A stretch of DNA of 60,339 bases from a virus. The position numbers and the translations under genes are program-made. Below the pieces are notes generated by a model. The model worked only from the letters and a program-made list of their open reading frames with translations. It ran no database searches and was not told the origin of the DNA. Positions 1 through 60,339 of the stretch are shown here, piece by piece. The stretch is taken from IMG/VR virus record IMGVR_UViG_3300042518_000658, positions 1 through 60,339 of that record; one strand, 5' to 3'. Positions within the stretch are counted from its first letter, which is position 1. Every line of letters starts with the position of its first letter.

Positions 1-127
1 ACGACAGGATCAGGCACTTCTTCATCATCCACCAACCTTTCTTTGGTTACTCGAAAACTTGGGTCCAGAAAATGGCTCGTCCGCTATTGACGGCACCAAC
101 CCCGATGGTTGAGTACCGACCGTTCAG
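1..127. repeat. Terminal direct repeat, copy 1 (contig overlap)
   Basis: Bases 1-127 are identical to 60213-60339. A perfect end repeat of exactly 127 bases is what a de Bruijn assembler with k=127 leaves on a circular molecule, so this most likely marks a closed circle of 60,212 bp rather than a biological terminal repeat. It contains the 3' end of the CAP-domain gene and the start of the gene after it. Confidence 0.95.
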
Positions 128-481
128 GATGTTGGCTCTATGACCGCGACTGTTCATCCACGCTTGCATGACTTCTTGGGGAGTGTCTTGTCCATAGGCG
201 ACGTTCTCCCCGTAACCCATGCGGGAATGGTGCATCCGGCTTTTGGCTTGGACATGGCTCCAGTTGCGGGCATCGCTCATCATCTTGGGGTTTATCTTTA
301 ACGGCTGAAGGCCCCGGGAAGTTCTTTCTGCGTTGGTCAGCCGAACCACCTCAATCTCGAAGTCCGTCCCGATCCGGGGCGGGCACTGTGTCTTGCAGGG
401 GGCCGGAGGGACAACCTTGGTCCCGACCACCCAGAAGGCCCAAAGCAGGAGCAGGGCGGCAAGAACTTTGGCTCTTCCCAT
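47..481 (-). CDS. Secreted CAP/SCP-domain protein
   Basis: A 144-residue protein with an N-terminal hydrophobic segment (about residues 5-22) that looks like a signal peptide or membrane anchor. A CAP (SCP/PR-1-like) domain follows: NAERTSRGL near 50, NWSHVQA near 74, GYGENVAYG near 89-97, and AWMNSRGHRANIL near 107-119. Bacterial CAP proteins are extracytoplasmic; proposed roles include binding or cleaving peptides and lipids. It sits late in the morphogenesis operon between a small membrane protein and a secreted protein, which suggests a role at the cell envelope, possibly in lysis or host modification. Its 3' end also lies in the terminal repeat, so it spans the contig junction. The domain call is strong; the function is unknown. 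Confidence 0.85.
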   Translation of the reverse strand: MGRAKVLAALLLLWAFWVVGTKVVPPAPCKTQCPPRIGTDFEIEVVRLTNAERTSRGLQPLKINPKMMSDARNWSHVQAKSRMHHSRMGYGENVAYGQDTPQEVMQAWMNSRGHRANILNGRYSTIGVGAVNSGRAIFWTQVFE

Positions 482-499
482 ACCTGCACGCTTTGGATG

Positions 500-793
500 C
501 TATTTGCCGAACAGGGCGTTCTGCTGGGGTGCTGGGACCGAAGCGGCCTCTCCGTACACGATGGCAATGACCAAGTCCTTGCAGAGTTTGGCCGCGACCG
601 TGTGACCTTCCTTGTCGAGTTTGTCCTTTAGGGTCAGCAACTCGACCGTCACCTGCTTCTGGAAGTCGCCCTTGGTGATAGTCGGGGACTGGTATCCGGT
701 CAGTGCCAGAAAAGCCTTAACGGCATACGGCCCTGCAAGAAGCAGGACCGCAGCCGCTAAGACGATGTTCTGGAGGGTCAGCCACTCGGGCAT
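500..793 (-). CDS. Small single-pass membrane protein, holin candidate
   Basis: A 97-residue protein starting at the ATG at 793; a longer in-frame start at 859 would overlap the upstream gene. Residues about 7-27 form one hydrophobic helix, followed by a charged, Lys- and Glu-rich helical region and a short Pro/Ala tail. One membrane span followed by a soluble helix fits some phage holins or spanin-like proteins, and the neighbours downstream are secreted proteins. No specific family was recognised, so lysis is only an inference from topology and position. Confidence 0.6.
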   Translation of the reverse strand: MPEWLTLQNIVLAAAVLLLAGPYAVKAFLALTGYQSPTITKGDFQKQVTVELLTLKDKLDKEGHTVAAKLCKDLVIAIVYGEAASVPAPQQNALFGK

Positions 794-803
794 GATCTTC
801 CCC

Positions 804-1304
804 TTAGGCGATGGCCGCCGAGTTGTAGTGGAGGCCAACCAACACGCGGGTCTTGTCATCCTCGGTCTCGGTCAGGGCGAAGCCGAGGCCCGTGCCACCG
901 GCAGCCTCACCACCGGCACCCACCGACACCGTATCGTCCGGCTGGAAGGCACCACCAAGAACGACGGTCGGGCCGGTCACGACGCCATAGAAGACATCGT
1001 CAACCTTCACGCCCGCAGCCGGAAGGTACTCGTCCACCACGGCGACGATGGGGTCACCAGCGGCAGCAAGGCCGATGGCTTCCTCCATGTTGCACTTGAC
1101 CAACTGCCCGGGGAGCAGGGGGTCGGTGTGGCGGTTACGGAGACACACCACCCGGACTTCCCGGTTGGAGTAGACCGTGCCGTCATGGGGATTGGCGTCG
1201 GTGAAGACCTTGACGGAACCGATGACGTTGTTGCCTTCGGTGACCGACTTGACCCCGAGGGTGCTGCCACGGCCAAACGGCGGATCAGAAGTCAGAACGC
1301 TCAT
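804..1304 (-). CDS. Putative capsid decoration protein
   Basis: A 166-residue, Gly/Ala/Val-rich protein without signal peptide or membrane helix, encoded 35 bp downstream of the major capsid gene. Many tailed phages encode a small head-stabilising protein next to the major capsid protein, and the beta-rich composition (repeated short Val-rich segments and Gly turns) fits that role. No diagnostic motif was seen; the function rests on position and composition. Confidence 0.6.
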   Translation of the reverse strand: MSVLTSDPPFGRGSTLGVKSVTEGNNVIGSVKVFTDANPHDGTVYSNREVRVVCLRNRHTDPLLPGQLVKCNMEEAIGLAAAGDPIVAVVDEYLPAAGVKVDDVFYGVVTGPTVVLGGAFQPDDTVSVGAGGEAAGGTGLGFALTETEDDKTRVLVGLHYNSAAIA

Positions 1305-1339
1305 TGCAGTGCTTTCTGTTTAAGGGTTGTGGTTTAGGG

Positions 1340-2458
1340 TCAGGCGATGGCCTGCAACTTGAAGAAGTTACGCGGCGAACGGAACTTAAGGTTGGCCAAC
1401 ACGGAAACGACATACCTATAGGACTGTAGGTCCTCGTTGTAGAACGGCCCCTCGGCTGTCATCAGGCTTCCCTCCATGCAACGGAGTTCCATGTTCTGGA
1501 TGGAGAGCCCATAACCGCAGCCAGCGGGCACTGCATATTCCGTCGAGATTTCAACGCCGTCCTGCTCGAAGACATCGTTGAAGCCGTAAGACTTCAGGCC
1601 ATTGGTCCGGGTTACGATGGCCCGTTCCTTGGAGTCGAGTTTGTTCAGGTACTCGATGAACATCTTCCGGTCGAGGATGACCATGTCGATCTGGCTCTCG
1701 CGTGTGTCATTACGCTTGGCCTGATGGATGCCCTCTCGGGTCGCCACGACGCAGTTGTCAGCCCAAGTAGGGGTGTTGCCACCCTTGAAGTAGGTTGACG
1801 TATAGTTCACTACAATCGGGCTATAGAAGTCATACTCAGGATCGGCCACGCCATTCGGCCATACGCCTTCCAACTGGGAACCGGCAATGGCACCGAGTCC
1901 AGTGTTGATGTTGGCGTAGACATCGGCGGGCCAGCCAAACGGGTCTTCGGCGTTGGCGGTACGCTTGGTGCCGTCATTGATGTTGATGGTCCCATCAATG
2001 GCCATGAAACTCTCGATGCCGTGGAACCGCAGTTCGTTCCCGGCCTTTGCCCCGTCGATCCAGACTTCCTTGGCGAGGTGCTGCTCCATCGACTCCTGAA
2101 GGCGGCTGGCCATCTTGCCAGCGACATTGATAAGGGCCTGCTGGCCACGGTTCTCCAGCATCTCCTTCTTATAGATGCTATCCGTCACCTGATAGCCACG
2201 ATAAGGAAGTTCTGCGTTGACCCACAGGTTCTGCCTAGCGAAAACACGCGGCGTCTCGCCATTGTTTCCGGTCACGGGCTGATTTCTATACCTGACTTCC
2301 CACTGAAGGCCCCGGCCTCCTTGGTTCATAACCACGTTGCCCGACCCTTCAAGGGCCGAGAACACCTTAAACTTGCGGAAGGTGGTTAACTCTTCCTCCT
2401 TAAGGTAGTTGATAATGGTCGTGCCAATGGAACGAGCCCAGTCAGTCGAAGACGGCAT
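1340..2458 (-). CDS. Major capsid protein (HK97-fold candidate)
   Basis: A 372-residue protein directly downstream of the scaffold-like gene and upstream of the decoration candidate. It lacks membrane segments. It has the mixed composition of phage coat proteins: an N-terminal helix, a long region with QGGRGLQW and PYRGYQVTD, and a C-terminal region rich in aromatic beta strands that ends RNFFKLQAIA. No protease or long propeptide is visible upstream, so assembly probably relies on the separate scaffold. Assignment rests on gene order, length and general resemblance to coat proteins annotated in podovirus-like genomes. Confidence 0.75.
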   Translation of the reverse strand: MPSSTDWARSIGTTIINYLKEEELTTFRKFKVFSALEGSGNVVMNQGGRGLQWEVRYRNQPVTGNNGETPRVFARQNLWVNAELPYRGYQVTDSIYKKEMLENRGQQALINVAGKMASRLQESMEQHLAKEVWIDGAKAGNELRFHGIESFMAIDGTININDGTKRTANAEDPFGWPADVYANINTGLGAIAGSQLEGVWPNGVADPEYDFYSPIVVNYTSTYFKGGNTPTWADNCVVATREGIHQAKRNDTRESQIDMVILDRKMFIEYLNKLDSKERAIVTRTNGLKSYGFNDVFEQDGVEISTEYAVPAGCGYGLSIQNMELRCMEGSLMTAEGPFYNEDLQSYRYVVSVLANLKFRSPRNFFKLQAIA

Positions 2459-2471
2459 GATGTCTATCCTT

Positions 2472-3593
2472 TCAGATTAAGCCTCGGGAACCTGCGTCTT
2501 CCCTTAGCATTTGTTCAAAGGTCATCTTGGGCTTGCTGGCCCGGTTATCGGTCGATGCTGACCCGGCTGATCGGCTGGGATTTCTCGCAGCCTCTCGGCG
2601 TAGGTACTCCATGTTTTGCTTGGCCAAATCCTGCTGCGGCGGTTGCGGTTGTGGGGCAGGCCGGGCCGGTTGTGGGGCGGCGACCTGCTGATCCATGAAC
2701 TGCCTAGCCGATTGCTGAATCTGGTTGGTGTAAGCAGATTGCTGGTCATCAAAGGCCTTCGCCAGCATTTCCCTTTCGGTCATTGCTATGGCGTAGTCCC
2801 ATCGGGCTTGCGGCCCGCTGATGCCTCGCTCTCTGGCTTCTTCGATGTACTTATGTACCAACAACCCCTCGGGTGTGACATTTCCTGTCTGCTTGTCAAA
2901 AAGCCAGTCCCGGTTCTGCTCCTCGATGCTGCTGACAAACTGCTCGTTTTCCTGCTTCTGGAACCGTTCTTGGATAATCTGCTCGGCCTGCTTTGCGGCT
3001 AGGTCCTGTACCATCGGTCCAAGGGCTTGCTCTGGGTTTTCCAGAAACTTCTTGGCGAAGTCAGCCTTGTACTGCTGGTATTCGTAGAGTTCTTCCCGGG
3101 CCGTAATTGGGGCATTGGGGTCAATGACCTCCCGCCCGTCCTCGTCCTTAATCAAATACCGCTTGGACGAGTCGCGGACCTGAGGGGGATTCCACCAAGC
3201 CTTGGCCTGCGGCTGGGCCTGCTGGAGTTGCTGGGCCTGCTGCACCTGCGGGCTGGACTGGGACTGCCGCCATGCCTCGAACTCACGGCGGTTCGACAGG
3301 TACTCCTGAGCGTAGGGGAGGACCTGCTGGTACTGGGCAAGTGCCTTGGAGGCGGCCTTTTCCCGCTCCATGGCGTTGTACAACCGGGACGCGATTGCCC
3401 GGTCATCCTGCCCCTGAAAGTCAGGCAGCCGCTTAAAAGCATCCCACGGCGTCTGCAACTGACTGGGCGAGGAGGGCTGCTGACTATCACCACCTCCGAG
3501 CGGAGGAGCAGAAGATTCCGCTGATGTTACCGGGGATTCCTGCGGCTCCGGGCCAGCGTCACCAATCGAAGACTCGACAATATCGTCGCTCAT
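2472..3593 (-). CDS. Putative head scaffolding protein
   Basis: A 373-residue, highly charged and Gln-rich protein. The N-terminus (to about 45) is disordered, Ser/Pro/Gly-rich. Long helical, Gln/Glu-rich segments follow at about 70-135 and 160-310. The tail (about 310-373) is Pro/Gln-rich, then basic. No membrane helix or enzyme motif is seen. Immediate position upstream of the major capsid gene (13-bp gap) and the helical, low-complexity composition are typical of scaffolding proteins. A stable hairpin lies just upstream of its start. Confidence 0.7.
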   Translation of the reverse strand: MSDDIVESSIGDAGPEPQESPVTSAESSAPPLGGGDSQQPSSPSQLQTPWDAFKRLPDFQGQDDRAIASRLYNAMEREKAASKALAQYQQVLPYAQEYLSNRREFEAWRQSQSSPQVQQAQQLQQAQPQAKAWWNPPQVRDSSKRYLIKDEDGREVIDPNAPITAREELYEYQQYKADFAKKFLENPEQALGPMVQDLAAKQAEQIIQERFQKQENEQFVSSIEEQNRDWLFDKQTGNVTPEGLLVHKYIEEARERGISGPQARWDYAIAMTEREMLAKAFDDQQSAYTNQIQQSARQFMDQQVAAPQPARPAPQPQPPQQDLAKQNMEYLRREAARNPSRSAGSASTDNRASKPKMTFEQMLREDAGSRGLI

Positions 3594-3600
3594 AACTCCT

Positions 3601-3622
3601 CCTAGAGAAATGGACCTCTAGG
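3601..3622 (-). promoter_or_regulatory. Hairpin in scaffold-gene leader
   Basis: A perfect 7-bp inverted repeat, CCTAGAG / CTCTAGG, with an 8-base loop, lies just upstream of the scaffold start codon at 3593 and touches its GGAGGAG ribosome-binding region. It is in the only notable gap (68 bp) between the capsid-associated genes and scaffold. It could be an RNA-processing or stability element that sets the level of scaffold and capsid mRNA. There is no U-run, so it is not a terminator. Confidence 0.5.
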
Positions 3623-3661
3623 CTGAGTCTTGGATCGCGGGACAACTCTGGCAATGGGCAT

Positions 3662-5017
3662 TCACCAGCCGGTCACTGGGAGGTTGCCCATGTCATCGTG
3701 TTTTACAGCCGGGGCAGACTTCTGGAGGTTGTCTAATTCATGGAGGGCAACGACACGCTTCCGTGCCAGTGCCTGTCGCTCCTGCTCCCACTGCTCTTGG
3801 GTTTGATCTGGAAGTTCAGGCCTGTGGCCGGGCGTGAACAAGTTCCACCCCCACGGAACGCCAGAGCCGCCCTTGACCTCGGCTGCCCCCACCGTTGCTC
3901 CACCAAGGGCAACCATGGGAACCGTTTCGGAGGCTGCTTCTCCAGCGACATGGCCAATAGCCTTGGAGGCAGGGGTCACTGGAGCCCTTAGTCCCTTGGC
4001 TGCGGCCTTGGCTGCGGCCTCGGCATATGCCTTGGCTGCGTTCTTGCTTAGGGCCTTGGCCACGTTCTTGCCCACCCCCAACCCGGTAAAAGGTGTAGTG
4101 AAGTCAAGAAGGTTCTGGCCGAGCCACATGAGCGTGCTGCCTCCGTAGGACGGGTATTGCCCGTTCTCGCGTCGGTATGACTGGTCATAGGCAGAGCGGT
4201 CTGCCGGGGCAGGAGCGGCGTCGGTCAGGGCTTGCCGCAGTTCCTTGAGTTTTGCCTCTTTTTCCTCGGGAGTTTGCGGGTTTCCCGGCAAGACGGGGTC
4301 GTAGTCGTTGGCCCAGTTCTTGAGTTGCCTGTGCTTGTTGGCGTCGGTCGCGTAGTTGCTGTGGCCGTTCCAAGCCCCGTAGTCAATGGCTTCCGTGACT
4401 GGGTCAAACAGGTTGTTGATTAGCCAGCCAAACGGGTTCTCGTCGCTCTGCATCATCCGGTCGTTGTCCATGTGGGCGTGCTTGGACGCCCGCCGCTCAT
4501 TCCACTGCTGGGCGGCCCCGGCGAGGTGCTGATCTGCCGTGGTGCCGGTCCATGGGGCCGGGTACTTCGGCGGCTTCCCCGGCTCGGGCGGCTTCTGGGA
4601 ATCAATCAGGGTGTTCAGGAAATCCCTGTTCACGCTCCAGTCATACGCCTGCTTGCCCCCTCGGCTCAGGAGGCGGTGATGATGGTAAACCCCCTTTGCA
4701 TTAAGTTCGTCCAGTTCCTTCTGGGTCCAGCCGCGACCCTCGAAGCCCTCCCACTGTTTTGCCCGGAGTGCTGGCAGCCCCTCGTCAACGTCCGGCGTAT
4801 CCGGGTTGTCGGTGATGTCGGGGTACTTCTGCTGCACCTCTGTGATTGATAGGTCCGGGTTGCCGGTGTCCATCAGCAACTGCATCAGGGCCGTGTGCTG
4901 CGGGCTGCCGGACAGAACGCCCTTGGCCACCTCGGACGGCTCCAGCCCGGTCATCCCGGCCCGGCCCATCTCCTCCGCAACGATCTTGGCTAGGACCTCT
5001 TCGTGTTGGCTAGGCAT
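3662..5017 (-). CDS. Putative virion protein with Ala-rich amphipathic segment
   Basis: A 451-residue protein of unknown family. The first 230 residues are charged and Asp/Pro-rich. Residues about 300-375 form Ala/Lys-rich helices followed by a Gly/Ala/Val stretch that could insert in a membrane. The C-terminus is Gln/Glu-rich and helical. Its start overlaps the end of the upstream HExxH gene by 8 bp, so the two are probably translationally coupled. The context between the HExxH protein and scaffold suggests a minor head or ejected protein. No known domain was recognised. Confidence 0.6.
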   Translation of the reverse strand: MPSQHEEVLAKIVAEEMGRAGMTGLEPSEVAKGVLSGSPQHTALMQLLMDTGNPDLSITEVQQKYPDITDNPDTPDVDEGLPALRAKQWEGFEGRGWTQKELDELNAKGVYHHHRLLSRGGKQAYDWSVNRDFLNTLIDSQKPPEPGKPPKYPAPWTGTTADQHLAGAAQQWNERRASKHAHMDNDRMMQSDENPFGWLINNLFDPVTEAIDYGAWNGHSNYATDANKHRQLKNWANDYDPVLPGNPQTPEEKEAKLKELRQALTDAAPAPADRSAYDQSYRRENGQYPSYGGSTLMWLGQNLLDFTTPFTGLGVGKNVAKALSKNAAKAYAEAAAKAAAKGLRAPVTPASKAIGHVAGEAASETVPMVALGGATVGAAEVKGGSGVPWGWNLFTPGHRPELPDQTQEQWEQERQALARKRVVALHELDNLQKSAPAVKHDDMGNLPVTGW

Positions 5018-6140
5018 GAGATGTGTCCCGCTGCTTCCTTGCGTCCCCTAGGTTAATCCAAAGGCCGCTGTCTTTGTTTAGGATTTGCTTCTGGGTCTTG
5101 GAGTCCGTGTTGTTGTAGATGTGATAAATGGACCGATGGAGGTCGTTCCAAAAATCTAACTCTTGCCCTGACATTGGGACATCACCCTTCAGCACCGGAT
5201 TAGCGGCCCTGTATGAAGGCGGCCGCTTCATCATGCGATGAAACAGGTCCACTTCGTCGCCAATCGTCTTGGGTTTTTTAATGCCAAGGACGTAGGGAGA
5301 GAGGTACTTAAAGATGGCCAAGTCCGGCAGGAACTCTGTAGTTGAGTCCCCATACCGATCTATGTGGTGAAATGTATTCAGGGCCTCGCGGCTTGGGGAT
5401 ACGTCCTTAAACCCAGTGGTCGGGTCTTGGAACTTGTCCATGCCCCCGGTTTTCTTGGCGTGATTCGTCGCTTCGGTCAGGGCGTCATAGAGCCGCAGCG
5501 AAGATGTCTGCTTGGCGTGGTCCGCTGGCCACTGGCTTTGGTGCAGCGGGGCATGGGTGGGAGTGAGTGCCGCGTGGGCTCGCTCATGGATTTTCGTGTA
5601 ATCACTGCCGTTGGCGAAAAAGAGATGGTCCGAGCCCGGGTGGTAGTAACCCAGCCTGCCGCCGAGTTGTGTGTTGTATTCGTTTAGGGGTGATTGGATA
5701 ACCGTGACGGGCCGGTGCAACTGCTCCTCCATGGTCGGGAAGCCACGGCGGATGTCGAACGGACCCTGTCTGGTAGCCAAAGGCCCCTTGTTTGGGTTTC
5801 TGGCCACGATGTTGTCGATGATTTGCTTTCCGTCTTTGTCCCCTACCAGCCCCTGAAAGAACTCATGGACCCGCTGTTTGGCGATGGTGGCCGCCGATAA
5901 AGTCTGGGGTCCGCTACTCCCGGGCATGATGATGTCCCGGTCAGCGATGTATGCGGGCGGGTCATTGGAGACCGGGGTGCCCTTGGCCGACTTGCTGTAG
6001 GCCTCGTCCAGCAAAGCCCTCAGGGGACTGGTGGCATCCCGTGTGGACTGGCCAGCCTTCACTGCGGCGTTGGCAGCGTTTATCCCCGCATCAAGGTCCA
6101 GCGGGGGCGGCCTTTTGACGATCTTCGGCAACTGCCCCAT
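5010..6140 (-). CDS. Putative zinc metallopeptidase-like virion protein (HExxH)
   Basis: A 376-residue protein containing IHERAHAAL at about 184-192. HERAH (185-189) fits the HExxH zinc-binding motif of metallopeptidases, and acidic residues downstream (for example STTEFLPDLA) could supply a third ligand. Flanking sequence is hydrophilic with no signal peptide. It is encoded with structural genes, overlapping the next by 8 bp, so it may be a virion-associated or maturation protease. The motif is short and can occur by chance; activity is an inference. Confidence 0.6.
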   Translation of the reverse strand: MGQLPKIVKRPPPLDLDAGINAANAAVKAGQSTRDATSPLRALLDEAYSKSAKGTPVSNDPPAYIADRDIIMPGSSGPQTLSAATIAKQRVHEFFQGLVGDKDGKQIIDNIVARNPNKGPLATRQGPFDIRRGFPTMEEQLHRPVTVIQSPLNEYNTQLGGRLGYYHPGSDHLFFANGSDYTKIHERAHAALTPTHAPLHQSQWPADHAKQTSSLRLYDALTEATNHAKKTGGMDKFQDPTTGFKDVSPSREALNTFHHIDRYGDSTTEFLPDLAIFKYLSPYVLGIKKPKTIGDEVDLFHRMMKRPPSYRAANPVLKGDVPMSGQELDFWNDLHRSIYHIYNNTDSKTQKQILNKDSGLWINLGDARKQRDTSHA

Positions 6141-6143
6141 GGC

Positions 6144-6494
6144 TCACCCCCTGCCGTTGTACTGGCCGACATACGGAAGCGGCTTCGGCTGGGGCTTGGC
6201 GTGATAGGAGACCTCCCCGCTAAACGGATTGGTCTGGGGTTGCAGGCCCAAGTCCTTGGTCAGGTCTTGGTTCACCATGGACGGCGGGGCAACCTGATCC
6301 ATGAAGTTCTGGGTCGGGTACTGGGCCTCCGGGTAGAAGCCCTCCTCGATCCCGATGGGCCGCCGCATATCCACTTGGGCCGCAGCCTGCCGGTGGCCTT
6401 CAGGCAGCCGGGTCATCGGGAAGCCTTCCGGTTCCCTCATCGGCGGCTGCATCGGTCTCTTGCTCAGGCTCAGTGTCCGAATCAGTTCGCTCAT
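6144..6494 (-). CDS. Small Pro/Gln-rich structural protein
   Basis: A 116-residue protein from the ATG at 6494, preceded by a strong GAGGGGG ribosome-binding site; an in-frame start 15 bp upstream is less well placed. It is rich in Pro, Gln and Met with no predicted fold and no recognised family. It ends 3 bp before the HExxH gene, so it belongs to the same late transcript. Confidence 0.55.
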   Translation of the reverse strand: MSELIRTLSLSKRPMQPPMREPEGFPMTRLPEGHRQAAAQVDMRRPIGIEEGFYPEAQYPTQNFMDQVAPPSMVNQDLTKDLGLQPQTNPFSGEVSYHAKPQPKPLPYVGQYNGRG

Positions 6495-6675
6495 GGAACA
6501 CCCCCTCAAAGATTTTCAGCGACAATCCGGCCAGTGCCGCCAAAACATTGGCAACAGCGATCCCTGTAGCCACTAGGGCTAGGGCATACAGAAACACATC
6601 AGCCTGACCGGATGGGCACGCCATACGGGGGTTTATGTCCCGAAAACCGTCCTTCGGGCCATCCTGCTCGAACAC
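6400..6675 (-). CDS. Small membrane protein overlapping the next gene, holin candidate
   Basis: A 91-residue ORF from a GTG; an ATG at 6624 would give 74 residues beginning MACPSGQADV. It has one clear hydrophobic helix (about residues 28-52) followed by an acidic Asp/Glu/Thr-rich tail. About 95 bp of its 3' end overlap the start of the next gene in another frame. One span with a charged C-terminus fits a holin or small membrane effector. The start is uncertain because neither candidate has a clear ribosome-binding site. Confidence 0.5.
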   Translation of the reverse strand: MFEQDGPKDGFRDINPRMACPSGQADVFLYALALVATGIAVANVLAALAGLSLKIFEGVFHERTDSDTEPEQETDAAADEGTGRLPDDPAA

Positions 6676-6692
6676 ATCGGCAAACCCGTAGT

Positions 6693-6806
6693 TCAGCCGA
6701 GCCGGTCAAGCAGGGCACGAAGGGTAGCCTGCAAGGCGCGTGTCTCTGCCGGGCTGGAGGCCAGTTCGTCTGCCAGCCGGTCGTAGACGTTGATGACATC
6801 ACCTAT
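6693..6806 (-). CDS. Possible very small ORF without standard start
   Basis: This frame reads VINVYDRLADELASSPAE and continues into an amphipathic Leu/Arg helix, ending at the TGA at 6693. Codon use matches neighbouring genes, with G or C at most third positions. There is no ATG, GTG or TTG in frame after the upstream stop; an ATA at 6806 lies five bases after GGTGAG. It may be a tiny gene with a rare start or a remnant of one. Confidence 0.3.
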   Translation of the reverse strand: MGDVINVYDRLADELASSPAETRALQATLRALLDRLG

Positions 6807-6842
6807 TGCCGCTCACCCGATCCAGTAGTCACAAGCCACACA

Positions 6843-7076
6843 CTAGCCATAAAGCCCCCCTAGCCCTTCAAGCAACGAAGACAAGGTATCCGTTGCGTCT
6901 ACCTGTTCCGGTTTAGCCTTTGAGGTTGCCTTGTTACCTTGCTTCCGGGCTCGGTATTTCCTCATGTTGGCAGCCACCCGTGCATTTCGGGCAGCCAGTT
7001 TCTCAGGGTCCTGCTTCAGCCGCTCGTAGTAGGCCTTGGAGTGAGCCCGTGACTGGAGGCGTGCGTCTAGGTCCAT
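6843..7076 (-). CDS. Small basic protein, probably nucleic-acid binding
   Basis: A 77-residue protein from the ATG at 7076, chosen because GAGGG precedes it; longer in-frame starts exist at 7130 and 7115. Residues about 5-55 form a long basic helix (SRAHSKAYYERLKQ, then NARVAANMRKYRARKQG), resembling the basic part of DNA- or RNA-binding helices. It is the first gene of the leftward operon, beside the divergent control region, so a regulatory or packaging role is possible. No family was recognised. Confidence 0.6.
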   Translation of the reverse strand: MDLDARLQSRAHSKAYYERLKQDPEKLAARNARVAANMRKYRARKQGNKATSKAKPEQVDATDTLSSLLEGLGGLYG

Positions 7077-7293
7077 GGGTCCCTCGGTGTGGTTCCTTGG
7101 ATGGTCACGCCCCATCGTCACATTGGTCAATGGGCAGTTATCTCAGGTTTCAAGACTTAGGAAAACTTCAGGAGGGGTACGTTATATAGACATCGAGTCT
7201 CGCGGGGGGGCGGGGCTTTCTCTTAGAAAGCCACACGCAAGCAACTAGCCGCGTATACCTTGTGACATACCGCGACGTTCACTATGCCGCTTC

Positions 7294-7313
7294 CCTAAGG
7301 CAAGAGCCTTAGG
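7294..7313. promoter_or_regulatory. Palindrome 1 of control region
   Basis: Perfect 8-bp inverted repeat CCTAAGGC / GCCTTAGG with a 4-base spacer. No T-run follows, so a protein-binding site or RNA hairpin is more likely than a terminator. Confidence 0.55.
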
Positions 7314-7344
7314 ATTGGCTGACAACCCCCCAAATCCCCTCCCT

Positions 7345-7362
7345 AAAGCCCTTAAGGGCTTT
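7345..7362. promoter_or_regulatory. Palindrome 2 of control region
   Basis: Perfect 18-bp palindrome AAAGCCCTTAAGGGCTTT with no spacer. The half-site AAAGCCC recurs 38 bp downstream in a spaced inverted repeat (7400-7421), so the two may bind the same regulator. Confidence 0.6.
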
Positions 7363-7399
7363 CAGCCTATCCCCGGTCGGTCTGGGAGAGTCTGGCCTG

Positions 7400-7421
7400 T
7401 AAAGCCCTGTAAGGGGCTTTA
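7400..7421. promoter_or_regulatory. Palindrome 3 of control region
   Basis: Perfect 8-bp inverted repeat TAAAGCCC / GGGCTTTA with a 6-base spacer. It shares the AAAGCCC half-site with the palindrome at 7345-7362. Confidence 0.55.
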
Positions 7422-7506
7422 ATGTCACAGTCGATCCAAGCCCCTCGCGGGAAGATTCTTACTCGCCCACCCGTATGCCCGTAAAGACTCCTTACTCGCG
7501 GGCAGG

Positions 7507-7550
7507 GTCCCCGTAGGGGACAGCGGCGTTTGGTCAGTGTCGCCGGTCGG
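7507..7550 (+). promoter_or_regulatory. Repeated leader element, copy A
   Basis: Hairpin GTCCCC-GTA-GGGGAC (7507-7521) is followed at once by AGCGGCGTTTGGTCAGTGTC and GCCGGTCGG. Three other places upstream of early genes carry the same arrangement: a short GC hairpin, AGCGGCGTYTGGTCAGTGTC, and a GC-rich tail. Here the element begins about 75 bp before the start of the gene at 7583. A cis-acting RNA element in the 5' leader is the simplest reading. Confidence 0.6.
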
Positions 7551-7582
7551 ATCACCGGGACAGTCCCCCGGAGTCCTTGCCC

Positions 7583-7810
7583 ATGACGTTCACGAACTAC
7601 GAGACCGGGTTTGCCTACGAAGATTTCTTCAGGCTCGACCCGGATGATGCCCAAGCCGAGGGTTACCAGTGGGCAAGGACTCTGGCCGACATCGAGAACG
7701 AGTTGGATTGCGTGGCGGCAGCCCGTAGGGCTGGGTACGACTCCCTCGATGAGTTCTTGGACTCGGAGGGCGATCCCCTTCCCCCTATCGGGGAAGTCGA
7801 GTTGTTCTAG
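7583..7810 (+). CDS. Small acidic early protein
   Basis: A 75-residue protein from the ATG at 7583, preceded by GGAG at nine bases. It is strongly acidic (many Asp and Glu) with aromatic residues in the first third and a Pro-containing tail ending EVELF. No family was recognised. It is the first rightward gene after the control region, flanked by leader element A and a strong terminator, so it is probably made immediately on infection. Small acidic early phage proteins often bind host enzymes or mimic DNA, which is only a possibility here. Confidence 0.65.
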   Translation: MTFTNYETGFAYEDFFRLDPDDAQAEGYQWARTLADIENELDCVAAARRAGYDSLDEFLDSEGDPLPPIGEVELF

Positions 7811-7819
7811 TCCCCATAG

Positions 7820-7858
7820 CCGAGGTCAGTCCCTAACGGGATTGGCCTCGGTTTTTTT
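7820..7858 (+). terminator. Terminator T1
   Basis: Stem CCGAGG / CCTCGG encloses an inner TCCC-TAAC-GGGA hairpin and is followed by seven Ts. It lies 10 bp after the stop of the first early gene. The inner loop carries the decamer CCCTAACGGG found at four other early sites. Confidence 0.85.
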
Positions 7859-7898
7859 GTCGGCTCACAAGGTTTCTCCCGTGAGCAGGCCCGCGTTG

Positions 7899-7944
7899 GC
7901 TGCCGTAGGCAGCAGCGGCGTTCGTTCAGTGTCGCCGGTCGCTG
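7899..7944 (+). promoter_or_regulatory. Repeated leader element, copy B
   Basis: Hairpin GCTGCC-GTA-GGCAGC (7899-7913) is followed by AGCGGCGTTCGTTCAGTGTC and GCCGGTCG. The stem differs in sequence from copy A but keeps the GTA loop, a sign of conserved pairing. The element ends about 44 bp before the start of the gene at 7988. Confidence 0.6.
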
Positions 7945-7987
7945 TTGGCCGGTGCAGGATTCTTCCCCTCCACACAGGAGCGTTCCC

Positions 7988-8293
7988 ATGTCGTTCGACC
8001 CCACCAAGTTCTCCAAGACCTCGCTCAAGACCATGCTGGAGAGCGAAGCCTTCAAGGCCCACCATGAGGCCATCAAGGCCTTCCTGAGCCCGAAGCCCAA
8101 GGACATGACCCCGGTGGAGGGGAAGATCAACTGGCGGGCCAAGTCCTCCTCCATGTCCACGACGGTGTACCCCAAGGGGTACGTCCGGCTGGAGGCTAAC
8201 TCCGGCAATGGCTGCCTCTACAAAGAGGCAGCGGAGGAGATGATCCAGCACCTCATGGAAATCCTCCCCTCGCTCAAGTCTTACAAGTCTTGA
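7988..8293 (+). CDS. Small early protein, unknown family
   Basis: A 101-residue protein; the ATG at 7988 follows CAGGAG at a good distance. The first half is Lys-rich with repeated FK/LK helices; the second half has TTVYPKGYVRL and GCLYKEAAEEM. A similar pattern (VYPLGY then CLYLDA) occurs in the early gene at 9706, so the two may be distant paralogues. It is flanked by leader element B and terminator T2. Function unknown. Confidence 0.65.
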   Translation: MSFDPTKFSKTSLKTMLESEAFKAHHEAIKAFLSPKPKDMTPVEGKINWRAKSSSMSTTVYPKGYVRLEANSGNGCLYKEAAEEMIQHLMEILPSLKSYKS

Positions 8294-8309
8294 GCCCTCC
8301 CCCACGAAG

Positions 8310-8354
8310 CCCCCTTGGTTCTGGCCCTAACGGGTTGGGCCAAGGGGGTTTTTT
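8310..8354 (+). terminator. Terminator T2
   Basis: Stem CCCCCTTGG / CCAAGGGGG around an inner GCCCTAACGGGTTGGGC hairpin, followed by six Ts. It lies 16 bp after the gene at 7988-8293 and carries the CCCTAACGGG decamer at 8325-8334. Confidence 0.85.
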
Positions 8355-8394
8355 CGTGTCGCTTCAAGTTCTTTTCACACAGGGGAGACTGGCC

Positions 8395-8613
8395 ATGAAA
8401 ACTTCTTCTTTCCACGCCGCCGTGGGCAATCTTGTGAGCAAGGTGTCGGGCCGCAGGCCCGAGGACGTTGACCCTGATTTCAACGTCGAAGCCTACTTTG
8501 ACCCCGATGCGGTCAAGGATTCTGCCCTTGCGGCGGCTGCGGACCTGCTGGCCGAGAACGGTTATCTTGACACTTCGGAGCCGGTCGAAGCCCTGCTGGA
8601 AGTCTTGGGCTAG
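8395..8613 (+). CDS. Small acidic early protein
   Basis: A 72-residue protein from the ATG at 8395, preceded by GGGGAG. It has a short basic N-terminal helix, then an acidic segment with DVDPDFNVEAYFDPDAV and an Ala/Leu-rich helix. It stands alone between terminators T2 and T3. No family was recognised. Confidence 0.6.
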   Translation: MKTSSFHAAVGNLVSKVSGRRPEDVDPDFNVEAYFDPDAVKDSALAAAADLLAENGYLDTSEPVEALLEVLG

Positions 8614-8622
8614 TCCCCCTTG

Positions 8623-8662
8623 CCCCGGTCAGTCTCACCTTGAGGCTGGCCGGGGATTTTTT
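8623..8662 (+). terminator. Terminator T3
   Basis: Long hairpin: CCCCGGTCAG pairs with CTGGCCGGGG and an inner CTCA/TGAG extends the stem; AT6 follows. It lies 10 bp after the gene at 8395-8613. Confidence 0.85.
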
Positions 8663-8687
8663 GGCGGCGAAGATGTTTCCCTCAGGG

Positions 8688-8699
8688 CTTAGGCCTAAG
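8688..8699. promoter_or_regulatory. Palindrome before small-gene operon
   Basis: Perfect 12-bp palindrome CTTAGGCCTAAG between terminator T3 and the gene at 8776. It resembles the control-region palindrome at 7294-7313 (CCTAAGG core), so it may bind the same regulator or mark a new promoter. Confidence 0.4.
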
Positions 8700-8775
8700 T
8701 CTTGAGGGCTAAGTCTTACATGGAAGCAGCCAAGGGTTTTTGTTGTCCCTGCACCCCAAGTCAGGAGGTCAAAAA

Positions 8776-8976
8776 ATGATCGGTGACCGTGTTCAGGAAT
8801 TGGAGGAGTCAAACCTTGCCCTCAGGAGGTCACTGACTGCTGCTTGTGACCGGGCCGTGGCAGCCAAGAACGAGGCTGACCGGTACAAGAAACTCTATGA
8901 GTCAGCGACCAAGCGGAAGCAGGAGTTGTTCCTTGGCCTGATTGCGGCCAAGAGGGCTCTTGAGGAGGTTGCATGA
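8776..8976 (+). CDS. Small coiled-coil protein
   Basis: A 66-residue protein from the ATG at 8776, behind an excellent AGGAGGT site. It is almost entirely charged helix (many Glu, Lys, Arg with spaced Leu/Ala), consistent with a short coiled coil. Its stop overlaps the start of the next gene (ATGA), so it opens a four-gene operon ending at 9571. Function unknown. Confidence 0.65.
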   Translation: MIGDRVQELEESNLALRRSLTAACDRAVAAKNEADRYKKLYESATKRKQELFLGLIAAKRALEEVA

Positions 8977-9188
8977 CTTGTCCAGTGTGCGGTCAGGAAA
9001 TTGACCCTGAGCGGCTGGAGTTCTTGCGGATGGCCCGGAAGGCCTTGACCTGCCTTGGATGCTCTAACGAGCGGCCCAAGGTTTGTCTTACGTCCTATGA
9101 CCATAAGACGGCTGGCCATTTAGTGATTGTTGGTACAGACCCCGAGCAAATACGTCTTGCCCAAAGGGCTTATAGAAGGGAGCGGTGA
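8973..9188 (+). CDS. Small zinc-ribbon protein
   Basis: A 71-residue protein starting MTCPVCGQEID, with a second Cys pair in ALTCLGCSNE (CxxC...CxxC, about residues 3-6 and 27-30). The helix before the second pair recalls TraR/DksA-type zinc fingers, but spacing and length are not diagnostic. It could bind nucleic acid or RNA polymerase. It is coupled to the upstream gene by an ATGA overlap. Confidence 0.65.
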   Translation: MTCPVCGQEIDPERLEFLRMARKALTCLGCSNERPKVCLTSYDHKTAGHLVIVGTDPEQIRLAQRAYRRER

Positions 9189-9190
9189 AG

Positions 9191-9415
9191 ATGGAAGATC
9201 AGGCCAATGAAATCACTCGTCTGCAAGTCCTTTTAACAAGACTTCAGGCCGACTTGAGGGAGCGGGAAGAACGAATTATCTCCCTCCACGAACGGCTGAA
9301 GTCCAAGGAAACCGAGGTTCAAGACTTGGAGTCCTTCCGTAACCGGGAGAAGCAGGAGCATCAACGGGATGTCTCCCTTCTCCTAGCGGCAATCAAGGCT
9401 TTTGGGGGCCACTAA
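9191..9415 (+). CDS. Small coiled-coil protein
   Basis: A 74-residue, Leu/Arg/Glu-rich helical protein with a heptad-like pattern across its length. The ATG at 9191 follows GGGAG; a GTG at 9185 that overlaps the upstream stop is an alternative. It lies in the same operon as the 8776 coiled-coil gene and the zinc-ribbon gene. Function unknown. Confidence 0.6.
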   Translation: MEDQANEITRLQVLLTRLQADLREREERIISLHERLKSKETEVQDLESFRNREKQEHQRDVSLLLAAIKAFGGH

Positions 9416-9571
9416 ATGACCGAATGGCAGAAGGCTTGGAAGTACGTCACCAAGAACTCAAGCCGGAAGAACAAGGCTTGGCTGCGTCGGCAAAACCACA
9501 GGGCTAACCGCCGAGCAGGAAAACTTATGTCAAGCCAGCACATCAGGCTTGATAAATGTCAAGTCTGCTAG
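9416..9571 (+). CDS. Very small basic protein
   Basis: A 51-residue ORF whose ATG directly follows the stop of the upstream gene (TAAATG). It is very basic (WKYVTKNSSRKNKAWLRRQ, then RRAGK) and ends with CQVC. The basic charge suggests nucleic-acid binding. Coupled position and codon use support it as real. Confidence 0.6.
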   Translation: MTEWQKAWKYVTKNSSRKNKAWLRRQNHRANRRAGKLMSSQHIRLDKCQVC

Positions 9572-9581
9572 ACACGCGATA

Positions 9582-9621
9582 CCCCTAACGGGGCAGCGGC
9601 GTCTGGTGGATGGCGGCAACG
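9582..9621 (+). promoter_or_regulatory. Repeated leader element, copy C
   Basis: Hairpin CCCC-TAAC-GGGG (9582-9593) followed by CAGCGGCGTCTGGT, then a diverged tail. Unlike the other copies it is followed at once by a complete terminator (T4), which sits upstream of the gene at 9706. That makes this copy look like an attenuator or an antitermination target. Confidence 0.6.
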
Positions 9622-9622
9622 G

Positions 9623-9666
9623 CCCCCTATCGGTAAGTCTAAAAGGCTTGCCGGTAGGGGGTTTTT
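9623..9666 (+). terminator. Terminator T4, upstream of a gene (possible attenuator)
   Basis: Long stem CCCCCTATCGGTAAGTCT / GGCTTGCCGGTAGGGGG with loop AAAA, then TTTTT. It ends 39 bp before the ATG at 9706. It may only end the 8776-9571 operon, but its place between leader element C and the next gene would also suit attenuation. Confidence 0.85.
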
Positions 9667-9705
9667 GTTGGTTGTGTTCTCTGTCTTTCATCACAGGAAA
9701 TAACT

Positions 9706-10152
9706 ATGTCTCACGACGAAGATTCGGACGCATTTGACGATCTGTTCGCTGAAATTACTGCCGATGGCACGGCCACCAAGACTGCCGAAGTCAGCGACGA
9801 GCCGGAAGTGGTTGCCCCTTTGGCCGATAGCCGGGAAAACCTGATCGAGAATCTTGTGGCCGAGCCGGTTGTTCGGGAGGTTGCCAAGCCCGACGAGAAG
9901 AAAGTGGTCTACAAGACCGTGGATAAGGTGGAGATTGAGGGCGGCCCTAACGGGACTTCGAGCAAGGTTTATCCCCTTGGATACCTTGCCCTGACGTTTC
10001 TGGGATGGCGGTTCCAGAACAAGGCTTGCCTCTACCTTGATGCTTTGAAGTCTTTCGTGGCCTTCTGCCGGAGCCCTGAGTGTGATGCTTGGATGGCCCG
10101 CCTTGAGGCTGCTGGCTGTCGGAATCGTGGTGAAGCCCGGAAGGAGGGCTAG
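9706..10152 (+). CDS. Early protein, unknown family
   Basis: A 148-residue protein from the ATG at 9706 (AGGAAA upstream). The first 60 residues are acidic and probably disordered; a Lys/Val-rich stretch, then SSKVYPLGYLAL and CLYLDALKSF follow. The VYPxGY and CLY motifs recall the early gene at 7988. The coding sequence contains a further CCCTAACGGG decamer (9945-9954). Function unknown. Confidence 0.65.
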   Translation: MSHDEDSDAFDDLFAEITADGTATKTAEVSDEPEVVAPLADSRENLIENLVAEPVVREVAKPDEKKVVYKTVDKVEIEGGPNGTSSKVYPLGYLALTFLGWRFQNKACLYLDALKSFVAFCRSPECDAWMARLEAAGCRNRGEARKEG

Positions 10153-10155
10153 TCC

Positions 10156-10233
10156 ATGAGCGACGAAGCCTTCTGGTTTGTGGCCGGTGTGGTGGCGTCT
10201 TGGGTTGCGTCCAATTCCTTTATCTTGGGGTGA
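10156..10233 (+). CDS. Tiny membrane peptide
   Basis: A 25-residue ORF behind AAGGAGG with good spacing. After MSDEAF it is a hydrophobic helix (WFVAGVVASWVASNSFILG), enough for one membrane span. It is between two coupled small genes. The strong ribosome-binding site supports translation. Confidence 0.55.
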   Translation: MSDEAFWFVAGVVASWVASNSFILG

Positions 10234-10237
10234 CACT

Positions 10238-10360
10238 ATGCCTAGCGAATTGCCGGAGTCCCATGAGGTTTCGATGACTCTTGTGCCGAAGCCGGATGAG
10301 CAAGTCATCTGGTGGATGGACGAACTGGAAGGCTTCATTCAGACGGAAGCCTACTGCTGA
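10238..10360 (+). CDS. Tiny acidic protein
   Basis: A 40-residue protein from the ATG at 10238, four bases after the stop of the membrane peptide. It contains MTLVPKPDEQVIWWMDELEG and ends with Cys. No family was recognised. It is followed by terminator T5. Confidence 0.55.
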   Translation: MPSELPESHEVSMTLVPKPDEQVIWWMDELEGFIQTEAYC

Positions 10361-10385
10361 TTTTGTTGGTGATTCTCCTGTGTGG

Positions 10386-10424
10386 CCGGGGCGGCTCCTG
10401 ATTTTGGGGCCGCCCCGGTTTTTT
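10386..10424 (+). terminator. Terminator T5
   Basis: Ten-base-pair GC stem (CCGGGGCGGC / GCCGCCCCGG) followed by six Ts, 25 bp after the stop of the gene at 10238-10360. Confidence 0.9.
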
Positions 10425-10617
10425 GTTGCCTCCCGGGTTCAAGCCCTTAGGGGCTCCGGCTTGGCAATCCATCGACCGGCAGGGGAATCGAGGCCCATAA
10501 GTCCTGAGGCCTTGCCCTGAGGGTTGCCGCTGGCCACGGCAATCCTTGGGGCCGGAAGGTGGTTTTTCTCGGCCAAAAGTTTTCTTGACATAGCCCATAA
10601 GACATAAGGAGCGGCGT
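10425..10617 (+). other. Gap with hairpins before a new gene cluster
   Basis: About 190 bp without a recognisable gene. It contains a hairpin around AGCCCTTAGGGGCT, another built from GGTTGCCG / CGGCAATCC, and two copies of GCCCATAAG. TTGACA occurs at 10585-10590, but no good -10 box lies at the usual distance. It probably holds a promoter for the 10618-12237 cluster. Confidence 0.35.
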
Positions 10618-10713
10618 ATGCCCGAGTCATGTCACTGCGAATCTTGTGATCGGTTTCTATGGGGCGAAGGGGATTCTCTTTGCCCTGAGTGCAAGGAACA
10701 AAGCGATGAGTAG
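10618..10713 (+). CDS. Tiny zinc-ribbon peptide
   Basis: A 31-residue ORF, AAGGAG at seven bases. It has SCHCESCD and LCPECKE, giving two CxxC pairs about 17 residues apart, a minimal zinc ribbon. Its stop overlaps the next start by eight bases. Too short for a family call, but the motif, ribosome-binding site and coupling make it likely real. Confidence 0.65.
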   Translation: MPESCHCESCDRFLWGEGDSLCPECKEQSDE

Positions 10714-10870
10714 AGGCGGCCATAGAGGAATGAGACAGCGATGGGAGTTCACTTGGAAGGCTGTCGGCTACGGGGAAAACAGGGACGAAGCCCTTGCGGA
10801 CGCCAAGTCTTTCCTTAATGAGGCCGAGCCGAGCGAAGAAGTCCTGCTTGAGGAAGGAGACGAAGAATGA
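10706..10870 (+). CDS. Small early protein
   Basis: A 54-residue protein; the ATG at 10706 overlaps the upstream stop. It contains RQRWEFTWKAVGYGENRDEA followed by an acidic Glu-rich tail. The aromatic and Gly pattern suggests a small beta-alpha fold. Its stop overlaps the next start. Confidence 0.6.
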   Translation: MSRGGHRGMRQRWEFTWKAVGYGENRDEALADAKSFLNEAEPSEEVLLEEGDEE

Positions 10871-11082
10871 CCCTGTTCACTGAGGACGAACTGAAGATGC
10901 TCAACGGGCTCCGAAACCGAGGCTTTGCGGTCTGTGTCTTTACCCCTGAGGAACTAGAGAAGGGGAAGTGCAGCCGCAAGGCTATGGAGGAAGTCCTTGT
11001 CGAGTCGGGCAATGAGATTCTTGTTGACCCTGATGATGTCAAAACGTGGCGAAACCCTGAGGACCATGAGGAGGGCAAGTAA
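10867..11082 (+). CDS. Small early protein, LRNRGFAV family (paralogue 1)
   Basis: A 71-residue protein with LNGLRNRGFAVCVFTPEEL followed by an acidic helix (AMEEVLVESG). The gene at 13795 encodes a clear homologue with LRRLRNRGFAVAIFAP, then RKPVEDSMVKAG. The shared core suggests a small alpha/beta fold that was duplicated within the early region. Coupled to its neighbours by overlaps on both sides. Function unknown. Confidence 0.7.
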   Translation: MTLFTEDELKMLNGLRNRGFAVCVFTPEELEKGKCSRKAMEEVLVESGNEILVDPDDVKTWRNPEDHEEGK

Positions 11083-11342
11083 TGGGCGTGGCAAAGAAGT
11101 CCATGAAAAAACTTTGCCTAGCACTGAATGGCAAGAGCAAGGTGTGGTGTGACCTCATCGAAGCCGGATATGAGGACATTGACCCCCGCATCAAGGGCAT
11201 CTTGAAGGAGGCATACCTCCTCATCAGTGAGGTTCGGGAAATCAAGGACGAGTATGCGGACGGGCTGGAGCAGCGGGAAACCTTAGAGGAACCGAAAGAC
11301 CCCCAAGACGATTACGAGGAGGACGAAGAAGATTATGGCTGA
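11082..11342 (+). CDS. Small early protein with acidic tail
   Basis: An 86-residue protein starting at a TAATG overlap. A basic N-terminus (GVAKKSMKKL) leads into a helical region with IKGILKEAYLLISEVREI, then a very acidic tail (DDYEEDEEDYG). The acidic tail may mimic DNA or bind basic proteins. Its stop overlaps the start of the next, larger gene. Confidence 0.6.
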   Translation: MGVAKKSMKKLCLALNGKSKVWCDLIEAGYEDIDPRIKGILKEAYLLISEVREIKDEYADGLEQRETLEEPKDPQDDYEEDEEDYG

Positions 11343-12237
11343 CAAGACAATCAACATCGACGGCTCCGGCAAAGACGGGGCCATGACGTACTGGGAACCG
11401 GGCGAGATTTCTCGGACGGGATTGGTGTCCGCACTGGACAAGATTGGCAAGGTGAGCCTGACCCCCAAGGGCAGTACCCGTGGGGCAGCCCTGCAAGATG
11501 CCTTCTCGGCCTTCATTGACCGGGCCAAGATCAAAGTCAGGGGCAGGCCGATCAAGTTCTTCCCCTTGTCGGCGGAAGTCACGGGCTTTGATGCCCGGCA
11601 GATTAACCCCGGCAATGAGGAAGTCGATCCGGTTTTCGTGGCAAGCATTGTGGTGGATGACAACGATCAGGTTCAGATTGCCAAATACAACCCAGCAATC
11701 CTACCTCAGTTGGACAACCACAAGGCTAAGGTTGAGTCGGTGCTGCAATCTGTGTTTGACAACAGATGCAATTACTTCCCCACCGCAACTGTCTCTGCCT
11801 GTGTGGCCCGAGTGATTGAAAGCCTTGGCGGGATTCGTATTCGTCGGGCTGGAGGCTACTACTTCGTTCCCCGCAAGGGGCTCGATGACTTTGATGACTT
11901 CTCGAAGGAGGTTGCCAATCAAAGCGGGCCGGAGATTGTGGCAGTCAAGTTTCCGCTGGTTCCAACGGAGACTTCCTATGCCGCAGTCCTCAAGTCAGTA
12001 AAGACCGTGGCCAAGGAGAGGCTTGCGGCGATTGAGGCAGGGCTTCTTGAGTTGGGCACCGACCGGAAGATGAGGTCCAACGGCAAGGAGTCACGCCTGA
12101 AGGAGTGTGAAGATGTCCTCTCCATGCTCAAGGACTATGAGGAAATCCTTGGTGTCAGCCTTAGTGAGTCCAAGGAACTCGTAGCCAAGGTAGAGACTGC
12201 GGTTCATGCCCACGCTGCTCTTGAGTGGGCTCTGTAG
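11335..12237 (+). CDS. Putative partner protein of the MoxR/vWA operon
   Basis: A 300-residue soluble protein. The middle has beta-rich segments, for example PVFVASIVVDDNDQVQIAKY and GIRIRRAGGYYFVP. The C-terminal third is helical, with a possible coiled coil. No catalytic motif is visible. It lies upstream of the MoxR-type ATPase, separated by about 100 bp that hold leader element D, so it may act as an adaptor or regulator of that system. The link is by position only. Confidence 0.6.
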   Translation: MADKTINIDGSGKDGAMTYWEPGEISRTGLVSALDKIGKVSLTPKGSTRGAALQDAFSAFIDRAKIKVRGRPIKFFPLSAEVTGFDARQINPGNEEVDPVFVASIVVDDNDQVQIAKYNPAILPQLDNHKAKVESVLQSVFDNRCNYFPTATVSACVARVIESLGGIRIRRAGGYYFVPRKGLDDFDDFSKEVANQSGPEIVAVKFPLVPTETSYAAVLKSVKTVAKERLAAIEAGLLELGTDRKMRSNGKESRLKECEDVLSMLKDYEEILGVSLSESKELVAKVETAVHAHAALEWAL

Positions 12238-12261
12238 TCCTAATCGTTAGTACGCACGTTG

Positions 12262-12303
12262 CCCCTAACGGGGGAGCGGCGTCTGGTCAGTGTCGGCCAG
12301 CCC
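12262..12303 (+). promoter_or_regulatory. Repeated leader element, copy D
   Basis: Hairpin CCCC-TAAC-GGGG (12262-12273) followed by GAGCGGCGTCTGGTCAGTGT and CGGCCAGCCCG. It ends about 35 bp before the start of the MoxR-type ATPase gene and is the only notable signal in that 100-bp gap. Confidence 0.6.
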
Positions 12304-12337
12304 GCCCCCCACCCCATAGCACAAGGAAAATCCGTAC

Positions 12338-13480
12338 ATGGTCAGTTCAATTCAGTCTTGGTCGAAGGCCTGCCCAAATGCAACGGCCCTGATCGCTGCC
12401 CAATCGAAGGCTCCGGTCGAAGTCATAAGCCCGCCGGGTTGTGCCAAGTCCTCGGTGATTTGGCAGTGGGCGACGGCCCTGAAACGGGACTTGATGTACC
12501 TCATCGGTTCCACCCATGCCCCGGAGGATTTCTCCGGCATCCCCTTCCTGTCGGAGTGCAAGACCTTCTTCACTCAGACCCCTCCCCGCTGGGCCGAGAG
12601 GCTTGCCCGCCCCGGGGCCATGCTGTTCCTTGACGAGTTGACCACGGTTCCTCCTTCGGTTCGGGCGGCAATGCTGTCCATGCTGACGGAGCGGCGGCTG
12701 GGTGACCTCGTTATCCACCCCGATACCCTGTTCCTTGCGGCCTGCAATCCACCGCAGATGGCTCCCAACGCCAGCCCTCTGGAGAAGTCGATGGCCAATC
12801 GCTTCTTCCACTGGGACTGGGTCCATGACTATGAGGCTTGGGCCACGGGGATGCTGAGCGAGGACGATAACTTCACCCCCTCTTGGGTGCCGGTCGTTCC
12901 CAATGATTGGAAGCGGTTCAAGCCGCAGTTCGGTGCCCTGATCGTTTCCTATACCCGGAAGAACAGCAACGAACGGATTGCCGTGCCGCAGAACGATGAG
13001 GAACTGGCCTTCGCCACTCCCCGTTCTTGGAAGTACCTCCGAGATGCCTTGGCGGCAGCCGAGTCTGTCGGTGCCCCGATGGACATCAAGAAGAACCTTG
13101 CCATCGGCATGATCGGCAAGCAGTCGGGCCGGAACTTTATGCAGTTCCTTGCCCAGTTCGACCTCGTTGATCCCGAGGAAGTTCTGGCTGGCAAGAAGGA
13201 GTTCAAGCACGACAAAAAGCGGGCCGACCTGACGGTGACCCTGATGACTTCCATCGTCACGGCCATCAAGCAGCAGTACACCGAGTCTCGGATGGACGCT
13301 GCGATTGAACTGTTCTGTGCCAACCTTGGGAAGGACACGGCAGACCTTGTGTTCACGCAACTCAGGCACCTGATTGAGTCTCGGCCCACCGGAACTGCCC
13401 TTAGCAAGAAGTCTCTGGCTGCGATTGCTGAATTCGGGGCAAGAATCCCTCCCCACCTTCGCAAGAAGAAGGCGGGGTAA
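12338..13480 (+). CDS. MoxR/RavA-type AAA+ ATPase
   Basis: A 380-residue AAA+ ATPase. Walker A is SPPGCAKSS (31-39); the AKS form is typical of RavA/MoxR proteins. Walker B is AMLFLDEL (94-101), sensor 1 lies in FLAACNPP (132-139), and Arg155 in ANRF is a candidate arginine finger. The rest is a helical lid. MoxR ATPases act as chaperones that remodel or activate partners, usually with a vWA-domain protein encoded nearby, as at 13988 here. The gene follows leader element D. Phage-borne copies are unusual; the target is unknown. Confidence 0.9.
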   Translation: MVSSIQSWSKACPNATALIAAQSKAPVEVISPPGCAKSSVIWQWATALKRDLMYLIGSTHAPEDFSGIPFLSECKTFFTQTPPRWAERLARPGAMLFLDELTTVPPSVRAAMLSMLTERRLGDLVIHPDTLFLAACNPPQMAPNASPLEKSMANRFFHWDWVHDYEAWATGMLSEDDNFTPSWVPVVPNDWKRFKPQFGALIVSYTRKNSNERIAVPQNDEELAFATPRSWKYLRDALAAAESVGAPMDIKKNLAIGMIGKQSGRNFMQFLAQFDLVDPEEVLAGKKEFKHDKKRADLTVTLMTSIVTAIKQQYTESRMDAAIELFCANLGKDTADLVFTQLRHLIESRPTGTALSKKSLAAIAEFGARIPPHLRKKKAG

Positions 13481-13483
13481 ACT

Positions 13484-13795
13484 ATGTCGAAGCCATGCGT
13501 TCTTGTTGTTGGAAACCCTTCGGATGGCTACCGATACATCGGGCCATTCGAGGACTTCGATGCGGCAGCACAGTTCTCCGAAGGGGCGGATAGCGATAAC
13601 TGGGTGGCGACTCTGGAGGCCCCAGATGGGGCCAACTTGTTGGCGGCGGCACCGGAGATGCTGGCTGCCCTGAAAGACCTGATGGAACTGTATTCCAACG
13701 GGCAACTCGTCATCGAAGGCGAGCGTGACGAGGGAGACGATCCAGTTGTTGGTGCCGCGTTCCATGCCATCGCCAAAGCAGAAGGGAGGGGCTGA
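13484..13795 (+). CDS. Small protein between ATPase and vWA genes
   Basis: A 103-residue protein starting 3 bp after the ATPase gene. The N-terminus is beta-like (CVLVVGNPSDGYRYIGPFED). The C-terminal half has LLAAAPEMLAALKDLMELY and ends AIAKAEGRG, a pattern I associate with small phage proteins of unknown function. Coupled to the next gene, which starts at its stop. Confidence 0.65.
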   Translation: MSKPCVLVVGNPSDGYRYIGPFEDFDAAAQFSEGADSDNWVATLEAPDGANLLAAAPEMLAALKDLMELYSNGQLVIEGERDEGDDPVVGAAFHAIAKAEGRG

Positions 13796-14001
13796 TGTTC
13801 TACCGCAAGGCCTACAAGGCAGGCATGACCCGGGAGGACGAGGACTTGCTGCGGCGGCTCCGAAACAGGGGGTTCGCCGTGGCGATCTTTGCCCCCGTCG
13901 ATGTTGGAAATCCTTTGAACCGCAAGCCGGTTGAGGATTCGATGGTGAAGGCCGGGCGAAACTTACTCAAACAAATGGAGGTCCGCAGTGAGTCACGTTG
14001 A
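13795..14001 (+). CDS. Small protein, LRNRGFAV family (paralogue 2)
   Basis: A 68-residue homologue of the protein at 10867: both share an acidic helix, LRNRGFAV, a hydrophobic strand and a final RKxxE...G helix. Its end overlaps the start of the vWA gene by 14 bp. Its place inside the MoxR/vWA operon hints that the family is functionally linked to it. Confidence 0.65.
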   Translation: MFYRKAYKAGMTREDEDLLRRLRNRGFAVAIFAPVDVGNPLNRKPVEDSMVKAGRNLLKQMEVRSESR

Positions 14002-15469
14002 GTTGGTTGATCTTGTCAGCCAGTTCCGGATGATGATCTACCAGCACTTCCCCTACTTAGCCCCTTACATCTATAGCCTTACCCCAGTGGAGAGGCCGGG
14101 GCTTGGGACCATGGCGGTAGATAAGTATGGCCGGATGTATTACGACCCGGCTTGGTGTGAAACCTTAACCCTTGAGCAGGGCGGATACGTTGTCTGCCAT
14201 GAGTGCTGGCACCTTATCCTTCGGCATTGCCATCGGGCTCCGAAGATTGTTGGTGAAAACCCCACACCCAAGGAGTCTTATCTCCTGAACGTGGCGATGG
14301 ACATTGTGGTTTGGGAGATGATGGAAACCATTGCCCCGATGGCCCCCGAGGGTGGAGTCACCTTCCCCGAGGCCAAGAAGCGGTGGCCCAAGATCGAGAA
14401 GAACATGACGGTGGAGCAACTTTACTCCATCATCACCGAGCAGGAGGATGAGCCGGGCCAGAAGCCCGGAGATGGCGACAAGGAGAGCGAGAAGAAGGAG
14501 GACAACCCCATCGGTGGAGACTTCCACCAGCCCACCGACGAGAAGCCCGAGGATTCCACCCAAGAAAACGAGGACGGCAATGGTGATGGCGAATCCGAGC
14601 CTGATGAAGCAGATCAAGATGATGGCAAGACTGGCCGAGGCAAGGACGATCAAGGCAAGCCGAAAGACGGTGATGGTTCCGGCGACGAGCAGTTCGACAA
14701 GCCCTTCAAAGTGAACGAAAGTTCGGCGGCTGACGGCAAGCCCAAGGACTACGAGGAAGAACCTGACCCTGTGTGGGAGGCCTTCAAGGAGGACCGCCTG
14801 CTGGAGTCGGTCGAGAAGAAGATCGAAGAACTTGAGGAGGATCGTGACTGGGTTGGTGGCCGGGGCACCATTCCTGCTGGGCTGAAGCGGCTCATCAAGA
14901 ACAAGTTGCGGCCCCAGCCCAACCCTTGGGATCAACTCCGGGCGACGGTTGCCAAGTGTGCTGCCAATCACCGGGGCTGCCCGGACTATACCTATCGCCG
15001 CCTCAATAGAAGGCAGCAGGGCTCGGCGGATATGCCTCGGCTCAAGGGAACACAGAAGTATTCCCCCAAGGCTGTGGTCATTATCGACACCAGCGGTTCG
15101 ATGACTGCTCGATGCCTTGCCAAAGCCCTTGTGGTTATCAAGCAAGGCTTGCAGGCACTGGGTCAGGTTCCTGTTGTGACCTGTGATGCCAAGGTCCATC
15201 AGGACAAGGTACTCACTGGCGTTCACGAAGAGTTTGAATTGGTTGGCGGCGGCGGCACCGACATGACTGTGCCGATCATCTACACCCAAGAGAAGTACAA
15301 GCCGGATGTCACTGTCCTTGTGACCGACACCGGAACCCCTTGGCCCGACCGCCCCATCAAGGGGCAGTTGATTGTGGCCGCAACGCAGGATGGATACGTC
15401 CCGCCTTGGGCAACCAAGGTTCGTATCCCCGATTCCCCCGAGAAGAATTCACTGGAGGGCGACGAATGA
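13988..15469 (+). CDS. vWA-domain protein with N-terminal metallopeptidase-like domain
   Basis: A 493-residue protein from a GTG behind GGAGG. An HExxH motif, VCHECWHLIL (HECWH, 71-75), marks a putative metallopeptidase domain of the kind paired with vWA domains in DUF2201-type proteins. A long acidic, low-complexity linker (about 150-260) precedes a C-terminal vWA-like domain with a complete MIDAS pattern: DTSGSM near 367, GGGGTD near 420 and VTDTG near 446. Together with the MoxR-type ATPase it forms a RavA-ViaA-like pair. It may select or cleave a host or phage protein; substrate unknown. Confidence 0.88.
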   Translation: MSHVELVDLVSQFRMMIYQHFPYLAPYIYSLTPVERPGLGTMAVDKYGRMYYDPAWCETLTLEQGGYVVCHECWHLILRHCHRAPKIVGENPTPKESYLLNVAMDIVVWEMMETIAPMAPEGGVTFPEAKKRWPKIEKNMTVEQLYSIITEQEDEPGQKPGDGDKESEKKEDNPIGGDFHQPTDEKPEDSTQENEDGNGDGESEPDEADQDDGKTGRGKDDQGKPKDGDGSGDEQFDKPFKVNESSAADGKPKDYEEEPDPVWEAFKEDRLLESVEKKIEELEEDRDWVGGRGTIPAGLKRLIKNKLRPQPNPWDQLRATVAKCAANHRGCPDYTYRRLNRRQQGSADMPRLKGTQKYSPKAVVIIDTSGSMTARCLAKALVVIKQGLQALGQVPVVTCDAKVHQDKVLTGVHEEFELVGGGGTDMTVPIIYTQEKYKPDVTVLVTDTGTPWPDRPIKGQLIVAATQDGYVPPWATKVRIPDSPEKNSLEGDE

Positions 15470-16905
15470 CCGAAGCCAAAAAGATTCCCACGTTTTCATG
15501 GCTCATCCGCAAGGCGGAAGCCATGCTGCGGAAGGACCCCGATGAGTACAAGGAGTTGCGGAAGTACGGCTCCACCAAACTCCTTCGCGGCGTCCGAGTG
15601 AAGATGGAACTGATGGACAGTTGCAGCGATAACGCCTTCACTCTTATCAGCAGCGGCGAGAATGGAGTCGATTACGCAAGGATCACAGCAGCCCGGCACA
15701 ACGGGGAGTTCTACACCCGATACCAACTTTTGTTCACCACCACCAAGTACCGGAAGCGGATGCACAAGTTCTTGCCGATCAGCCTTCCCGAAGGAGCCAA
15801 GTGTCGGAAGCACACGAAGTGCATCTACTACAACGCAGATGGAACCAAGTCCCATGAAGGTCATTGGTATGGGGGTAGCCGAGGGAGAAGTGGCACCCCG
15901 AGCGAAGGCCAACTGCACGTTAAGGACTCGGACGGCACGTTGATTAAGTGGTCGGAACTTCCGCCGGGTGACGAGAACACATTGGCCCATGACCTTAACT
16001 ACGCCAACCCGACCGACCTTTGGCATGACTTCCTCCCCGGATCATGCAACTCCAAGTTGGATTGGTATGCCAGCATGGTGCCGCCCGAGGTTGAGCATTA
16101 CCGGACGGTGTGGAGCGACGGGAGCCCCTTAAAGACGAAACTCTCCGGCCTGCTGTGGGATGCCAACAAGATGCGGCTGCTGGCTGCCAAGGTTCACTCG
16201 GCTGCCATCCGGCTGGCCAAGAAGTATCCCCACCTGAAGGTTGCCCTGTACCCCATGGCATCCAGTCGGCCAGACGGCGAACACTTGTACGATCACCCCA
16301 TTCACCTTAACAGGTTCGAGCGGGACGGCGAGTCCTTCCGGCAGGAACTTGTCCTTGGCCGGGATGAGGACGATGAGCCGATGATCTGGCACCTGCCCGA
16401 GTTGGTTGTGTACTGGACTATTCCGGCTGAAAAAGCAGGCGTCCGGTTTCACAAGGGACTTCACTACCCCAAGTGGATCAGGGTTCAGATACCCCCGGTG
16501 GGATGCCAGTCCTTGCTGCGTGACAGCATGGACTCGTCGGCGTTCTCCAAGTTCTACCGATGGGGTGCCAAGCGATACCCGAGTTCTTACTTTTCGGTCA
16601 GCCGTTGGCAACTTCCTGTTGAGGCTGCATACCACAGGCTCATTGCCTTGGCCGAAGGCAGCCGGGGCAACTCGATTCGCGGAGTCCTTCAGACAGGGAG
16701 ATACCACTTCCGTCAGCACGGAACTGTTGATGCAGACACCAAGATTCACGACTGGAACCAAGGCCAGAATGTTGTGGTTGTATGGGACAACTCGGCAGAC
16801 AACGACGATGACTGGGTGCGGATGGAGCCTATTGCTTGCCGACCCGACAACGTCTTTGCCGGGATGGAAGAGCGGGAGTTGATCGACTCCCTTCCGCTCT
16901 GCTGA
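15466..16905 (+). CDS. Large protein of the MoxR/vWA operon, unknown family
   Basis: A 479-residue protein from the ATG at 15466, which overlaps the vWA stop (ATGA); a longer in-frame start would run through the vWA gene. It is soluble, with many Trp, Tyr and His residues. Recognisable blocks include KCRKHTKCIYYNADG near 110 and IRVQIPPVGCQSLLRDSMDS near 340. No known domain was recognised. Strict coupling to the vWA gene suggests it is a substrate, adaptor or effector of that machine. Confidence 0.75.
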   Translation: MTEAKKIPTFSWLIRKAEAMLRKDPDEYKELRKYGSTKLLRGVRVKMELMDSCSDNAFTLISSGENGVDYARITAARHNGEFYTRYQLLFTTTKYRKRMHKFLPISLPEGAKCRKHTKCIYYNADGTKSHEGHWYGGSRGRSGTPSEGQLHVKDSDGTLIKWSELPPGDENTLAHDLNYANPTDLWHDFLPGSCNSKLDWYASMVPPEVEHYRTVWSDGSPLKTKLSGLLWDANKMRLLAAKVHSAAIRLAKKYPHLKVALYPMASSRPDGEHLYDHPIHLNRFERDGESFRQELVLGRDEDDEPMIWHLPELVVYWTIPAEKAGVRFHKGLHYPKWIRVQIPPVGCQSLLRDSMDSSAFSKFYRWGAKRYPSSYFSVSRWQLPVEAAYHRLIALAEGSRGNSIRGVLQTGRYHFRQHGTVDADTKIHDWNQGQNVVVVWDNSADNDDDWVRMEPIACRPDNVFAGMEERELIDSLPLC

Positions 16906-16935
16906 ACAAATGACCATTGACCCAAAGAATAACCC

Positions 16936-17211
16936 ATGACACAACACCAAGAGCCAGTCCTATTGGCATTGGCCTTCTGCGTTTTTTGGATTGTCACACT
17001 GCAACGGAGCCTGAACTCAACCCCATGGTTCATCCTAAGGAGTCTGGTAGTAGCCAGTTATTCCTTCGTGACCATCGGGGGCGAACAACAATTCGATTCC
17101 ATTGCTGAATGGGTTGCTCAGGCAATGGTCTGGAGTCACTGGTTTACGGTTGTCACTGTGTTGGTTTACCCCGATCCAAGATTTCAAAGGAGAAGCAATG
17201 CCAGAAGATAA
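16936..17211 (+). CDS. Small membrane protein
   Basis: A 91-residue protein with two hydrophobic helices, about residues 8-24 and 62-82, joined by a polar loop and ending in a basic tail. The ribosome-binding site is weak. It overlaps the start of the next gene by 14 bp. Two spans would suit a holin or small membrane effector. No family was recognised. Confidence 0.5.
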   Translation: MTQHQEPVLLALAFCVFWIVTLQRSLNSTPWFILRSLVVASYSFVTIGGEQQFDSIAEWVAQAMVWSHWFTVVTVLVYPDPRFQRRSNARR

Positions 17212-17476
17212 GAAAGATGTGCAGCCGACCGAGTTCAACGTCTACGGATACTGCGTGACATACAAGAAGGAGGGCCAGTGGATCATTGACCAATGCGACG
17301 AGTATCTGAATTTGCCAGCCCACTATCCGTTCTGCTCGGAAGCCCTAGACAGAGTGGCCTACCTGCGGGAGCGGGGATTTGATTGCCGAGTTGCAGCACT
17401 GCTTGCAGAAAAGTCCGACACCCCCGAAGAGTTTGAAAGGAACAAGATTAATGAGTGCGAAACGGACCCCAATTGA
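17198..17476 (+). CDS. Small soluble protein
   Basis: A 92-residue protein from the ATG at 17198, behind AAAGGAG. It contains FNVYGYCVTYKKEGQW, then HYPFCSEALDRVAYLRERGF and a helical C-terminus. The pattern suggests a small alpha/beta fold. It overlaps the HTH gene at 17451 by 26 bp. Function unknown. Confidence 0.6.
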   Translation: MPEDKKDVQPTEFNVYGYCVTYKKEGQWIIDQCDEYLNLPAHYPFCSEALDRVAYLRERGFDCRVAALLAEKSDTPEEFERNKINECETDPN

Positions 17477-17807
17477 ACAGTTCCTCCCCGCCTACATGAA
17501 GGCGGCGAAGGAGGGCATGACGAAGGAGGCGTTTGCTGAACAGATCGGCGTCAAGCCGTCCACTGTTTACCAGCGTGTCTATGAAATCCGTAAGAACGGC
17601 CACCCCGAGGTGCCGCTTCTCCGGTCGGAGGGAGTCAAGTCCCTCAAGGAAAGGATCGACGCCATACTCGGTGATGCAAAGCCCGAGGCGAAGGCCCCGA
17701 AGCAGAAGGCAAAGGCGAAGGCCGAGCCCAAGGTTGAGGAGCCCAAGTTGGTGGCCGATGACGAAGCCGATGCCGAGGAGCAGACGCTCTCGGAAATCTT
17801 CGGCTGA
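17451..17807 (+). CDS. HTH DNA-binding protein with Lys/Ala/Glu tail
   Basis: A 118-residue protein from the ATG at 17451, behind AAAGGA. Residues about 20-48 form a helix-turn-helix (MTKEAFAEQIGVKPSTVYQR). A long low-complexity tail of Lys, Ala, Pro and Glu follows, with a final acidic stretch. It may be a transcriptional regulator or nucleoid-like protein. It is followed by terminator T6, which closes this early transcript. Confidence 0.7.
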   Translation: MSAKRTPIEQFLPAYMKAAKEGMTKEAFAEQIGVKPSTVYQRVYEIRKNGHPEVPLLRSEGVKSLKERIDAILGDAKPEAKAPKQKAKAKAEPKVEEPKLVADDEADAEEQTLSEIFG

Positions 17808-17825
17808 CCTGTAGGCAGACGGCAT

Positions 17826-17868
17826 GACCGGGGCACTGGAGCATGAGCCTTCAGTGCCCCGGTCTTTT
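17826..17868 (+). terminator. Terminator T6
   Basis: Perfect 13-bp stem GACCGGGGCACTG / CAGTGCCCCGGTC with a 13-base loop, then TTTT. It lies 18 bp after the HTH gene and is the strongest terminator of the early region. Confidence 0.9.
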
Positions 17869-17903
17869 GGTTAACCCACCCATTTCTTTAAGGACAAAGA
17901 ACT

Positions 17904-18305
17904 ATGAATCTTGTGTTTGCCCCGGCCCGCGACATTAAGAACACCGACTTCGACATGACGGCCCACCATGTCCAGAACGCCAGCCGTGGCACTCGGAGCA
18001 GTGCCATCGACCTCAAGATCAACCCGAGGTGCTTAAGGACTCTGGGCTATGTCCGTGGCGACCGGGTGATCGGCCACTACGATGACAAGAACAGGTCGAT
18101 GACCCTTGAGCGTGTCGGCATTGACGATCCCCGCCCTGCCTACAAGGTTCGGCGTGGCAACGGCAGCCGCATGAAGTCCTGTGCTTTCGTTCGGTTCACC
18201 GTCACTCCAGCAGTGGCCAATGAGTTCTTTGGCTCCGCTGCCCGGCGGGCGTTTGATTTTCTGGAGGCCAACGACAAGGGTGCCGTGTTCGTGGAGGCAA
18301 CCTGA
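17904..18305 (+). CDS. AbrB/SpoVT-like putative DNA-binding protein
   Basis: A 133-residue protein opening the segment after T6. The middle (about 36-73) reads IDLKINPRCLRTLGYVRGD and then RSMTLERV, a beta-hairpin pattern similar to SpoVT/AbrB swapped-hairpin domains. The call is tentative because the domain sits mid-protein. It is coupled by a TGATG overlap to the LexA-like gene, so the two may regulate together. Confidence 0.55.
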   Translation: MNLVFAPARDIKNTDFDMTAHHVQNASRGTRSSAIDLKINPRCLRTLGYVRGDRVIGHYDDKNRSMTLERVGIDDPRPAYKVRRGNGSRMKSCAFVRFTVTPAVANEFFGSAARRAFDFLEANDKGAVFVEAT

Positions 18306-18622
18306 TGGACTACAGCCAGCCCACGAAGAGGCAGATGCGGGTCCTGAGGATGATTGCCAGCGGGGCAGCCAGCGGAATCCAGCCGTCCATACGGGACATT
18401 ATGAAGCGGCTGAGAATCTCCAGCCCCAACGGAGTCACCTGCCACCTTGAGGCCCTTGAAAAGAAGGGCTTCATCAAGCGGTCCAGCCGCAAGGCTTCGA
18501 GGTCCATCGTTGTGAACTGGGACAAGTACCCAGAAGAGCCGCCGCCGAGCCCGAGGGAGACTGCTGCTGCCATAGCCAAGGCCAGCAGGATGTTCCTTCG
18601 GGCACTGGGGAAGTTGCCGTGA
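18305..18622 (+). CDS. LexA-like winged-helix regulator without peptidase domain
   Basis: A 105-residue protein. Residues about 5-70 match the LexA N-terminal DNA-binding domain: PTKRQMRVLRMIA, then PSIRDIMKRLRISSPNGV, then HLEALEKKGFIKRSSRKAS. LexA and many phage repressors have a C-terminal serine peptidase for self-cleavage; here only a short Pro/Ala/Arg tail follows. It could be a lysogeny or early-gene repressor controlled by a means other than RecA. Two strong palindromes lie immediately downstream as candidate operators. Confidence 0.8.
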   Translation: MDYSQPTKRQMRVLRMIASGAASGIQPSIRDIMKRLRISSPNGVTCHLEALEKKGFIKRSSRKASRSIVVNWDKYPEEPPPSPRETAAAIAKASRMFLRALGKLP

Positions 18623-18629
18623 GGCTCCC

Positions 18630-18645
18630 CAGTTGGAACCAACTG
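18630..18645. promoter_or_regulatory. Operator-like palindrome after the LexA-like gene
   Basis: Perfect 16-bp dyad CAGTTGGAACCAACTG with 7-bp arms, eight bases after the stop of the LexA-like gene. Size and symmetry fit a dimeric winged-helix repressor site. Confidence 0.6.
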
Positions 18646-18647
18646 CT

Positions 18648-18692
18648 TCAGTCCCTAGTCCTGATTCGTATGGGTCAGGAACTAGGGACTGA
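18648..18692. promoter_or_regulatory. Long inverted repeat after the LexA-like gene
   Basis: TCAGTCCCTAGT pairs perfectly with ACTAGGGACTGA, and CCTGA with TCAGG (one extra base in the right arm); the spacer is 10 bases. No U-run follows. It could be an operator pair, a stable RNA hairpin or a weak terminator. A 44-codon GTG-started ORF (18620-18754) also runs through it. Confidence 0.6.
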
Positions 18693-18715
18693 CAGCAAGT
18701 TGGCAAGGGCAATTC

Positions 18716-19000
18716 ATGCCCTCATTGAAGTTTGTTTATCCCTATTCAGGTAAGGAGTTGACTGTGGGCAAGCCTGCTTGGACTGAGAAGGTGCAGCGGG
18801 GGATGTGGCTAATCGTTGCCCGGTCCCCAACGGTTATGGCTGCCGAAATGGGCGACGTATTCCTTGGCAAGGAGGACAGCGAGGCGGTTCGTGCCGCTTC
18901 TCGCTACGCCGATTATCACTGGGACGCAACAAGAAAGGACGATGAGGATGACAGTGAACGAGGCGATTCAACTGGCGACGGTGGTGGGGTGGAGGGTTAG
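18716..19000 (+). CDS. Small protein, unknown family
   Basis: A 94-residue protein from an ATG behind AAGGG. The N-terminus is beta-like (LKFVYPYSGKELTVG), the middle contains MWLIVARSPTVMAAE, and the tail is acidic and Gly-rich. It is the first gene after the palindromes, so it may be controlled by the LexA-like protein. It overlaps the next gene by 53 bp. Confidence 0.5.
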   Translation: MPSLKFVYPYSGKELTVGKPAWTEKVQRGMWLIVARSPTVMAAEMGDVFLGKEDSEAVRAASRYADYHWDATRKDDEDDSERGDSTGDGGGVEG

Positions 19001-19247
19001 GTCAGACAATGGCGAGTGGTGTTCGTTTCCGTTTTGCACTTCAAAGATTCTGCGGGTTGTCCGGCTGGTGAAGGAGTGCAGGAAAGGCGGAAACGTCTGG
19101 TACGAACAGGGAATCTTGGTTGAAGTTCCCGCCAATATGCAGGTCAAGAAGCGGTATCACACCGAGGTCAGGAAGTACAACGCAAAGTTCATCGCCCAAC
19201 TGGAAGAGGCCAAACAGATTGCACCCGTGTTGGAGTTCTGCACCTAA
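18948..19247 (+). CDS. Small protein, unknown family
   Basis: A 99-residue protein; the ATG at 18948 is best spaced from AAAGGA, and an ATG at 18942 is the alternative. It contains TVNEAIQLATVVGWRVRSDN, two Cys in CSFPFC, and a basic helical C-terminal half. Located just upstream of the serine recombinase gene. No family was recognised. Confidence 0.55.
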   Translation: MTVNEAIQLATVVGWRVRSDNGEWCSFPFCTSKILRVVRLVKECRKGGNVWYEQGILVEVPANMQVKKRYHTEVRKYNAKFIAQLEEAKQIAPVLEFCT

Positions 19248-19258
19248 GGGAAAGACCT

Positions 19259-20131
19259 ATGCCAAAGTTCTATGGCTACTGCCGGGCTTCGACGGCAGGT
19301 CAGCAATACACTTTCGAGGCACAGCAGAAGGCTATCACTCAAGCCTATGAGTCCAAGTACAAGGTCGAAGGCTATGAGTGGGGTGGGTTCTACGAGGACA
19401 AGGCTACGTCAGGCGGCAAGCCATTCACCGAGCGGCCCAAAGGTCTTGCCTTGTGGGTGACAGCACAGAGCGGGGACATGATTTGCTGGGCCAAGATGGA
19501 CCGGGCATTTAGAAATGTCTTTGACGCCACCACCTTGCTGGAAATGTTCTCCACCAAGGGGGTCAAGATGCTCTCCTTGGACATCGCCCTCGACACCGGC
19601 ACTGCACTCGGCAAGTTCGTGATGCACCTGCTGGCTTCGGTGGCGGAACTGGAACGGGAGTGGATCAGGACTCGGACCAAGGATGCACTGGCGATCCGGC
19701 AGGAGAAGGGGCTGCCTCACTCCCGCAGGCCACCTATTGGGTGGAAGAAAAGGCCTGACGGATGGTGGGTCCACGACGATGCCGAGCGGAAGTTAATCGA
19801 CTGGGCCATCGACCTGAACGCCACAGGTGTCAGTTGGGACAAGATCGTGGAACGGCTCAGGGTGGAGGGGATCAGGCGGGCCAACGGAGACAGATACCAC
19901 CAGCCTTGGTTTCACTATGCCGTCAAGGCGAAGGCTGCTGGCTACCCCGGTCGGGATGGGTGGCGGGAGAACTGTGCCTTTGGCGGTTCAGTCAGGAGGA
20001 AGGGAGCAAAGGCCTATCGTCGGCTGATTAAGGCTGCTCCTCATACGCCTCCCGAAGTTTGTCCAAGTGACCCATCAGAATCTTCTTCGCCGTCCGGGGA
20101 TCACGACCAGACTCCCGGCCAAACGCCTTGA
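19259..20131 (+). CDS. Serine recombinase (resolvase/invertase family)
   Basis: A 290-residue protein with the catalytic N-terminal domain: YGYCRASTAGQ holds the nucleophile Ser11 and Arg9, and KMDRAFRNVFDA carries the conserved Arg pair. ALGKFVMHLLASVAELERE fits the long E helix. A basic DNA-binding region follows. Small serine recombinases perform resolution, inversion or insertion between short sites. The genome also has a tyrosine integrase, so this one may invert DNA, resolve multimers, or be a mobile passenger. The last 104 bp overlap the sigma-like gene on the other strand. Confidence 0.85.
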   Translation: MPKFYGYCRASTAGQQYTFEAQQKAITQAYESKYKVEGYEWGGFYEDKATSGGKPFTERPKGLALWVTAQSGDMICWAKMDRAFRNVFDATTLLEMFSTKGVKMLSLDIALDTGTALGKFVMHLLASVAELEREWIRTRTKDALAIRQEKGLPHSRRPPIGWKKRPDGWWVHDDAERKLIDWAIDLNATGVSWDKIVERLRVEGIRRANGDRYHQPWFHYAVKAKAAGYPGRDGWRENCAFGGSVRRKGAKAYRRLIKAAPHTPPEVCPSDPSESSSPSGDHDQTPGQTP

Positions 20132-20540
20132 AACTGGCACCTTCAAAGACGTACTTCTCGATCCACGACCGCTCTTCTTCGGTCAACTGAAGCAGGGCAG
20201 GGAGGGCCGACTCTCCCTGCTCTCGCTTCGGCGGCTGCCTGCGGTGGATTTCCTCTAGTGGAATCCGCTTGATGGAATGGGCTTGGGTTTTTATTTCTTT
20301 CTGCACTTCCCGAAGCATGGCGTTCTTGATGGCCACCGAGAAGTAAGCGGACAGGCCTATCCCCCTAGTGGGATCGTAGGTCTTGGCCGCTTTACAACAC
20401 GCTACATAGGCCGCACTCTCTAAGTCACAACACTCGGCCACTTGCCTGACGCAAGGCATTGAATTGAGGAAGGTCCTGATGCAAACCGGGACCAACTTCA
20501 TCGCCTGCTCGGCAACTTCCTGCTGCTCGGAGGACAACAT
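20028..20540 (-). CDS. Sigma-70 family RNA polymerase sigma factor
   Basis: A 170-residue protein. Residues about 38-85 match sigma region 2: DLESAAYVACCKAAKTYDP, then RGIGLSAYFSVAIKNAMLRE. Residues about 118-165 resemble region 4 with a helix-turn-helix (ASFKAFGRESGRDPRTAKK). Short two-region sigma factors redirect host RNA polymerase to dedicated promoters. As the phage has no recognised RNA polymerase, this is the best candidate for late-gene activation. It is the last gene of the leftward block and overlaps the recombinase tail-to-tail. Confidence 0.8.
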   Translation of the reverse strand: MLSSEQQEVAEQAMKLVPVCIRTFLNSMPCVRQVAECCDLESAAYVACCKAAKTYDPTRGIGLSAYFSVAIKNAMLREVQKEIKTQAHSIKRIPLEEIHRRQPPKREQGESALPALLQLTEEERSWIEKYVFEGASFKAFGRESGRDPRTAKKILMGHLDKLREAYEEQP

Positions 20541-20744
20541 TTACTGGTATCCGTACCGTGTAAAAGTATCTTCCCTGATGACCACCCGGCAGGCTCTTTC
20601 GTGGCAATCCCTGCATCTCCACTTGTCCGTCACCACCCCAAACGTATCGCACCCGTACACACCTGCGCGCCCGCACTCATGGCACGGCTTAGGGCTACGC
20701 TTTTCTGCTGCCTCAGGCTTAACGGAACTGCGGCGTTTGAACAT
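20541..20744 (-). CDS. Small zinc-ribbon protein
   Basis: A 67-residue basic protein with PKPCHECGRAGVYGCD and WRCRDCHERAC, giving CxxC...CxxC (about 21-24 and 44-47). Probably binds nucleic acid or RNA polymerase. It ends directly before the sigma gene start, so the two are coupled and may cooperate. Confidence 0.65.
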   Translation of the reverse strand: MFKRRSSVKPEAAEKRSPKPCHECGRAGVYGCDTFGVVTDKWRCRDCHERACRVVIREDTFTRYGYQ

Positions 20745-20777
20745 GGGGTTTAGGCTATCAACGCCCAGCCTGAGCCG

Positions 20778-21128
20778 TCAGGGGCATTCAGGACTGTTAT
20801 CCCCGGGCATCCGCAACTTCACGGGCCGACGCCGGTTCTCCCGGCAGAACTCCATGATCTTCTCGCGGGCACGGACTGGGTCTACATCCATCGCCTCACA
20901 GCACTCTTCAAAGGTGATTGCCCCAACGCCACCGCTGATCCAAGCCTTGGCATGGGCCTTCTGGTAGAGGAGTTCCTTATCAATTCCACCCTTTCCGGTT
21001 AACTTCCACCGGCTTCCGGGCTTGCACAACTTGCTTGAGGACTCCATCTGCTGGACCCCCTGAAGCAGGACGCTGGAACACAGTGCCCTCCATGCACCGG
21101 CCAAGGCCTGCGGCTCGATGTCGATCAT
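20778..21128 (-). CDS. Putative DNA-binding protein of recombination block
   Basis: A 116-residue protein from the ATG at 21128 behind AAGGAG; a longer frame to 21230 would overlap the upstream gene. It contains ALAGAWRALCSSVLLQGVQQ, then AKAWISGGVGAITFEECCEA and ends with a basic segment (RENRRRPVKLRM). The FEECCEAMDVDPVRAREKI part resembles a small helix-turn-helix. Coupled to the upstream gene by an ATGA overlap. Confidence 0.6.
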   Translation of the reverse strand: MIDIEPQALAGAWRALCSSVLLQGVQQMESSSKLCKPGSRWKLTGKGGIDKELLYQKAHAKAWISGGVGAITFEECCEAMDVDPVRAREKIMEFCRENRRRPVKLRMPGDNSPECP

Positions 21129-21310
21129 GCCTTCTCCTTGCTTAACTCCCACACCTTGACCTTGAGGTTGAGCCTTTCTTCCCTTAGGCGATCTGCCTCC
21201 ATTGCGTGGCCGAGTGACCGATTCATCCACAGGTCCCGCTCCTCTCTTAGGCGTTTGACTTCTTCTTGCAGCCGGTAGATTTCAGGTTCTTGCTGTTCAC
21301 TTGCTGGCAC
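21125..21310 (-). CDS. Small coiled-coil protein
   Basis: About 61 residues of charged helix with a Leu heptad pattern (YRLQEEVKRLREERDLW, then ADRLREERLNLKVKVWEL). The start is uncertain: the GTG at 21310 is well placed after GGGAGG; a TTG at 21331 would add seven residues. It overlaps the next gene by four bases. Confidence 0.5.
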   Translation of the reverse strand: MPASEQQEPEIYRLQEEVKRLREERDLWMNRSLGHAMEADRLREERLNLKVKVWELSKEKA

Positions 21311-21533
21311 TTGCACGTTCCTCCCGGTCAAAGTGACAAGCCATCATCAGGTTGGCGGCGGCATGGCCAAGGTGATCCTCGGTCATGTCTCCGTCCAAGA
21401 AGTTGAAGATGTGGGCCAAGGCATGATTCAGGATGTCTCCCATTGGCATACCCTTCTGCCAATTCTTCTCGCCAAATCTGGCGGCACCGTGAGCCATCGC
21501 CACGGCTACCCTCCTCACCCCTTCGGCTGGCAC
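21297..21533 (-). CDS. DUF5664 / dATP-dGTP diphosphohydrolase-like protein
   Basis: About 78 residues from a GTG that overlaps the stop of the upstream nuclease (TAGTG). It contains VPAEGVRRVAVAMAHGAARF, FGEKNWQKGMP and HLGHAAANLMMAC, matching the small helical domain called DUF5664, which is linked to dATP/dGTP diphosphohydrolases in phages. The family usually begins with an RxDLIPPEAL block. Here NERYDLVPAEG is present, but NERYDL lies upstream of the only usable start, inside the nuclease gene's other frame. It may trim purine dNTP pools. Confidence 0.65.
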   Translation of the reverse strand: MPAEGVRRVAVAMAHGAARFGEKNWQKGMPMGDILNHALAHIFNFLDGDMTEDHLGHAAANLMMACHFDREERASASK

Positions 21534-21916
21534 TAGGTCGTACCGTTCGTTGAGGCTGGACCGTGCGGCCCCGGTCGCGTACCGATGGATTCCACCATCC
21601 TCGACAGGTCGGCCAAGTCCTTCAGCCTGATGGTCAGGAGCCACCCCTCCCGTGCCCGGTTCGTCCGGTGGCACAAGATCGGCAACTTCCCGTGGCACTG
21701 ATCCGCAGCCTTCTCTATCGCCTCTGGGACATTCAGTTTTTGGACCCGCTTCGACTCCACGAAAACATCCGGCAACTCCAGTATCAGGACATCGGAGTCT
21801 CCGGCATTGCCGCAGTGCTGCTGGGTCCGTCGCGCTTCCCACCCGAACAATTCTTTCAGCGTATGGCATAGTTCTCTTTCCCCTGCGGCTCCCTTAGTTC
21901 TTGAGTTGATAGGCAT
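21533..21916 (-). CDS. Holliday junction resolvase-like PD-(D/E)XK nuclease
   Basis: A 127-residue protein with INSRTKGAAGERELC at the N-terminus, ARRTQQHCGNAGDSDV near 30-45 and LPDVFVESKRVQ near 48-60, giving the PD...ESK catalytic pattern of archaeal Hjc-like and phage resolvases. It would cut branched DNA during recombination or packaging. It overlaps its neighbours at both ends by one base, so it is tightly coupled. Confidence 0.8.
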   Translation of the reverse strand: MPINSRTKGAAGERELCHTLKELFGWEARRTQQHCGNAGDSDVLILELPDVFVESKRVQKLNVPEAIEKAADQCHGKLPILCHRTNRAREGWLLTIRLKDLADLSRMVESIGTRPGPHGPASTNGTT

Positions 21917-22137
21917 TAACGTATCTCTGTGTGTTTGAAGTGGCAGTCATACACACCCTCATGCTCAGTGGGCATGAGCGTGTACTGGTAGACGTAGATA
22001 GCCCCGTTGTCTGTGATGTAGTGGAACCCCTTCTCGGTGTCGCGGCACAGCCGGACGGACCCGCCGTCAATCGGGCCACCCAAGACGGGCAGCCACACCT
22101 CGTCACGACGCCTACGCCGCCGTCTACCTTTTCGCAT
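21916..22137 (-). CDS. Small basic protein, unknown family
   Basis: A 73-residue protein from the ATG at 22137 behind GAGAGGGAG. An Arg-rich N-terminus (RKGRRRRRRRDEVWLPVLGG) leads into a beta-like region with GGSVRLCRDTEKGFHYITDN and YVYQYTLMP. It overlaps the HNH gene by 14 bp. Possibly nucleic-acid binding. Confidence 0.6.
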   Translation of the reverse strand: MRKGRRRRRRRDEVWLPVLGGPIDGGSVRLCRDTEKGFHYITDNGAIYVYQYTLMPTEHEGVYDCHFKHTEIR

Positions 22138-22501
22138 TGATCTCCCTCTCTTGTATGGCCCAATCTGGCAAGGGCTTCTTGTCTTCACGAAGACCCACCC
22201 GACCCATAAGGCTGGCAAGAAAAGGAATATCAACTTCTCCATCCTCATCCTCCTTCGCTTGCAGTATCTGACCAAGGGTCAGGGATTTGCTGCCTCCTGA
22301 GTGATAGCCATAGTGACACTCGTTACATACCATCAATAGGTTCCGGTGATGGTGAGGGTCCTTGCCCCTGCGTCCTACGATATGGTGCAGTTCACAAGTC
22401 CTGCCGGGACGGAACTTTCGCCAGTAGCAGACGGCACACCGGACGGACTGCTCGGCATAAACAGCCAGCAGACGTTTCGATCTTTCGCGTTGCTTGCTCA
22501 T
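22124..22501 (-). CDS. HNH endonuclease
   Basis: A 125-residue protein with VRCAVCYW (Cys22, Cys25), CELHHIVGRRGKDPHHHRN (His39-His40) and MVCNECHYGYH (Cys59, Cys62, His63). This is a zinc-stabilised HNH nuclease fold. Such genes in phages help packaging, act in recombination, or are selfish. It is encoded in the recombination block, far from terminase. The C-terminal 60 residues are charged without a recognised domain. Confidence 0.85.
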   Translation of the reverse strand: MSKQRERSKRLLAVYAEQSVRCAVCYWRKFRPGRTCELHHIVGRRGKDPHHHRNLLMVCNECHYGYHSGGSKSLTLGQILQAKEDEDGEVDIPFLASLMGRVGLREDKKPLPDWAIQEREINAKR

Positions 22502-22539
22502 GCCCCAGTTGTAAAGGCGATGTCAAGTCACATCCATCT

Positions 22540-23259
22540 TTACTTTTTCAGAAATTCTTCCGCCCGTGCGATGTCCTCTGGGCCGACAACATCTCGCACC
22601 CTCTTGGCGTTCCAGTCGATGAATGACTGGAGTTCTTCCCCGTGCTTGTAGTCAGGGTGGATCTTGGCCATGTCCAACATCAGCCTGACGTAGACCTCCA
22701 TCTCCAGAAAGAACCGCACCGTGTCGATCCTCTCGGCCCCGGTCTGTCCAAGGCTCCTTCTGCAAACACACCCATTCCCATAAGCCACCCACTCGTTGAG
22801 CAGGTACAGCGGCTCGGCGTTCCACCACTTCCGCTGGTCCACCAAGTAGGTCTGGTAGATGGTCCGGCGGTCCTTCTCGGGAACCCGGACGGCGATGTCT
22901 GCCAACGTGAACGGCGGGTGGGTCAGGATGACTCCCTTGCCATCCATCAAATAAAGGCCCTGCTTGCCCTTCTGGCGGGCGATCTGGGAGTTGATGTAGT
23001 GGGTGCCCTCATGTACCCAAGTGACGGGATCGGCGTCGTAATACGAATGCTGGGCGGGCAGCCTGCTTTCTACATCTGAGACAGCGGAAGAGACATGGCG
23101 AAAGTGCTTAGTGGACGGGACATCTACAAACGCCAAAGCCCCACCGATACGGTGAGGCCTTGGTATCTGAACATTAGGAAACACCTTGCCCTCCGGCCTC
23201 TGGGGTCGAGCCCCAAAGGCCAAGAGGAGTATCAGTAGGGTGTTCTTAAGGGGTGGCAC
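22540..23259 (-). CDS. Secreted HExxH protein, putative metallopeptidase
   Basis: A 239-residue protein from a GTG (weak ribosome-binding site) with an N-terminal signal-like helix (NTLLILLLAFGARP). WVHEGTHYINSQIA holds HEGTH (83-87), an HExxH zinc motif; LNEWVAYGNGC near 153-163 could add an acidic ligand. It should act outside the cytoplasm, perhaps on the envelope during lysis or as a lysogenic surface factor. Activity is inferred from the motif. Confidence 0.7.
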   Translation of the reverse strand: MPPLKNTLLILLLAFGARPQRPEGKVFPNVQIPRPHRIGGALAFVDVPSTKHFRHVSSAVSDVESRLPAQHSYYDADPVTWVHEGTHYINSQIARQKGKQGLYLMDGKGVILTHPPFTLADIAVRVPEKDRRTIYQTYLVDQRKWWNAEPLYLLNEWVAYGNGCVCRRSLGQTGAERIDTVRFFLEMEVYVRLMLDMAKIHPDYKHGEELQSFIDWNAKRVRDVVGPEDIARAEEFLKK

Positions 23260-23271
23260 ATATGGTTTATG

Positions 23272-23631
23272 TCACCGGGGGCTGGAGAACGGGTCATCCA
23301 CAAGGTCTTCGGGCTTCTGCCGAAACTTCACCCAGCCCGAGCCATCCATCCAGTTGCCCATCTTGTCCTTACGCCGAGGGTAAAGAGCCCCGTCCTGCCG
23401 ACGCTGGCCGAACGACAGGCTTGACCCACAGTCAAGGCACTTCATTTCGTAGTAGTGGTTACCGGCATTCTCCCTGACCACAGGGATGGTCCTCTGGGAA
23501 TCACAAGCACCGCACTGGGAATTGGAGAACACCTCGACTGCCCCAGCCAACTGGGTAAATACATCCTTGGCGTCTTTCCCTTCCACCTCGACCTCGATCT
23601 TCTCTGACTTATAGCGAACCCTCATATCCAT
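23272..23631 (-). CDS. Zinc-ribbon phage protein
   Basis: A 119-residue protein. The N-terminus is an alternating Lys/Glu beta-like segment (MRVRYKSEKIEVEVEGKD). QCGACDSQ and MKCLDCGSS form a CxxC...CxxC zinc ribbon (about 40-43 and 65-68). The C-terminal part contains GALYPRRKDKMGNWMDG, a pattern I associate with phage proteins of unknown function near recombination genes. It may bind single-stranded DNA; not proven. Confidence 0.6.
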   Translation of the reverse strand: MDMRVRYKSEKIEVEVEGKDAKDVFTQLAGAVEVFSNSQCGACDSQRTIPVVRENAGNHYYEMKCLDCGSSLSFGQRRQDGALYPRRKDKMGNWMDGSGWVKFRQKPEDLVDDPFSSPR

Positions 23632-24053
23632 ATCTCCTTAGTAATCGCCATTAGTTACCCTCAGGTGCAGAGCAACATCCCTCATGGTTCCCCCCTTCTC
23701 CCCCAACCTGCGGCTGGGTACTGGAGAAGTTGGTCAACCACCTGTTTATCCTCGTCACCGAGTGGAAGCCCGACACCTATGACGTTATCTCTGGCCGCCG
23801 CACACAACTCTTGTGGTAAGGGGAACCATGTAGACCGGGACGTTGTTGCATTGCTGGATCAATTACCAGCCCGTTGCCCGGATTTACCTGACCCTAGGTC
23901 AGGCGGTTGTGTGTTGTACAGCGTTGTCCGACAGTCCGATTCTGCCTCCGCAGGTTCTTTAGGCTCGCGTCTTTTTATGGTTGGAACGGCGAGTAAATAG
24001 ACAACCAGTTCATGGTACTGCGTCAGTCAAGCCTGCCCATCTTTACATTGCTT
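23632..24053. other. 420-bp region without a confident gene
   Basis: The longest gap inside the leftward block. It holds a perfect palindrome CCTGACC-CTA-GGTCAGG (23887-23903) and a short CACAA-CTC-TTGTG palindrome near 23806-23818. Open frames with protein-like composition occur on both strands but lack standard starts: one on the plus strand ending ISGRRTQLLW at about 23819, and minus-strand frames containing PAEAESDC and PLGDEDKQVVDQLLQYPAAG. The latter may be decayed genes or a mobile remnant. No RNA gene could be folded with confidence. Confidence 0.4.
23887..23903. repeat. 17-bp palindrome
   Basis: Perfect inverted repeat CCTGACC / GGTCAGG with a CTA spacer in the gene-poor gap upstream of the zinc-ribbon gene. 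Could be an operator or an RNA hairpin. Confidence 0.5.
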
Positions 24054-25751
24054 TCAGTGGGCTGATTTCCAGAGCGCGTGTCTTTGCTTTTCAAACTCAC
24101 GCTTAAACCCGTTGCTCTTTCCGGGCTTGCCGCGAACCGGGACTGGCGTCCCAGTGGCTTCTGCGTGAGCCTGAGCCTTCTGTGCCGCAGACTTTTCGGC
24201 AGCGTGTCGGCGGTTGATCTCGTTGGTAAAAGCCTGCTTCCACATTGGAGTCAGGCGGGCCTCCCGAACGGCCCACTCCAGATAGGAAGTCTTCACCAGC
24301 GGGGAGGACAGTGGCTGCCCTTTCCATTTCCCAAACGGAAAACGGAACTCCCGGCGATGGGCGGTCTTCCTGTCAGCCAGTGCGAACGGGTCTCGATCCT
24401 CGGAGCCGAACGTCACGCCAACGACCAAGGACTGCTTCCGTCTCCGCTCCTCTTCCCTTTGGAGGCGGGCCGCTTCAGCCTCGGCCTTCAGTTCAGCCTC
24501 AACCGCAGCGTCGATGTCCTCAATGGTGGCGTCCTCGGGCAACTCCTCCTTGACCTTGTCCACGATCTTGCGTGGCTGGCCCGCTAGGACCTCCACAGCA
24601 GACATGATCTGGTGGCAGCGGGTGGTGTCGGTCAAATCGAACACCCTGAAAAACGGCTTGTCTGAGGCCGCGATGGCAGCCAGCCGCTCTTCTCGGGTCT
24701 CTAGCCCATCCAAAACCTTGTCCAGCGTCCGGGTGGCACGGCCAATTCGTTGAACATATTTGGCAAGGCTCTTGGTTGGCTTTGCCATATAGACTTCGGC
24801 CACTGGTGGATGGTCAAAGCCTGCGGAAAGTATGTCCACGTTAACGATCAGGTCTCTGGCTCCGCTCTTAAAGCAGCCGATCTCCTGCTCGTACTCCTCG
24901 TCGGACTGGTAAGAGTGGACAAGGGAAACATCCATGCCATGCCGGTCCACCATGATCTCCCTGAGCCGGGTGGCATGGCGAACGGAGTGGGCGAATATGA
25001 TTCCCTGCTTGCCCGGAACGTGCTGCTCCTTGACCAGACCAACGATGTCGTGGAGTGCGGCCTCCGATGACAGGATGGCGTCGAGTTCCCGGGGATCGAA
25101 GTCTTCTCTGGCCTTCTTTGCCAGCCCCTTAAGGTCAATCGACTTGACCTGATGGACCGTCACCCTCGGGCCGACCAGCCAGCCGTCTCGGATCGCCTCC
25201 CTAAGGGGCAGGCACCAAGACAACTTGTCGTAGAACCCAAGCAGGTTCTTCTTGTCTGACCTGTATGCCGTGGCCGTACAGCCCAGCACCCTAGCCCCCG
25301 CATCCACGAACTGATTAAGGACATCCCGGCACAGGACCGTGAAGTTGATGTGGGCTTCGTCCACAACTACTAAGTCCACCTTGCCTAGGAACCGCTTGTA
25401 CCTGTCGTTGCTGACCAGCGTGTCCCAACTGGCAACCACAAACTCGGTCTCGGGGATAGCCCACAGGTCTGCCTGCTCTATGTCAGCCTCGCAATTCCTG
25501 AGGCCCCTAATCTGCCTGACGGTTTGCAGGATGAGTTCACGCCTCGGGACAATCACCAATGTCCTCGCCCCCTCCTTAGGCAAAAGGACAAAGGTTCTCG
25601 TCTTGCCCATACCCGTGGGCATTTCGATCAGCAATCGCTTCAGGCCAGACCGCCAGTCCTGACGAAGCAGGTTCTGGGCCTCCTTCTGATAGGGCCTGAG
25701 GAGGTGGTCAAACAGTGGTAACGCACTACATTTCGCGGCTGTTGCGGCCAT
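24054..25751 (-). CDS. SF2 helicase, RadD/UvsW-like, with C-terminal DUF3820-like domain
   Basis: A 565-residue DEAH-box helicase. Walker A is MPTGMGKT (44-51), Walker B is VVVDEAH (128-134), motif III lies in GCTATAYRS, and motif VI is QRIGRATR (334-341). A charged coiled-coil linker (about 400-445) precedes a small domain with FPFGKWKGQPL and YLEWAV (about 472-500), resembling DUF3820-type modules. RadD/UvsW-like helicases branch-migrate and remodel recombination intermediates, fitting the RecE/ERF context. No replicative helicase was found. Its start overlaps csrA by 26 bp. Confidence 0.85.
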   Translation of the reverse strand: MAATAAKCSALPLFDHLLRPYQKEAQNLLRQDWRSGLKRLLIEMPTGMGKTRTFVLLPKEGARTLVIVPRRELILQTVRQIRGLRNCEADIEQADLWAIPETEFVVASWDTLVSNDRYKRFLGKVDLVVVDEAHINFTVLCRDVLNQFVDAGARVLGCTATAYRSDKKNLLGFYDKLSWCLPLREAIRDGWLVGPRVTVHQVKSIDLKGLAKKAREDFDPRELDAILSSEAALHDIVGLVKEQHVPGKQGIIFAHSVRHATRLREIMVDRHGMDVSLVHSYQSDEEYEQEIGCFKSGARDLIVNVDILSAGFDHPPVAEVYMAKPTKSLAKYVQRIGRATRTLDKVLDGLETREERLAAIAASDKPFFRVFDLTDTTRCHQIMSAVEVLAGQPRKIVDKVKEELPEDATIEDIDAAVEAELKAEAEAARLQREEERRRKQSLVVGVTFGSEDRDPFALADRKTAHRREFRFPFGKWKGQPLSSPLVKTSYLEWAVREARLTPMWKQAFTNEINRRHAAEKSAAQKAQAHAEATGTPVPVRGKPGKSNGFKREFEKQRHALWKSAH

Positions 25752-25929
25752 CCTTAGCCCTCCCTTGATGGTGGTGACTGATCTCTTCCCGCAGAATCCT
25801 CACTGACCTCGGTGCTTCAATCGCCAGACGAATCCCGTACTGGGTATCCCTGACGTACTTCACCCTGATTGGGCCGTCCCTCGTCTCCATGACGATGGAC
25901 TCACCCGGCAGTCGGCTTAAGGCAAGCAT
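25726..25929 (-). CDS. csrA: CsrA/RsmA translational regulator
   Basis: A 67-residue protein from the ATG at 25929, behind GGAGGTGAT. It matches CsrA through its whole core: MLALSRLPGESIVM (Arg6), IRVKYVRDTQYGIRLAIEAP and VRILREEI (Arg47, equivalent to E. coli Arg44). CsrA dimers bind GGA motifs in mRNA leaders to block or enhance translation. The tail after residue 50 is longer and basic. Carriage by a phage implies control of host or phage mRNA translation. It overlaps genes on both sides. Confidence 0.9.
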   Translation of the reverse strand: MLALSRLPGESIVMETRDGPIRVKYVRDTQYGIRLAIEAPRSVRILREEISHHHQGRAKDGRNSREM

Positions 25930-26255
25930 CAGCAATCACCTCCCATCTGCCGAAGGGTTCTGCTGAATGATTCACCCAATTCCTCGGGCCTCGATAGGTA
26001 GCGGCCCACCCACCTCTTGGCTGCCTGCTCCTCCGTCCACGTTTCCCTGATCGCGTCCCTTCTTCGGGCGACCTCGGCCTCGTCTAGGTCTGGTTCCTTG
26101 GGGCACCCCTTCGCTCGGATCACTCCCTCCAGACACTGCCTCAGGTCGGACCTGCTGATCTGGCCGAAGTACCGATTCCCCAGCGACCAGAGGGACTCCC
26201 CCGCTATGTATTCCTTGCGAATCTGCTCCACCAATTCCCTGCGTGGACGCTGCAT
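25929..26255 (-). CDS. Putative DNA-binding protein upstream of csrA
   Basis: A 108-residue protein from the ATG at 26255; it ends in a TGATG overlap with csrA. It is helical and charged, with RRELVEQIRKEYIAGESLW followed by SRSDLRQCLEGVI, a likely helix-turn-helix, and WTEEQAAKRWVG in the C-terminal half. Probably a regulator. Another open frame (25972-26442) covers almost all of the same DNA. Confidence 0.6.
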   Translation of the reverse strand: MQRPRRELVEQIRKEYIAGESLWSLGNRYFGQISRSDLRQCLEGVIRAKGCPKEPDLDEAEVARRRDAIRETWTEEQAAKRWVGRYLSRPEELGESFSRTLRQMGGDC

Positions 26256-26442
26256 AGTGCTGTTGGCTATCACTTCCGATGTCTCCTAAGAACGAGTTGA
26301 CCTTGGAATCGAGGGTCGCCTTGACCAATCGAAGTTCCGCGAACAGCACGGGGATCGCTCTCGACAGGATCAACGGGAGTTGGTCCATCGTGGAGAACAC
26401 GATCAGCCTTTCGAGGGATTCAATTTGCTCGTCGCTTAACAC
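25972..26442 (-). CDS. Small protein overlapping the csrA-upstream gene
   Basis: A 156-residue frame from a GTG behind AAAGGAG. The first 65 residues look like a real helical protein (SDEQIESLERLIVFST, then IPVLFAELRLVKATL). The rest is Gly/Pro/Arg/Ser-rich and reads as an out-of-frame copy of the gene at 25929-26255, overlapping it by 284 bp. Either the protein has a meaningless tail, the stop has been lost, or a frameshift joins the two. Confidence 0.5.
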   Translation of the reverse strand: MLSDEQIESLERLIVFSTMDQLPLILSRAIPVLFAELRLVKATLDSKVNSFLGDIGSDSQQHYAASTQGIGGADSQGIHSGGVPLVAGESVLRPDQQVRPEAVSGGSDPSEGVPQGTRPRRGRGRPKKGRDQGNVDGGAGSQEVGGPLPIEARGIG

Positions 26443-26570
26443 AAAACTTCTCCTTTGCTGTTGAGGATTCGGATCGACTCACTGTCTTCGCGGGCCATGT
26501 AATCCACGGCAGCCCGAAGCAACTCGACGCTATCACCGAACTTCCCGATACCTGCGTTGGCATACGGCAT
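26436..26570 (-). CDS. Very small soluble protein
   Basis: A 44-residue ORF starting MPYANAGIGKFGDSVELLRA with codon use like its neighbours; it ends just inside the start of the next gene. The ATG at 26570 has a weak ribosome-binding site; a TTG 12 bp upstream is an alternative. Function unknown. Confidence 0.5.
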   Translation of the reverse strand: MPYANAGIGKFGDSVELLRAAVDYMAREDSESIRILNSKGEVLC

Positions 26571-26585
26571 CGGCAACAAGTCTTT

Positions 26586-27248
26586 TCATCGAGCATTCGC
26601 CTTCTCCTTCTTGGGCTCAGGAATGGGGTACGCACCCTTCAGCCACTCGGCATCGGGCTTCCGCAACTCGCCCTTCTCGACAAGGGAGTCCATCTTTTGA
26701 TGGGCTTCCTGCATCTTGGCGGGGTTGTTGGTCACCAACTTCAGATAGCCCTCGACCTTTGCCTTGATCGCCTCATAGGCAACGATCTCTTGGTCGATCT
26801 GCTCCTCGACCTTCGCGTCCTCGGCTACGTCCTGATCCTCTGCCTCGTCCCCCTCGGCCCAGCCACCGGCCAGACACAGCAAGAGATTTTTTTTGGCGTA
26901 GGTGCAGGCGATCTCCCACTGCCGTGGATCAACGGAGCCGTTGTCTCGGATCGGGCAGGTGCTGCTGATCCACTCTCCGCTGTCGCCGTGGGCCAAGGTG
27001 CCGACCATCTGCCAGCCGCTTGCGGTCACAGTGGTCCTAGGAATAAAGACCAATCCGTTGGCAAGCAGGCTCGGGAGAAGGGCATCACAGATGTCCTTCC
27101 ACGTTGAGTACCTGTAGGTATCCCTTCCCTCAAATGAGGCCGACTTGGCAACGGGCTTGTATGCGGCCTGTGCCTGAGCCAATGCCTTCACCAACTTGCC
27201 CACCTCAGGGCTGCTACTGCACCCTGCATAGTGCTGATCGAGAACCAT
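26586..27248 (-). CDS. ERF-family single-strand annealing protein
   Basis: A 220-residue protein matching the ERF superfamily: LAQAQAAYKPVAKSASF near 24-40, YSTWKDICDALLPSLLANGL near 47-66, and QWEIACTYAKKNLLLCLAGG near 109-128 followed by acidic residues. ERF proteins anneal complementary single strands and work with a 5'-3' exonuclease, here the RecE-like protein encoded just upstream (overlap 35 bp). The last third is charged and probably flexible. Confidence 0.85.
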   Translation of the reverse strand: MVLDQHYAGCSSSPEVGKLVKALAQAQAAYKPVAKSASFEGRDTYRYSTWKDICDALLPSLLANGLVFIPRTTVTASGWQMVGTLAHGDSGEWISSTCPIRDNGSVDPRQWEIACTYAKKNLLLCLAGGWAEGDEAEDQDVAEDAKVEEQIDQEIVAYEAIKAKVEGYLKLVTNNPAKMQEAHQKMDSLVEKGELRKPDAEWLKGAYPIPEPKKEKANAR

Positions 27249-28059
27249 TTCGTTCCTCCATGTAACGCTCGGGGACGTACAACTCAGTCACCTGCCCCGA
27301 GTCCGCAGGCAACCAGTGATCCATTTCCAATCGGGCCTGTAGTTCCGCGATGGTTGTGCGGACTTGGCCCTTGGCTTTGGCGATGAGCCGTGCCGGAAGA
27401 GTCACGGCATGGCAGGCGTAGGGCGGCACAGTGCTAGTCACAAGGAAAACGAATTCCTTGATGTCTATGCCTGCCGCCTCAAGGCCCATCAGGTAGAGGA
27501 CTTGCTGGAACCCGTAGCCAAAATCGACTACCGATTTCCAGAACGTCTCTGAGGGCTTGGCTTCGCGTGTGGTCTTGAGGTCCCAGATGCAGGATTCAGT
27601 TACTGCATCGGGCCTGCACTTGAGTTGGAGACCGGAAGTGTCCACCCATCGGACACTGAACTCACGGGCTATGGTCTGCTCGGTGAGTTGACAAAAGGCG
27701 TCGTTGGCAAGGATCGCAGCAAACTGTGCCTTGTAGGCTGCCAGTTCGTCTGCCTTAAGGACGATGGCGTCTGGCCTGTTGGCCAAGACCTCGGCCTCAA
27801 ACTGATCGGTGGCCTTAGTCCTTCTGCCACCAGCCCCCAGTGCGTCTTCGGGTATCTCGACTACCCGCTCAAGCCAAGCATCGTTTCCCTGCTCGGCCCA
27901 TTCGTGGACATGCGTTCCCTTTCTCAGGGCATCGCTGTCGCCATATGTTTGGGGGGTGCCGAAGTAGCGGGCATGGAACGCCGCTGGCCCCTGACTGTGG
28001 AGCGTCCACAGTTGGGACTTCGACCACCACTCCCGGTCGGAGTGGTAGGACTGGATCAA
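27214..28059 (-). CDS. RecE-like PD-(D/E)XK exonuclease
   Basis: About 281 residues if started at the TTG at 28059. LKCRPDAVTESCIWDLKTTREA near the middle carries the PD...DLK catalytic residues of RecE/DUF3799-type exonucleases. The open frame extends to an ATG at 28212, but that extra part (ARLHKPGVAGSSPAAA) is a translation of the tRNA fragment at 28076-28125, so it is probably not protein. It would resect DNA ends for the ERF protein. No clear ribosome-binding site precedes the TTG, so the start is uncertain. Confidence 0.75.
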   Translation of the reverse strand: MIQSYHSDREWWSKSQLWTLHSQGPAAFHARYFGTPQTYGDSDALRKGTHVHEWAEQGNDAWLERVVEIPEDALGAGGRRTKATDQFEAEVLANRPDAIVLKADELAAYKAQFAAILANDAFCQLTEQTIAREFSVRWVDTSGLQLKCRPDAVTESCIWDLKTTREAKPSETFWKSVVDFGYGFQQVLYLMGLEAAGIDIKEFVFLVTSTVPPYACHAVTLPARLIAKAKGQVRTTIAELQARLEMDHWLPADSGQVTELYVPERYMEERNGSRSALCRVQ

Positions 28060-28075
28060 TTCGTTGTGGAGGAGA

Positions 28076-28125
28076 GTAGCGGCGGCCGGACTTGAACCGG
28101 CGACACCCGGCTTATGAAGCCGGGC
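28076..28125 (-). other. Putative attP: 3' half of a tRNA-Met (CAT)
   Basis: On the minus strand this reads as the 3' half of a tRNA. A perfect 5-bp anticodon stem encloses TTCATAA (anticodon CAT), then a 5-base variable loop GTGTC, a perfect T stem GCCGG/CCGGC with loop TTCAAGT, and acceptor strand CGCCGCT plus A. No D arm or matching 5' acceptor strand lies upstream, so it is not a complete gene. The tyrosine integrase gene starts 85 bp away. Phages that integrate into tRNA genes carry exactly such a 3' tRNA segment as attP. Confidence 0.85.
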
Positions 28126-28140
28126 ATCCCTCGCAAGTGG

Positions 28141-28210
28141 CCCCTCGGTTGTGGAATTGAGGGGGCTTGCTGGCGAACTACTCTCCCCTGCGGCAGCAGG
28201 AGAGACATCC
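28141..28210 (+). promoter_or_regulatory. Integrase leader with inverted repeats
   Basis: Contains CCCCTC...GAGGGG (28141-28164) and a hairpin CCTGC-GGCA-GCAGG flanked by CTCTC and AGAG just before the integrase start. These lie between attP and the integrase gene and may be integrase arm sites, an operator, or an mRNA hairpin over the ribosome-binding site. Confidence 0.45.
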
Positions 28211-29029
28211 ATGGACGATTTAGCCTCGCAGTATTGCAGTGAGCGGGAGGTGACGCCCGACTACCGACAGGCCCTGCACAGGGTGGCCCGTTCGATGGCG
28301 GCGGCAGGCATCACTCCTTCGATGCTGACAGACTCCTTAGTGAACCGCTGGCTGGCTGGACTCAAGCAGTCCGCGACAACCCGCAGCAACTATCGGCGGA
28401 TGGCTTGCACATTGCTTCGATTCGCAGCCGACCGGCAGTTGGTTGGTGGACAGTTTAGCGGTCGAGTGATAAAGGTCAAGCAAAAACTTTCGCCGCCGAT
28501 TGCATGGTCGATGGCCGAACTATCGACGCTGATCGCTGCTTCAAAAAAGTTGGATTACGATCTGCGGAAGGGCTGTCCTGCCGCTTTGTTTTTCGAGGGC
28601 TGGGTTCGAGCAGGCTTCGAGACCGGGCTGCGGTTCAGTGACCTGCTGGAACTGAAGGTGTCGTGCCTGCGTGGGGACCGTCTGTATGTCGTGGCCAACA
28701 AGACGGGCGTGCCGATTCCAAAGAACCTGTCGGCCCGCTGCGTGGAGAATCTCACGGAACTAAGTGTCCGAGGAGACGGGGTGACATTCTTCCGCTGGGC
28801 TCTGGCTGAACGGTGGCTCAGAATCCACTTCGCCCGACTGTGCCGGAGTGCCGGTCTGTCTGGAACCCCGAAGTGGCTGCGTCGGTCTGGGGCCACACAC
28901 TGCGAGGCCAGAAGCCCGGGGTCTGCCAAGCGGTTTCTGGGTCACCTGTCTGACGGTTTAGCCCTAAAGCATTATGTGGACCAGACCCTGCTGCCCGATC
29001 AGTGCCCAGCCCCGCCGCCGATCCCCTAG
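28211..29029 (+). CDS. int: Tyrosine recombinase (integrase)
   Basis: A 272-residue integrase from the ATG at 28211 behind CAGGAG. The core-binding domain spans about 1-95. The catalytic set is Arg141 (GLRFSDLL), Lys164 (NKTG), KWLR (Lys221, Arg224; Lys in place of the usual His), His245 (FLGH) and Tyr255 (LKHY). It should join attP at 28076-28125 with a host tRNA-Met gene. It is a lone rightward gene between two leftward blocks and overlaps the last late gene by four bases tail-to-tail. Confidence 0.9.
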   Translation: MDDLASQYCSEREVTPDYRQALHRVARSMAAAGITPSMLTDSLVNRWLAGLKQSATTRSNYRRMACTLLRFAADRQLVGGQFSGRVIKVKQKLSPPIAWSMAELSTLIAASKKLDYDLRKGCPAALFFEGWVRAGFETGLRFSDLLELKVSCLRGDRLYVVANKTGVPIPKNLSARCVENLTELSVRGDGVTFFRWALAERWLRIHFARLCRSAGLSGTPKWLRRSGATHCEARSPGSAKRFLGHLSDGLALKHYVDQTLLPDQCPAPPPIP

Positions 29030-32000
29030 TAGAACAGCGGGTTGCTCATGTCCACGCCCTTGGGTGGCTTGCGTTCCTGCCGCTGCTCCCGGTTGAGTTG
29101 CCGCTGGAGGGCATACAGCCGGACAACCTCTGGGTCAGTCAGAGGCAGGGCCTCCTCGGGGATGTAGGCCTGCTCAAACCTACGGACATTGGGGTGATCC
29201 CCGATTATGTCTTGAATCTTCTGGAGTGCGTCATACCTACGAACATCGTCTGAGATGTTCTGTATCTTTACGCCAGTAAAGGCATTGAACACGTTCTGTG
29301 CGGCACGGGCAGAATCCACCGGCACCCGCTCGGAGTCAGATGCCCGCCGTGCCAACTGGAGAACACGCGGCACAAAGGGCACCAACTGGGCCAGCGGGTC
29401 CAACGAGCCCAGCAAATTGTCGGCGGCAGAGTACCGGGCCACAACTCCCGTCCGTCTGCCCAGTGCCTGTAGGGTGGCTTCGCTTGTTGCCTTAGGCCTC
29501 TGGGTATAGAGGTCCTGCCCGGTCATGGCCTCGATGCCTGACTTCATCAGGGGGTGGAGGAGCCCGCCCGACAGGCTCTGGAACGTCTTCCAAGCACTCT
29601 GCCCGGGTGCCACGCGGCCATCCATGTCGGTGGCTAGTTTGATCTGGTTCAACTGGTCGATGCCCGGGAAGTCCACATCAGAGAGCCACGCAGACACGCC
29701 TTCTGTGGCCGGGGAGATGGCGTTGACCGCCGCCCCCAGCACGGGAAGGTTCCGCATGGGCTCCAGACTCAGGCCGTACTTTTGCCGGATGGAGGCAGGG
29801 ACGTACCCGTCTTGGTCATTGGTCTGGGCCAGCCGCTCAGGCAGACGCATCCCGAGTTGGAAGAACCGGCCACCCGGGTCGTTATAGAGTTGATCCGCAG
29901 CGTACTTGGATATGCGGGAGGTATAGGCCCAGAACGGAACGACGCGCCTGAACCATTCCCTTTCGACTCTGGTAAGGGACCCATAGTCCACTTGACTAGC
30001 CTTGATCCTAGCGGCGGCAGCCTTGGGGTTGAGGCCTTGGCCAAGCATTGCCATGTAGCCAGAGATGCGGTTGATGTTGTCTGTGGTGTCGCCCAGTTTG
30101 GAGGACCACCGCAGGATCGGGTTGGTCAACTCCGGGTCGCCCACCTTCCCGATGTTCATCGGGTTGAGCGTTTCTAGTGCCTTGCCCGGCTGCATGGCCC
30201 AGTTGTTGAGGTTCCCGAGTTCCGAGTAAGCCGTGTTCTTTACTGACACGGGAGCCCGGCCAGATATAAGGTCTCCAATCTGGTAGCCCAGTGTGGTCTG
30301 CGGTGCGGAGCCGGGGACCATCTCGCCCATGATCCCCCGACCGGAAGCCCTCGATGCTGCCTCGCCACCAAGGTCTGTGATCCTGCGGCCCCGAAGCAGC
30401 CCGCTGGCGGCAAGGTCACCCAAGAAGGCCCGCCGCCTTTGGTCCGGTGCCATGTTGGCGTAGCGGGGCATCAGCGACACGACTTTGTCTGCTCGGTCCC
30501 ACTGCCCCTGCAAGACGTACTTGGCACCCGCATAGCCACGCATCAGGTCTGAAGGGCTGCCAACTTCCAGCAGGTTAGAGAACATACCTGAGTACCAGTC
30601 CCTAGTGAACCGGGCAGGCCACGCAAGTATGCTTCCTTTCCATAACTTGGTGATGTTGTCTATGGCTTGCAGGAACTTGTTATGGACTTCGGGCTGATGA
30701 TAGAAGTCCGCGATCCTGTTCAGCCTCTCCATGAGCCGCTTGTCTATGGAGATGTCCTTGAGTTCGTTGAGTGCCACGCCGGAGAACCCGCCCCGCTGCT
30801 GAAGACGCTGCAACAGATTGGCAGCCGCACCCTCGACCTTCCGGCTGACGCCCGGAAGCATGGGGCCAATCTCCGTGTAGGTCTTGAGTTTCAGGTTCTG
30901 CATGGCCTGCTTGATCGGCATCTGGCCAGAGGCGTCTAGGTAGTTGTTCCGCTTGGCACGGCTTGCAAGAACGTCATAGAGGACATCCGCACGCTTGAAG
31001 GCACGCTCTCGGCCCGTCATGTAGCGGGCGGCATCCTCGGCAACGTGCGCCCCGAACAGCGGGTACTTCTTCTCTATTGCTTTAGGGTCAATCTGGTTGA
31101 GCAGGCGGGCCAGTTTCTGGGCGTGACGCAGGTTGTATCTGGCTGGCTTGCCGTTGGGCAGCCGTCCGCTCGGGAACATCTGGGCAGCCTTGGCGTCCAA
31201 CTTTCGCTTGATGTACTTGGCAGCCTCGGCATCGGTGGCAATCGACCGACCCGGCCCCGCGACATTGGGGTCAAGGCTCAGTTCGTTGATCGTGTCCGAC
31301 CCGCCCGGAACGTGATAGGCCTTGTCTCTGGCCAACTGGTCTCCGGTCGTGACCGAGTAGTTCTTGCCGCCTGACACCTGCCCGCGAACCCGCTGCTCGA
31401 AACTCAGGTTGTCTATGCTGCGGGGGAAATACTGAGTTCCCCACTTGTCCATGAGTTCAGCCGACCCGATCCCCGCCTTGCGGCTTTTGGTGATGTAGTC
31501 CCGGGCTTCACTGGCCCAGTTGTCCACAAACTTCTGAAGGGCAGGGACGCTTTGGATGAACTGCCGCTCTGCCGGGGTGGCTACATTCTCGATCACTTTT
31601 CGCAGGGTCTGGCTGGTGTTGGCATTCAGATGCTGCTCTGGGTAGTCCAGCATCATGTTGGCTACTTTGTCAGCGGCCACCGCCTCACCGGCTGCATCTG
31701 CCCTTGACAACTGCTTGGCCAGAATCTGGTCGCCCTCGTCAACAGTTCCTCGAACGCTGTTGTCGAACGTGGAAACAAGGTGTCTGCCCGGCCCGCTCCA
31801 CCGCATGGCCTGCCCCACACGGTCCAACTGTTTGCCGATCACCTCACCGCCCGGCAGGTTGAACACGGTAGAGGTGTCGGACAGGGGAAGCCTGAACCCG
31901 ATGTCTCCACCCAGCGTCTGGTTGGCAACGTCGGAGTAGGTGCCGCCAGACCTATAGAGGTAGTCGTTGATGTCCTTGATAGCCGCAGCCTGATCCGCAG

Positions 32001-32664
32001 CCGGACGGGCCTTAACCAGATCGTCCAGTGTGGTGGTCCGGGCCGCCTGCCGAGGGCCGACAAGGGGCCGGGCGGCAAGGTCGCCATCGGTCAGATCGTT
32101 CAGGCCGATGCCGTCAAAGTTCCTCTTGAATGCGTCTAGGGCGTTCTCTCCGAACTTCCCAAGATCACCGCCGGTATTGATCAGGCGACGAGACGCAACC
32201 CTCTGGACATCGTCAAATATGTTGGCGGCCTTGGCTGCACGGGCTGCCTTATTAACTGCACCGGCTCCGAACGTGATGAGGTTGAGTGGGTCAATCGCCA
32301 TCTCCAAGCCAGCCCCAAGGAGCGGCCTGCCCCATCCGCCTAGTGCCTGCTTGCTGGGAAGGAGCCCCATGCCCTCAAGGGCCTGTTCTCCGGTGGTCTT
32401 AGAACCGAGCGGCTTCCCGGTCAGGATGTCCAATGCCCAAGAGGTAGGGGCATTTATGGCATTGAACAGCGTGCTGCTGAACTGCGGGGCTTTCTCGTCC
32501 AGTTGGGACAGGAGTTCGTCCCGTTCCTCTAGGGGTATGCCCGTGGCAGAGACCTGCTCGTCTAGCCCGGAGTAGAGGCCGGGCAGTACCCCAGTGCCAA
32601 TGGGGGACCGCCTAGCCTGACGGGCTGACTGAACCGGAGTGTAGCCGCCCAGTTCTTCAAACAT
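29026..32664 (-). CDS. Giant internal virion protein (1212 residues)
   Basis: The last gene of the late operon. It is mostly helical. The N-terminal region has a hydrophobic Gly/Ala segment (GWGRPLLGAGLEMAIDPLNL, near 110-130). Near two-thirds it carries REWFRRVVPFWAYTSRISKY, a motif I associate with very large phage structural proteins. No peptidoglycan-hydrolase motif was recognised. In podoviruses such proteins sit in the capsid core and are ejected to form a channel across the envelope. Order and size support that role here. Confidence 0.75.
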   Translation of the reverse strand: MFEELGGYTPVQSARQARRSPIGTGVLPGLYSGLDEQVSATGIPLEERDELLSQLDEKAPQFSSTLFNAINAPTSWALDILTGKPLGSKTTGEQALEGMGLLPSKQALGGWGRPLLGAGLEMAIDPLNLITFGAGAVNKAARAAKAANIFDDVQRVASRRLINTGGDLGKFGENALDAFKRNFDGIGLNDLTDGDLAARPLVGPRQAARTTTLDDLVKARPAADQAAAIKDINDYLYRSGGTYSDVANQTLGGDIGFRLPLSDTSTVFNLPGGEVIGKQLDRVGQAMRWSGPGRHLVSTFDNSVRGTVDEGDQILAKQLSRADAAGEAVAADKVANMMLDYPEQHLNANTSQTLRKVIENVATPAERQFIQSVPALQKFVDNWASEARDYITKSRKAGIGSAELMDKWGTQYFPRSIDNLSFEQRVRGQVSGGKNYSVTTGDQLARDKAYHVPGGSDTINELSLDPNVAGPGRSIATDAEAAKYIKRKLDAKAAQMFPSGRLPNGKPARYNLRHAQKLARLLNQIDPKAIEKKYPLFGAHVAEDAARYMTGRERAFKRADVLYDVLASRAKRNNYLDASGQMPIKQAMQNLKLKTYTEIGPMLPGVSRKVEGAAANLLQRLQQRGGFSGVALNELKDISIDKRLMERLNRIADFYHQPEVHNKFLQAIDNITKLWKGSILAWPARFTRDWYSGMFSNLLEVGSPSDLMRGYAGAKYVLQGQWDRADKVVSLMPRYANMAPDQRRRAFLGDLAASGLLRGRRITDLGGEAASRASGRGIMGEMVPGSAPQTTLGYQIGDLISGRAPVSVKNTAYSELGNLNNWAMQPGKALETLNPMNIGKVGDPELTNPILRWSSKLGDTTDNINRISGYMAMLGQGLNPKAAAARIKASQVDYGSLTRVEREWFRRVVPFWAYTSRISKYAADQLYNDPGGRFFQLGMRLPERLAQTNDQDGYVPASIRQKYGLSLEPMRNLPVLGAAVNAISPATEGVSAWLSDVDFPGIDQLNQIKLATDMDGRVAPGQSAWKTFQSLSGGLLHPLMKSGIEAMTGQDLYTQRPKATSEATLQALGRRTGVVARYSAADNLLGSLDPLAQLVPFVPRVLQLARRASDSERVPVDSARAAQNVFNAFTGVKIQNISDDVRRYDALQKIQDIIGDHPNVRRFEQAYIPEEALPLTDPEVVRLYALQRQLNREQRQERKPPKGVDMSNPLFY

Positions 32665-32666
32665 GG

Positions 32667-35216
32667 CTACTTAGCGGGATTGGGAGAAGCCTGTGCTGTG
32701 TTGCCAGCCCCGCCGCTAAAAAAGCCAACGACATCGCTAAAGGTGGGCAACTGAATCCCCGGCGGCTTGCCGGTGATGTTGGTGTACTTGGCCCGGCTGG
32801 CCGGGTCCTTGGCGTTAATGCCCGTGTAGTGGCAGAACGTGGTGTAGTCCATGTCGCTCGTACACTGGCGAACGTAGTTGATTTCTTCTGGCGTGGGCTG
32901 GCCGTTCCTCTGGACAATCTCTGCGGCCTGAGGCTGGGCAATCTGGACATGCAACGCCCGCACATGCTCGGGCTTTGCTCCGGGGCCGAGTTGCTGTTGG
33001 GCAAGCGTGCCCCACTCTGCAAACGTCGTGTCGCCTACCGGCTTGGACGAAACGGAATTGATGTTCTCCCGGTGCTTCTTGCCCGGGTCTTTGGCCTGTC
33101 CAACGGTGCCAGCAATCCACCTATCCAAAGCGGCTGCGTCCATGTCCCCACGAACAAGCATGGCTGCCATCTTGTCCCAGCCCATCATCGGCTGCTGGGC
33201 GTGCATCACCATAAAGGCGTTGGCTTTGTCTTGGGCCGTGGTTGCACTACTGACCCCGTCCAGCCCGGTCACAATAGCCTTGGGGATGCCGAACCGAACC
33301 GAGCGGTTGTACTGGTCTCGATCCTGCTGGACAGCAAGGGCGACGTTCTGCTCTTTGCGGAGCCGGAAGCCATTGAGTTGTTCGCTGTTCAGTTCCTGCA
33401 TGGCAGCAGCGTGCGGGTTCTGGTGACCGGCCTGAGCCGCCCGCTGGTAGGCAGACATATACAGGTTCTCAAGGTCCTTTCCAGAGACCCCAGAGTCCTT
33501 CATCTCCTTGGCCCAGCGTTTGGTCAGGGTCCGAATGGACTGATCCCGGTTCCGCATATCTTCCTTGTAGCGGAGTTCTGCACCGGGCTTGTAGCGTGTG
33601 CCACCGCCAGCAACGTCAGACGCTTCGTACCCGGAAGAAGCCATGCGTTCGTGACGCTTCCGCTCACGGGCAACATCAGCCTTCAGCATGGCGTCGTTGT
33701 CGCCATAGGCATGAATGTCTATCCCGTAGAGCATGGCTTCCTTGCGGTAGTTGCCCTCTGCCTGTGCCTTGCGGGCAGCCGCCATGTTGTCTTGGGTCAT
33801 CCCCCTCGGGACATAGGCACCGTTCTCGCCAGCGGTCTGATCCCAGACGTAATAGCCGCCGCGTGCGGTGCGGGGAGTTCCGTCAACGTCGTAGGCAATC
33901 TTGGCCTTCTGCTCGGGGGTCATCAGGTCCAGCGGGATTCCGTCCGGCACGCCCTTTCGACCGGCAAGGATGGAGTCATCGTCTTCGTTGACTCGGTTGT
34001 CCTTCCAGCCACGGCCCAGCGGATCGCCGTCCGGGTGGTTGATTAGGCTCTCTGCCACGATCTCGTCCATCTTGGCACCGGCCTCTTCAGGCCTCATGTT
34101 TGGCTTCAGCCCTTTGTGCTGGAGCCATTCACCAAAGTGCATATCGCCAATGAGACCGGCATCGCTTTCGATCTGGTAGGCCCGCTCAAGTTTGGCCGTG
34201 CTGCCGCCGTTCTGCTGGCTCCACTCGGCCACAGTCGGGGGCAGGGTCTCTTCGCCCGGAAGCGGCTTGGTGCCAGCCGGGTCGGCCCATCCACCGCCGG
34301 GGCCTTTACGCCCTGCCTGCCGTTCACGCTGGGCAGTTGCAGCGGCACGCCTTCCACCGGACGCATTGCTGGCATTGGGGATTTCCGGCGGCAGTTCCAT
34401 CCGTGGGGCGACCGGATTGGGTGCAGTGCCAACAGGAAACGAGTTGCCCTGTGCCTGCCGCTGGTCTTGAACAACGGCATCTCCGGCGGCCTTGTCCTTC
34501 GACCGTCGTGCATCCCCTACGTCAATGCTGGCCCCCATCGGGAGTTCGGGCTCCTGAGGAAGCATCGAGGTCGGGTCCAGTTCGGTCTGTCTAGCCAACT
34601 GGGAAGCAAACTGATCTTGGGTAAGGGCACCCGGAGAACGCCAAGGCTCAAACTCTGGGTTCAGCGGCTCTTGCTGCGACTGCCTGTTCATGGCCAGCGG
34701 ATTGAAGTTGGCCCGGCCATCGCCCTGCACGTTGTCGAACCGCCCGGCCTGCAAATTACGGTAGCCCCTGACGCCAGCCCGTGTGTCCTTCTGGGCTTTG
34801 GTCAGTGCCCCGGGTGCCCGCCATGCCTCGAAGTGTTCGGGGGGCAGGAATGGGTGACCGTTTCCGTGAAACGCACCCATCTCTAAAGGATTCACTGGCG
34901 ACTCGCCCGGCCCGGCAACGCTGTCAAACTGCCCGGCATGGAGCAACCTGTTGCCCTGTGCTGCGGCTGCTGCGTTTGCCTCGGCTTCCCTGTCCGCAGC
35001 GAACTGACCAGTGGCCTCTAAAACCTGATCGGCAAACTGGCCTTGCTGCTGCTGTGCTGCCGCCTGCTGCTCGGCGGCTTGCTGCTGGGCTACACGAATC
35101 CGCTCAATGGACTGCGCAGCGTCAAACACCTCCGGCATGGGCATAGTGGCGGGGCTTGGCCTCCACCGTGACGGGGGCACGGGCGTCGGCTGCGGCCATC
35201 CATAGTTCTGATTCAT
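32667..35216 (-). CDS. Large internal virion protein with internal repeat
   Basis: 849 residues from the ATG at 35216 (GGAG upstream). The first 75 residues are Gln/Ala-rich coiled coil. Two copies of a roughly 65-residue repeat follow: HAGQFDSV...NPLEM...HFEAWRAPGALTKAQ and QAGRFDNV...NPLAM...EFEPWRSPGALTQDQ. A charged helical body with YKPGAELRYKEDMRNRDQS near the middle comes next. Probably an ejected core protein that works with the two neighbouring giant proteins. No enzyme motif was recognised. Confidence 0.7.
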   Translation of the reverse strand: MNQNYGWPQPTPVPPSRWRPSPATMPMPEVFDAAQSIERIRVAQQQAAEQQAAAQQQQGQFADQVLEATGQFAADREAEANAAAAAQGNRLLHAGQFDSVAGPGESPVNPLEMGAFHGNGHPFLPPEHFEAWRAPGALTKAQKDTRAGVRGYRNLQAGRFDNVQGDGRANFNPLAMNRQSQQEPLNPEFEPWRSPGALTQDQFASQLARQTELDPTSMLPQEPELPMGASIDVGDARRSKDKAAGDAVVQDQRQAQGNSFPVGTAPNPVAPRMELPPEIPNASNASGGRRAAATAQRERQAGRKGPGGGWADPAGTKPLPGEETLPPTVAEWSQQNGGSTAKLERAYQIESDAGLIGDMHFGEWLQHKGLKPNMRPEEAGAKMDEIVAESLINHPDGDPLGRGWKDNRVNEDDDSILAGRKGVPDGIPLDLMTPEQKAKIAYDVDGTPRTARGGYYVWDQTAGENGAYVPRGMTQDNMAAARKAQAEGNYRKEAMLYGIDIHAYGDNDAMLKADVARERKRHERMASSGYEASDVAGGGTRYKPGAELRYKEDMRNRDQSIRTLTKRWAKEMKDSGVSGKDLENLYMSAYQRAAQAGHQNPHAAAMQELNSEQLNGFRLRKEQNVALAVQQDRDQYNRSVRFGIPKAIVTGLDGVSSATTAQDKANAFMVMHAQQPMMGWDKMAAMLVRGDMDAAALDRWIAGTVGQAKDPGKKHRENINSVSSKPVGDTTFAEWGTLAQQQLGPGAKPEHVRALHVQIAQPQAAEIVQRNGQPTPEEINYVRQCTSDMDYTTFCHYTGINAKDPASRAKYTNITGKPPGIQLPTFSDVVGFFSGGAGNTAQASPNPAK

Positions 35217-35218
35217 CG

Positions 35219-38200
35219 CTATCTCCACTGGAAGAAGGTTTGGGGGGTGCCCTGCGGGATGTAGTGCTGGCTCCGCAAGAGCCGGATGCGGTCTTCGGGC
35301 GACAGCGGGCCGTCATATTGTGCGGCACCAACCCCCATCCCGTCACCCGAACTCGGGGCCTGACCCATGGTCGGTCTGCCATCGGCACCACCCGGCCATC
35401 CATTCCCAACTGACGGATCGGTGGAGGTGTCGTTGGCTGCCATCTGATGAAGGGCAAGGGCACCCAACCCCAAGGCGGTCTTGTACGGATGCCTGAACGG
35501 GTAAGTGACAACATCTTTGGCGGCACCTCCAAGTGAGCCAAGCCAAGTTCTTGGTGCTGGCTTTACGGCCCCATCGGCAGGAACATCGGTCTTGGTCTCT
35601 GGGCTTCCGGCATCCTTCGGAATTGTCTCCGACTCTTCTGTCAGCCTCTTAGCCTCGGCGTCTTCCGGTGCCTTCTCTGCATCTGCCTTGGCTGCGGCCT
35701 CTGCTTCTGGTGCGGCCTTGGCTGCTGCATCTGGCCCATCCTTCACCTCAAACTCGGCGTCGATGATGTCTTCATCCAGAGGGGTGCTGGAACTCTCAAC
35801 TGCGTCGATGGGCCTTCCGGCATCGGCGTCATCTGCCGGGCTGCTCCGGCCCACTGCTGCCATGCCAGTGCCGGGGTCAACCGGGTCGGCATCGACGGCA
35901 TCTTCAGCGGACCTGCGGAAGTTGGGCATCCCGTCCGCTGCGTTGCCCGGACCAGTGGCGACCAGACCAGTCCCCGGGTCCACGGGCGGCTCTGCCGGGG
36001 GTGCTTTCTCGGGCTTTGCCTTCGGGGTCTTGGGCGGTGCAGCGGAACGGCGAACCCGCTCTTCTAGGGCTGACCGCATGGGGGCCACAACCTCGGCTTC
36101 CCACAGTTCGGCGTCGGTTCCCGACAGGGCCTTACCGCGAGACTCCAGTTGCCGCATCTGCTCGATGGCTGCCTGCAACTGCTTCTGGCTGCCGTTGCCG
36201 GTAAAGACAGAGACAACCTGCTCGGCGTCGGCCTTGCCAGAAATGACCGGGTGTTCAGGCTCTGCCTTGGCAGGGGCGGGATTAACCGTGGGCTGCTCGG
36301 TGCCCGGACGGTTAGAGATAGCCGGGGCATCGTCCTCCCCGAGGTTGATATTGCTGGTGGTCTCTGCCGCCTTGCCCTTGTTCTTGCCAACCCGGCCACC
36401 AAGGGGCGGGGTTCTGGCCGACTGGATGCCGGTGAGAGCATCGGTGTGCCGGGCCTTGGCAAGACGCTCTTTCAGGTCATCCAAGAGGGAGTAGTCATCG
36501 GCCTTGGACCGAACGTGCTGGGCGTTCAGTTCCTTAAGTTGATCCCTAAGGGCCGTGGCCTGAGACGGGGTAATGCCCTCGGCCTCAAGTTGGTCATAGA
36601 TTTTGGAGATTTCAGGCGGCACCTCACCGAGGCGTTCGTTCACCTCGTCAATCTGGCGAAGCAGGTCCGATGTCCGCTCGTTCGTCAGGCTGTCAGGGAA
36701 GAACCGCGACCTTTCGGCAGCCAGTGCCTCACGCCGGGTGACTTCATCCGGTGTGAGGTTCCGGTTGCGGGCGTTGTAGGCGGCAAACTCGTCTTCGTAA
36801 CTGCTGCTCTTGGTGGGCTTTCCGTCCTTGTAGTTGCGGTAAGTCTCCTTATGCCAGTCATCAGCCGAGTCCCTGCTCGTCATCGGGCGAGGGCCAACCT
36901 CCGGCTCATCGACTTCGACTGCTTCATCGGCCTTGCGGGGCTCGGGCAGTTTGCCGTCCCAGTTCTTCAGGACCTCGTCCTTGGTGAACGTATCTTCTCC
37001 GGCAAGTTGCCCTGCGGTTTCGCCGTCAATCGAGTCTTGATCGACTGACCGGGAAAAGTCCTGATCGGATCGCGGCCTCACCGGAGTCTTGACGTATCGG
37101 TCGCTGTCCTGATACGCCTGAGAGGCTGTTTTATTGCGGGTTTCACGAAGCAGGCGTTCGCTATCCTGCTCGTACCTTGCCATCCTTTCCTCAAACGATC
37201 CTAGTTCATGCTTGCCAGCCTTGTTGGGGACCCCACCTTCCATCGGCACGTTGGCCGGGTCTTGGGTCGTGCTGACCGGCTCACTTGGCATCCGAGACTC
37301 TGGGGCCGGGTACAACTCCAAGTCTTCTTTATCAAGCCGGGCGGGACGGTAATCGTCGGCGGTCTCCACAATCCGGGTGGCACCGGGCTTGTAGTCTTCC
37401 CCCCACTGCGTACCCAGCCGTGACTCGATCTGCTTGGTCAGCCGCTCAATGGCCTGATCCCGGGTGACTGCCCTGTCTGCCTGTGTGTAGGGTGCGTCCG
37501 GGGAGTATTCCTTGGCCACCTGCTTGGCGAACTTGTCGCTGTTCTTGTTGACCGAGAGACCGATCTGGGCCATGGACCGCTGGTTAGCCGTGACCGGCAT
37601 GGTGTCGAACATGGACTGGTTGGCATTGCGAACCAGAACTTCGGCCATTTCGCGGGCACTTGTGAACACCTGCTGGGGCGGCAGTTTAGAGGCCTTGCCG
37701 CCGTCTTGGAGAAGTTTCCAAGCGTTCATCAAAGAGTCGTTGTCGCCGCCCTTGAGTGCCGCAGCCTCAGTGGTCGGATGCCCTGACCGCTTTGGGGTGT
37801 AAACAGCGGAGGTCGGATTGCCAAAAGCCAAGTCTTGGACGTACTGGTCGAAGGCATCCTGCGGGGACTTAGTACCGGCAAGGTCGTTGCTGGATGGGTA
37901 TGGCTTCTTAGGGACCGGGGCCTCCTTGTTGGCCATCTCCCTGACCATCTCAAACTGCTTCAGGATGGCTTCGTCGCCGTCGTTGGCTTTCGCAATAGCC
38001 TCGGCAATGCCCTTGTCCGACCCGAACAAGCCCAGCAGGGTTTCCCTCTGGAACTTGATGTTGGCCTCGACTGCCGCCTCGTAGGCCTCGCCATGCTTCA
38101 TGCGGGTGAAAGACTCTACGTCCCGCCTGCCAGTTCCCTGATCGACAGAGCGAACAGGGACTTTGCCGTTGGGAGTTTCAACCATATCGACGGTGGCATC

Positions 38201-38911
38201 ACCGGCATCGAGTGCAGTCCGGGTCTCAATGGATGACCGGCTCTGGTTCTTTCCGCTACCGCTATTGGGGTCTTTGATTCCACGGGCCTTGGGGTCAAGC
38301 CCCTTGGGGAGAGGCGGCCTCGCCAGCCCGGACGGCTCGTCCAGTTCGCCCGGAGCCTCCATGGCCATAGCCCCCTCGGGGGCGTCAGCAGATGTAGCCC
38401 GAGTGTTGATCGGGTCCATGTCCTCTACGGCAGGCTCATGGGACTTTACGCGAACACCCTTGCCGGGCTTGCCGCCGTCCTGTGTTTCGACCCGGACCAC
38501 GCCAGCATTGGCATCATTGAGCGTGTCGGCGTTCTTGAGGGTTCCGCTACGAAAGACCTCGAAAACCCGCTTAACGTCATCGGAGTAAGCCGCCTTGCCG
38601 GTCTCCGGGTTGATGCCGGTGCGGTGAACGGGGTGCGGGCTGGCCGCCACCAACTCCTTGACGAGGGCTTCTTTCTGTGTGCCGTCGAGGCCGTCCCAGA
38701 CTTTCTTCAGGGCAGCCCGGCTCTCATCGCTGCCGGTAGCCATGCCCAGCATGACATCGACGCGACGGGCCGAATCAGCCGCCTTGGTCTTTCCCCGGGC
38801 CATCCCCAAGATGCGGCCCAGCGAAGCGGCATTGGTGGGGTTTGCGGCCTTAACACCAGCAGCAACACCCTTGGCAGCCTTGGAACCAGACAGTTTTGGA
38901 GTCGTGCCCAT
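35219..38911 (-). CDS. Giant virion protein (1230 residues), largely disordered
   Basis: The N-terminal 110 residues look folded (ARRVDVMLGMATGSDESRA, then ASPHPVHRTGINPETG). Most of the rest is charged and low in hydrophobics, with Asp/Glu/Lys/Pro/Ala-rich stretches and helical segments. Near the C-terminus a short helix (HPYKTALGLGALALHQMAAN) may touch a membrane. It belongs with the neighbouring internal proteins and may be partly unfolded for ejection through the tail. No family was recognised. Confidence 0.7.
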   Translation of the reverse strand: MGTTPKLSGSKAAKGVAAGVKAANPTNAASLGRILGMARGKTKAADSARRVDVMLGMATGSDESRAALKKVWDGLDGTQKEALVKELVAASPHPVHRTGINPETGKAAYSDDVKRVFEVFRSGTLKNADTLNDANAGVVRVETQDGGKPGKGVRVKSHEPAVEDMDPINTRATSADAPEGAMAMEAPGELDEPSGLARPPLPKGLDPKARGIKDPNSGSGKNQSRSSIETRTALDAGDATVDMVETPNGKVPVRSVDQGTGRRDVESFTRMKHGEAYEAAVEANIKFQRETLLGLFGSDKGIAEAIAKANDGDEAILKQFEMVREMANKEAPVPKKPYPSSNDLAGTKSPQDAFDQYVQDLAFGNPTSAVYTPKRSGHPTTEAAALKGGDNDSLMNAWKLLQDGGKASKLPPQQVFTSAREMAEVLVRNANQSMFDTMPVTANQRSMAQIGLSVNKNSDKFAKQVAKEYSPDAPYTQADRAVTRDQAIERLTKQIESRLGTQWGEDYKPGATRIVETADDYRPARLDKEDLELYPAPESRMPSEPVSTTQDPANVPMEGGVPNKAGKHELGSFEERMARYEQDSERLLRETRNKTASQAYQDSDRYVKTPVRPRSDQDFSRSVDQDSIDGETAGQLAGEDTFTKDEVLKNWDGKLPEPRKADEAVEVDEPEVGPRPMTSRDSADDWHKETYRNYKDGKPTKSSSYEDEFAAYNARNRNLTPDEVTRREALAAERSRFFPDSLTNERTSDLLRQIDEVNERLGEVPPEISKIYDQLEAEGITPSQATALRDQLKELNAQHVRSKADDYSLLDDLKERLAKARHTDALTGIQSARTPPLGGRVGKNKGKAAETTSNINLGEDDAPAISNRPGTEQPTVNPAPAKAEPEHPVISGKADAEQVVSVFTGNGSQKQLQAAIEQMRQLESRGKALSGTDAELWEAEVVAPMRSALEERVRRSAAPPKTPKAKPEKAPPAEPPVDPGTGLVATGPGNAADGMPNFRRSAEDAVDADPVDPGTGMAAVGRSSPADDADAGRPIDAVESSSTPLDEDIIDAEFEVKDGPDAAAKAAPEAEAAAKADAEKAPEDAEAKRLTEESETIPKDAGSPETKTDVPADGAVKPAPRTWLGSLGGAAKDVVTYPFRHPYKTALGLGALALHQMAANDTSTDPSVGNGWPGGADGRPTMGQAPSSGDGMGVGAAQYDGPLSPEDRIRLLRSQHYIPQGTPQTFFQWR

Positions 38912-39210
38912 TACTTCTTGAACCTCTTGTTGCTGGCGATCTTGGGCTCTTCTTCCTCCTCTTCTTCAGGGAAGGTCACGCCCTTGGGCATATCGTCTTT
39001 GCTCACCTTGGGGGGCTTGCTGTCGCCCTTCTCCCGGTGAAGGTCAACGAGATCATCGTTCTCCTTCGCCTCTTCGTCGGACTCCTCGTCGCTCTCTTTC
39101 TCTTCCTTCTTGCCCTTGGGCATGGACGCCCGCATCGAGCCCCTCAGGATTTGCCTGAGTTGCTTGGGGGTCAGGTCATCAAGGTCGAGTCCAACTGGAA
39201 CGTGAGACAT
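38911..39210 (-). CDS. Small highly acidic protein
   Basis: A 99-residue protein. The N-terminus (DLDDLTPKQLRQILRGSM) is a short amphipathic region; the remainder alternates Lys- and Glu-rich runs with a poly-Glu stretch. Its stop overlaps the start of the giant protein gene. Possibly a chaperone or core component. Function unknown. Confidence 0.55.
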   Translation of the reverse strand: MSHVPVGLDLDDLTPKQLRQILRGSMRASMPKGKKEEKESDEESDEEAKENDDLVDLHREKGDSKPPKVSKDDMPKGVTFPEEEEEEEPKIASNKRFKK

Positions 39211-39211
39211 C

Positions 39212-39745
39212 TCAATCCTTCTTCATTAGGGCCATCATCAACTGCAACTTAGCCTGCTGCTGGGCCATCTTGATTTGGGCGGCAGCGGACTGCTCTGCAA
39301 ACTGCCTCGTCCAGTCCGTCTGGGATCGGGCGTGCTGGATCATGGCCATCTGCTGGGCTTCTTGTTCGCGGGCCTTTTCGTAGTCAGACCGCATCTTGGA
39401 GTTGGCGGCCATGTCCTGCACCCGCATCTCGGCGGATTTGTTGGCAGCCTCACCAACAGCCTGAGCCCCCTCCTGACCGGCAACGAACTGCTGGCCACGG
39501 CCACGGGAGATTCCGGCACGGTCCAGTTGCTTCATCTGAAAGCGGCCGTCCCCCTGCTGGTAACCCTTGGCCATGACGTTGTTGACCGCGTCTTCGGTCG
39601 TGTCCATGCTCAAGTAGTTGGGCTTCTTGATGGTGGACTGGCCTGTATATCCCGCCTGCCCAAAGGGGCTTGGCTGTGACTTCTGCACAGGGAACGGCGA
39701 TGGCGTGGAGCCGGACGGACTGAGGCTCATGTTGCTGCCGATCAT
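39212..39745 (-). CDS. Small helical virion protein
   Basis: A 177-residue protein with a Ser/Pro/Gly-rich N-terminus, a Gly/Arg patch (GISRGRGQQFVAGQEG) and a long Gln/Ala/Met-rich C-terminal coiled coil. It is the third of three similar small helical proteins encoded in tandem (40619-39212), coupled to the upstream gene by a four-base overlap. Probably a virion core or ejection protein. Confidence 0.6.
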   Translation of the reverse strand: MIGSNMSLSPSGSTPSPFPVQKSQPSPFGQAGYTGQSTIKKPNYLSMDTTEDAVNNVMAKGYQQGDGRFQMKQLDRAGISRGRGQQFVAGQEGAQAVGEAANKSAEMRVQDMAANSKMRSDYEKAREQEAQQMAMIQHARSQTDWTRQFAEQSAAAQIKMAQQQAKLQLMMALMKKD

Positions 39746-40188
39746 GCCCCAGCCTCTCCGATTAAGGCCGTCATCAGGGCGGCCCGGTTGCGGATCATGG
39801 CCTGCTGAAGTTGGGCAGCCAGACTGATCTGGTCAGTGGCCCGAGAGGTCATGTCGGCGTAAATCTTGGCTTGGTTAGACAGGCCAGCCTGCATAAGTTC
39901 AGACCGTGAAACTTGGTTCTCCAGCCCAGACTGGGCGTTGGCGGTCTCGATCCCACGACGCAACTGGGACTGGTCGTTCACCTGCTGGGACTTGACCAAG
40001 TCTGCTGCCCCCTGCCTGCCGGTAGGGGAGCCGAACTTAGGGGTAAACGCAGACTCTTTGTTCAGTCTGCCAGTGGCGTGGCCGGTGTTGATGGCCTGCC
40101 GGTCGGCGTTCATGCCGGTCTTGTAGCCGAACCCGGCCCCTCCCTGCGGGGGCTTAGGGAACCCGAAGGCTGGCTGGTTCGAGTTCAC
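39742..40188 (-). CDS. Small helical virion protein
   Basis: A 148-residue protein: Gly/Pro-rich start (FGFPKPPQGGAGFGYKTG), then helical Gln/Ser/Ala-rich sequence ending in a hydrophobic helix (IRNRAALMTALIGEAGA). Overlaps its neighbours by four bases on both sides. Resembles the two flanking genes in composition and may be part of the same sub-complex. Confidence 0.6.
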   Translation of the reverse strand: MNSNQPAFGFPKPPQGGAGFGYKTGMNADRQAINTGHATGRLNKESAFTPKFGSPTGRQGAADLVKSQQVNDQSQLRRGIETANAQSGLENQVSRSELMQAGLSNQAKIYADMTSRATDQISLAAQLQQAMIRNRAALMTALIGEAGA

Positions 40189-40619
40189 CCGAGGAGGCTC
40201 CCCTTAAACGGAGCGAACGAACCACCAATCTTGTTTCCGCTGCTGGAGTACAGGCTGACGCTCGGAGACTGCGTTTGGGTTGATCCGAACTCGCCGCCGC
40301 CAAAGCCCCCAAGAGCCATGGACTGGAATGCTTTGGACTTATTCAACTGAGACTGCCGTGCTGCCTCGTTGTTCTTCTTCTGCTCCTCCCACTGCTCCCG
40401 CATCTGCTGCTCGGCCATGGCCTGCTGGCGATTTGCCTCTTCCTGCTGAAGCCGCTGCTGGTAGTTGGCCTCAACCTGTCGCTGGTTGGCAGCACCGTAA
40501 GGGTCCGCGTAATAGGACTCATGGGCCATGCCGACATCGCGCCCCACTTGGCTGCCTGCCCACTGGTAGGAGCGGGCGTCCGTGGGCTGAAGAATGCCTG
40601 CTGAGTATGCGTATGCCAT
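40185..40619 (-). CDS. Small helical virion protein
   Basis: A 144-residue protein with a long Gln/Glu-rich coiled coil (about 45-95) between a Tyr/Ala-rich N-terminus and a Gly/Ser-rich tail. It opens the internal-virion-protein cluster after a 120-bp gap that may carry a promoter. Confidence 0.6.
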   Translation of the reverse strand: MAYAYSAGILQPTDARSYQWAGSQVGRDVGMAHESYYADPYGAANQRQVEANYQQRLQQEEANRQQAMAEQQMREQWEEQKKNNEAARQSQLNKSKAFQSMALGGFGGGEFGSTQTQSPSVSLYSSSGNKIGGSFAPFKGSLLG

Positions 40620-40635
40620 TACTTGTTCCTCTGTG

Positions 40636-40660
40636 GGGCCACGGTATTTATGTCGGGTCC
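40636..40660 (-). promoter_or_regulatory. Promoter-like motif in late-operon gap
   Basis: On the minus strand the gap reads CCCGACATAAATACCGTGG about 20-35 bp before the start at 40619. Related GACATAAA-type strings lie in other leftward gaps: near 52800-52815 (GCGACATAAAAGGGG), near 56325-56340 (CCCGACATTTACATGG) and near 23258-23275 (GTGACATAAACCATATG). They may be promoters for the phage sigma factor. Confidence 0.35.
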
Positions 40661-40739
40661 GGCGTCTGCCGAGGCATTGGACCTACGCCCGGCTAGACAT
40701 TGCCTTGCCGACTAGCCAATCAAATTGGGGAATGTTTCT

Positions 40740-41159
40740 TTATGGTTTGGCATTGGGATCTTTTTCTGCCTTGCGAATGGCGAACTTAATTAGCCTTCTT
40801 CCGGCCAAAGCGATGTACGGGAGCCCCCTATTTGCCGATTCCTCTGCCAGCCAGCCTGAGATCAATTCCACGTTGTCCTTGCACCACTGGATGCCCTCTA
40901 GGTCCATTCGCCGGGCTCTGGCGTTGCACTTGCAGTTTGGTGTGGCCTTGATGCCTATTAGGCCAAGCAGTTTCTTGAGTTCCGTCCCGGCCCCTGCTGG
41001 AGGTGCTGGCGGGGTGCAGTTGGCGTAGGGCATGACGCCGCCCTGCCACTGCATCGTGAATCCGCATCGGCGGCAGACGATGCCTGCCCCGCCAGACACA
41101 AAGTCACACAGGAGACTAGGCGATGGTGACGCTGACTGTGGCGGTGCCAAAGTTGACAA
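40740..41159 (-). CDS. Cys-rich protein of a planctomycete-type family
   Basis: A 139-residue frame from a TTG behind GGAGG inside the previous gene; a GTG at 41099 is the alternative. It has VCRRCGFTMQW, then AGTELKKLLGLIGIKATPNC and CKCNARARRMD, and ends with a basic helix. The GTELKKLL...CxCNARA...M pattern is one I associate with planctomycete hypothetical proteins, hinting at the host. Function unknown. Confidence 0.6.
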   Translation of the reverse strand: MSTLAPPQSASPSPSLLCDFVSGGAGIVCRRCGFTMQWQGGVMPYANCTPPAPPAGAGTELKKLLGLIGIKATPNCKCNARARRMDLEGIQWCKDNVELISGWLAEESANRGLPYIALAGRRLIKFAIRKAEKDPNAKP

Positions 41160-42438
41160 AACCCCCTCCTCCCGCCCCGGTCATCGGGGTCGAGTAATTC
41201 CCCCTGCACTTGTAGTACAAAAAACACGAACAGTCTGAAAGGTAAGTCTTTTCAAGTGGCGTGCAGATTCGTTCGGGAGTTGAAGAGCCTGAGTTCCCTA
41301 TCCCGCTCAAGGACGGGCGGACTATCACTTCCAGCAATCGGCAGTACGAAACTCCGTCATCGTTCAGAAAAAGACGCACCAGCACGCCAAATGGACTGCC
41401 CGGGAAGCCATCAATTTCTACGGGGACATTTACTTCATCGAGTTGGCACGATCCGGGCACGCGGGGCCGCAACACAAAGGCCCTGTTAACTGCATCGACC
41501 AGTGGCTGCAACTCTGGAGAAACCGGCGTGCCGTCGCCATTCTTAAACAACTCTGCCCCTTGGATGGCGACGGTAGCCGATGTGATGGCCGGTGAGCAGA
41601 AGATGTTGCCTTGGCAGCCATCGGCAGGGTCCGGGCCATCTCCTGAACATTGAGTGGGATTGCCGGACCCATAGCAGTCTCCGGGGCATGGAGCCTCGGA
41701 GCATTTTTTCCCAGCAATCCAAGTCCCGCCTACCGCATCGCACGCACTTTTAGTGGCCGAGTTGAAGCAGCCGCCCGTGATGATCGAGCCTTTGCCAACA
41801 GCCAGTTCTTTTGTTGCCCACCCAACAGGATCGCCTGTGCAGAACGGTGGGCTGGAGGGACTGCCCGCATAAACCCCGCAACCATCGGTGACAAGCAGCG
41901 TCACATCGGGGTCGGGCTGCACCAACTCCGGCACACCTCGGTTCAGTGTCCAGTACGAATCGCAGTTCTCGCAGGAGCCGGGCTCACACGGTGTGTACGT
42001 TGTCTGGCAGCAAGCCCCGGCAGTGTTGCACTCGTCTTGGCACGCACTCCAACTAGGGTAAGAAGCCTGAAATGGCGGGCAGTAGGGCACAACCGTAGGG
42101 TCGCATCCAGCACCAACAAGCCACCACGGACAGCAAGGCTCGCAGGTAGATGTCTCTTCCTTGCAGTAGTAACTAAAGGAACCACCGCACCCAGAAGCCA
42201 CGCAGGCTGCCTCATTGGCGTGCGGGCCAGACACAATCAACGTCGGGTCTACGACATCTTTTTCACGAACGCACGATGAACCTTGTGCGGGATTGGTTGA
42301 GACATAAACGCAGAACCATTTTTCGGGCGTGCAGCACACACAATCAGCCACAAACGAGCCGTTCTGCTGCTGGCCTTCGTTGATGGACAGGCCGGTATCG
42401 TCAAGGAGCAGGCCTTCTGCGGTGGCAACGATCCTCAA
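41116..42438 (-). CDS. Extremely Cys-rich virion or fibre protein
   Basis: About 440 residues from a TTG overlapping the stop of the upstream gene (TTGA); no ATG is available. The N-terminal 300 residues hold dozens of cysteines, many in CC, CxxC and CxxxC clusters (CVCCTPEKWFC, CEPCC, CQTTYTPCEPGSCENC). The C-terminal part is beta-like and low in Cys. A disulfide-rich or metal-rich protein outside the cell is likely, for example a tail tip or receptor-binding component. No family was recognised. Confidence 0.65.
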   Translation of the reverse strand: MRIVATAEGLLLDDTGLSINEGQQQNGSFVADCVCCTPEKWFCVYVSTNPAQGSSCVREKDVVDPTLIVSGPHANEAACVASGCGGSFSYYCKEETSTCEPCCPWWLVGAGCDPTVVPYCPPFQASYPSWSACQDECNTAGACCQTTYTPCEPGSCENCDSYWTLNRGVPELVQPDPDVTLLVTDGCGVYAGSPSSPPFCTGDPVGWATKELAVGKGSIITGGCFNSATKSACDAVGGTWIAGKKCSEAPCPGDCYGSGNPTQCSGDGPDPADGCQGNIFCSPAITSATVAIQGAELFKNGDGTPVSPELQPLVDAVNRAFVLRPRVPGSCQLDEVNVPVEIDGFPGSPFGVLVRLFLNDDGVSYCRLLEVIVRPSLSGIGNSGSSTPERICTPLEKTYLSDCSCFLYYKCRGNYSTPMTGAGGGGFVNFGTATVSVTIA

Positions 42439-43205
42439 GGCCCAGTACCCCCGGTGGTGGTCTTGCACTTGGCCAGCGGAACGTCGTAGTACCCGGGCAG
42501 CCCTTCTCCCAGCCACGCCAGCACCGGAGTGTTGGTGAATCTAAAAACGGGCTCAGTTCCGGTCTCACCCGGGACGCCGTTTGGGTAGAAATCGACGCCC
42601 GTGACAACCCTGATTGCCTTAAGGTTCTTCAAGCCGTACTCAAGAATGGTCTCGTTGGGGCGGTTATCCAGCCACTCCACGACGATATGGTTGCCGTTGA
42701 CTTGGTCGCCATCGTTTTCAGTGCTGGTTTCTTGTGCTTTGAACGCAACGCCCCGGACAAACCCGTTGTTGAAAATGCAGTGCTTGCCGTCCCTGAAGTC
42801 TTTGTGCTTCAGGTGAATCTCTTCGTTCTTGATCTCGATGTAGTCCCCAGCCTTCAGGTTCTTGCCTTTGTTGTCGGCTTCTGGACCTGCGGGGCCAACC
42901 GGCTCTGGCTCTGGGAGTATGGGCTGCGGCTGCGGTTGCGGCTTCTCCTCTGGGGGTACGTTCTTGGGTGGCTTCTTCTTGTGTTCCGGTGGCAGCAAGT
43001 CACCGATCTGCGGGAACTTGGTCTTTGCTGATTCTGGGTCAATCAGCCGCATGGACGGTGTGGTTGGGTCCACCGAGATGGGGCCGCGATGCACAAGCGT
43101 GGCCCGGCACTGGCCAACAAGGTTCTGCACCTCGCTGGCTTGAGCCGGAGACAAACCGCCTTGCCAGAGGGCCGTATGGATCGACGGTGCCTGACGGGAG
43201 AACAC
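42435..43205 (-). CDS. Tail-associated structural protein
   Basis: A 256-residue protein from a GTG behind GGGAGG. An N-terminal helical part (residues 1-50) is followed by a Pro/Glu/Lys linker (about 72-105) and a beta-rich C-terminal domain with AGDYIEIKNEEIHLKHK and NGNHIVVEWLDNRP. It is between the tail-tube-like gene and the Cys-rich gene, suggesting a tail accessory protein. No family was recognised. Confidence 0.6.
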   Translation of the reverse strand: MFSRQAPSIHTALWQGGLSPAQASEVQNLVGQCRATLVHRGPISVDPTTPSMRLIDPESAKTKFPQIGDLLPPEHKKKPPKNVPPEEKPQPQPQPILPEPEPVGPAGPEADNKGKNLKAGDYIEIKNEEIHLKHKDFRDGKHCIFNNGFVRGVAFKAQETSTENDGDQVNGNHIVVEWLDNRPNETILEYGLKNLKAIRVVTGVDFYPNGVPGETGTEPVFRFTNTPVLAWLGEGLPGYYDVPLAKCKTTTGGTGP

Positions 43206-46090
43206 TATTCGCCTCCCTTGCTGTTGACGCCATACACATCGACTTGATGGATAGACACAGGCCCGGACCCATCCTGTTTTCCAGAAAGGGCAATGCTGAC
43301 ATGGCGGTCGGAGCCGGTCATGTCATCAAGCACTCTTCCTGCGAAAAGTGCCCGTGCCACACCGTGGGCCTCGGCATCTTGTTGAGGAGTAGACTTCATA
43401 TTCAACACGGCGGCGGGGATTTCATCGGAGTGGACGAATCCGGCCCCACGGTCACGCCTGACCACATTGCTGCGTGGGTACTTGGCGTTGTTGTAAAAGC
43501 CCTGAAGCCGTAACTCGCAATCCCCCGTGGTGGGCTGGTAAGTCACCGAGCAGTGCCGGGACTGGGTTTCGCCGCCCTTCTTGTCCTGTGCATCGGTGAC
43601 GTACTCAAAACAGCCCGAGCGGAACGACCAGTGGACCGGAGCAGAGCCGCTGCCCACAGTGAACGATGCCACTGCCTGCCTGCCGCCAGATTCAGGGGGC
43701 TCAATCGTAAGCGGGCCGGGGCTGTACCCGGTGCCGGGGTGCTTGATGACGATGCCGGTGATCTCGCCATCCGGGTTGATGCCAGCCTCGAACTCTGCCC
43801 CATGCCCGCCGGGGGCTGTGATCTTGGGGGGTTTCCGGTAGCCGCGACCGCGATCAGTGATGGTCACGCTGCTGACAGAATCGTCGGCCAGATCGGTCAG
43901 GCCAGACGAAAGTTGCCTGAGTGCCCCACGGGAGGTGCCGTAAACAAGAGCCAGTTCGCCGTCATCCGTCCGGCAATCAGCCCCAGCCGTCAGTTCAGTG
44001 GGGTATCGCTCTTCCCACCACGACTTGTAGTCAAAGGAATAGACCAGTTGGCGGGTTGGGTATTTCTGGGAGCCGTCGCCTTTGAGGGCAATGTTGACCC
44101 GCAGGACGTTTAACTTCCTGTCGGCACGCACCATGAACCACTCACGCAGGGACATATCAATCTCGCCCTGCCAGAGGTTGTCTAGGCCTAAGGACAGGTT
44201 CTCGACATTGCCCTGAGCGTTCATGGAGTAAACGCCTTGAGAGTCCATGGCGTAGATGACGCCCTCGTAGATGTCCCAGCACCGCTGGTTGATGCAGCCC
44301 CTGTAGGCAAGCAGGAACACGGCGGCGTCGATCAGCGGCTGCGAGACGTAGGTGAGCCTGTGGCTGTGCCGTGACTGGCAGCAGATCATGGCCCCGGCAT
44401 ACGGGATCAGGGCAGTCAGGTAGTCCGTGGACCGAAGGTTGCTCTGGAGGATGATCTCGTTGACATCCGGCATCGACTCCGGCTCATCGGCCTCCGAGAG
44501 CCGGAGCGTGTTTGGCTCCTTGCCGGTCGTGTCCACTCCCATCCACATACGGTCCTGAAACATGACCCCAACGGCAAAGTTGGATGGAGGAACCCCAAAC
44601 CTATTGGCGTTCAGTTCGCCGTTTGGAAGCAGGATTGGCATGACCTGAAACCCATCCCGGTCGGCATCGACCAGTTCCCAATCGGAAAGCGTGTCAGTGG
44701 TGCTGCCGAAAGAGTCGCCGCCGCCGATCTTGGCAACCCGGAACAGCGTGGTGGCTTGATTGCTTGTCGTTCGCCACAGTTCCACCGAAAACCCACTTGG
44801 AGGGCTTGCGTAACTCCATGTCAGTTCAGAAGCCCCGTCTCCGCAGTCAACCTCGGTGACGGGGGACAGGCTGGAGTACAGGGGGCCGCCTTCTTCTTCT
44901 GGGACGGTGTCGTTGACGTATCGGTAGTAGCACTGGTAAGTGCCCCTAAGAGTGGCACGCACTATCGCCGTGGCCTTTGCCTCGGTGCTCCCCCTTACTG
45001 AAAGGCCGGGCGGGAACAGAACCGTGGTTCCGATCAGTGCCTTGTCTGCGTCCGTAACCCCGGTCACCTCGCCTGAGCAGTTGGACGTAGCAGTAAGAGT
45101 CCCGAACGAACCGGCGTCCACTTCTGGGGCACGAAGGTACATGGAGCCGGGGTTAGTTACTGAAATCCCCGTTACCTTGCGTGAACGCCATGGATTCAGT
45201 GAGGTCAGGCTCGACTCATTCGGGCACTTGGGGTGGCCAAGCGTATACCCCTTAATCACTAACTTGCATGGGTTGGGCGGGGTGAGCCCGCACGGGGCTC
45301 TCTCCAGAATCAGCGTGACCTCGTCAGATGGCGAGTACCCGGAGCCGAATGACTCGACCTCAACGTCTGGTGCTTGGGCACGCTTAATGCCGGAGCCGGT
45401 CGCACACGGGTCTTCGTTGACCATTTCGGACCCCTGACGCCAGATGACGCCAAAGGCATTGATCTTGACCGTGGCCCCCGTCCCGGTGCCGCCAGAGCCA
45501 GTGCCCGTGTAGTAACTGACCGTAAACCCCGGCCTATTCTGGGTGTCGCTGACTTGAGTTATCCCGTCGCGGCAATACAGGCGAAGGCTTGTCTCGCCCT
45601 GCTCGACCTCCCAGTAGACGATGCCTGTCCTTGGGTCGCCGCCTGTGTCGGCTCCGTCCAGCGTGACGCTGACCTCGGCCCCGGTGCCAACTGCCGGGTC
45701 CAGATCGTCGCTGACCACCCTGACGCACGGGGTCTGGCTGTACCCTTTGCCATATTTAGTTACGTCTATTTCATTAACCGCCCCTCCCCGGATTCTGGAG
45801 ATGGCCTCGGCGGGCTCCGTTGGGGCTGGCCCGATGGGGGTAATGACGATCTTGGGCGGCTTGTTGTACCCAGACCCCTCGCCCTCAATGTCGATCCGGG
45901 CGACGTAATAAGTTGGGGTGGTGTTTATGGAGATGTTTGGAGAAGCGGTGGGGGCATCCATTCCCACCTCCCGCCAAGCCTTCAGGCTTGGGCTATAGAC
46001 CATCCCCCTGTTGCCATAGCCTTGGTAGACGTAGACCTCGTTTCGCCGCCCTTGGGAAAAAGCGACTGTGTGTTCGCCTGTGAAAGCCAT
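43205..46090 (-). CDS. Large tail-tube/stabilisation protein with GxGY repeats
   Basis: 961 residues. It carries at least five copies of a beta motif of the form GxGYxxPPxI (EGSGYNKPPKIVI, GKGYSQTPCVRV, GSGYSPSDEVTLI, GRGYRKPPKITA, GTGYSPGPLTIE). The central region (MFQDRMWMG, then DYLTALIPYAGAM and CWDIYEGVIYAMDSQGVYSM) resembles podovirus tail-tubular-protein-B-like or stabilisation proteins. It lies downstream of the adaptor gene, as expected. No ribosome-binding site is evident. Confidence 0.7.
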   Translation of the reverse strand: MAFTGEHTVAFSQGRRNEVYVYQGYGNRGMVYSPSLKAWREVGMDAPTASPNISINTTPTYYVARIDIEGEGSGYNKPPKIVITPIGPAPTEPAEAISRIRGGAVNEIDVTKYGKGYSQTPCVRVVSDDLDPAVGTGAEVSVTLDGADTGGDPRTGIVYWEVEQGETSLRLYCRDGITQVSDTQNRPGFTVSYYTGTGSGGTGTGATVKINAFGVIWRQGSEMVNEDPCATGSGIKRAQAPDVEVESFGSGYSPSDEVTLILERAPCGLTPPNPCKLVIKGYTLGHPKCPNESSLTSLNPWRSRKVTGISVTNPGSMYLRAPEVDAGSFGTLTATSNCSGEVTGVTDADKALIGTTVLFPPGLSVRGSTEAKATAIVRATLRGTYQCYYRYVNDTVPEEEGGPLYSSLSPVTEVDCGDGASELTWSYASPPSGFSVELWRTTSNQATTLFRVAKIGGGDSFGSTTDTLSDWELVDADRDGFQVMPILLPNGELNANRFGVPPSNFAVGVMFQDRMWMGVDTTGKEPNTLRLSEADEPESMPDVNEIILQSNLRSTDYLTALIPYAGAMICCQSRHSHRLTYVSQPLIDAAVFLLAYRGCINQRCWDIYEGVIYAMDSQGVYSMNAQGNVENLSLGLDNLWQGEIDMSLREWFMVRADRKLNVLRVNIALKGDGSQKYPTRQLVYSFDYKSWWEERYPTELTAGADCRTDDGELALVYGTSRGALRQLSSGLTDLADDSVSSVTITDRGRGYRKPPKITAPGGHGAEFEAGINPDGEITGIVIKHPGTGYSPGPLTIEPPESGGRQAVASFTVGSGSAPVHWSFRSGCFEYVTDAQDKKGGETQSRHCSVTYQPTTGDCELRLQGFYNNAKYPRSNVVRRDRGAGFVHSDEIPAAVLNMKSTPQQDAEAHGVARALFAGRVLDDMTGSDRHVSIALSGKQDGSGPVSIHQVDVYGVNSKGGE

Positions 46091-46092
46091 GG

Positions 46093-46404
46093 TTAAATAA
46101 GGCCGGGGGTGGGGTCTGTGTATTCAATGCTGGGACTAACAAACTGGACGATCTCCCCGGCATCGGTGAACGCAAAGACGATCTCCGTCTGGTTCGACCC
46201 GGTGCTGTAGCCCCACAGTTCCAGCAGAGCCCCGCCAGTGGCCACCTGCGGCCCTTCGGTAGCCACGGGCATCATGCCGCCCCTGACAGACAACTGGCCC
46301 GGGGGCAGGCTGGTGGCGTTCACCTGCTCAACGGCACCGCCAGCGGGCAGGATGTAGGGCGAGGCATTCGAGACCCAGCCCGGCCATTTGCTTATGCGAA
46401 TCAT
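46093..46404 (-). CDS. Small tail-associated protein
   Basis: A 103-residue, beta-rich protein (IRISKWPGWVSNASPY, then GALLELWGYSTGSNQTEIVF). It is between adaptor and tail-tube genes with a four-base overlap to the adaptor. Probably part of the tail knob or tube assembly. Confidence 0.55.
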   Translation of the reverse strand: MIRISKWPGWVSNASPYILPAGGAVEQVNATSLPPGQLSVRGGMMPVATEGPQVATGGALLELWGYSTGSNQTEIVFAFTDAGEIVQFVSPSIEYTDPTPGLI

Positions 46405-47471
46405 CCGCAGGCTCCGAAGACCGTGCTGGCACTGCCGCCATCCCAGACTTCGGTGCCAGAGTTAGAAGCATTGCCGCCAGACACACTGGGCTTCAATGGG
46501 CATTGGCCTGTAGGACCGCCATGCCCACCACCACCGGACCCACCGTCAGTGCCCGGACGGAGATACCAGAAGTTGTAGTAGTGGCTTCCGTTGTTACGCC
46601 TTCCAGACAGCGGAGCCATGGCGTCCTGCTCAAAAGCAAGGCGAAGGTCCCTTCCGTAAATGCCGGTTGCGCCTTCGATATTCTTGCCCAAAAGCCGCGA
46701 AACCCACACTTCAGACCCTGAAAGAAGGGCCGTGTACATATTCGGTGAAATGTCCAGATAGTCGGTCACGACGTACTTGGTATTGGCGTGGGCAACACCG
46801 GACACAGGAGACCAGACGGATAGTTTGGTTGGGCTTTCAACTCCTATGACCATGCCCTCATCTCGAAATGGGTGCATTCCGGCAAGGGACTCTGGGTGGT
46901 AGGCACTGTCGCCAGACGCCCGGAGGATGGAGCCGAGCATCTGGTTGTTAAACTGGGTGCCAGTGCCAACAGCCTCGCCGTCAGCCCAGTCCAGAGTGCC
47001 GGACCTGCTGGAAGGCTCCCACCCGGTGCATCTCAGGTCTTTTGGCCTGCGGCGGTAGGTGAGCATACAGGTCTGCCCGTACCTGTAGCCGTTCAAGATT
47101 TTCAGGTCGAACCGATCTGGGAACGTCTTGGATGGGGCTATGGTCCACACCAGCCTGACGAGTTGCCGGTAGGGCGAGTTCGTGAGCCTGTCCCATTCAG
47201 TGGGGTCAACGTACTCTGCCAGAAGGTGGGGCTCACGCAGTTGAATCGAGTCAACCGACTGCACTCCCCAAGGCAGGGTGTGGAGGGTGATGTCCTCGGC
47301 GTTGGGCAACTCCAGTTGCTCAGAGGCGTGATACCACCGCCAATCCCTAACCGATACCAGATCCCGGTAGGCATGAAACAAGGCCTGACGCAAGACCCTA
47401 TGCTCTTGGTCTTGGGCACCACCGCCAGTGGTGGACATCAGGTATTCGATTACGTCTAGGGCTGTGTACAT
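46401..47471 (-). CDS. Head-tail adaptor / tail tubular protein A-like
   Basis: About 356 residues from the ATG at 47471. The N-terminus (MYTALDVIEYLMSTTG, then VLRQALFHAYRDLVSVRDWR) matches the opening of podovirus tail tubular protein A / gp11-type adaptors, followed by beta-rich sequence with RQLVRLVWTIAPSK. A Gly-rich C-terminal segment is unusual. It should bridge portal and tail tube. Confidence 0.65.
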   Translation of the reverse strand: MYTALDVIEYLMSTTGGGAQDQEHRVLRQALFHAYRDLVSVRDWRWYHASEQLELPNAEDITLHTLPWGVQSVDSIQLREPHLLAEYVDPTEWDRLTNSPYRQLVRLVWTIAPSKTFPDRFDLKILNGYRYGQTCMLTYRRRPKDLRCTGWEPSSRSGTLDWADGEAVGTGTQFNNQMLGSILRASGDSAYHPESLAGMHPFRDEGMVIGVESPTKLSVWSPVSGVAHANTKYVVTDYLDISPNMYTALLSGSEVWVSRLLGKNIEGATGIYGRDLRLAFEQDAMAPLSGRRNNGSHYYNFWYLRPGTDGGSGGGGHGGPTGQCPLKPSVSGGNASNSGTEVWDGGSASTVFGACG

Positions 47472-47509
47472 GACTAAGTGTGGGCTGTTCCCCCTAGAAC
47501 CGAATCTGC

Positions 47510-47713
47510 CTAGTTCTTCTCTTCCGATTCCGGCACGCCAGCAGCCGTCCGCTGCCTTGCCCACTCAGCACGGTCTTCGCCCTGCCACACAATCGAAGCA
47601 CCGGCCCCGACATACAAGACCTGCTCGGGCGTGAGTTCAACAGCGAACGGGTCGCCCGCTGGGGTACGCAGCACGAAGTAGGTGGTCCGCTCTGGGTATG
47701 CGATCTCCGTCAT
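47510..47713 (-). CDS. Small structural protein
   Basis: A 67-residue protein (YPERTTYFVLRTPAGDPFAV, then GAGASIVWQGEDRAEW). Coupled to the upstream fibre gene by a TGATG overlap. Unknown family; the location between fibre and adaptor suggests a small tail component. Confidence 0.5.
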   Translation of the reverse strand: MTEIAYPERTTYFVLRTPAGDPFAVELTPEQVLYVGAGASIVWQGEDRAEWARQRTAAGVPESEEKN

Positions 47714-49269
47714 CAGACTGTCCCTCCGTCAGTGATCGTCCAGCCAAAGGCAATCAGGGACTGCTTGGCAGTTGTGCCTGCACCGCTGGACTTGGAATTG
47801 CCAAACGAAATGGCGTATGGCGTCTTGAATCGCACCGGAGCCAGCCGCCGGTTATTCCAATCCGTCAGCGTGTCGTTGTAGGCGTCCGTTGGCAGGCTAA
47901 AGTTTCCACCGAGGCTTGTGGGCGTGACGGCATTCGGCCCAATTGTCCAGCCAGTGAGCCTCTGATTGAACTTTCCGCATCCGGCGTAGATGCCCTCGAA
48001 GTGGGTGGTCGTCGGCCCGATCTCAATGTCGGATGACGTAAGTTCCGGGCATCCACTGAAGCAGCCGTTGATGCTGAGCAGACGGGATGTGTCTAGGCCA
48101 GAAAAGGTCTTGAGGGAGCGGCAGTTTCTGAAGGCTTGGATCATCTGCACGGGGCTTCCGCACTCACTAAAATCTGCGTACTCCAGTGCGATGCAGTTCT
48201 CGAAGGCAAGACCCCAATCCTCCGAAGAAGGCAGGTTCAGTCGGGTTAAGCCATTTTCATTGCTCAAGACCGCAGACAGAGACACGCACTCCCTAAACAA
48301 CGAACTGACTTCCGTAGCAGCGGGGGCATCTATGTAGGGGCATTGATCGAGCGACCGGCAACCTATGAACATCGCCGTCATGTCGATGGCCGAGGGGAAC
48401 GAGTAGGAAGTTTCCCCCGACAGCGCGAGGCAGGTTTCAAACATAAACCGGACGGACTCAGCGGCGGGCAGGTTCAGAGCAGGCCAGACCCGCATGGCCG
48501 AGCAGTTGCTAAACATACGATCCGCATTTACAGCGACAGGGGCACTTATTACCTGCCGCACGGTCATGGAGGTGCAGGATTCAAACATCCCGAACACGCT
48601 CGTCGCATTCGACAGGTCAAACGCCACTGGCTGATTGAAGGACGAGCAGCCGCTGAAAATACCTGACACGCTGGTGACGGCAGAGGTGTTAAAGAACAGC
48701 GGTTGATTGAATGAGCGGCAGTTCCTGAACATCCCGTCCATATTGGTGACGGTTAGGGGCGGTGCCGGAACGTGCATATTCATAAAAGAGGAACCGGAGA
48801 ACGCTTCGGCCAGCGAAGTCAGTCCGGTGTCGCCCCACGACAAGCAGCCGACCAGCATGGGACCGGCTGTGGATATGCGCGATACCGTGCCCCGAATGTG
48901 GACAACGTACAGCCCATCGGCGGCGTAAGTGTGCGTGGGCGAGTCATCGGTCACCGTCTCCTGCGGTGAGCCGTCACCCCAATCCACGACAGCATTCAGA
49001 GCCGCAGTTCCATTGCGGAGCGGCAGGGTGACGGTGGTGTCCCCAGTGCCGTCGTAGGTCGTGTCAAAGGCAAAGGCCAATGCAGTTGGGTCGAACTGCA
49101 CAATACGGCCATCGGGCAGTGATCGCAGGCCGGTCAGGTCAAGGTGCAGCAGGGAGTCGCTGCCCGTGCGGAGGGCGTTGTTCGGATCGGCACTGGGCGT
49201 GCTGGGGCCTTCAGGCCCGATCAGGCTGTGCCAATCTGCACCGTCGAATATCTGGACGGACTTAGCCAT
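47713..49269 (-). CDS. Fibre protein with PKD-like domain and BspA/DUF285 repeats
   Basis: 518 residues. After a short GxY-type lead (GPEGPSTPSADP), a PKD-like beta domain carries VVDWGDGSPQETVTDDS near 93-110. About ten DUF285/BspA-type leucine-rich repeats follow (MFRNCRSFNQPL, IFSGCSSFNQPV, MFESCTSM and similar). Such repeats are surface adhesion modules in bacteria and some phage fibres. It is the best receptor-binding candidate together with the other fibres. Confidence 0.75.
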   Translation of the reverse strand: MAKSVQIFDGADWHSLIGPEGPSTPSADPNNALRTGSDSLLHLDLTGLRSLPDGRIVQFDPTALAFAFDTTYDGTGDTTVTLPLRNGTAALNAVVDWGDGSPQETVTDDSPTHTYAADGLYVVHIRGTVSRISTAGPMLVGCLSWGDTGLTSLAEAFSGSSFMNMHVPAPPLTVTNMDGMFRNCRSFNQPLFFNTSAVTSVSGIFSGCSSFNQPVAFDLSNATSVFGMFESCTSMTVRQVISAPVAVNADRMFSNCSAMRVWPALNLPAAESVRFMFETCLALSGETSYSFPSAIDMTAMFIGCRSLDQCPYIDAPAATEVSSLFRECVSLSAVLSNENGLTRLNLPSSEDWGLAFENCIALEYADFSECGSPVQMIQAFRNCRSLKTFSGLDTSRLLSINGCFSGCPELTSSDIEIGPTTTHFEGIYAGCGKFNQRLTGWTIGPNAVTPTSLGGNFSLPTDAYNDTLTDWNNRRLAPVRFKTPYAISFGNSKSSGAGTTAKQSLIAFGWTITDGGTV

Positions 49270-49286
49270 TGAGGCTCCCTATCAGT

Positions 49287-49523
49287 TCAAGTGTTGTCGA
49301 TCCAGATGGCACCGGGCCGGGTCGGCGTCGGCTGCGAAGCCTGCACGAACACCTCGATGCTCTCGCCGTCATTGCCGGGGTCACCCTTGGCACCGTCCGC
49401 ACCGGGTGCCCCGTCCGCACCGGGAGTACCATCGGCACCGGGGGCACCGTCAACTCCGGCGTCACCCTTGGGGCCAATGAGGGATACCCATGCGGTTCCT
49501 GTCCAAATGCTTGCCGATGCCAT
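49287..49523 (-). CDS. Small collagen-like fibre protein
   Basis: A 78-residue protein. A short adhesive N-terminus (SIWTGTAWVSLIGPKG) precedes about ten Gly-X-Y triplets (DGAPGADGTPGADG and so on), then a beta tail (ESIEVFVQASQPTPTRPGAI). Collagen-like triplets form trimeric stalks in phage fibres. It is one of three collagen-bearing genes in tandem. Confidence 0.65.
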   Translation of the reverse strand: MASASIWTGTAWVSLIGPKGDAGVDGAPGADGTPGADGAPGADGAKGDPGNDGESIEVFVQASQPTPTRPGAIWIDNT

Positions 49524-49536
49524 TCCTGCTTACTCC

Positions 49537-49734
49537 TTAGGGTTGAAACCAAATCGTTCCGGGTTTGGGATTGCTGGGAGCGGTGGCCTGCTCCACCACC
49601 ACGATTGACTCGCCGTCCTGTCCGTCTGCACCAGCCGGGCCAGCAGGGCCTTGGGGGCCGGGCGTACCGCCACCACCGCCTCCGGTGGAGACCGGAACCC
49701 AGTTCGCGCCGTCCCAGTAGTTGAGCGTTGGCAT
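49537..49734 (-). CDS. Small collagen-like fibre protein
   Basis: A 65-residue relative of the neighbouring gene: NYWDGANWVPVSTGGGGGG, GPQGPAGPAGADGQDG triplets and the same tail (ESIVVVEQATAPSNPKPGTI). The shared ends suggest duplication. Very short for a fibre, so it may be a trimerisation or capping piece. Confidence 0.6.
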   Translation of the reverse strand: MPTLNYWDGANWVPVSTGGGGGGTPGPQGPAGPAGADGQDGESIVVVEQATAPSNPKPGTIWFQP

Positions 49735-49737
49735 TGG

Positions 49738-51159
49738 TTATTCGTATGCGGGGTAGGAGATGCCGTCGAGCCAGACAGTGTTGAGTGCGTTGTCGCAAGA
49801 AATGCCGACTTGCCGGTTAACCTGAAAGGTTGCGTACCCGTAGTAGCGACCGGCCGGGCTGGTGTTTTTACACGCCAGCGGGATCACCATTTCCCGAGGG
49901 GGTGGCGGGATCGTTGCGGGAAGTTGGAAAGCGTTGGCGATGTATCCCGACCCTATCGACTTCACCACCTCGCCTCGCAGATAAACCACGCCGTTCAGAA
50001 CCTTTGCCTGCGGGGTAGATGCGGCAGACCCAGCGTTGACCATATTTGTCCACGGCACATCGGCGGGGATAGTCTTGCCACCCGACATCATCTTCTTGAC
50101 TTCATCCAGCACCGATTGCTTGAAGGTGGCTAGGGCCGGATCATTGATCGACGGTGAGCCGAGCGGGTTGATAGCCGCCAGCCTGTCATCGACCTGCTTG
50201 CGGGAGTACAAGAACAACGCCATCTGGTTGTCGAAGTCGGCCTTGCTGAACGCTTGGTCAATTCGCATGAAGCGGTCATCGGTTTGCTTCTGCGTGTAGT
50301 ACCTGCCGTCCGACTCTGCACGGGTGTAGATGCTGTCGAAGATGGCCTGTGCCTGCGCCTGAAGCAGCGTGACGGCTTCCTTTCGGGCGTACTGCACATC
50401 GGCATCGACAATGGTGACGTAGGGGGAAAGATCGACCGCCGGTGCCGCCTTGGACTCCAGCGACTCCACCCTTGGCAGGAGTGCATTGAGCGGATCGAGG
50501 TCGGACTTTAGGACGAGGTAGTCATTGACCAAGCCCTGAGTGAAGACCAGACGGGGGCCATAGCCTTCACCAGTATCGGTGTAGGTGAGTGCCACCGGAG
50601 GCAGAAGGGAGTCGCCAAACCCAATAGCCTGAACGGTAGCGGTCTTGGCAAGGAGAGCCTGCTCGTTGTCCTGCTTCCGGGCGTAGCGTTCATCCGATTC
50701 GGCACGGTCGCAGTAGTCCGACAGGTCAACCACACCCCCGCCGCCGGTAAGGGCGAACAGGTCAACCATCTGGGGATTGTCGAAGGGCTTATCCAGTTCG
50801 GCACTGGTAAACCGCATCCACTTGCCGTCTGAGTCACAAGTGACAAGCGTGGACGGGTTCTGGGTTGTGGGCTGGCCCGTGCTGCTCTTGACGATCCTTG
50901 CCACCGAGCGGATCGGACCCTGCACCACTACCGTAGTCTGGTACTCCTGCCTCACGACAGAGATGACGGTTGCGGCGTCCTTGTAGTAGTGCAGGCCGTC
51001 AGCCAGACCCTTGTAGGCATCCTCGACACCGCTGGGGGTCGGGAAGGTCGGCTGCGGGATCGGGCCATCATGGATGGTGATGGACGATGGCGAACCACCA
51101 GCCCCGGAGCCGATCCATCGGCCATTGCTGTAGACGTAGAGAGCCTTGGCATCAGACAT
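49738..51159 (-). CDS. Tail fibre protein, C-terminal domain shared with the next gene
   Basis: 473 residues. It has N-terminal short repeats, a middle with several RAESDxRY/YARK-type fibre repeats (DRAESDERYARKQDN, TRAESDGRYYTQKQTDDRFM), and a C-terminal domain beginning VKKMMSGGKTIPADVPWT with LRGE near the middle and LDGISY near the end. The next gene (51152) shares this C-terminal domain. Probably an adhesion fibre. Confidence 0.7.
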   Translation of the reverse strand: MSDAKALYVYSNGRWIGSGAGGSPSSITIHDGPIPQPTFPTPSGVEDAYKGLADGLHYYKDAATVISVVRQEYQTTVVVQGPIRSVARIVKSSTGQPTTQNPSTLVTCDSDGKWMRFTSAELDKPFDNPQMVDLFALTGGGGVVDLSDYCDRAESDERYARKQDNEQALLAKTATVQAIGFGDSLLPPVALTYTDTGEGYGPRLVFTQGLVNDYLVLKSDLDPLNALLPRVESLESKAAPAVDLSPYVTIVDADVQYARKEAVTLLQAQAQAIFDSIYTRAESDGRYYTQKQTDDRFMRIDQAFSKADFDNQMALFLYSRKQVDDRLAAINPLGSPSINDPALATFKQSVLDEVKKMMSGGKTIPADVPWTNMVNAGSAASTPQAKVLNGVVYLRGEVVKSIGSGYIANAFQLPATIPPPPREMVIPLACKNTSPAGRYYGYATFQVNRQVGISCDNALNTVWLDGISYPAYE

Positions 51160-51844
51160 AAGCCGTTGCTCCGTCTAGCGTGACATGGGTGATCTTGCCG
51201 CCGATGGGGCAGATGGAGAGCCTGCCAGTGGTGCTAATCTGGTAGGCAACGGGCTTGAACGCCACGCCAAGTTCCTTGCCTACCAAGATGCCCTGATAGG
51301 CAACGTCGGGCTTCGGGAAAGATGCTGGCAGAGCGCGAACATCGGTGTACGAGCCAGTTGCCGAGTTCGTGTAAACGAGTTCACCCCGCAGCGTGATCTG
51401 GCCGTTGCGGAGGCGGGCCTCGATCAGGCCGGAGCCTGCGACGTTGGTGGTGGGCGTCCAGTTGATGTCTGGCGGGACTTCCTTGCCACCCGACATGGTC
51501 TTACGGACAAGGGCCACAACCTGCTGCTCGGTCAGGCCGGGGTTCTGCGAGATGGCACGGGCAACCTCCGCATCAATGTCCTCTCGCGTAACCAATGGGC
51601 CTGCGACCACGCCAGCCAGCCACAGGTCACCGTCCTTGCAGCCAGTAGGCTCGGCGTCCTGCTCGAACACTGCGGGGAGGTCTTCTGTCTTGGCGTACCC
51701 ATTAAGGTCAACCGGGCCGGCAGGCAGGTTCGCCAGCAGTTGATCTACTTCGGCATCTGTGTAGTAACCGACAAGCCCCTTCGTGTAAGCCCACGAAGAG
51801 GTGCTATCGGTTCTGGTCGGTGGCTGGCGGTCTGGGGCTGGCAT
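51152..51844 (-). CDS. Tail fibre protein, shared C-terminal domain
   Basis: A 230-residue protein. The last 115 residues (VRKTMSGGKEVPPDINWT, then ITLRGELVY, LPASFPKP, THVTLDGATAYV) align with the end of the 473-residue fibre: same SGGK/P/WT start, LRGE, LPAxxP and LDGxxY. The N-terminal part is unrelated. Overlaps the upstream fibre by 8 bp. Confidence 0.7.
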   Translation of the reverse strand: MPAPDRQPPTRTDSTSSWAYTKGLVGYYTDAEVDQLLANLPAGPVDLNGYAKTEDLPAVFEQDAEPTGCKDGDLWLAGVVAGPLVTREDIDAEVARAISQNPGLTEQQVVALVRKTMSGGKEVPPDINWTPTTNVAGSGLIEARLRNGQITLRGELVYTNSATGSYTDVRALPASFPKPDVAYQGILVGKELGVAFKPVAYQISTTGRLSICPIGGKITHVTLDGATAYV

Positions 51845-52791
51845 TATTCGTCCGCTACAAGGAGGAGGTACTTCTTGCCGCCAATCAGGACAGGAATAGC
51901 CCCGGTGATGAGTGGCTGATGGAATGTCAGCCCGTCAGCGGACAGGCCAATGGGAGTGCCATCGGTCTGCGTCTCCACCATGGCCCCGTCAAACACGATG
52001 GGCGAGTCTTCTGTGAACACCCCACCAGCCGTAACCGGGGTGTTGTCAGCGGTGTTGACCCACAGGGCGTCACCAGCCGGAGCCGGAGGTGCGGTGTCGG
52101 AGGTGAAGACCTGCGGCTCAGACGAACCGCCAGACCCGGCAATCGGAACCCACGCCGTTCCGTTCCACACGTTGAGTTCAACGGCATTGGCTGCGGTGAC
52201 GGGCCTTATCCAGATGTCTCCAGTGCGGATGGCCGTTGGTGCGGTATCTGACTCAAAGACAGTGACTGATTCGCCGTCAACTCCGTCAGTTCCGGGCTGT
52301 CCGTCTTGCCCAGCGGGGCCTTCTGGCCCACGGATCGGTCCAGCAGGGTTCCACTTGGTGCCGGTCCAGACATAACCGTCGCCGGGCTGTGATCCTGCTG
52401 GTGCTGTCGGGGGGAGCGGGTCACCGAGAATCCAAAGGTCACCGATCTCAGGGACGCCAGCAGGGGGCCAAACATCGGCCTCGCCTTTGACCTGAATGCC
52501 TTTGCCCGGGGGTCCGGCGGGTCCGGGTAATCCCGGCTGGCCTGCTGGACCACGGGACAGGAGGTACGGCAACTCCGACCAGCGGGTGCTGCCGGTGCCG
52601 ATCTTCAGTTTCCCGGTGGGGTAGCCAATCTCGTAGCCGAACTCACCTGATTCAAGAACGGGATCGTTCTTGGACCAGTTCTCGGCAGAGTCCTGACGAA
52701 GGCTGATCCGCTGGGCGACCCGCTCATAGGAGTCGGCTGGGTTCAGGCCTTGGGCTACGCCAGAACGGTGGCTCGGTGGAACTAACGACAT
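51844..52791 (-). CDS. Collagen-like fibre protein with tropism-determinant-like N-terminus
   Basis: 315 residues. Residues about 28-78 (ISLRQDSAENW, then LESGEFGYEIGYPTGKLKIG and STRWSELPY) resemble the N-terminal domain of phage tropism or hyaluronidase-type fibre proteins. Two collagen blocks (GPAGQPGLPGPAGPPGKG and GPEGPAGQDGQPGTDGVDG) alternate with beta regions repeating APTAIRTGDIWI and APPAPAGDALWV. Probably a main tail fibre. Confidence 0.7.
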   Translation of the reverse strand: MSLVPPSHRSGVAQGLNPADSYERVAQRISLRQDSAENWSKNDPVLESGEFGYEIGYPTGKLKIGTGSTRWSELPYLLSRGPAGQPGLPGPAGPPGKGIQVKGEADVWPPAGVPEIGDLWILGDPLPPTAPAGSQPGDGYVWTGTKWNPAGPIRGPEGPAGQDGQPGTDGVDGESVTVFESDTAPTAIRTGDIWIRPVTAANAVELNVWNGTAWVPIAGSGGSSEPQVFTSDTAPPAPAGDALWVNTADNTPVTAGGVFTEDSPIVFDGAMVETQTDGTPIGLSADGLTFHQPLITGAIPVLIGGKKYLLLVADE

Positions 52792-52809
52792 AGTGGGTCC
52801 TCACCCCTT

Positions 52810-53358
52810 TTATGTCGCCCTCTGCTTGAACCGAGGCACATGCTTGGATTTGACCTTGGCAATAGCGTCCTTCATGGACATGGAAGGGTTCTTGGCAATC
52901 TCCTTCTTGGCCAGTTCTTTGGCGATTCGCGGGTTCAGGTCTTTCCTGATGGGGGCCTCTTCGCGGGCTTCGATGTCCACGATTCCCCTGACCTGAAGGT
53001 TTCTTTCCTTGGCGACCCGCCTCACATCGGCAATGTCGGAGACCCATGCCTTGGGGTCACAGTGCCCCAACTTGTTGGCCAAGCCGCTCATGTACTGCTT
53101 ACCGCTGATGTCTATGCCTGCTGCCTTAGCCTCTCGGACTATCCTTCTGGCCTGATGGACGGGGAGGTCATCGAGCCAGTTGCCGTCGAGCCTGCCCTGC
53201 TGGAAGGCCCGGTCTGAGCCCTTTGTGCCGGGCGGCTGCTGAAGGGCGACCATGGCGGCAAACTTCTCGCCGTGACCTTCAGCCAACACCTTCAGGTAAT
53301 GGTGCTGAACATCGGGGGAAGCATTGGCAATCTCGAACGGCATGAACGGCTTAATCAC
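52810..53358 (-). CDS. Helical structural protein next to portal genes
   Basis: 182 residues from a GTG overlapping the upstream stop. It is highly charged and helical (ARRIVREAKAAGIDISG, then ADVRRVAKERNLQVRGI) with a basic C-terminus. No family was recognised. The site between portal and fibres could fit a core or connector protein. Confidence 0.55.
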   Translation of the reverse strand: MIKPFMPFEIANASPDVQHHYLKVLAEGHGEKFAAMVALQQPPGTKGSDRAFQQGRLDGNWLDDLPVHQARRIVREAKAAGIDISGKQYMSGLANKLGHCDPKAWVSDIADVRRVAKERNLQVRGIVDIEAREEAPIRKDLNPRIAKELAKKEIAKNPSMSMKDAIAKVKSKHVPRFKQRAT

Positions 53359-53492
53359 CCTCCACCTCCTCCACCATGGCTGCCGGACTGAACAAACTGC
53401 TGGTTGACCCCAGACGGAGAAGGGGCCTTCGGGTTCTTGGGTGCGGCTGTCTTCTTGCCGGAAGAAGCCAAGGCACGAATCAGGTTGCTCAC
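53355..53492 (-). CDS. Very small Gly-tailed protein
   Basis: A 45-residue ORF from a GTG that overlaps the portal stop (GTGA); its own stop overlaps the next GTG. Sequence: basic N-terminus (SNLIRALASSGKKTAAP) and a SHGGGGGG tail. Tight coupling on both sides supports it as real; function unknown. Confidence 0.55.
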   Translation of the reverse strand: MSNLIRALASSGKKTAAPKNPKAPSPSGVNQQFVQSGSHGGGGGG

Positions 53493-55624
53493 GGGTTCAA
53501 CTCCCGTGGGACCTGAGGTGGCGGCCCTTCAGGTGGCGGCCCTTGGGGTGCCCCACCGCCGCCGTCACCGGGAGGAGGTCCACCTTCGCCCGGAGGAGAA
53601 GCGTTGGGGGCCACGGGAGGCGGCGGCGGGGGCTTGGGCACAAGGAACTGCTTGGAGTCAATGTCGAGGCTCTTGGCCCACTCAGTGATGAGGGCATTAA
53701 ACGGATCGACAACACCCATCGGAATCAGGCCCTGTAGGACCGGGCCGAGGGTTTGCAGGGCCATTTGCATCTGCTCGACCCTGCCAGCCTTGTTGGGCTT
53801 GCGTGCAGAACCAGCCTCAATCCTGTAGTCGTACTCGCGGGCCAGTGCATTGATGTCCAAGTTCTGGATCATCTCCTCCCACACTTGGGCACCAAGCGGG
53901 CCAAGCACGGGGGCGATGTCTCGGGGGTTCAGGAGCCACCGGGCTGCTAGTGCCTCCTTCCTTGCCAACATGGACATGGCATCTTCCAGTGCATTGGCCA
54001 TGTCATCAGGTCTTACTGAAATCTGCTCGGACTTGACCTGCGCCTCGGCAGCACTACGAAACTGGTTACGGGTCATGCCATAGACAAGTTCCGTCAGTCC
54101 GACTCTTTTGTCGAACATATCCATAACAGCCTGCATGATCTGCCATATGTCTGGCGTGACCTGCGGCATCTGGAAGACAGACACAATGTCGTTGACCGAC
54201 CGGCCAAGGGTCTCGGACAACTCCAGCAGCGAGAATCCGTTCTCTTCGTGCTTAAGAATCTGGTCCTTGATGTCATCCCCGGCTGCCTTGGCGACACCCA
54301 CCACGGTCTTGCAGGACACCATGAGGCGTCCGGCAAGGAAGGAAATTGCCCAGTTCAAGAATTTGAGTTCCGCCAGACCCGGCTTCAAATGGCTGATCGG
54401 CCAGATGTACCCGGGCTTTCGGTGGAACTGGAGCGGAGTCCAAGGCCAGCACGAAATGTCGGCATAGAACGGGATCGGCCACCGGGTCTGGGTGAACAGG
54501 GTGTTCGGCAGGCCAGACTCGTCCGGCGGCTCAAGGGCGATCTCTTTGGGGCAGTTCAGCGGGTAGTCCACCCCTTCGGCCACCACGACGTAACAGTTCT
54601 GCCCGAGGGAATCGAACATCCCGGCGAACTCTTTGGGTGCCCCCTTCAGGGTGTGACCAAAGCCAGTCTTGCTGTAAATCTTCCAGTAGACGATCAGGTC
54701 ATTGGTCTTGCCGTTACGCTTCTTGGTCTTGTACTCCCGCTCTTCTTCTGCGGAACGGGAAACGTGGCTCTCCAAGTGGCCCTTCAGGTCATCCCTGTTG
54801 AGCCCGTACTTTCTGGCCACCTCGTCAATGGGGTGGATGCAGCGGCGGGCACACCACAGGATGTCCTCCTGCTCGTCCGCATCCGGGTCCATGAGCAGGT
54901 TGTCTACCGAGTCGGCAAAGGACCCGACAATCCCAACTGGGTCCTCGCCATCGGCACCGGGGAGTTCGACCAGTTCGGTCCACCACACCCCCATGCCCTT
55001 GATGATCCCCTCGTCCACAACCCTGCGGGAATGCTCCTTTAGGTTTAACTCGACAGGGGTGTAGTTCAGGTAGGACTCGACCAGAGAACTGATAGTTCGC
55101 CTTGTCTCCTCGATCATCCCGATCTGCTGGGATGCCTGAATGAACTGCTGAATCCTCGGGTCCTGCATGGGCTGGCCCGTCTTGGGGTCAACCTGCGGAG
55201 GGGCACTTGGGTCGATCCCTAGGGCTGTGGGTGGGATGACAGGAAAGGTCTTGGGGGTTACCGTCCGCACCGGGTTACGGGCATAGATAACCGAGCCAAA
55301 CAGTTTTACGGCCTCGAACGCCTTGTTGATGCAGAACCTGAACGACGGCGGGGCAATCTTGGAGATAGGGGCCTCCTTGCCCGTACCCCCTTGGCCGTTC
55401 TTCCAGAACCAGTCCCCGTGCCCGTCATAGAAGTTCATGCACTCCTTGGCGTCCTCACTGAAAGGACGCTTGTGCTTTTCGGCCTGCTTGATCTTGGAGA
55501 GCCAAGACGAAGAGATAGACCTGAGGGCGTCCTCCATCTTCTTTTGGGAGATGGCGTCCTCTGGCAACTCTGGCAGGCCGCCTTCGGCACCCTCAATCGG
55601 CAGTTCGGGGGCTAGTTCGTCCAT
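53489..55624 (-). CDS. Portal protein
   Basis: 711 residues from the ATG at 55624. It has an N-terminal helical part (ISSSWLSKIKQAEKHKRPF), a central region (RFCINKAFEAVKLFGSVIYA, then DNLLMDPDADEQEDILWCAR), helical RSAAEAQVKSEQISVRPDD near 530 and a Pro/Gly-rich tail. These match large podovirus-type portal proteins, which form the dodecameric DNA entry channel. The location after terminase supports this. Confidence 0.85.
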   Translation of the reverse strand: MDELAPELPIEGAEGGLPELPEDAISQKKMEDALRSISSSWLSKIKQAEKHKRPFSEDAKECMNFYDGHGDWFWKNGQGGTGKEAPISKIAPPSFRFCINKAFEAVKLFGSVIYARNPVRTVTPKTFPVIPPTALGIDPSAPPQVDPKTGQPMQDPRIQQFIQASQQIGMIEETRRTISSLVESYLNYTPVELNLKEHSRRVVDEGIIKGMGVWWTELVELPGADGEDPVGIVGSFADSVDNLLMDPDADEQEDILWCARRCIHPIDEVARKYGLNRDDLKGHLESHVSRSAEEEREYKTKKRNGKTNDLIVYWKIYSKTGFGHTLKGAPKEFAGMFDSLGQNCYVVVAEGVDYPLNCPKEIALEPPDESGLPNTLFTQTRWPIPFYADISCWPWTPLQFHRKPGYIWPISHLKPGLAELKFLNWAISFLAGRLMVSCKTVVGVAKAAGDDIKDQILKHEENGFSLLELSETLGRSVNDIVSVFQMPQVTPDIWQIMQAVMDMFDKRVGLTELVYGMTRNQFRSAAEAQVKSEQISVRPDDMANALEDAMSMLARKEALAARWLLNPRDIAPVLGPLGAQVWEEMIQNLDINALAREYDYRIEAGSARKPNKAGRVEQMQMALQTLGPVLQGLIPMGVVDPFNALITEWAKSLDIDSKQFLVPKPPPPPPVAPNASPPGEGGPPPGDGGGGAPQGPPPEGPPPQVPRELNP

Positions 55625-55971
55625 CAACGGTATCTCTTGCAGGCGTAAAACCGGCCATCTCGACCACGGGCAACGCCTTGGTCGATCACTGACATACCGC
55701 TGCGGGAATAGCAGCAGTTGGACAACGCCTGCTCTGGGGTCATCCCCATGCCGACGCCTTCGTATCCCGAGTTCCCGCCGAGGTGAGCCATGACGCCACG
55801 CTCGGCCATGATCTCAGCCACCCCCTGTGCCGTGCTGGTGTTCCAGCGGGGCATGATCTGGCACTTTCCCGAGGGGCAGTTAGAGGCGACCCCGGTGGTC
55901 TTGCGGGGCTTGGCGTTTGCCTGACCCGACAAGGCACAAAGGACGAGTGCAATAAGTGGAAGACGTTTCAT
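55624..55971 (-). CDS. Small secreted Cys-containing protein
   Basis: 115 residues from the ATG at 55971 behind GGAGGTG. A cleavable signal peptide (KRLPLIALVLCALSGQANA) is clear. The mature part contains GVAEIMAERGVMAHLGGNSG, then ALSNCCYSRSG and ends GRDGRFYACKRYR. I associate this pattern with small exported planctomycete proteins. Its place between terminase and portal is odd for an exported protein; it may act at the envelope during exit. Confidence 0.7.
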   Translation of the reverse strand: MKRLPLIALVLCALSGQANAKPRKTTGVASNCPSGKCQIMPRWNTSTAQGVAEIMAERGVMAHLGGNSGYEGVGMGMTPEQALSNCCYSRSGMSVIDQGVARGRDGRFYACKRYR

Positions 55972-56312
55972 CACTGCACCTCCTTCTTGACGTTCTTGGC
56001 CGCCTCGATCTTCTGCTTGGTCATCAGGCTGGCCAGTTCTTTCAGGGTCTTCGTGTTCGGGTGCAGGTCATAGGCACCCCACTTGCCCCACGCGGCGGCA
56101 GTGTCGTTCTCTTTCCAGAACGGGTCATCCCGGTGACGGACGGATGGCTTCTCGACAAAGCCAGCGTTTTCCGCCCAGCACAGGATATTTATGGTCTGGG
56201 AACCCGGCTTGCGTGACACCCAGCCCATGACAGGGTCTTGGGGTGCAAAGGGGTTTGAGTACCAAAGGACCATGTCCCCGACCATAAGGTCAGGGGTAGA
56301 AAAACTTGGCAT
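55971..56312 (-). CDS. Small protein after terminase
   Basis: 113 residues from the ATG at 56312 behind AGGAG. Beta-rich N-terminal half (DLMVGDMVLWYSNPFAP, then TINILCWAENAGFV) and a charged helical C-terminus (LASLMTKQKIEAAKNVKKEV). The VGDMVLWY pattern resembles small SH3-like barrels. It overlaps the secreted-protein gene by one base. Function unknown. Confidence 0.55.
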   Translation of the reverse strand: MPSFSTPDLMVGDMVLWYSNPFAPQDPVMGWVSRKPGSQTINILCWAENAGFVEKPSVRHRDDPFWKENDTAAAWGKWGAYDLHPNTKTLKELASLMTKQKIEAAKNVKKEVQ

Positions 56313-56401
56313 TTGCTCCTCCAAAAGCCATGTAAATGTCGGGGTTCACACCGACCAACATGATCTACAAGAGGGAAACGCCAGAGATCAACGGGCATCC
56401 G

Positions 56402-58954
56402 CTATGCCACCCATGTCTCGGTGTATGAGTTTGGGGCTAAGTAAACAACGCCGCCCGTGCCCTTTGCTTTGTCCCGCTTCTCTTTCCATGACCACCACCA
56501 AGGCTGCTCGACCTGCTGCTCGGGCTTGTGGTAGGCGGGTTCGTAGGAACACAGGTAACGGACGCAGTCCACCAGATGGAACTCGCCACGCTTGTTTGGC
56601 TCGTCCGTCACCACCGATGTCCCGGCGACGTAGGCCACCTTCTTCTTGTACCTCTTCATTTCCCTTTCGAGATTAGGCATGGTTCCACGGAGATACCTTA
56701 GCCTTGCAGTTCCACATGCCCGTATATGAAGCATATTGCGGACTGCCTGAAGACCGGCCAGAACATCGTCTGACCCCGGGATGAAACTGGACCCGGTGAC
56801 TCGGGACCTCACGTTCAGGGCCGACAACTGCTCGGTGTACTGGTCCTGCGGGCTGCGGCCTGAACCAATGTCGGTCAGGCGGGCACCGTGGGCGTCGATC
56901 AAGAAGGCGTGAAACTGCTTGCCCTGAACCTTCCGCAGGAACTCTTGGCCAAAGATGATGGCGTTGCAGTTGCGGATATAGAGTTCGTCGTAGAGCAGGA
57001 TGAACTTCTCGTCCGGGGGGACAGCCGCGAACAGGACGGCGGTGATGGCGTGCCCGGGGTCGATGACCGCATACCGGCACCAGTCATCAGGGACTTGCCC
57101 GCCCGGAAAAATACTTGAATCAAACCCGTGGATCGACGGACTCCAGTTGGGGTAAACCAAGATGGAGTCGGTGATGAACTCACCCTCGGACCTCTGCCTG
57201 AGAATGTCATCCCCGACAGCCGACCACCGCTCGATCATTTTCCGCTTTTCGTCTTGGTCGATATGGGGATTGTCCAGAAACCGGAAGACGAACCGCCGGA
57301 TGTCCTTGGTGTTGCCCTGCTCCTCGGCCTTTTCGGCCCGCTCATTCAGGCCTATGAGGGCTTCATTCTTCGAGTGCGGCATAGCAGACCAGTTAAACAG
57401 GCCCTTCCTGTCGGCTAGTCTTGCCTGCATCTCTGGGACCCATGCCTCGTTGTTTAGGTCCTCGTCTATATGAACCCTATCTGCTTGGAAGCCTTGGGGT
57501 GGGTCTCCCTCTGAGGAGAAGCAGTAGATGGTCCAGCCGTTGACCAACTCGCAGGAGTTCAGGTATCCGGCTGACTTCAAGACCCACGAATAACTTTTAA
57601 TCATCCGGGGCGGGATCAGGGGCGGTGCTGGCTTTGCCTCGGCAAGCCTGCTGGCGTCTGCAACCGGGTCAAAGGCACGGAACTGGCCGGTCTGCTCGTC
57701 CCGAATGATCTTGAAGGCCCCGGCCTTAAACAGATATGGCACAACAACTAGGCCAATGTGCTTCCAGTTCTGGCCGATGATGACGAGGTTGCCGCCCTCC
57801 TTGCGGTACTTGCCCTCGACGGGATGGGTGCCAGTGGCGGCCCACGCATCCTCAATGAACGTGGCTAAAGACTTGCCGCTGTTGTGATGAAGGACGCCGC
57901 CCGCAAAGTAGCACTCGGTGTCTTCGACTGTGATGTCCCAGATTTTTCCTTGCCCGATTAGGCGAACGGAGGTAATACAAACAGATTCCCTCCAATCAAG
58001 AGATGCCGATGCCAACGAAAAGAAATCCGGTTCTTTGGGACTTTGATCTTCTTCGCCGTCTTTATGAAGACGAACTCCTGACCGTTGAGGAAATCGGCGT
58101 TCGTCTTGGCGTGTCAGGAAAGGTTGCCAACAAAGCCTGCCGCCGTGCTGGTGTTCGGATGCGGCGACGAGGGCCGCTATCTGGGAAAGGCCATCCCTGC
58201 TGGAAAGGCGGCGTGACAACTGACAAGTCTGGCTACGTCCTTCGGTACAAGCCGAATCACCCCTTCTGCAATGCAGGCGGCTACATCCGAGAGCATCGAC
58301 TTGTGATGGAGCAAAAACTGGGAAGGACCCTTCTGCCGCTGGAGGTTGTCCACCACAGGGATGATGACCCGTCGAACAACCATCCAGACAACCTTGAACT
58401 GTTTGCGTCAAACCGCGAGCATCTGGCCGCAACCCTGAAAGGCAAGTGCCCTCAGTGGTCGGAAGAGGGAAAAGCAAGGATTGCCGTTGCAGTGCGTCGG
58501 CCACGGAAACCCACCCTTCGGACGAAAGCACTCGATGAGCAAGAGTCGTCCGAATCGTCTGGCCGTTCGACAGCGTGACTTCCCAAAGATCGCCATAGCC
58601 CTTGACGAAAGGACGGCAGGCTGACTTAACCACCACGCCGCTGCCGTCCCAAGACAAGACATGAAAGTCTGAGTCTATTTCATCAACCCGGATGGTGCGG
58701 TCGAGAACGGGGTCGTAGAGTTCTTGGCTGCCGTCAAGACACCGATTGCCCCCGATTACCAGCGTTTCACTGGACAGGCACTGATGAAACTCCAACTGCC
58801 TCGGGGTTGGCTTGTATAGCCTCAAGGCTTCGATCCGCCTCTCGTTCAACTCGCTCTGCAAGGTCCGCAATTCGTCCCGCTGGAACGAGGATATGCTCTG
58901 GACCGTTGGCAGCGGGGGCATGGGTGATTGCGGCTGCTTCTTCTTGCGGGGCAT
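56402..58954 (-). CDS. terL: Terminase large subunit, interrupted by an intein
   Basis: An 850-residue precursor. Exteins total about 563 residues. The first 71 end in LVIGGNR and the part after the intein starts SGKSLATFIEDAWAA, so splicing restores the Walker A motif GGNRSGKS. Downstream, the ATPase and nuclease domains follow, with VHIDEDLNNEAWVPE near the Walker B region and WCRYAVIDPGHAITAVLF and FLIDAHGAR in the nuclease part. The motor packages DNA into the prohead. Its first 188 bp overlap the end of the upstream gene in another frame. Confidence 0.9.
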   Translation of the reverse strand: MPRKKKQPQSPMPPLPTVQSISSFQRDELRTLQSELNERRIEALRLYKPTPRQLEFHQCLSSETLVIGGNRCLDGSQELYDPVLDRTIRVDEIDSDFHVLSWDGSGVVVKSACRPFVKGYGDLWEVTLSNGQTIRTTLAHRVLSSEGWVSVADALQRQSLLFPLPTTEGTCLSGLRPDARGLTQTVQGCLDGCSTGHHPCGGQPPAAEGSFPVFAPSQVDALGCSRLHCRRGDSACTEGRSQTCQLSRRLSSRDGLSQIAALVAASEHQHGGRLCWQPFLTRQDERRFPQRSGVRLHKDGEEDQSPKEPDFFSLASASLDWRESVCITSVRLIGQGKIWDITVEDTECYFAGGVLHHNSGKSLATFIEDAWAATGTHPVEGKYRKEGGNLVIIGQNWKHIGLVVVPYLFKAGAFKIIRDEQTGQFRAFDPVADASRLAEAKPAPPLIPPRMIKSYSWVLKSAGYLNSCELVNGWTIYCFSSEGDPPQGFQADRVHIDEDLNNEAWVPEMQARLADRKGLFNWSAMPHSKNEALIGLNERAEKAEEQGNTKDIRRFVFRFLDNPHIDQDEKRKMIERWSAVGDDILRQRSEGEFITDSILVYPNWSPSIHGFDSSIFPGGQVPDDWCRYAVIDPGHAITAVLFAAVPPDEKFILLYDELYIRNCNAIIFGQEFLRKVQGKQFHAFLIDAHGARLTDIGSGRSPQDQYTEQLSALNVRSRVTGSSFIPGSDDVLAGLQAVRNMLHIRACGTARLRYLRGTMPNLEREMKRYKKKVAYVAGTSVVTDEPNKRGEFHLVDCVRYLCSYEPAYHKPEQQVEQPWWWSWKEKRDKAKGTGGVVYLAPNSYTETWVA
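57881..58741 (-). other. Intein in TerL (residues 72-358) with antisense nuclease insert
   Basis: 287 residues. Cys1 starts block A (CLDGSQELYDPVL), block B is LSNGQTIRTTLAHRVL with the TxxH pattern, and blocks F/G are IWDITVEDTECYFAGGVLHHN followed by Ser+1. The splicing parts total about 140 residues, the size of a mini-intein. Where an in-frame endonuclease domain normally sits, the sense translation is Cys/Arg/Ser/Gly/Pro-rich and meaningless, and the opposite strand encodes an HNH nuclease. Confidence 0.9.
58003..58578 (+). CDS. HNH homing endonuclease encoded antisense inside the TerL intein
   Basis: A 191-residue protein; a start at the ATG at 58009 is equally likely, with AAGAG six bases upstream. 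An N-terminal HTH (LTVEEIGVRLGVSGKVANKA) and a WKGG linker lead to an HNH_3-type domain: YIREHRLVMEQKLGRTLLP, VVHHRDDDPSNNHPDNLELF and REHLA, with His117/118 and Asn126 as likely catalytic residues. Such proteins cut intron- or intein-less alleles to spread their host element. The whole gene lies within the intein on the other strand, with its 3' end across block B. Confidence 0.9.
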   Translation: MPMPTKRNPVLWDFDLLRRLYEDELLTVEEIGVRLGVSGKVANKACRRAGVRMRRRGPLSGKGHPCWKGGVTTDKSGYVLRYKPNHPFCNAGGYIREHRLVMEQKLGRTLLPLEVVHHRDDDPSNNHPDNLELFASNREHLAATLKGKCPQWSEEGKARIAVAVRRPRKPTLRTKALDEQESSESSGRSTA

Positions 58955-59453
58955 TGATGTACCTCATTCCTCCGTAGGTCAGCACGGCCTGCTCCAGCCG
59001 CTTGTTGATCTCGGTCTCCAGTTCCTCCTCGGAGTACAGGTCGATTGGCTTCTTGGCCCCGCCCTGCTCGGTGTTCTTGGAGGCCAGCCGGACAACCATC
59101 TCTAAGATGGAGTTCCTGATCCGGCCCCCCGGGGGAGACTCGAAATACTGCTTCATCACCAGATTGGCGAACCCGTTGGTCCCGCCAAAGTTGTGCATGA
59201 TCGACTCAAGCAGTTCCGCCGTGTGCGGGATGCTAGAGCCCCCCGATACCGACCGGGAGATGTAGGCATCGACAGCCTTGGCCTCAATGGTCTTGAGTTT
59301 GGCCTGCCGCTTCTTCTCTGCCTTGCACTTCTTGCAGTTGAACTGGTAGGTGGACTGGGTGCCGGGGACCCGGGGGAAGAACTTGGGCAGGAGCGGCAAG
59401 ACCTTCTTGCACTGCTCACACTGCCTCGTCTGCGGCTTTGGGAGTTCGTCCAT
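58767..59453 (-). CDS. Terminase small subunit candidate
   Basis: 228 residues. An N-terminal zinc-ribbon-like part (QCEQCKKVLPLL, then FNCKKCKAEKKR) is followed by helical sequence (DAYISRSVSGGSSIPHTAEL, then RNSILEMVVRLASKN) and an acidic helical C-terminus. The place directly upstream of terL suggests the small, DNA-recognising terminase subunit, but no diagnostic motif was seen. The last 188 bp overlap the start of terL in a different frame, an unusually long overlap. Confidence 0.6.
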   Translation of the reverse strand: MDELPKPQTRQCEQCKKVLPLLPKFFPRVPGTQSTYQFNCKKCKAEKKRQAKLKTIEAKAVDAYISRSVSGGSSIPHTAELLESIMHNFGGTNGFANLVMKQYFESPPGGRIRNSILEMVVRLASKNTEQGGAKKPIDLYSEEELETEINKRLEQAVLTYGGMRYINAPQEEAAAITHAPAANGPEHILVPAGRIADLAERVEREADRSLEAIQANPEAVGVSSVPVQ

Positions 59454-59728
59454 TACTGGCGGTCCAGTTGGGTGATTGAGTCGATCATCGGGCTCGGGGA
59501 AGTGCCCTCTGCCAGCATCTGCTGCTGCACTTGCCGCAGATAGTCGCCCTTGGCTGACCGAAGTAGCACACTGGCCATGGACGGCCCCTTGAGGTAGTCC
59601 TCGAACGAGCCGGTCATGTCATCGGTGAGGTTGGTGTTCTGCCCGGTAAGCAGGTACTGGATCGCCTGCTTTTCCTCGGGGGACATCTCCTGCGGCCTTG
59701 CCCTCATCACCCGGATTCGATTGCTCAC
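59453..59728 (-). CDS. Small protein upstream of terminase genes
   Basis: 91 residues from a GTG behind AGGGGT. It contains MSPEEKQAIQYLLTGQNTN and GPSMASVLLRSAKGDYLRQV, a helical pattern. It ends in a TAATG overlap with the terS candidate. It could be an accessory packaging protein. Confidence 0.55.
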   Translation of the reverse strand: MSNRIRVMRARPQEMSPEEKQAIQYLLTGQNTNLTDDMTGSFEDYLKGPSMASVLLRSAKGDYLRQVQQQMLAEGTSPSPMIDSITQLDRQ

Positions 59729-59738
59729 GGGAATACCC

Positions 59739-59816
59739 CTATTCGTTTAGTGCCAGCAGGGCGATAAGCATCAGGACTAGGAGCCAGACCAAGGACTGGA
59801 CTAGCCCCCGAGTCAC
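59739..59816 (-). CDS. Tiny membrane peptide
   Basis: A 25-residue ORF from a GTG: MTRGLVQSLVWLLVLMLIAL then LALNE, a single hydrophobic helix. Its start sits at the edge of a strong hairpin (59816-59855) and has no clear ribosome-binding site, so its translation may depend on that structure. Could be a lysis-related or accessory peptide. Confidence 0.4.
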   Translation of the reverse strand: MTRGLVQSLVWLLVLMLIALLALNE

Positions 59817-59855
59817 GGGCGGGGGAGACGGTGTCCGTACCGTCTCCCCCGCCCG
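59816..59855. promoter_or_regulatory. Long GC-rich hairpin upstream of packaging genes
   Basis: A perfect 16-bp stem, CGGGCGGGGGAGACGG / CCGTCTCCCCCGCCCG, with an 8-base loop. No U-run follows on either strand, so it is not a simple terminator. It separates the exported-protein cluster from the packaging genes within the late operon and may control mRNA stability or processing, or mark a packaging site. Confidence 0.6.
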
Positions 59856-59889
59856 GTTGTCAGCATGGCCCCTCCCAGAGCCGCTGAAC

Positions 59890-60240
59890 TCAGTTGGCGT
59901 CATACGCCTTCATCACGGCTTCCTGCTTGGCCTCCTGAGTTGCCGCGTCGGCAGCCTTCCGGCTGAACTTGGCAGCCCGATGGCCCAGCACGGCAGCCTT
60001 CTTGGTGGCACGGGCCTCACGGTTGGCATCCTTGAACGCCGACCGAAGGCTGACGGACTCGGCAGGAACCACGACCGTCTCCTCGACCACAACAGCCGGG
60101 GGAACGACCACAACGGTCTCCTCGACCACGACGGGGGCCTTGGCGACCTTCTTACCGTGGCAGTCGCCCGCATGGACAACAGACGCACAGGCACAACCGA
60201 GGACAAACGAAAACGACAGGATCAGGCACTTCTTCATCAT
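59890..60240 (-). CDS. Secreted Val/Ala-rich protein
   Basis: 116 residues with a signal peptide (KKCLILSFSFVLGCACASVV then HAGDC); the LGCA part could instead be a lipobox. The mature part has a repeated Val/Glu/Pro segment (VVVEETVVVVPPAVVVEE) and a basic helical tail. The repeated motif suggests an extended envelope-spanning stretch, as in spanins, but this is a guess. It is 19 bp downstream of the CAP-domain gene across the contig junction. Confidence 0.6.
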   Translation of the reverse strand: MMKKCLILSFSFVLGCACASVVHAGDCHGKKVAKAPVVVEETVVVVPPAVVVEETVVVPAESVSLRSAFKDANREARATKKAAVLGHRAAKFSRKAADAATQEAKQEAVMKAYDAN

Positions 60241-60339
60241 CCACCAACCTTTCTTTGGTTACTCGAAAACTTGGGTCCAGAAAATGGCTCGTCCGCTATT
60301 GACGGCACCAACCCCGATGGTTGAGTACCGACCGTTCAG
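60213..60339. repeat. Terminal direct repeat, copy 2 (contig overlap)
   Basis: Identical to bases 1-127. It contains the start of the gene ending at 59890 and a partial copy of the 3' end of the CAP-domain gene, which is complete only at 47-481. Confidence 0.95.

Follow-up and report, generated by a model that had tools for sequence, protein, structure and literature searches.

Mobile inteins of the canonical kind combine a protein-splicing Hint domain with a LAGLIDADG or HNH endonuclease domain, which occupies a slot between splicing blocks B and F in the same reading frame. They are inserted at the active sites of conserved proteins, and their target genes occur as empty, full and mini alleles. 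In fractured genes, reportedly described by Dassa et al. in 2009, a free-standing endonuclease gene lies between the halves of a split intein, which are encoded by two ORFs and spliced in trans. In-frame nucleases and free nucleases beside split genes are the known routes to intein mobility. The phage homing endonuclease I-HmuI, which has an HNH core, is encoded in an intron. In two other systems the nuclease gene is placed in a different orientation or frame from its host. The gene of I-DsqI is antisense to its self-splicing host element, a nuclear group I intron of Didymium squamulosum L2066 (PMC9548176), and the ShiLan domain, found as ‘hidden HNH’ insertions in actinophage methylases, is encoded in another frame, in the same direction as far as stated, with the host frame open and no splicing domain detected (PMC11855218).

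The locus described here lies in IMG/VR virus record IMGVR_UViG_3300042518_000658, of which the whole analysed stretch of 60,339 nucleotides is called the window. It resembles canonical mobile inteins in its Hint domain, endonuclease slot, insertion at the active site of a conserved protein and allele states, but its nuclease is a separate protein on the opposite strand, outside the polypeptide and frame of the intein, and the linker in the slot is nonsense. As with I-DsqI, a nuclease gene is antisense to a splicing element; that element is, however, a protein intein, open across the nuclease gene, whereas the rDNA RNA intron needs no reading frame. Like the ShiLan insertions, the HNH gene lies within a phage gene in a different frame and the host frame is kept open, but it is antisense and its surroundings are a recognisable intein. 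A free endonuclease gene between two intein parts is also the layout of fractured genes, which differ from the single cis ORF and antisense nuclease found here. The HNH core is common to I-HmuI and other HNH_3 phage homing endonucleases; the position of the gene, antisense within an intein, is the difference. Our searches of the open literature gave no account of a nuclease encoded antisense to an intein. An earlier mention in subscription papers (Gorbalenya 1998, ‘Non-canonical inteins’, or Dassa 2009) is possible, and the antisense-nuclease mobile intein is apparently a real and undescribed kind. We regard it as highly probable, from comparative sequence evidence, that the element is a mobile intein with one gene for splicing and another for homing, coded by the two strands of a single stretch of DNA.

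The large terminase (TerL) of the window (Table 1) has close relatives at 70–87% identity. It had no match at E 1e-5 among 50,697 annotated phage records and none among annotated plasmids, and since no annotated phage was matched, the lineage seems to be without isolated relatives. A preliminary description of this DNA had placed an intein in the Walker A motif of TerL, and its exact boundaries, 57881–58741, were confirmed, with matches to PF14890 and TIGR01445. The junctions read GGNR/CLDGSQEL...AGGVLHHN/SGKS, and the insertion site corresponds to 57869–57880 plus 58742–58753. PF14890 (Intein_splicing) aligned with TerL residues 95–358 (E 4e-8) at 33.6 bits, slightly below its cut-off of 35.8, TIGR01445 (intein_Nterm, NCBIfam) scored 24.9 bits on the intein against a cut-off of 24.5, and inteins in the PDB were matched by profile at E 2e-22. 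C1, H69, D269 and N287 are invariant in an alignment of 45 intein relatives. AlphaFold, run on these 45 aligned inteins, gave two confidently folded Hint halves (pLDDT ~97 for residues 1–90 and 91–98 for residues ~252–287) on either side of a linker with pLDDT ~45 that is predicted to be disordered, and in Foldseek the model groups with solved mini-inteins (TM 0.7–0.8 by target). The sequence and fold features of inteins are thus present (C1, the His of block B, a terminal Asn, Cys, Ser or Thr at +1, and the Hint fold), in a single 850-aa ORF and not in the two ORFs that encode the halves of a split intein. Elsewhere in the window (47713–49269, minus strand), downstream of the portal gene region, a 518-aa protein matched DUF285 (E 3e-22) and, weakly, leucine-rich repeats.

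Table 1. Features of the terL locus, in positions of the window.
Feature	Position	Strand	Basis or remark
TerL gene, single unbroken ORF including the intein	56402..58954	minus	850 aa; PF03237 Terminase_6N (weak); phrog_17415
N-extein, TerL residues 1–71, ending ...GGNR (first half of Walker A)	58742..58954	minus	
Intein, TerL residues 72–358, 287 aa, C1...HHN, +1 Ser	57881..58741	minus	
Intein N-terminal splicing domain, residues 1–92 (blocks A and B, His69)	58466..58741	minus	AlphaFold; invariant C1, H69
Intein linker, residues 93–251, opposite most of the HNH gene	57989..58465	minus	pLDDT; pairwise identity
Intein C-terminal splicing domain, residues 252–287 (blocks F and G)	57881..57988	minus	AlphaFold; invariant D269, N287
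C-extein start, codons SGKS (second half of Walker A)	57869..57880	minus	44 uninterrupted homologous sites
HNH endonuclease gene, 191 aa, antisense to the intein	58003..58578	plus	PF13392, phrog_20891, AlphaFold
HNH catalytic core, EHRLV...EVVHH...N...NL...N..HL	58291..58425	plus	Invariant columns
HNH C-terminal tail, two coding functions overlapping	58466..58578	plus	Opposite intein residues 56–92, including block B His69

The plus-strand ORF at 58003–58578 is a full HNH gene inside the intein, as had been proposed. Its product consists of an N-terminal helix-turn-helix-like region, an HNH_3 core and C-terminal helices, and matched PF13392 (HNH_3; E 4e-9, 36.4 bits, cut-off 24.8) and phrog_20891 (E 3e-27). 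Both the profile score above cut-off and the conserved catalytic residues assign it to HNH_3, the invariant columns being E97–L100 (including H98), H118, N126, N130, N137 and H140. The AlphaFold model has a mean pLDDT of 86.5, and its top fold match, a weak one, is I-HmuI (E 0.19). An Rfam scan of the window at gathering score gave no match, so no group I intron core was recognised at the site, and an RNA intron was rejected as an explanation.

A scan of IMG/VR with the window HNH protein returned 205 relatives, and in most of the best 80, which were fetched, an intein spans the HNH gene on the opposite strand. Further scans and records of isolated phages enlarged the set to 169 loci, obtained mainly with the HNH protein, which were classified by profiles of the intein N block and C block. 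Both splicing blocks lie antisense to the HNH gene and flank it in 147 of the 169, and the intein frame is open in every one of these 147, always in the same antisense phase. What had been treated as a single oddity is instead a widespread class, seen in unrelated phage genes by the dozen; as the loci were gathered through similarity to the HNH protein, these counts are uninformative on the share of all inteins built in this way. Two loci (L027 and L068) have one detected splicing block and an open frame, and one contig, present as L034 and L157, has the N block only and stops in the linker frame. On this contig (L034, 2–776) the intein N-half, in a P-loop gene, stops just past block B and is followed by the antisense HNH gene and the contig end; it may be a split-intein form of the nested element, or a broken gene. 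Some contigs are repeated among the 169 loci, and the statistics refer to 87 distinct ones. In these the intein is 279–366 aa long (median 297), and the +1 residue is Ser in 58, Thr in 25 and Cys in 4, a tally that, like those of C1 and the terminal Asn, is partly by construction since intein ends were located by these letters. The profile matches and the alignment of relatives support the intein identity independently of end-finding.

Several of the loci are in isolated phages, and Escherichia phage KW1E_UTAR, with a TerL of 71% identity, has an intein-less homologous site. In Pectobacterium phage Sabo (L081, PQ008974) a 754-aa ‘hypothetical protein’ (1071–3335) is TerL plus intein (Terminase_6N/6C, PF14890), and the antisense HNH gene (2444–3142, 232 aa) is without annotation; Ymer (L082) is of the same kind, and eight Pectobacterium/Dickeya phage records match. 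For Pseudoalteromonas phage PHS3 (L083, KX912252; 1041–3059) the annotated start of TerL, at MQVLDTNNYVTEDGAVHHN, falls within the intein; the annotation therefore omits the N-extein and the N-terminal part of the intein, and it includes the antisense HNH gene.

The two genes overlap in a phase in which HNH codon position 1 lies opposite intein position 1 and HNH position 3 opposite intein position 2; the preliminary description, which had HNH wobble bases facing the second base of intein codons in a frame that stays open, was correct on the phase and, the TerL ORF being uninterrupted, on the openness. Antisense stops in this phase arise where NTT, NTC or NCT stands before a codon whose first base is A. 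Under a null in which synonymous codons were shuffled within each gene, 392 antisense stops were expected in the 87 distinct loci and none was seen; these loci were chosen by both splicing blocks and not by openness, and are therefore free of the selection bias of a second set of 57 distinct nested genes chosen by openness (0 seen vs 240 expected). Within the latter, Phe followed by Ile, Met, Thr, Asn or Lys, which makes a stop unavoidable, was seen 0 times vs 26 expected, and Ile preceding an A-starting codon was encoded by ATA in 28 of 28 cases. By comparison, 44 stops were counted in 14 non-nested HNH relatives that lack an intein, where 55 were expected, and the remaining two antisense frames of nested HNH genes mostly contain several stops each. 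The missing stops, the 147 open frames and the codon avoidance together indicate that selection holds the intein frame open. The opposite view, with the plus-strand ORF as a relic or chance frame and base composition as the reason that the intein frame is open, could draw on the GC content of the window (0.56–0.62), at which chance ORFs are longer. It is the most improbable of the readings that we weighed: the stops in the other antisense frames and in free-standing HNH genes and the 0 vs 392 result led us to reject a chance ORF, HNH residues are conserved where the opposite frame has diverged to ~20% identity, and none of 18 occupied sites in one TerL lineage (that of L033) combines a broken HNH gene with a full-length open intein frame.

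Conservation identifies the frame that carries meaning between the splicing blocks. The HNH identity exceeded that of the linker encoded by the same DNA in 1409 of 1409 pairs, with means of 0.53 and 0.22 in the 50–60% class, and nucleotide differences between loci cluster at HNH third positions. In close pairs the dN/dS of the HNH frame is well below 1; for L028 and L039, dN is 0.026 and dS 0.528 in the HNH frame, vs 0.136 and 0.040 in the linker frame. Purifying selection acts on the HNH frame, whereas the linker of the intein shows no conservation, a difference in constraint for which the preliminary description had proposed a comparison of dN/dS. A disrupted HNH frame with a linker conserved as protein, which it had named as contrary evidence, was not seen; the loss observed is a joint one of HNH gene and linker, with mini-inteins as the result. 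The linker frame had no domain match in the profile search, and an in-frame endonuclease with the HNH ORF as its shadow was rejected on this ground and on the lower conservation of the linker in all pairs. Conservation and fold models mark the splicing domain and the HNH protein as real proteins and the linker as a by-product.

Beyond the linker, the overlap can reach conserved sequence on both strands. In a sister clade, of Pectobacterium type, the HNH protein ends in a conserved tail of ~70 residues encoded opposite the greater part of the N-terminal splicing domain; tail and splicing domain are both conserved at roughly 45–70%, so that the overlapping base pairs code two conserved proteins. 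The tail (GDxRLxQILLAxLxLGxDSPYLLGTxHHLxKAGI...) occurs in L060, L065, L066, L070, L072, L074, L081 and L083.

A degenerate or split intein remnant that does not splice in cis, with an HNH gene that merely landed in terL, is a very unlikely reading. The N-half of L034/L157 and the PF14890 score below cut-off would fit such a remnant, but the Walker A motif that is split in the hosts is essential, the splicing residues are conserved, the intein is one open chain at all 147 two-block loci with the stops expected by chance missing, and mini-inteins without an HNH gene exist. Splicing in cis, which we infer, has indirect support in the absence of stops and in the uninterrupted P-loop homologues.

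Intein-less alleles, a search for which had been suggested, exist in two TerL lineages. Among close relatives of the window TerL, 44 have an uninterrupted site and only a near-identical contig (L170/L001) is occupied. The L033 lineage, with 80 loci, has 55 empty sites, 18 full elements, in none of which either frame is broken, and 2 mini-inteins lacking the HNH gene; its other loci are truncated by contig ends. The mini-intein L249 (132 aa) is identical at 107 of 123 splicing-block positions to the full element L041 (315 aa). At P-loop sites the whole cassette is thus either there or missing, and with its empty, full and mini alleles the L033 lineage shows what we take to be a homing cycle, distribution being the evidence for homing.

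All hosts are P-loop NTPases with the insertion at the P-loop. Most copies are in terL, of several TerL families, and others in SNF2-type helicases (L031, L165, L088) and a clamp-loader ATPase (L054). The contigs L088 and L089, from Acidobacteria MAGs, have the element within an SNF2-type helicase gene and probably derive from prophages or phages. HNH packaging proteins are known beside terminases, reportedly from Kala and colleagues, and the prevalence of terL hosts would agree with an HNH protein that is a DNA-packaging partner of the terminase, sitting by chance within the intein, and not a homing enzyme. This is extremely unlikely, since the nested HNH also occurs in the helicases and the clamp loader, most close terminases have neither this HNH nor the intein and accordingly package without need of it, and the best fold match of the HNH, although weak, is a homing enzyme. 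A packaging HNH of the HK97 gp74 type was rejected because the copies in helicases and the clamp loader break the association with terminase.

Nested HNH proteins group in what is essentially a single clade (99/98). No more than two of its members are free-standing, L064 (4602–5336) and L133 (324–1028), which may be escapes from the nested form or its sources; the L064 gene adjoins an intein-less terL. Pairwise distances of HNH and intein are correlated at 0.70, and those with the extein at 0.55 (HNH) and 0.51 (intein). Nearest neighbours by HNH and by intein coincide in only 44% of the loci, which indicates some reshuffling or noise.

The preliminary description had also argued that an antisense nuclease would uncouple nuclease from terminase expression. 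In the family, a Shine-Dalgarno motif precedes the HNH start at 68 of 87 loci, vs 32% of control frames, and the distance from this start to the intein C-terminus is rather constant (median 43 codons). The window copy has no clear Shine-Dalgarno motif at its HNH start, and a promoter scan gave no sigma-70-like promoter, a type that may not fit the host of this phage. Uncoupled expression is plausible and would thus be a property read from the family, with the window copy lending it no motif of its own.

The comparative evidence as a whole supports an intact cis intein with a free antisense HNH nuclease in the place of the endonuclease domain. From the minus strand, TerL would be translated with the intein in frame as a precursor; the Hint fold formed by the two end segments would splice out and restore the Walker A motif as GGNR-SGKS, the middle 160 residues being a disordered by-product in which only stops need be absent. 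From the plus strand, HNH would be made from its own start as a free homing endonuclease, which would cut P-loop alleles without the intein, and repair would copy the 861-bp cassette into them. We counted against this two-strand intein the PF14890 score below the curated cut-off, the 44% agreement of neighbours, the stops in L034/L157 and the missing Shine-Dalgarno motif and promoter of the window copy.

A broader proposition, which we hold to be somewhat probable, is that P-loop inteins paired with a nuclease gene on the opposite strand make up a mobile-element class that is old, widespread and so far undescribed, with essentially a single origin, a constant phase and dual coding in at least one clade, the Pectobacterium type. 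These loci are natural antisense overlapping genes in a large and statistically clean sample, 87 distinct loci with a predictable codon rule. They also bear on annotation, as records of isolated phages give TerL as ‘hypothetical’ or in truncated form and often miss the nuclease, and they offer P-loop inteins of terminases, helicases and clamp loaders in culturable phages for the study of splicing, homing and antisense regulation. Encoded on the other strand of the intein DNA, the nuclease would be freed from expression with the host protein and from folding inside the intein. If the proposition is true, splicing and homing constrain each other in the Pectobacterium-type clade, because the same base pairs code the N-terminal splicing domain and a conserved C-terminal domain of the nuclease; transcripts of the nuclease gene, being antisense, can also counteract host gene expression.
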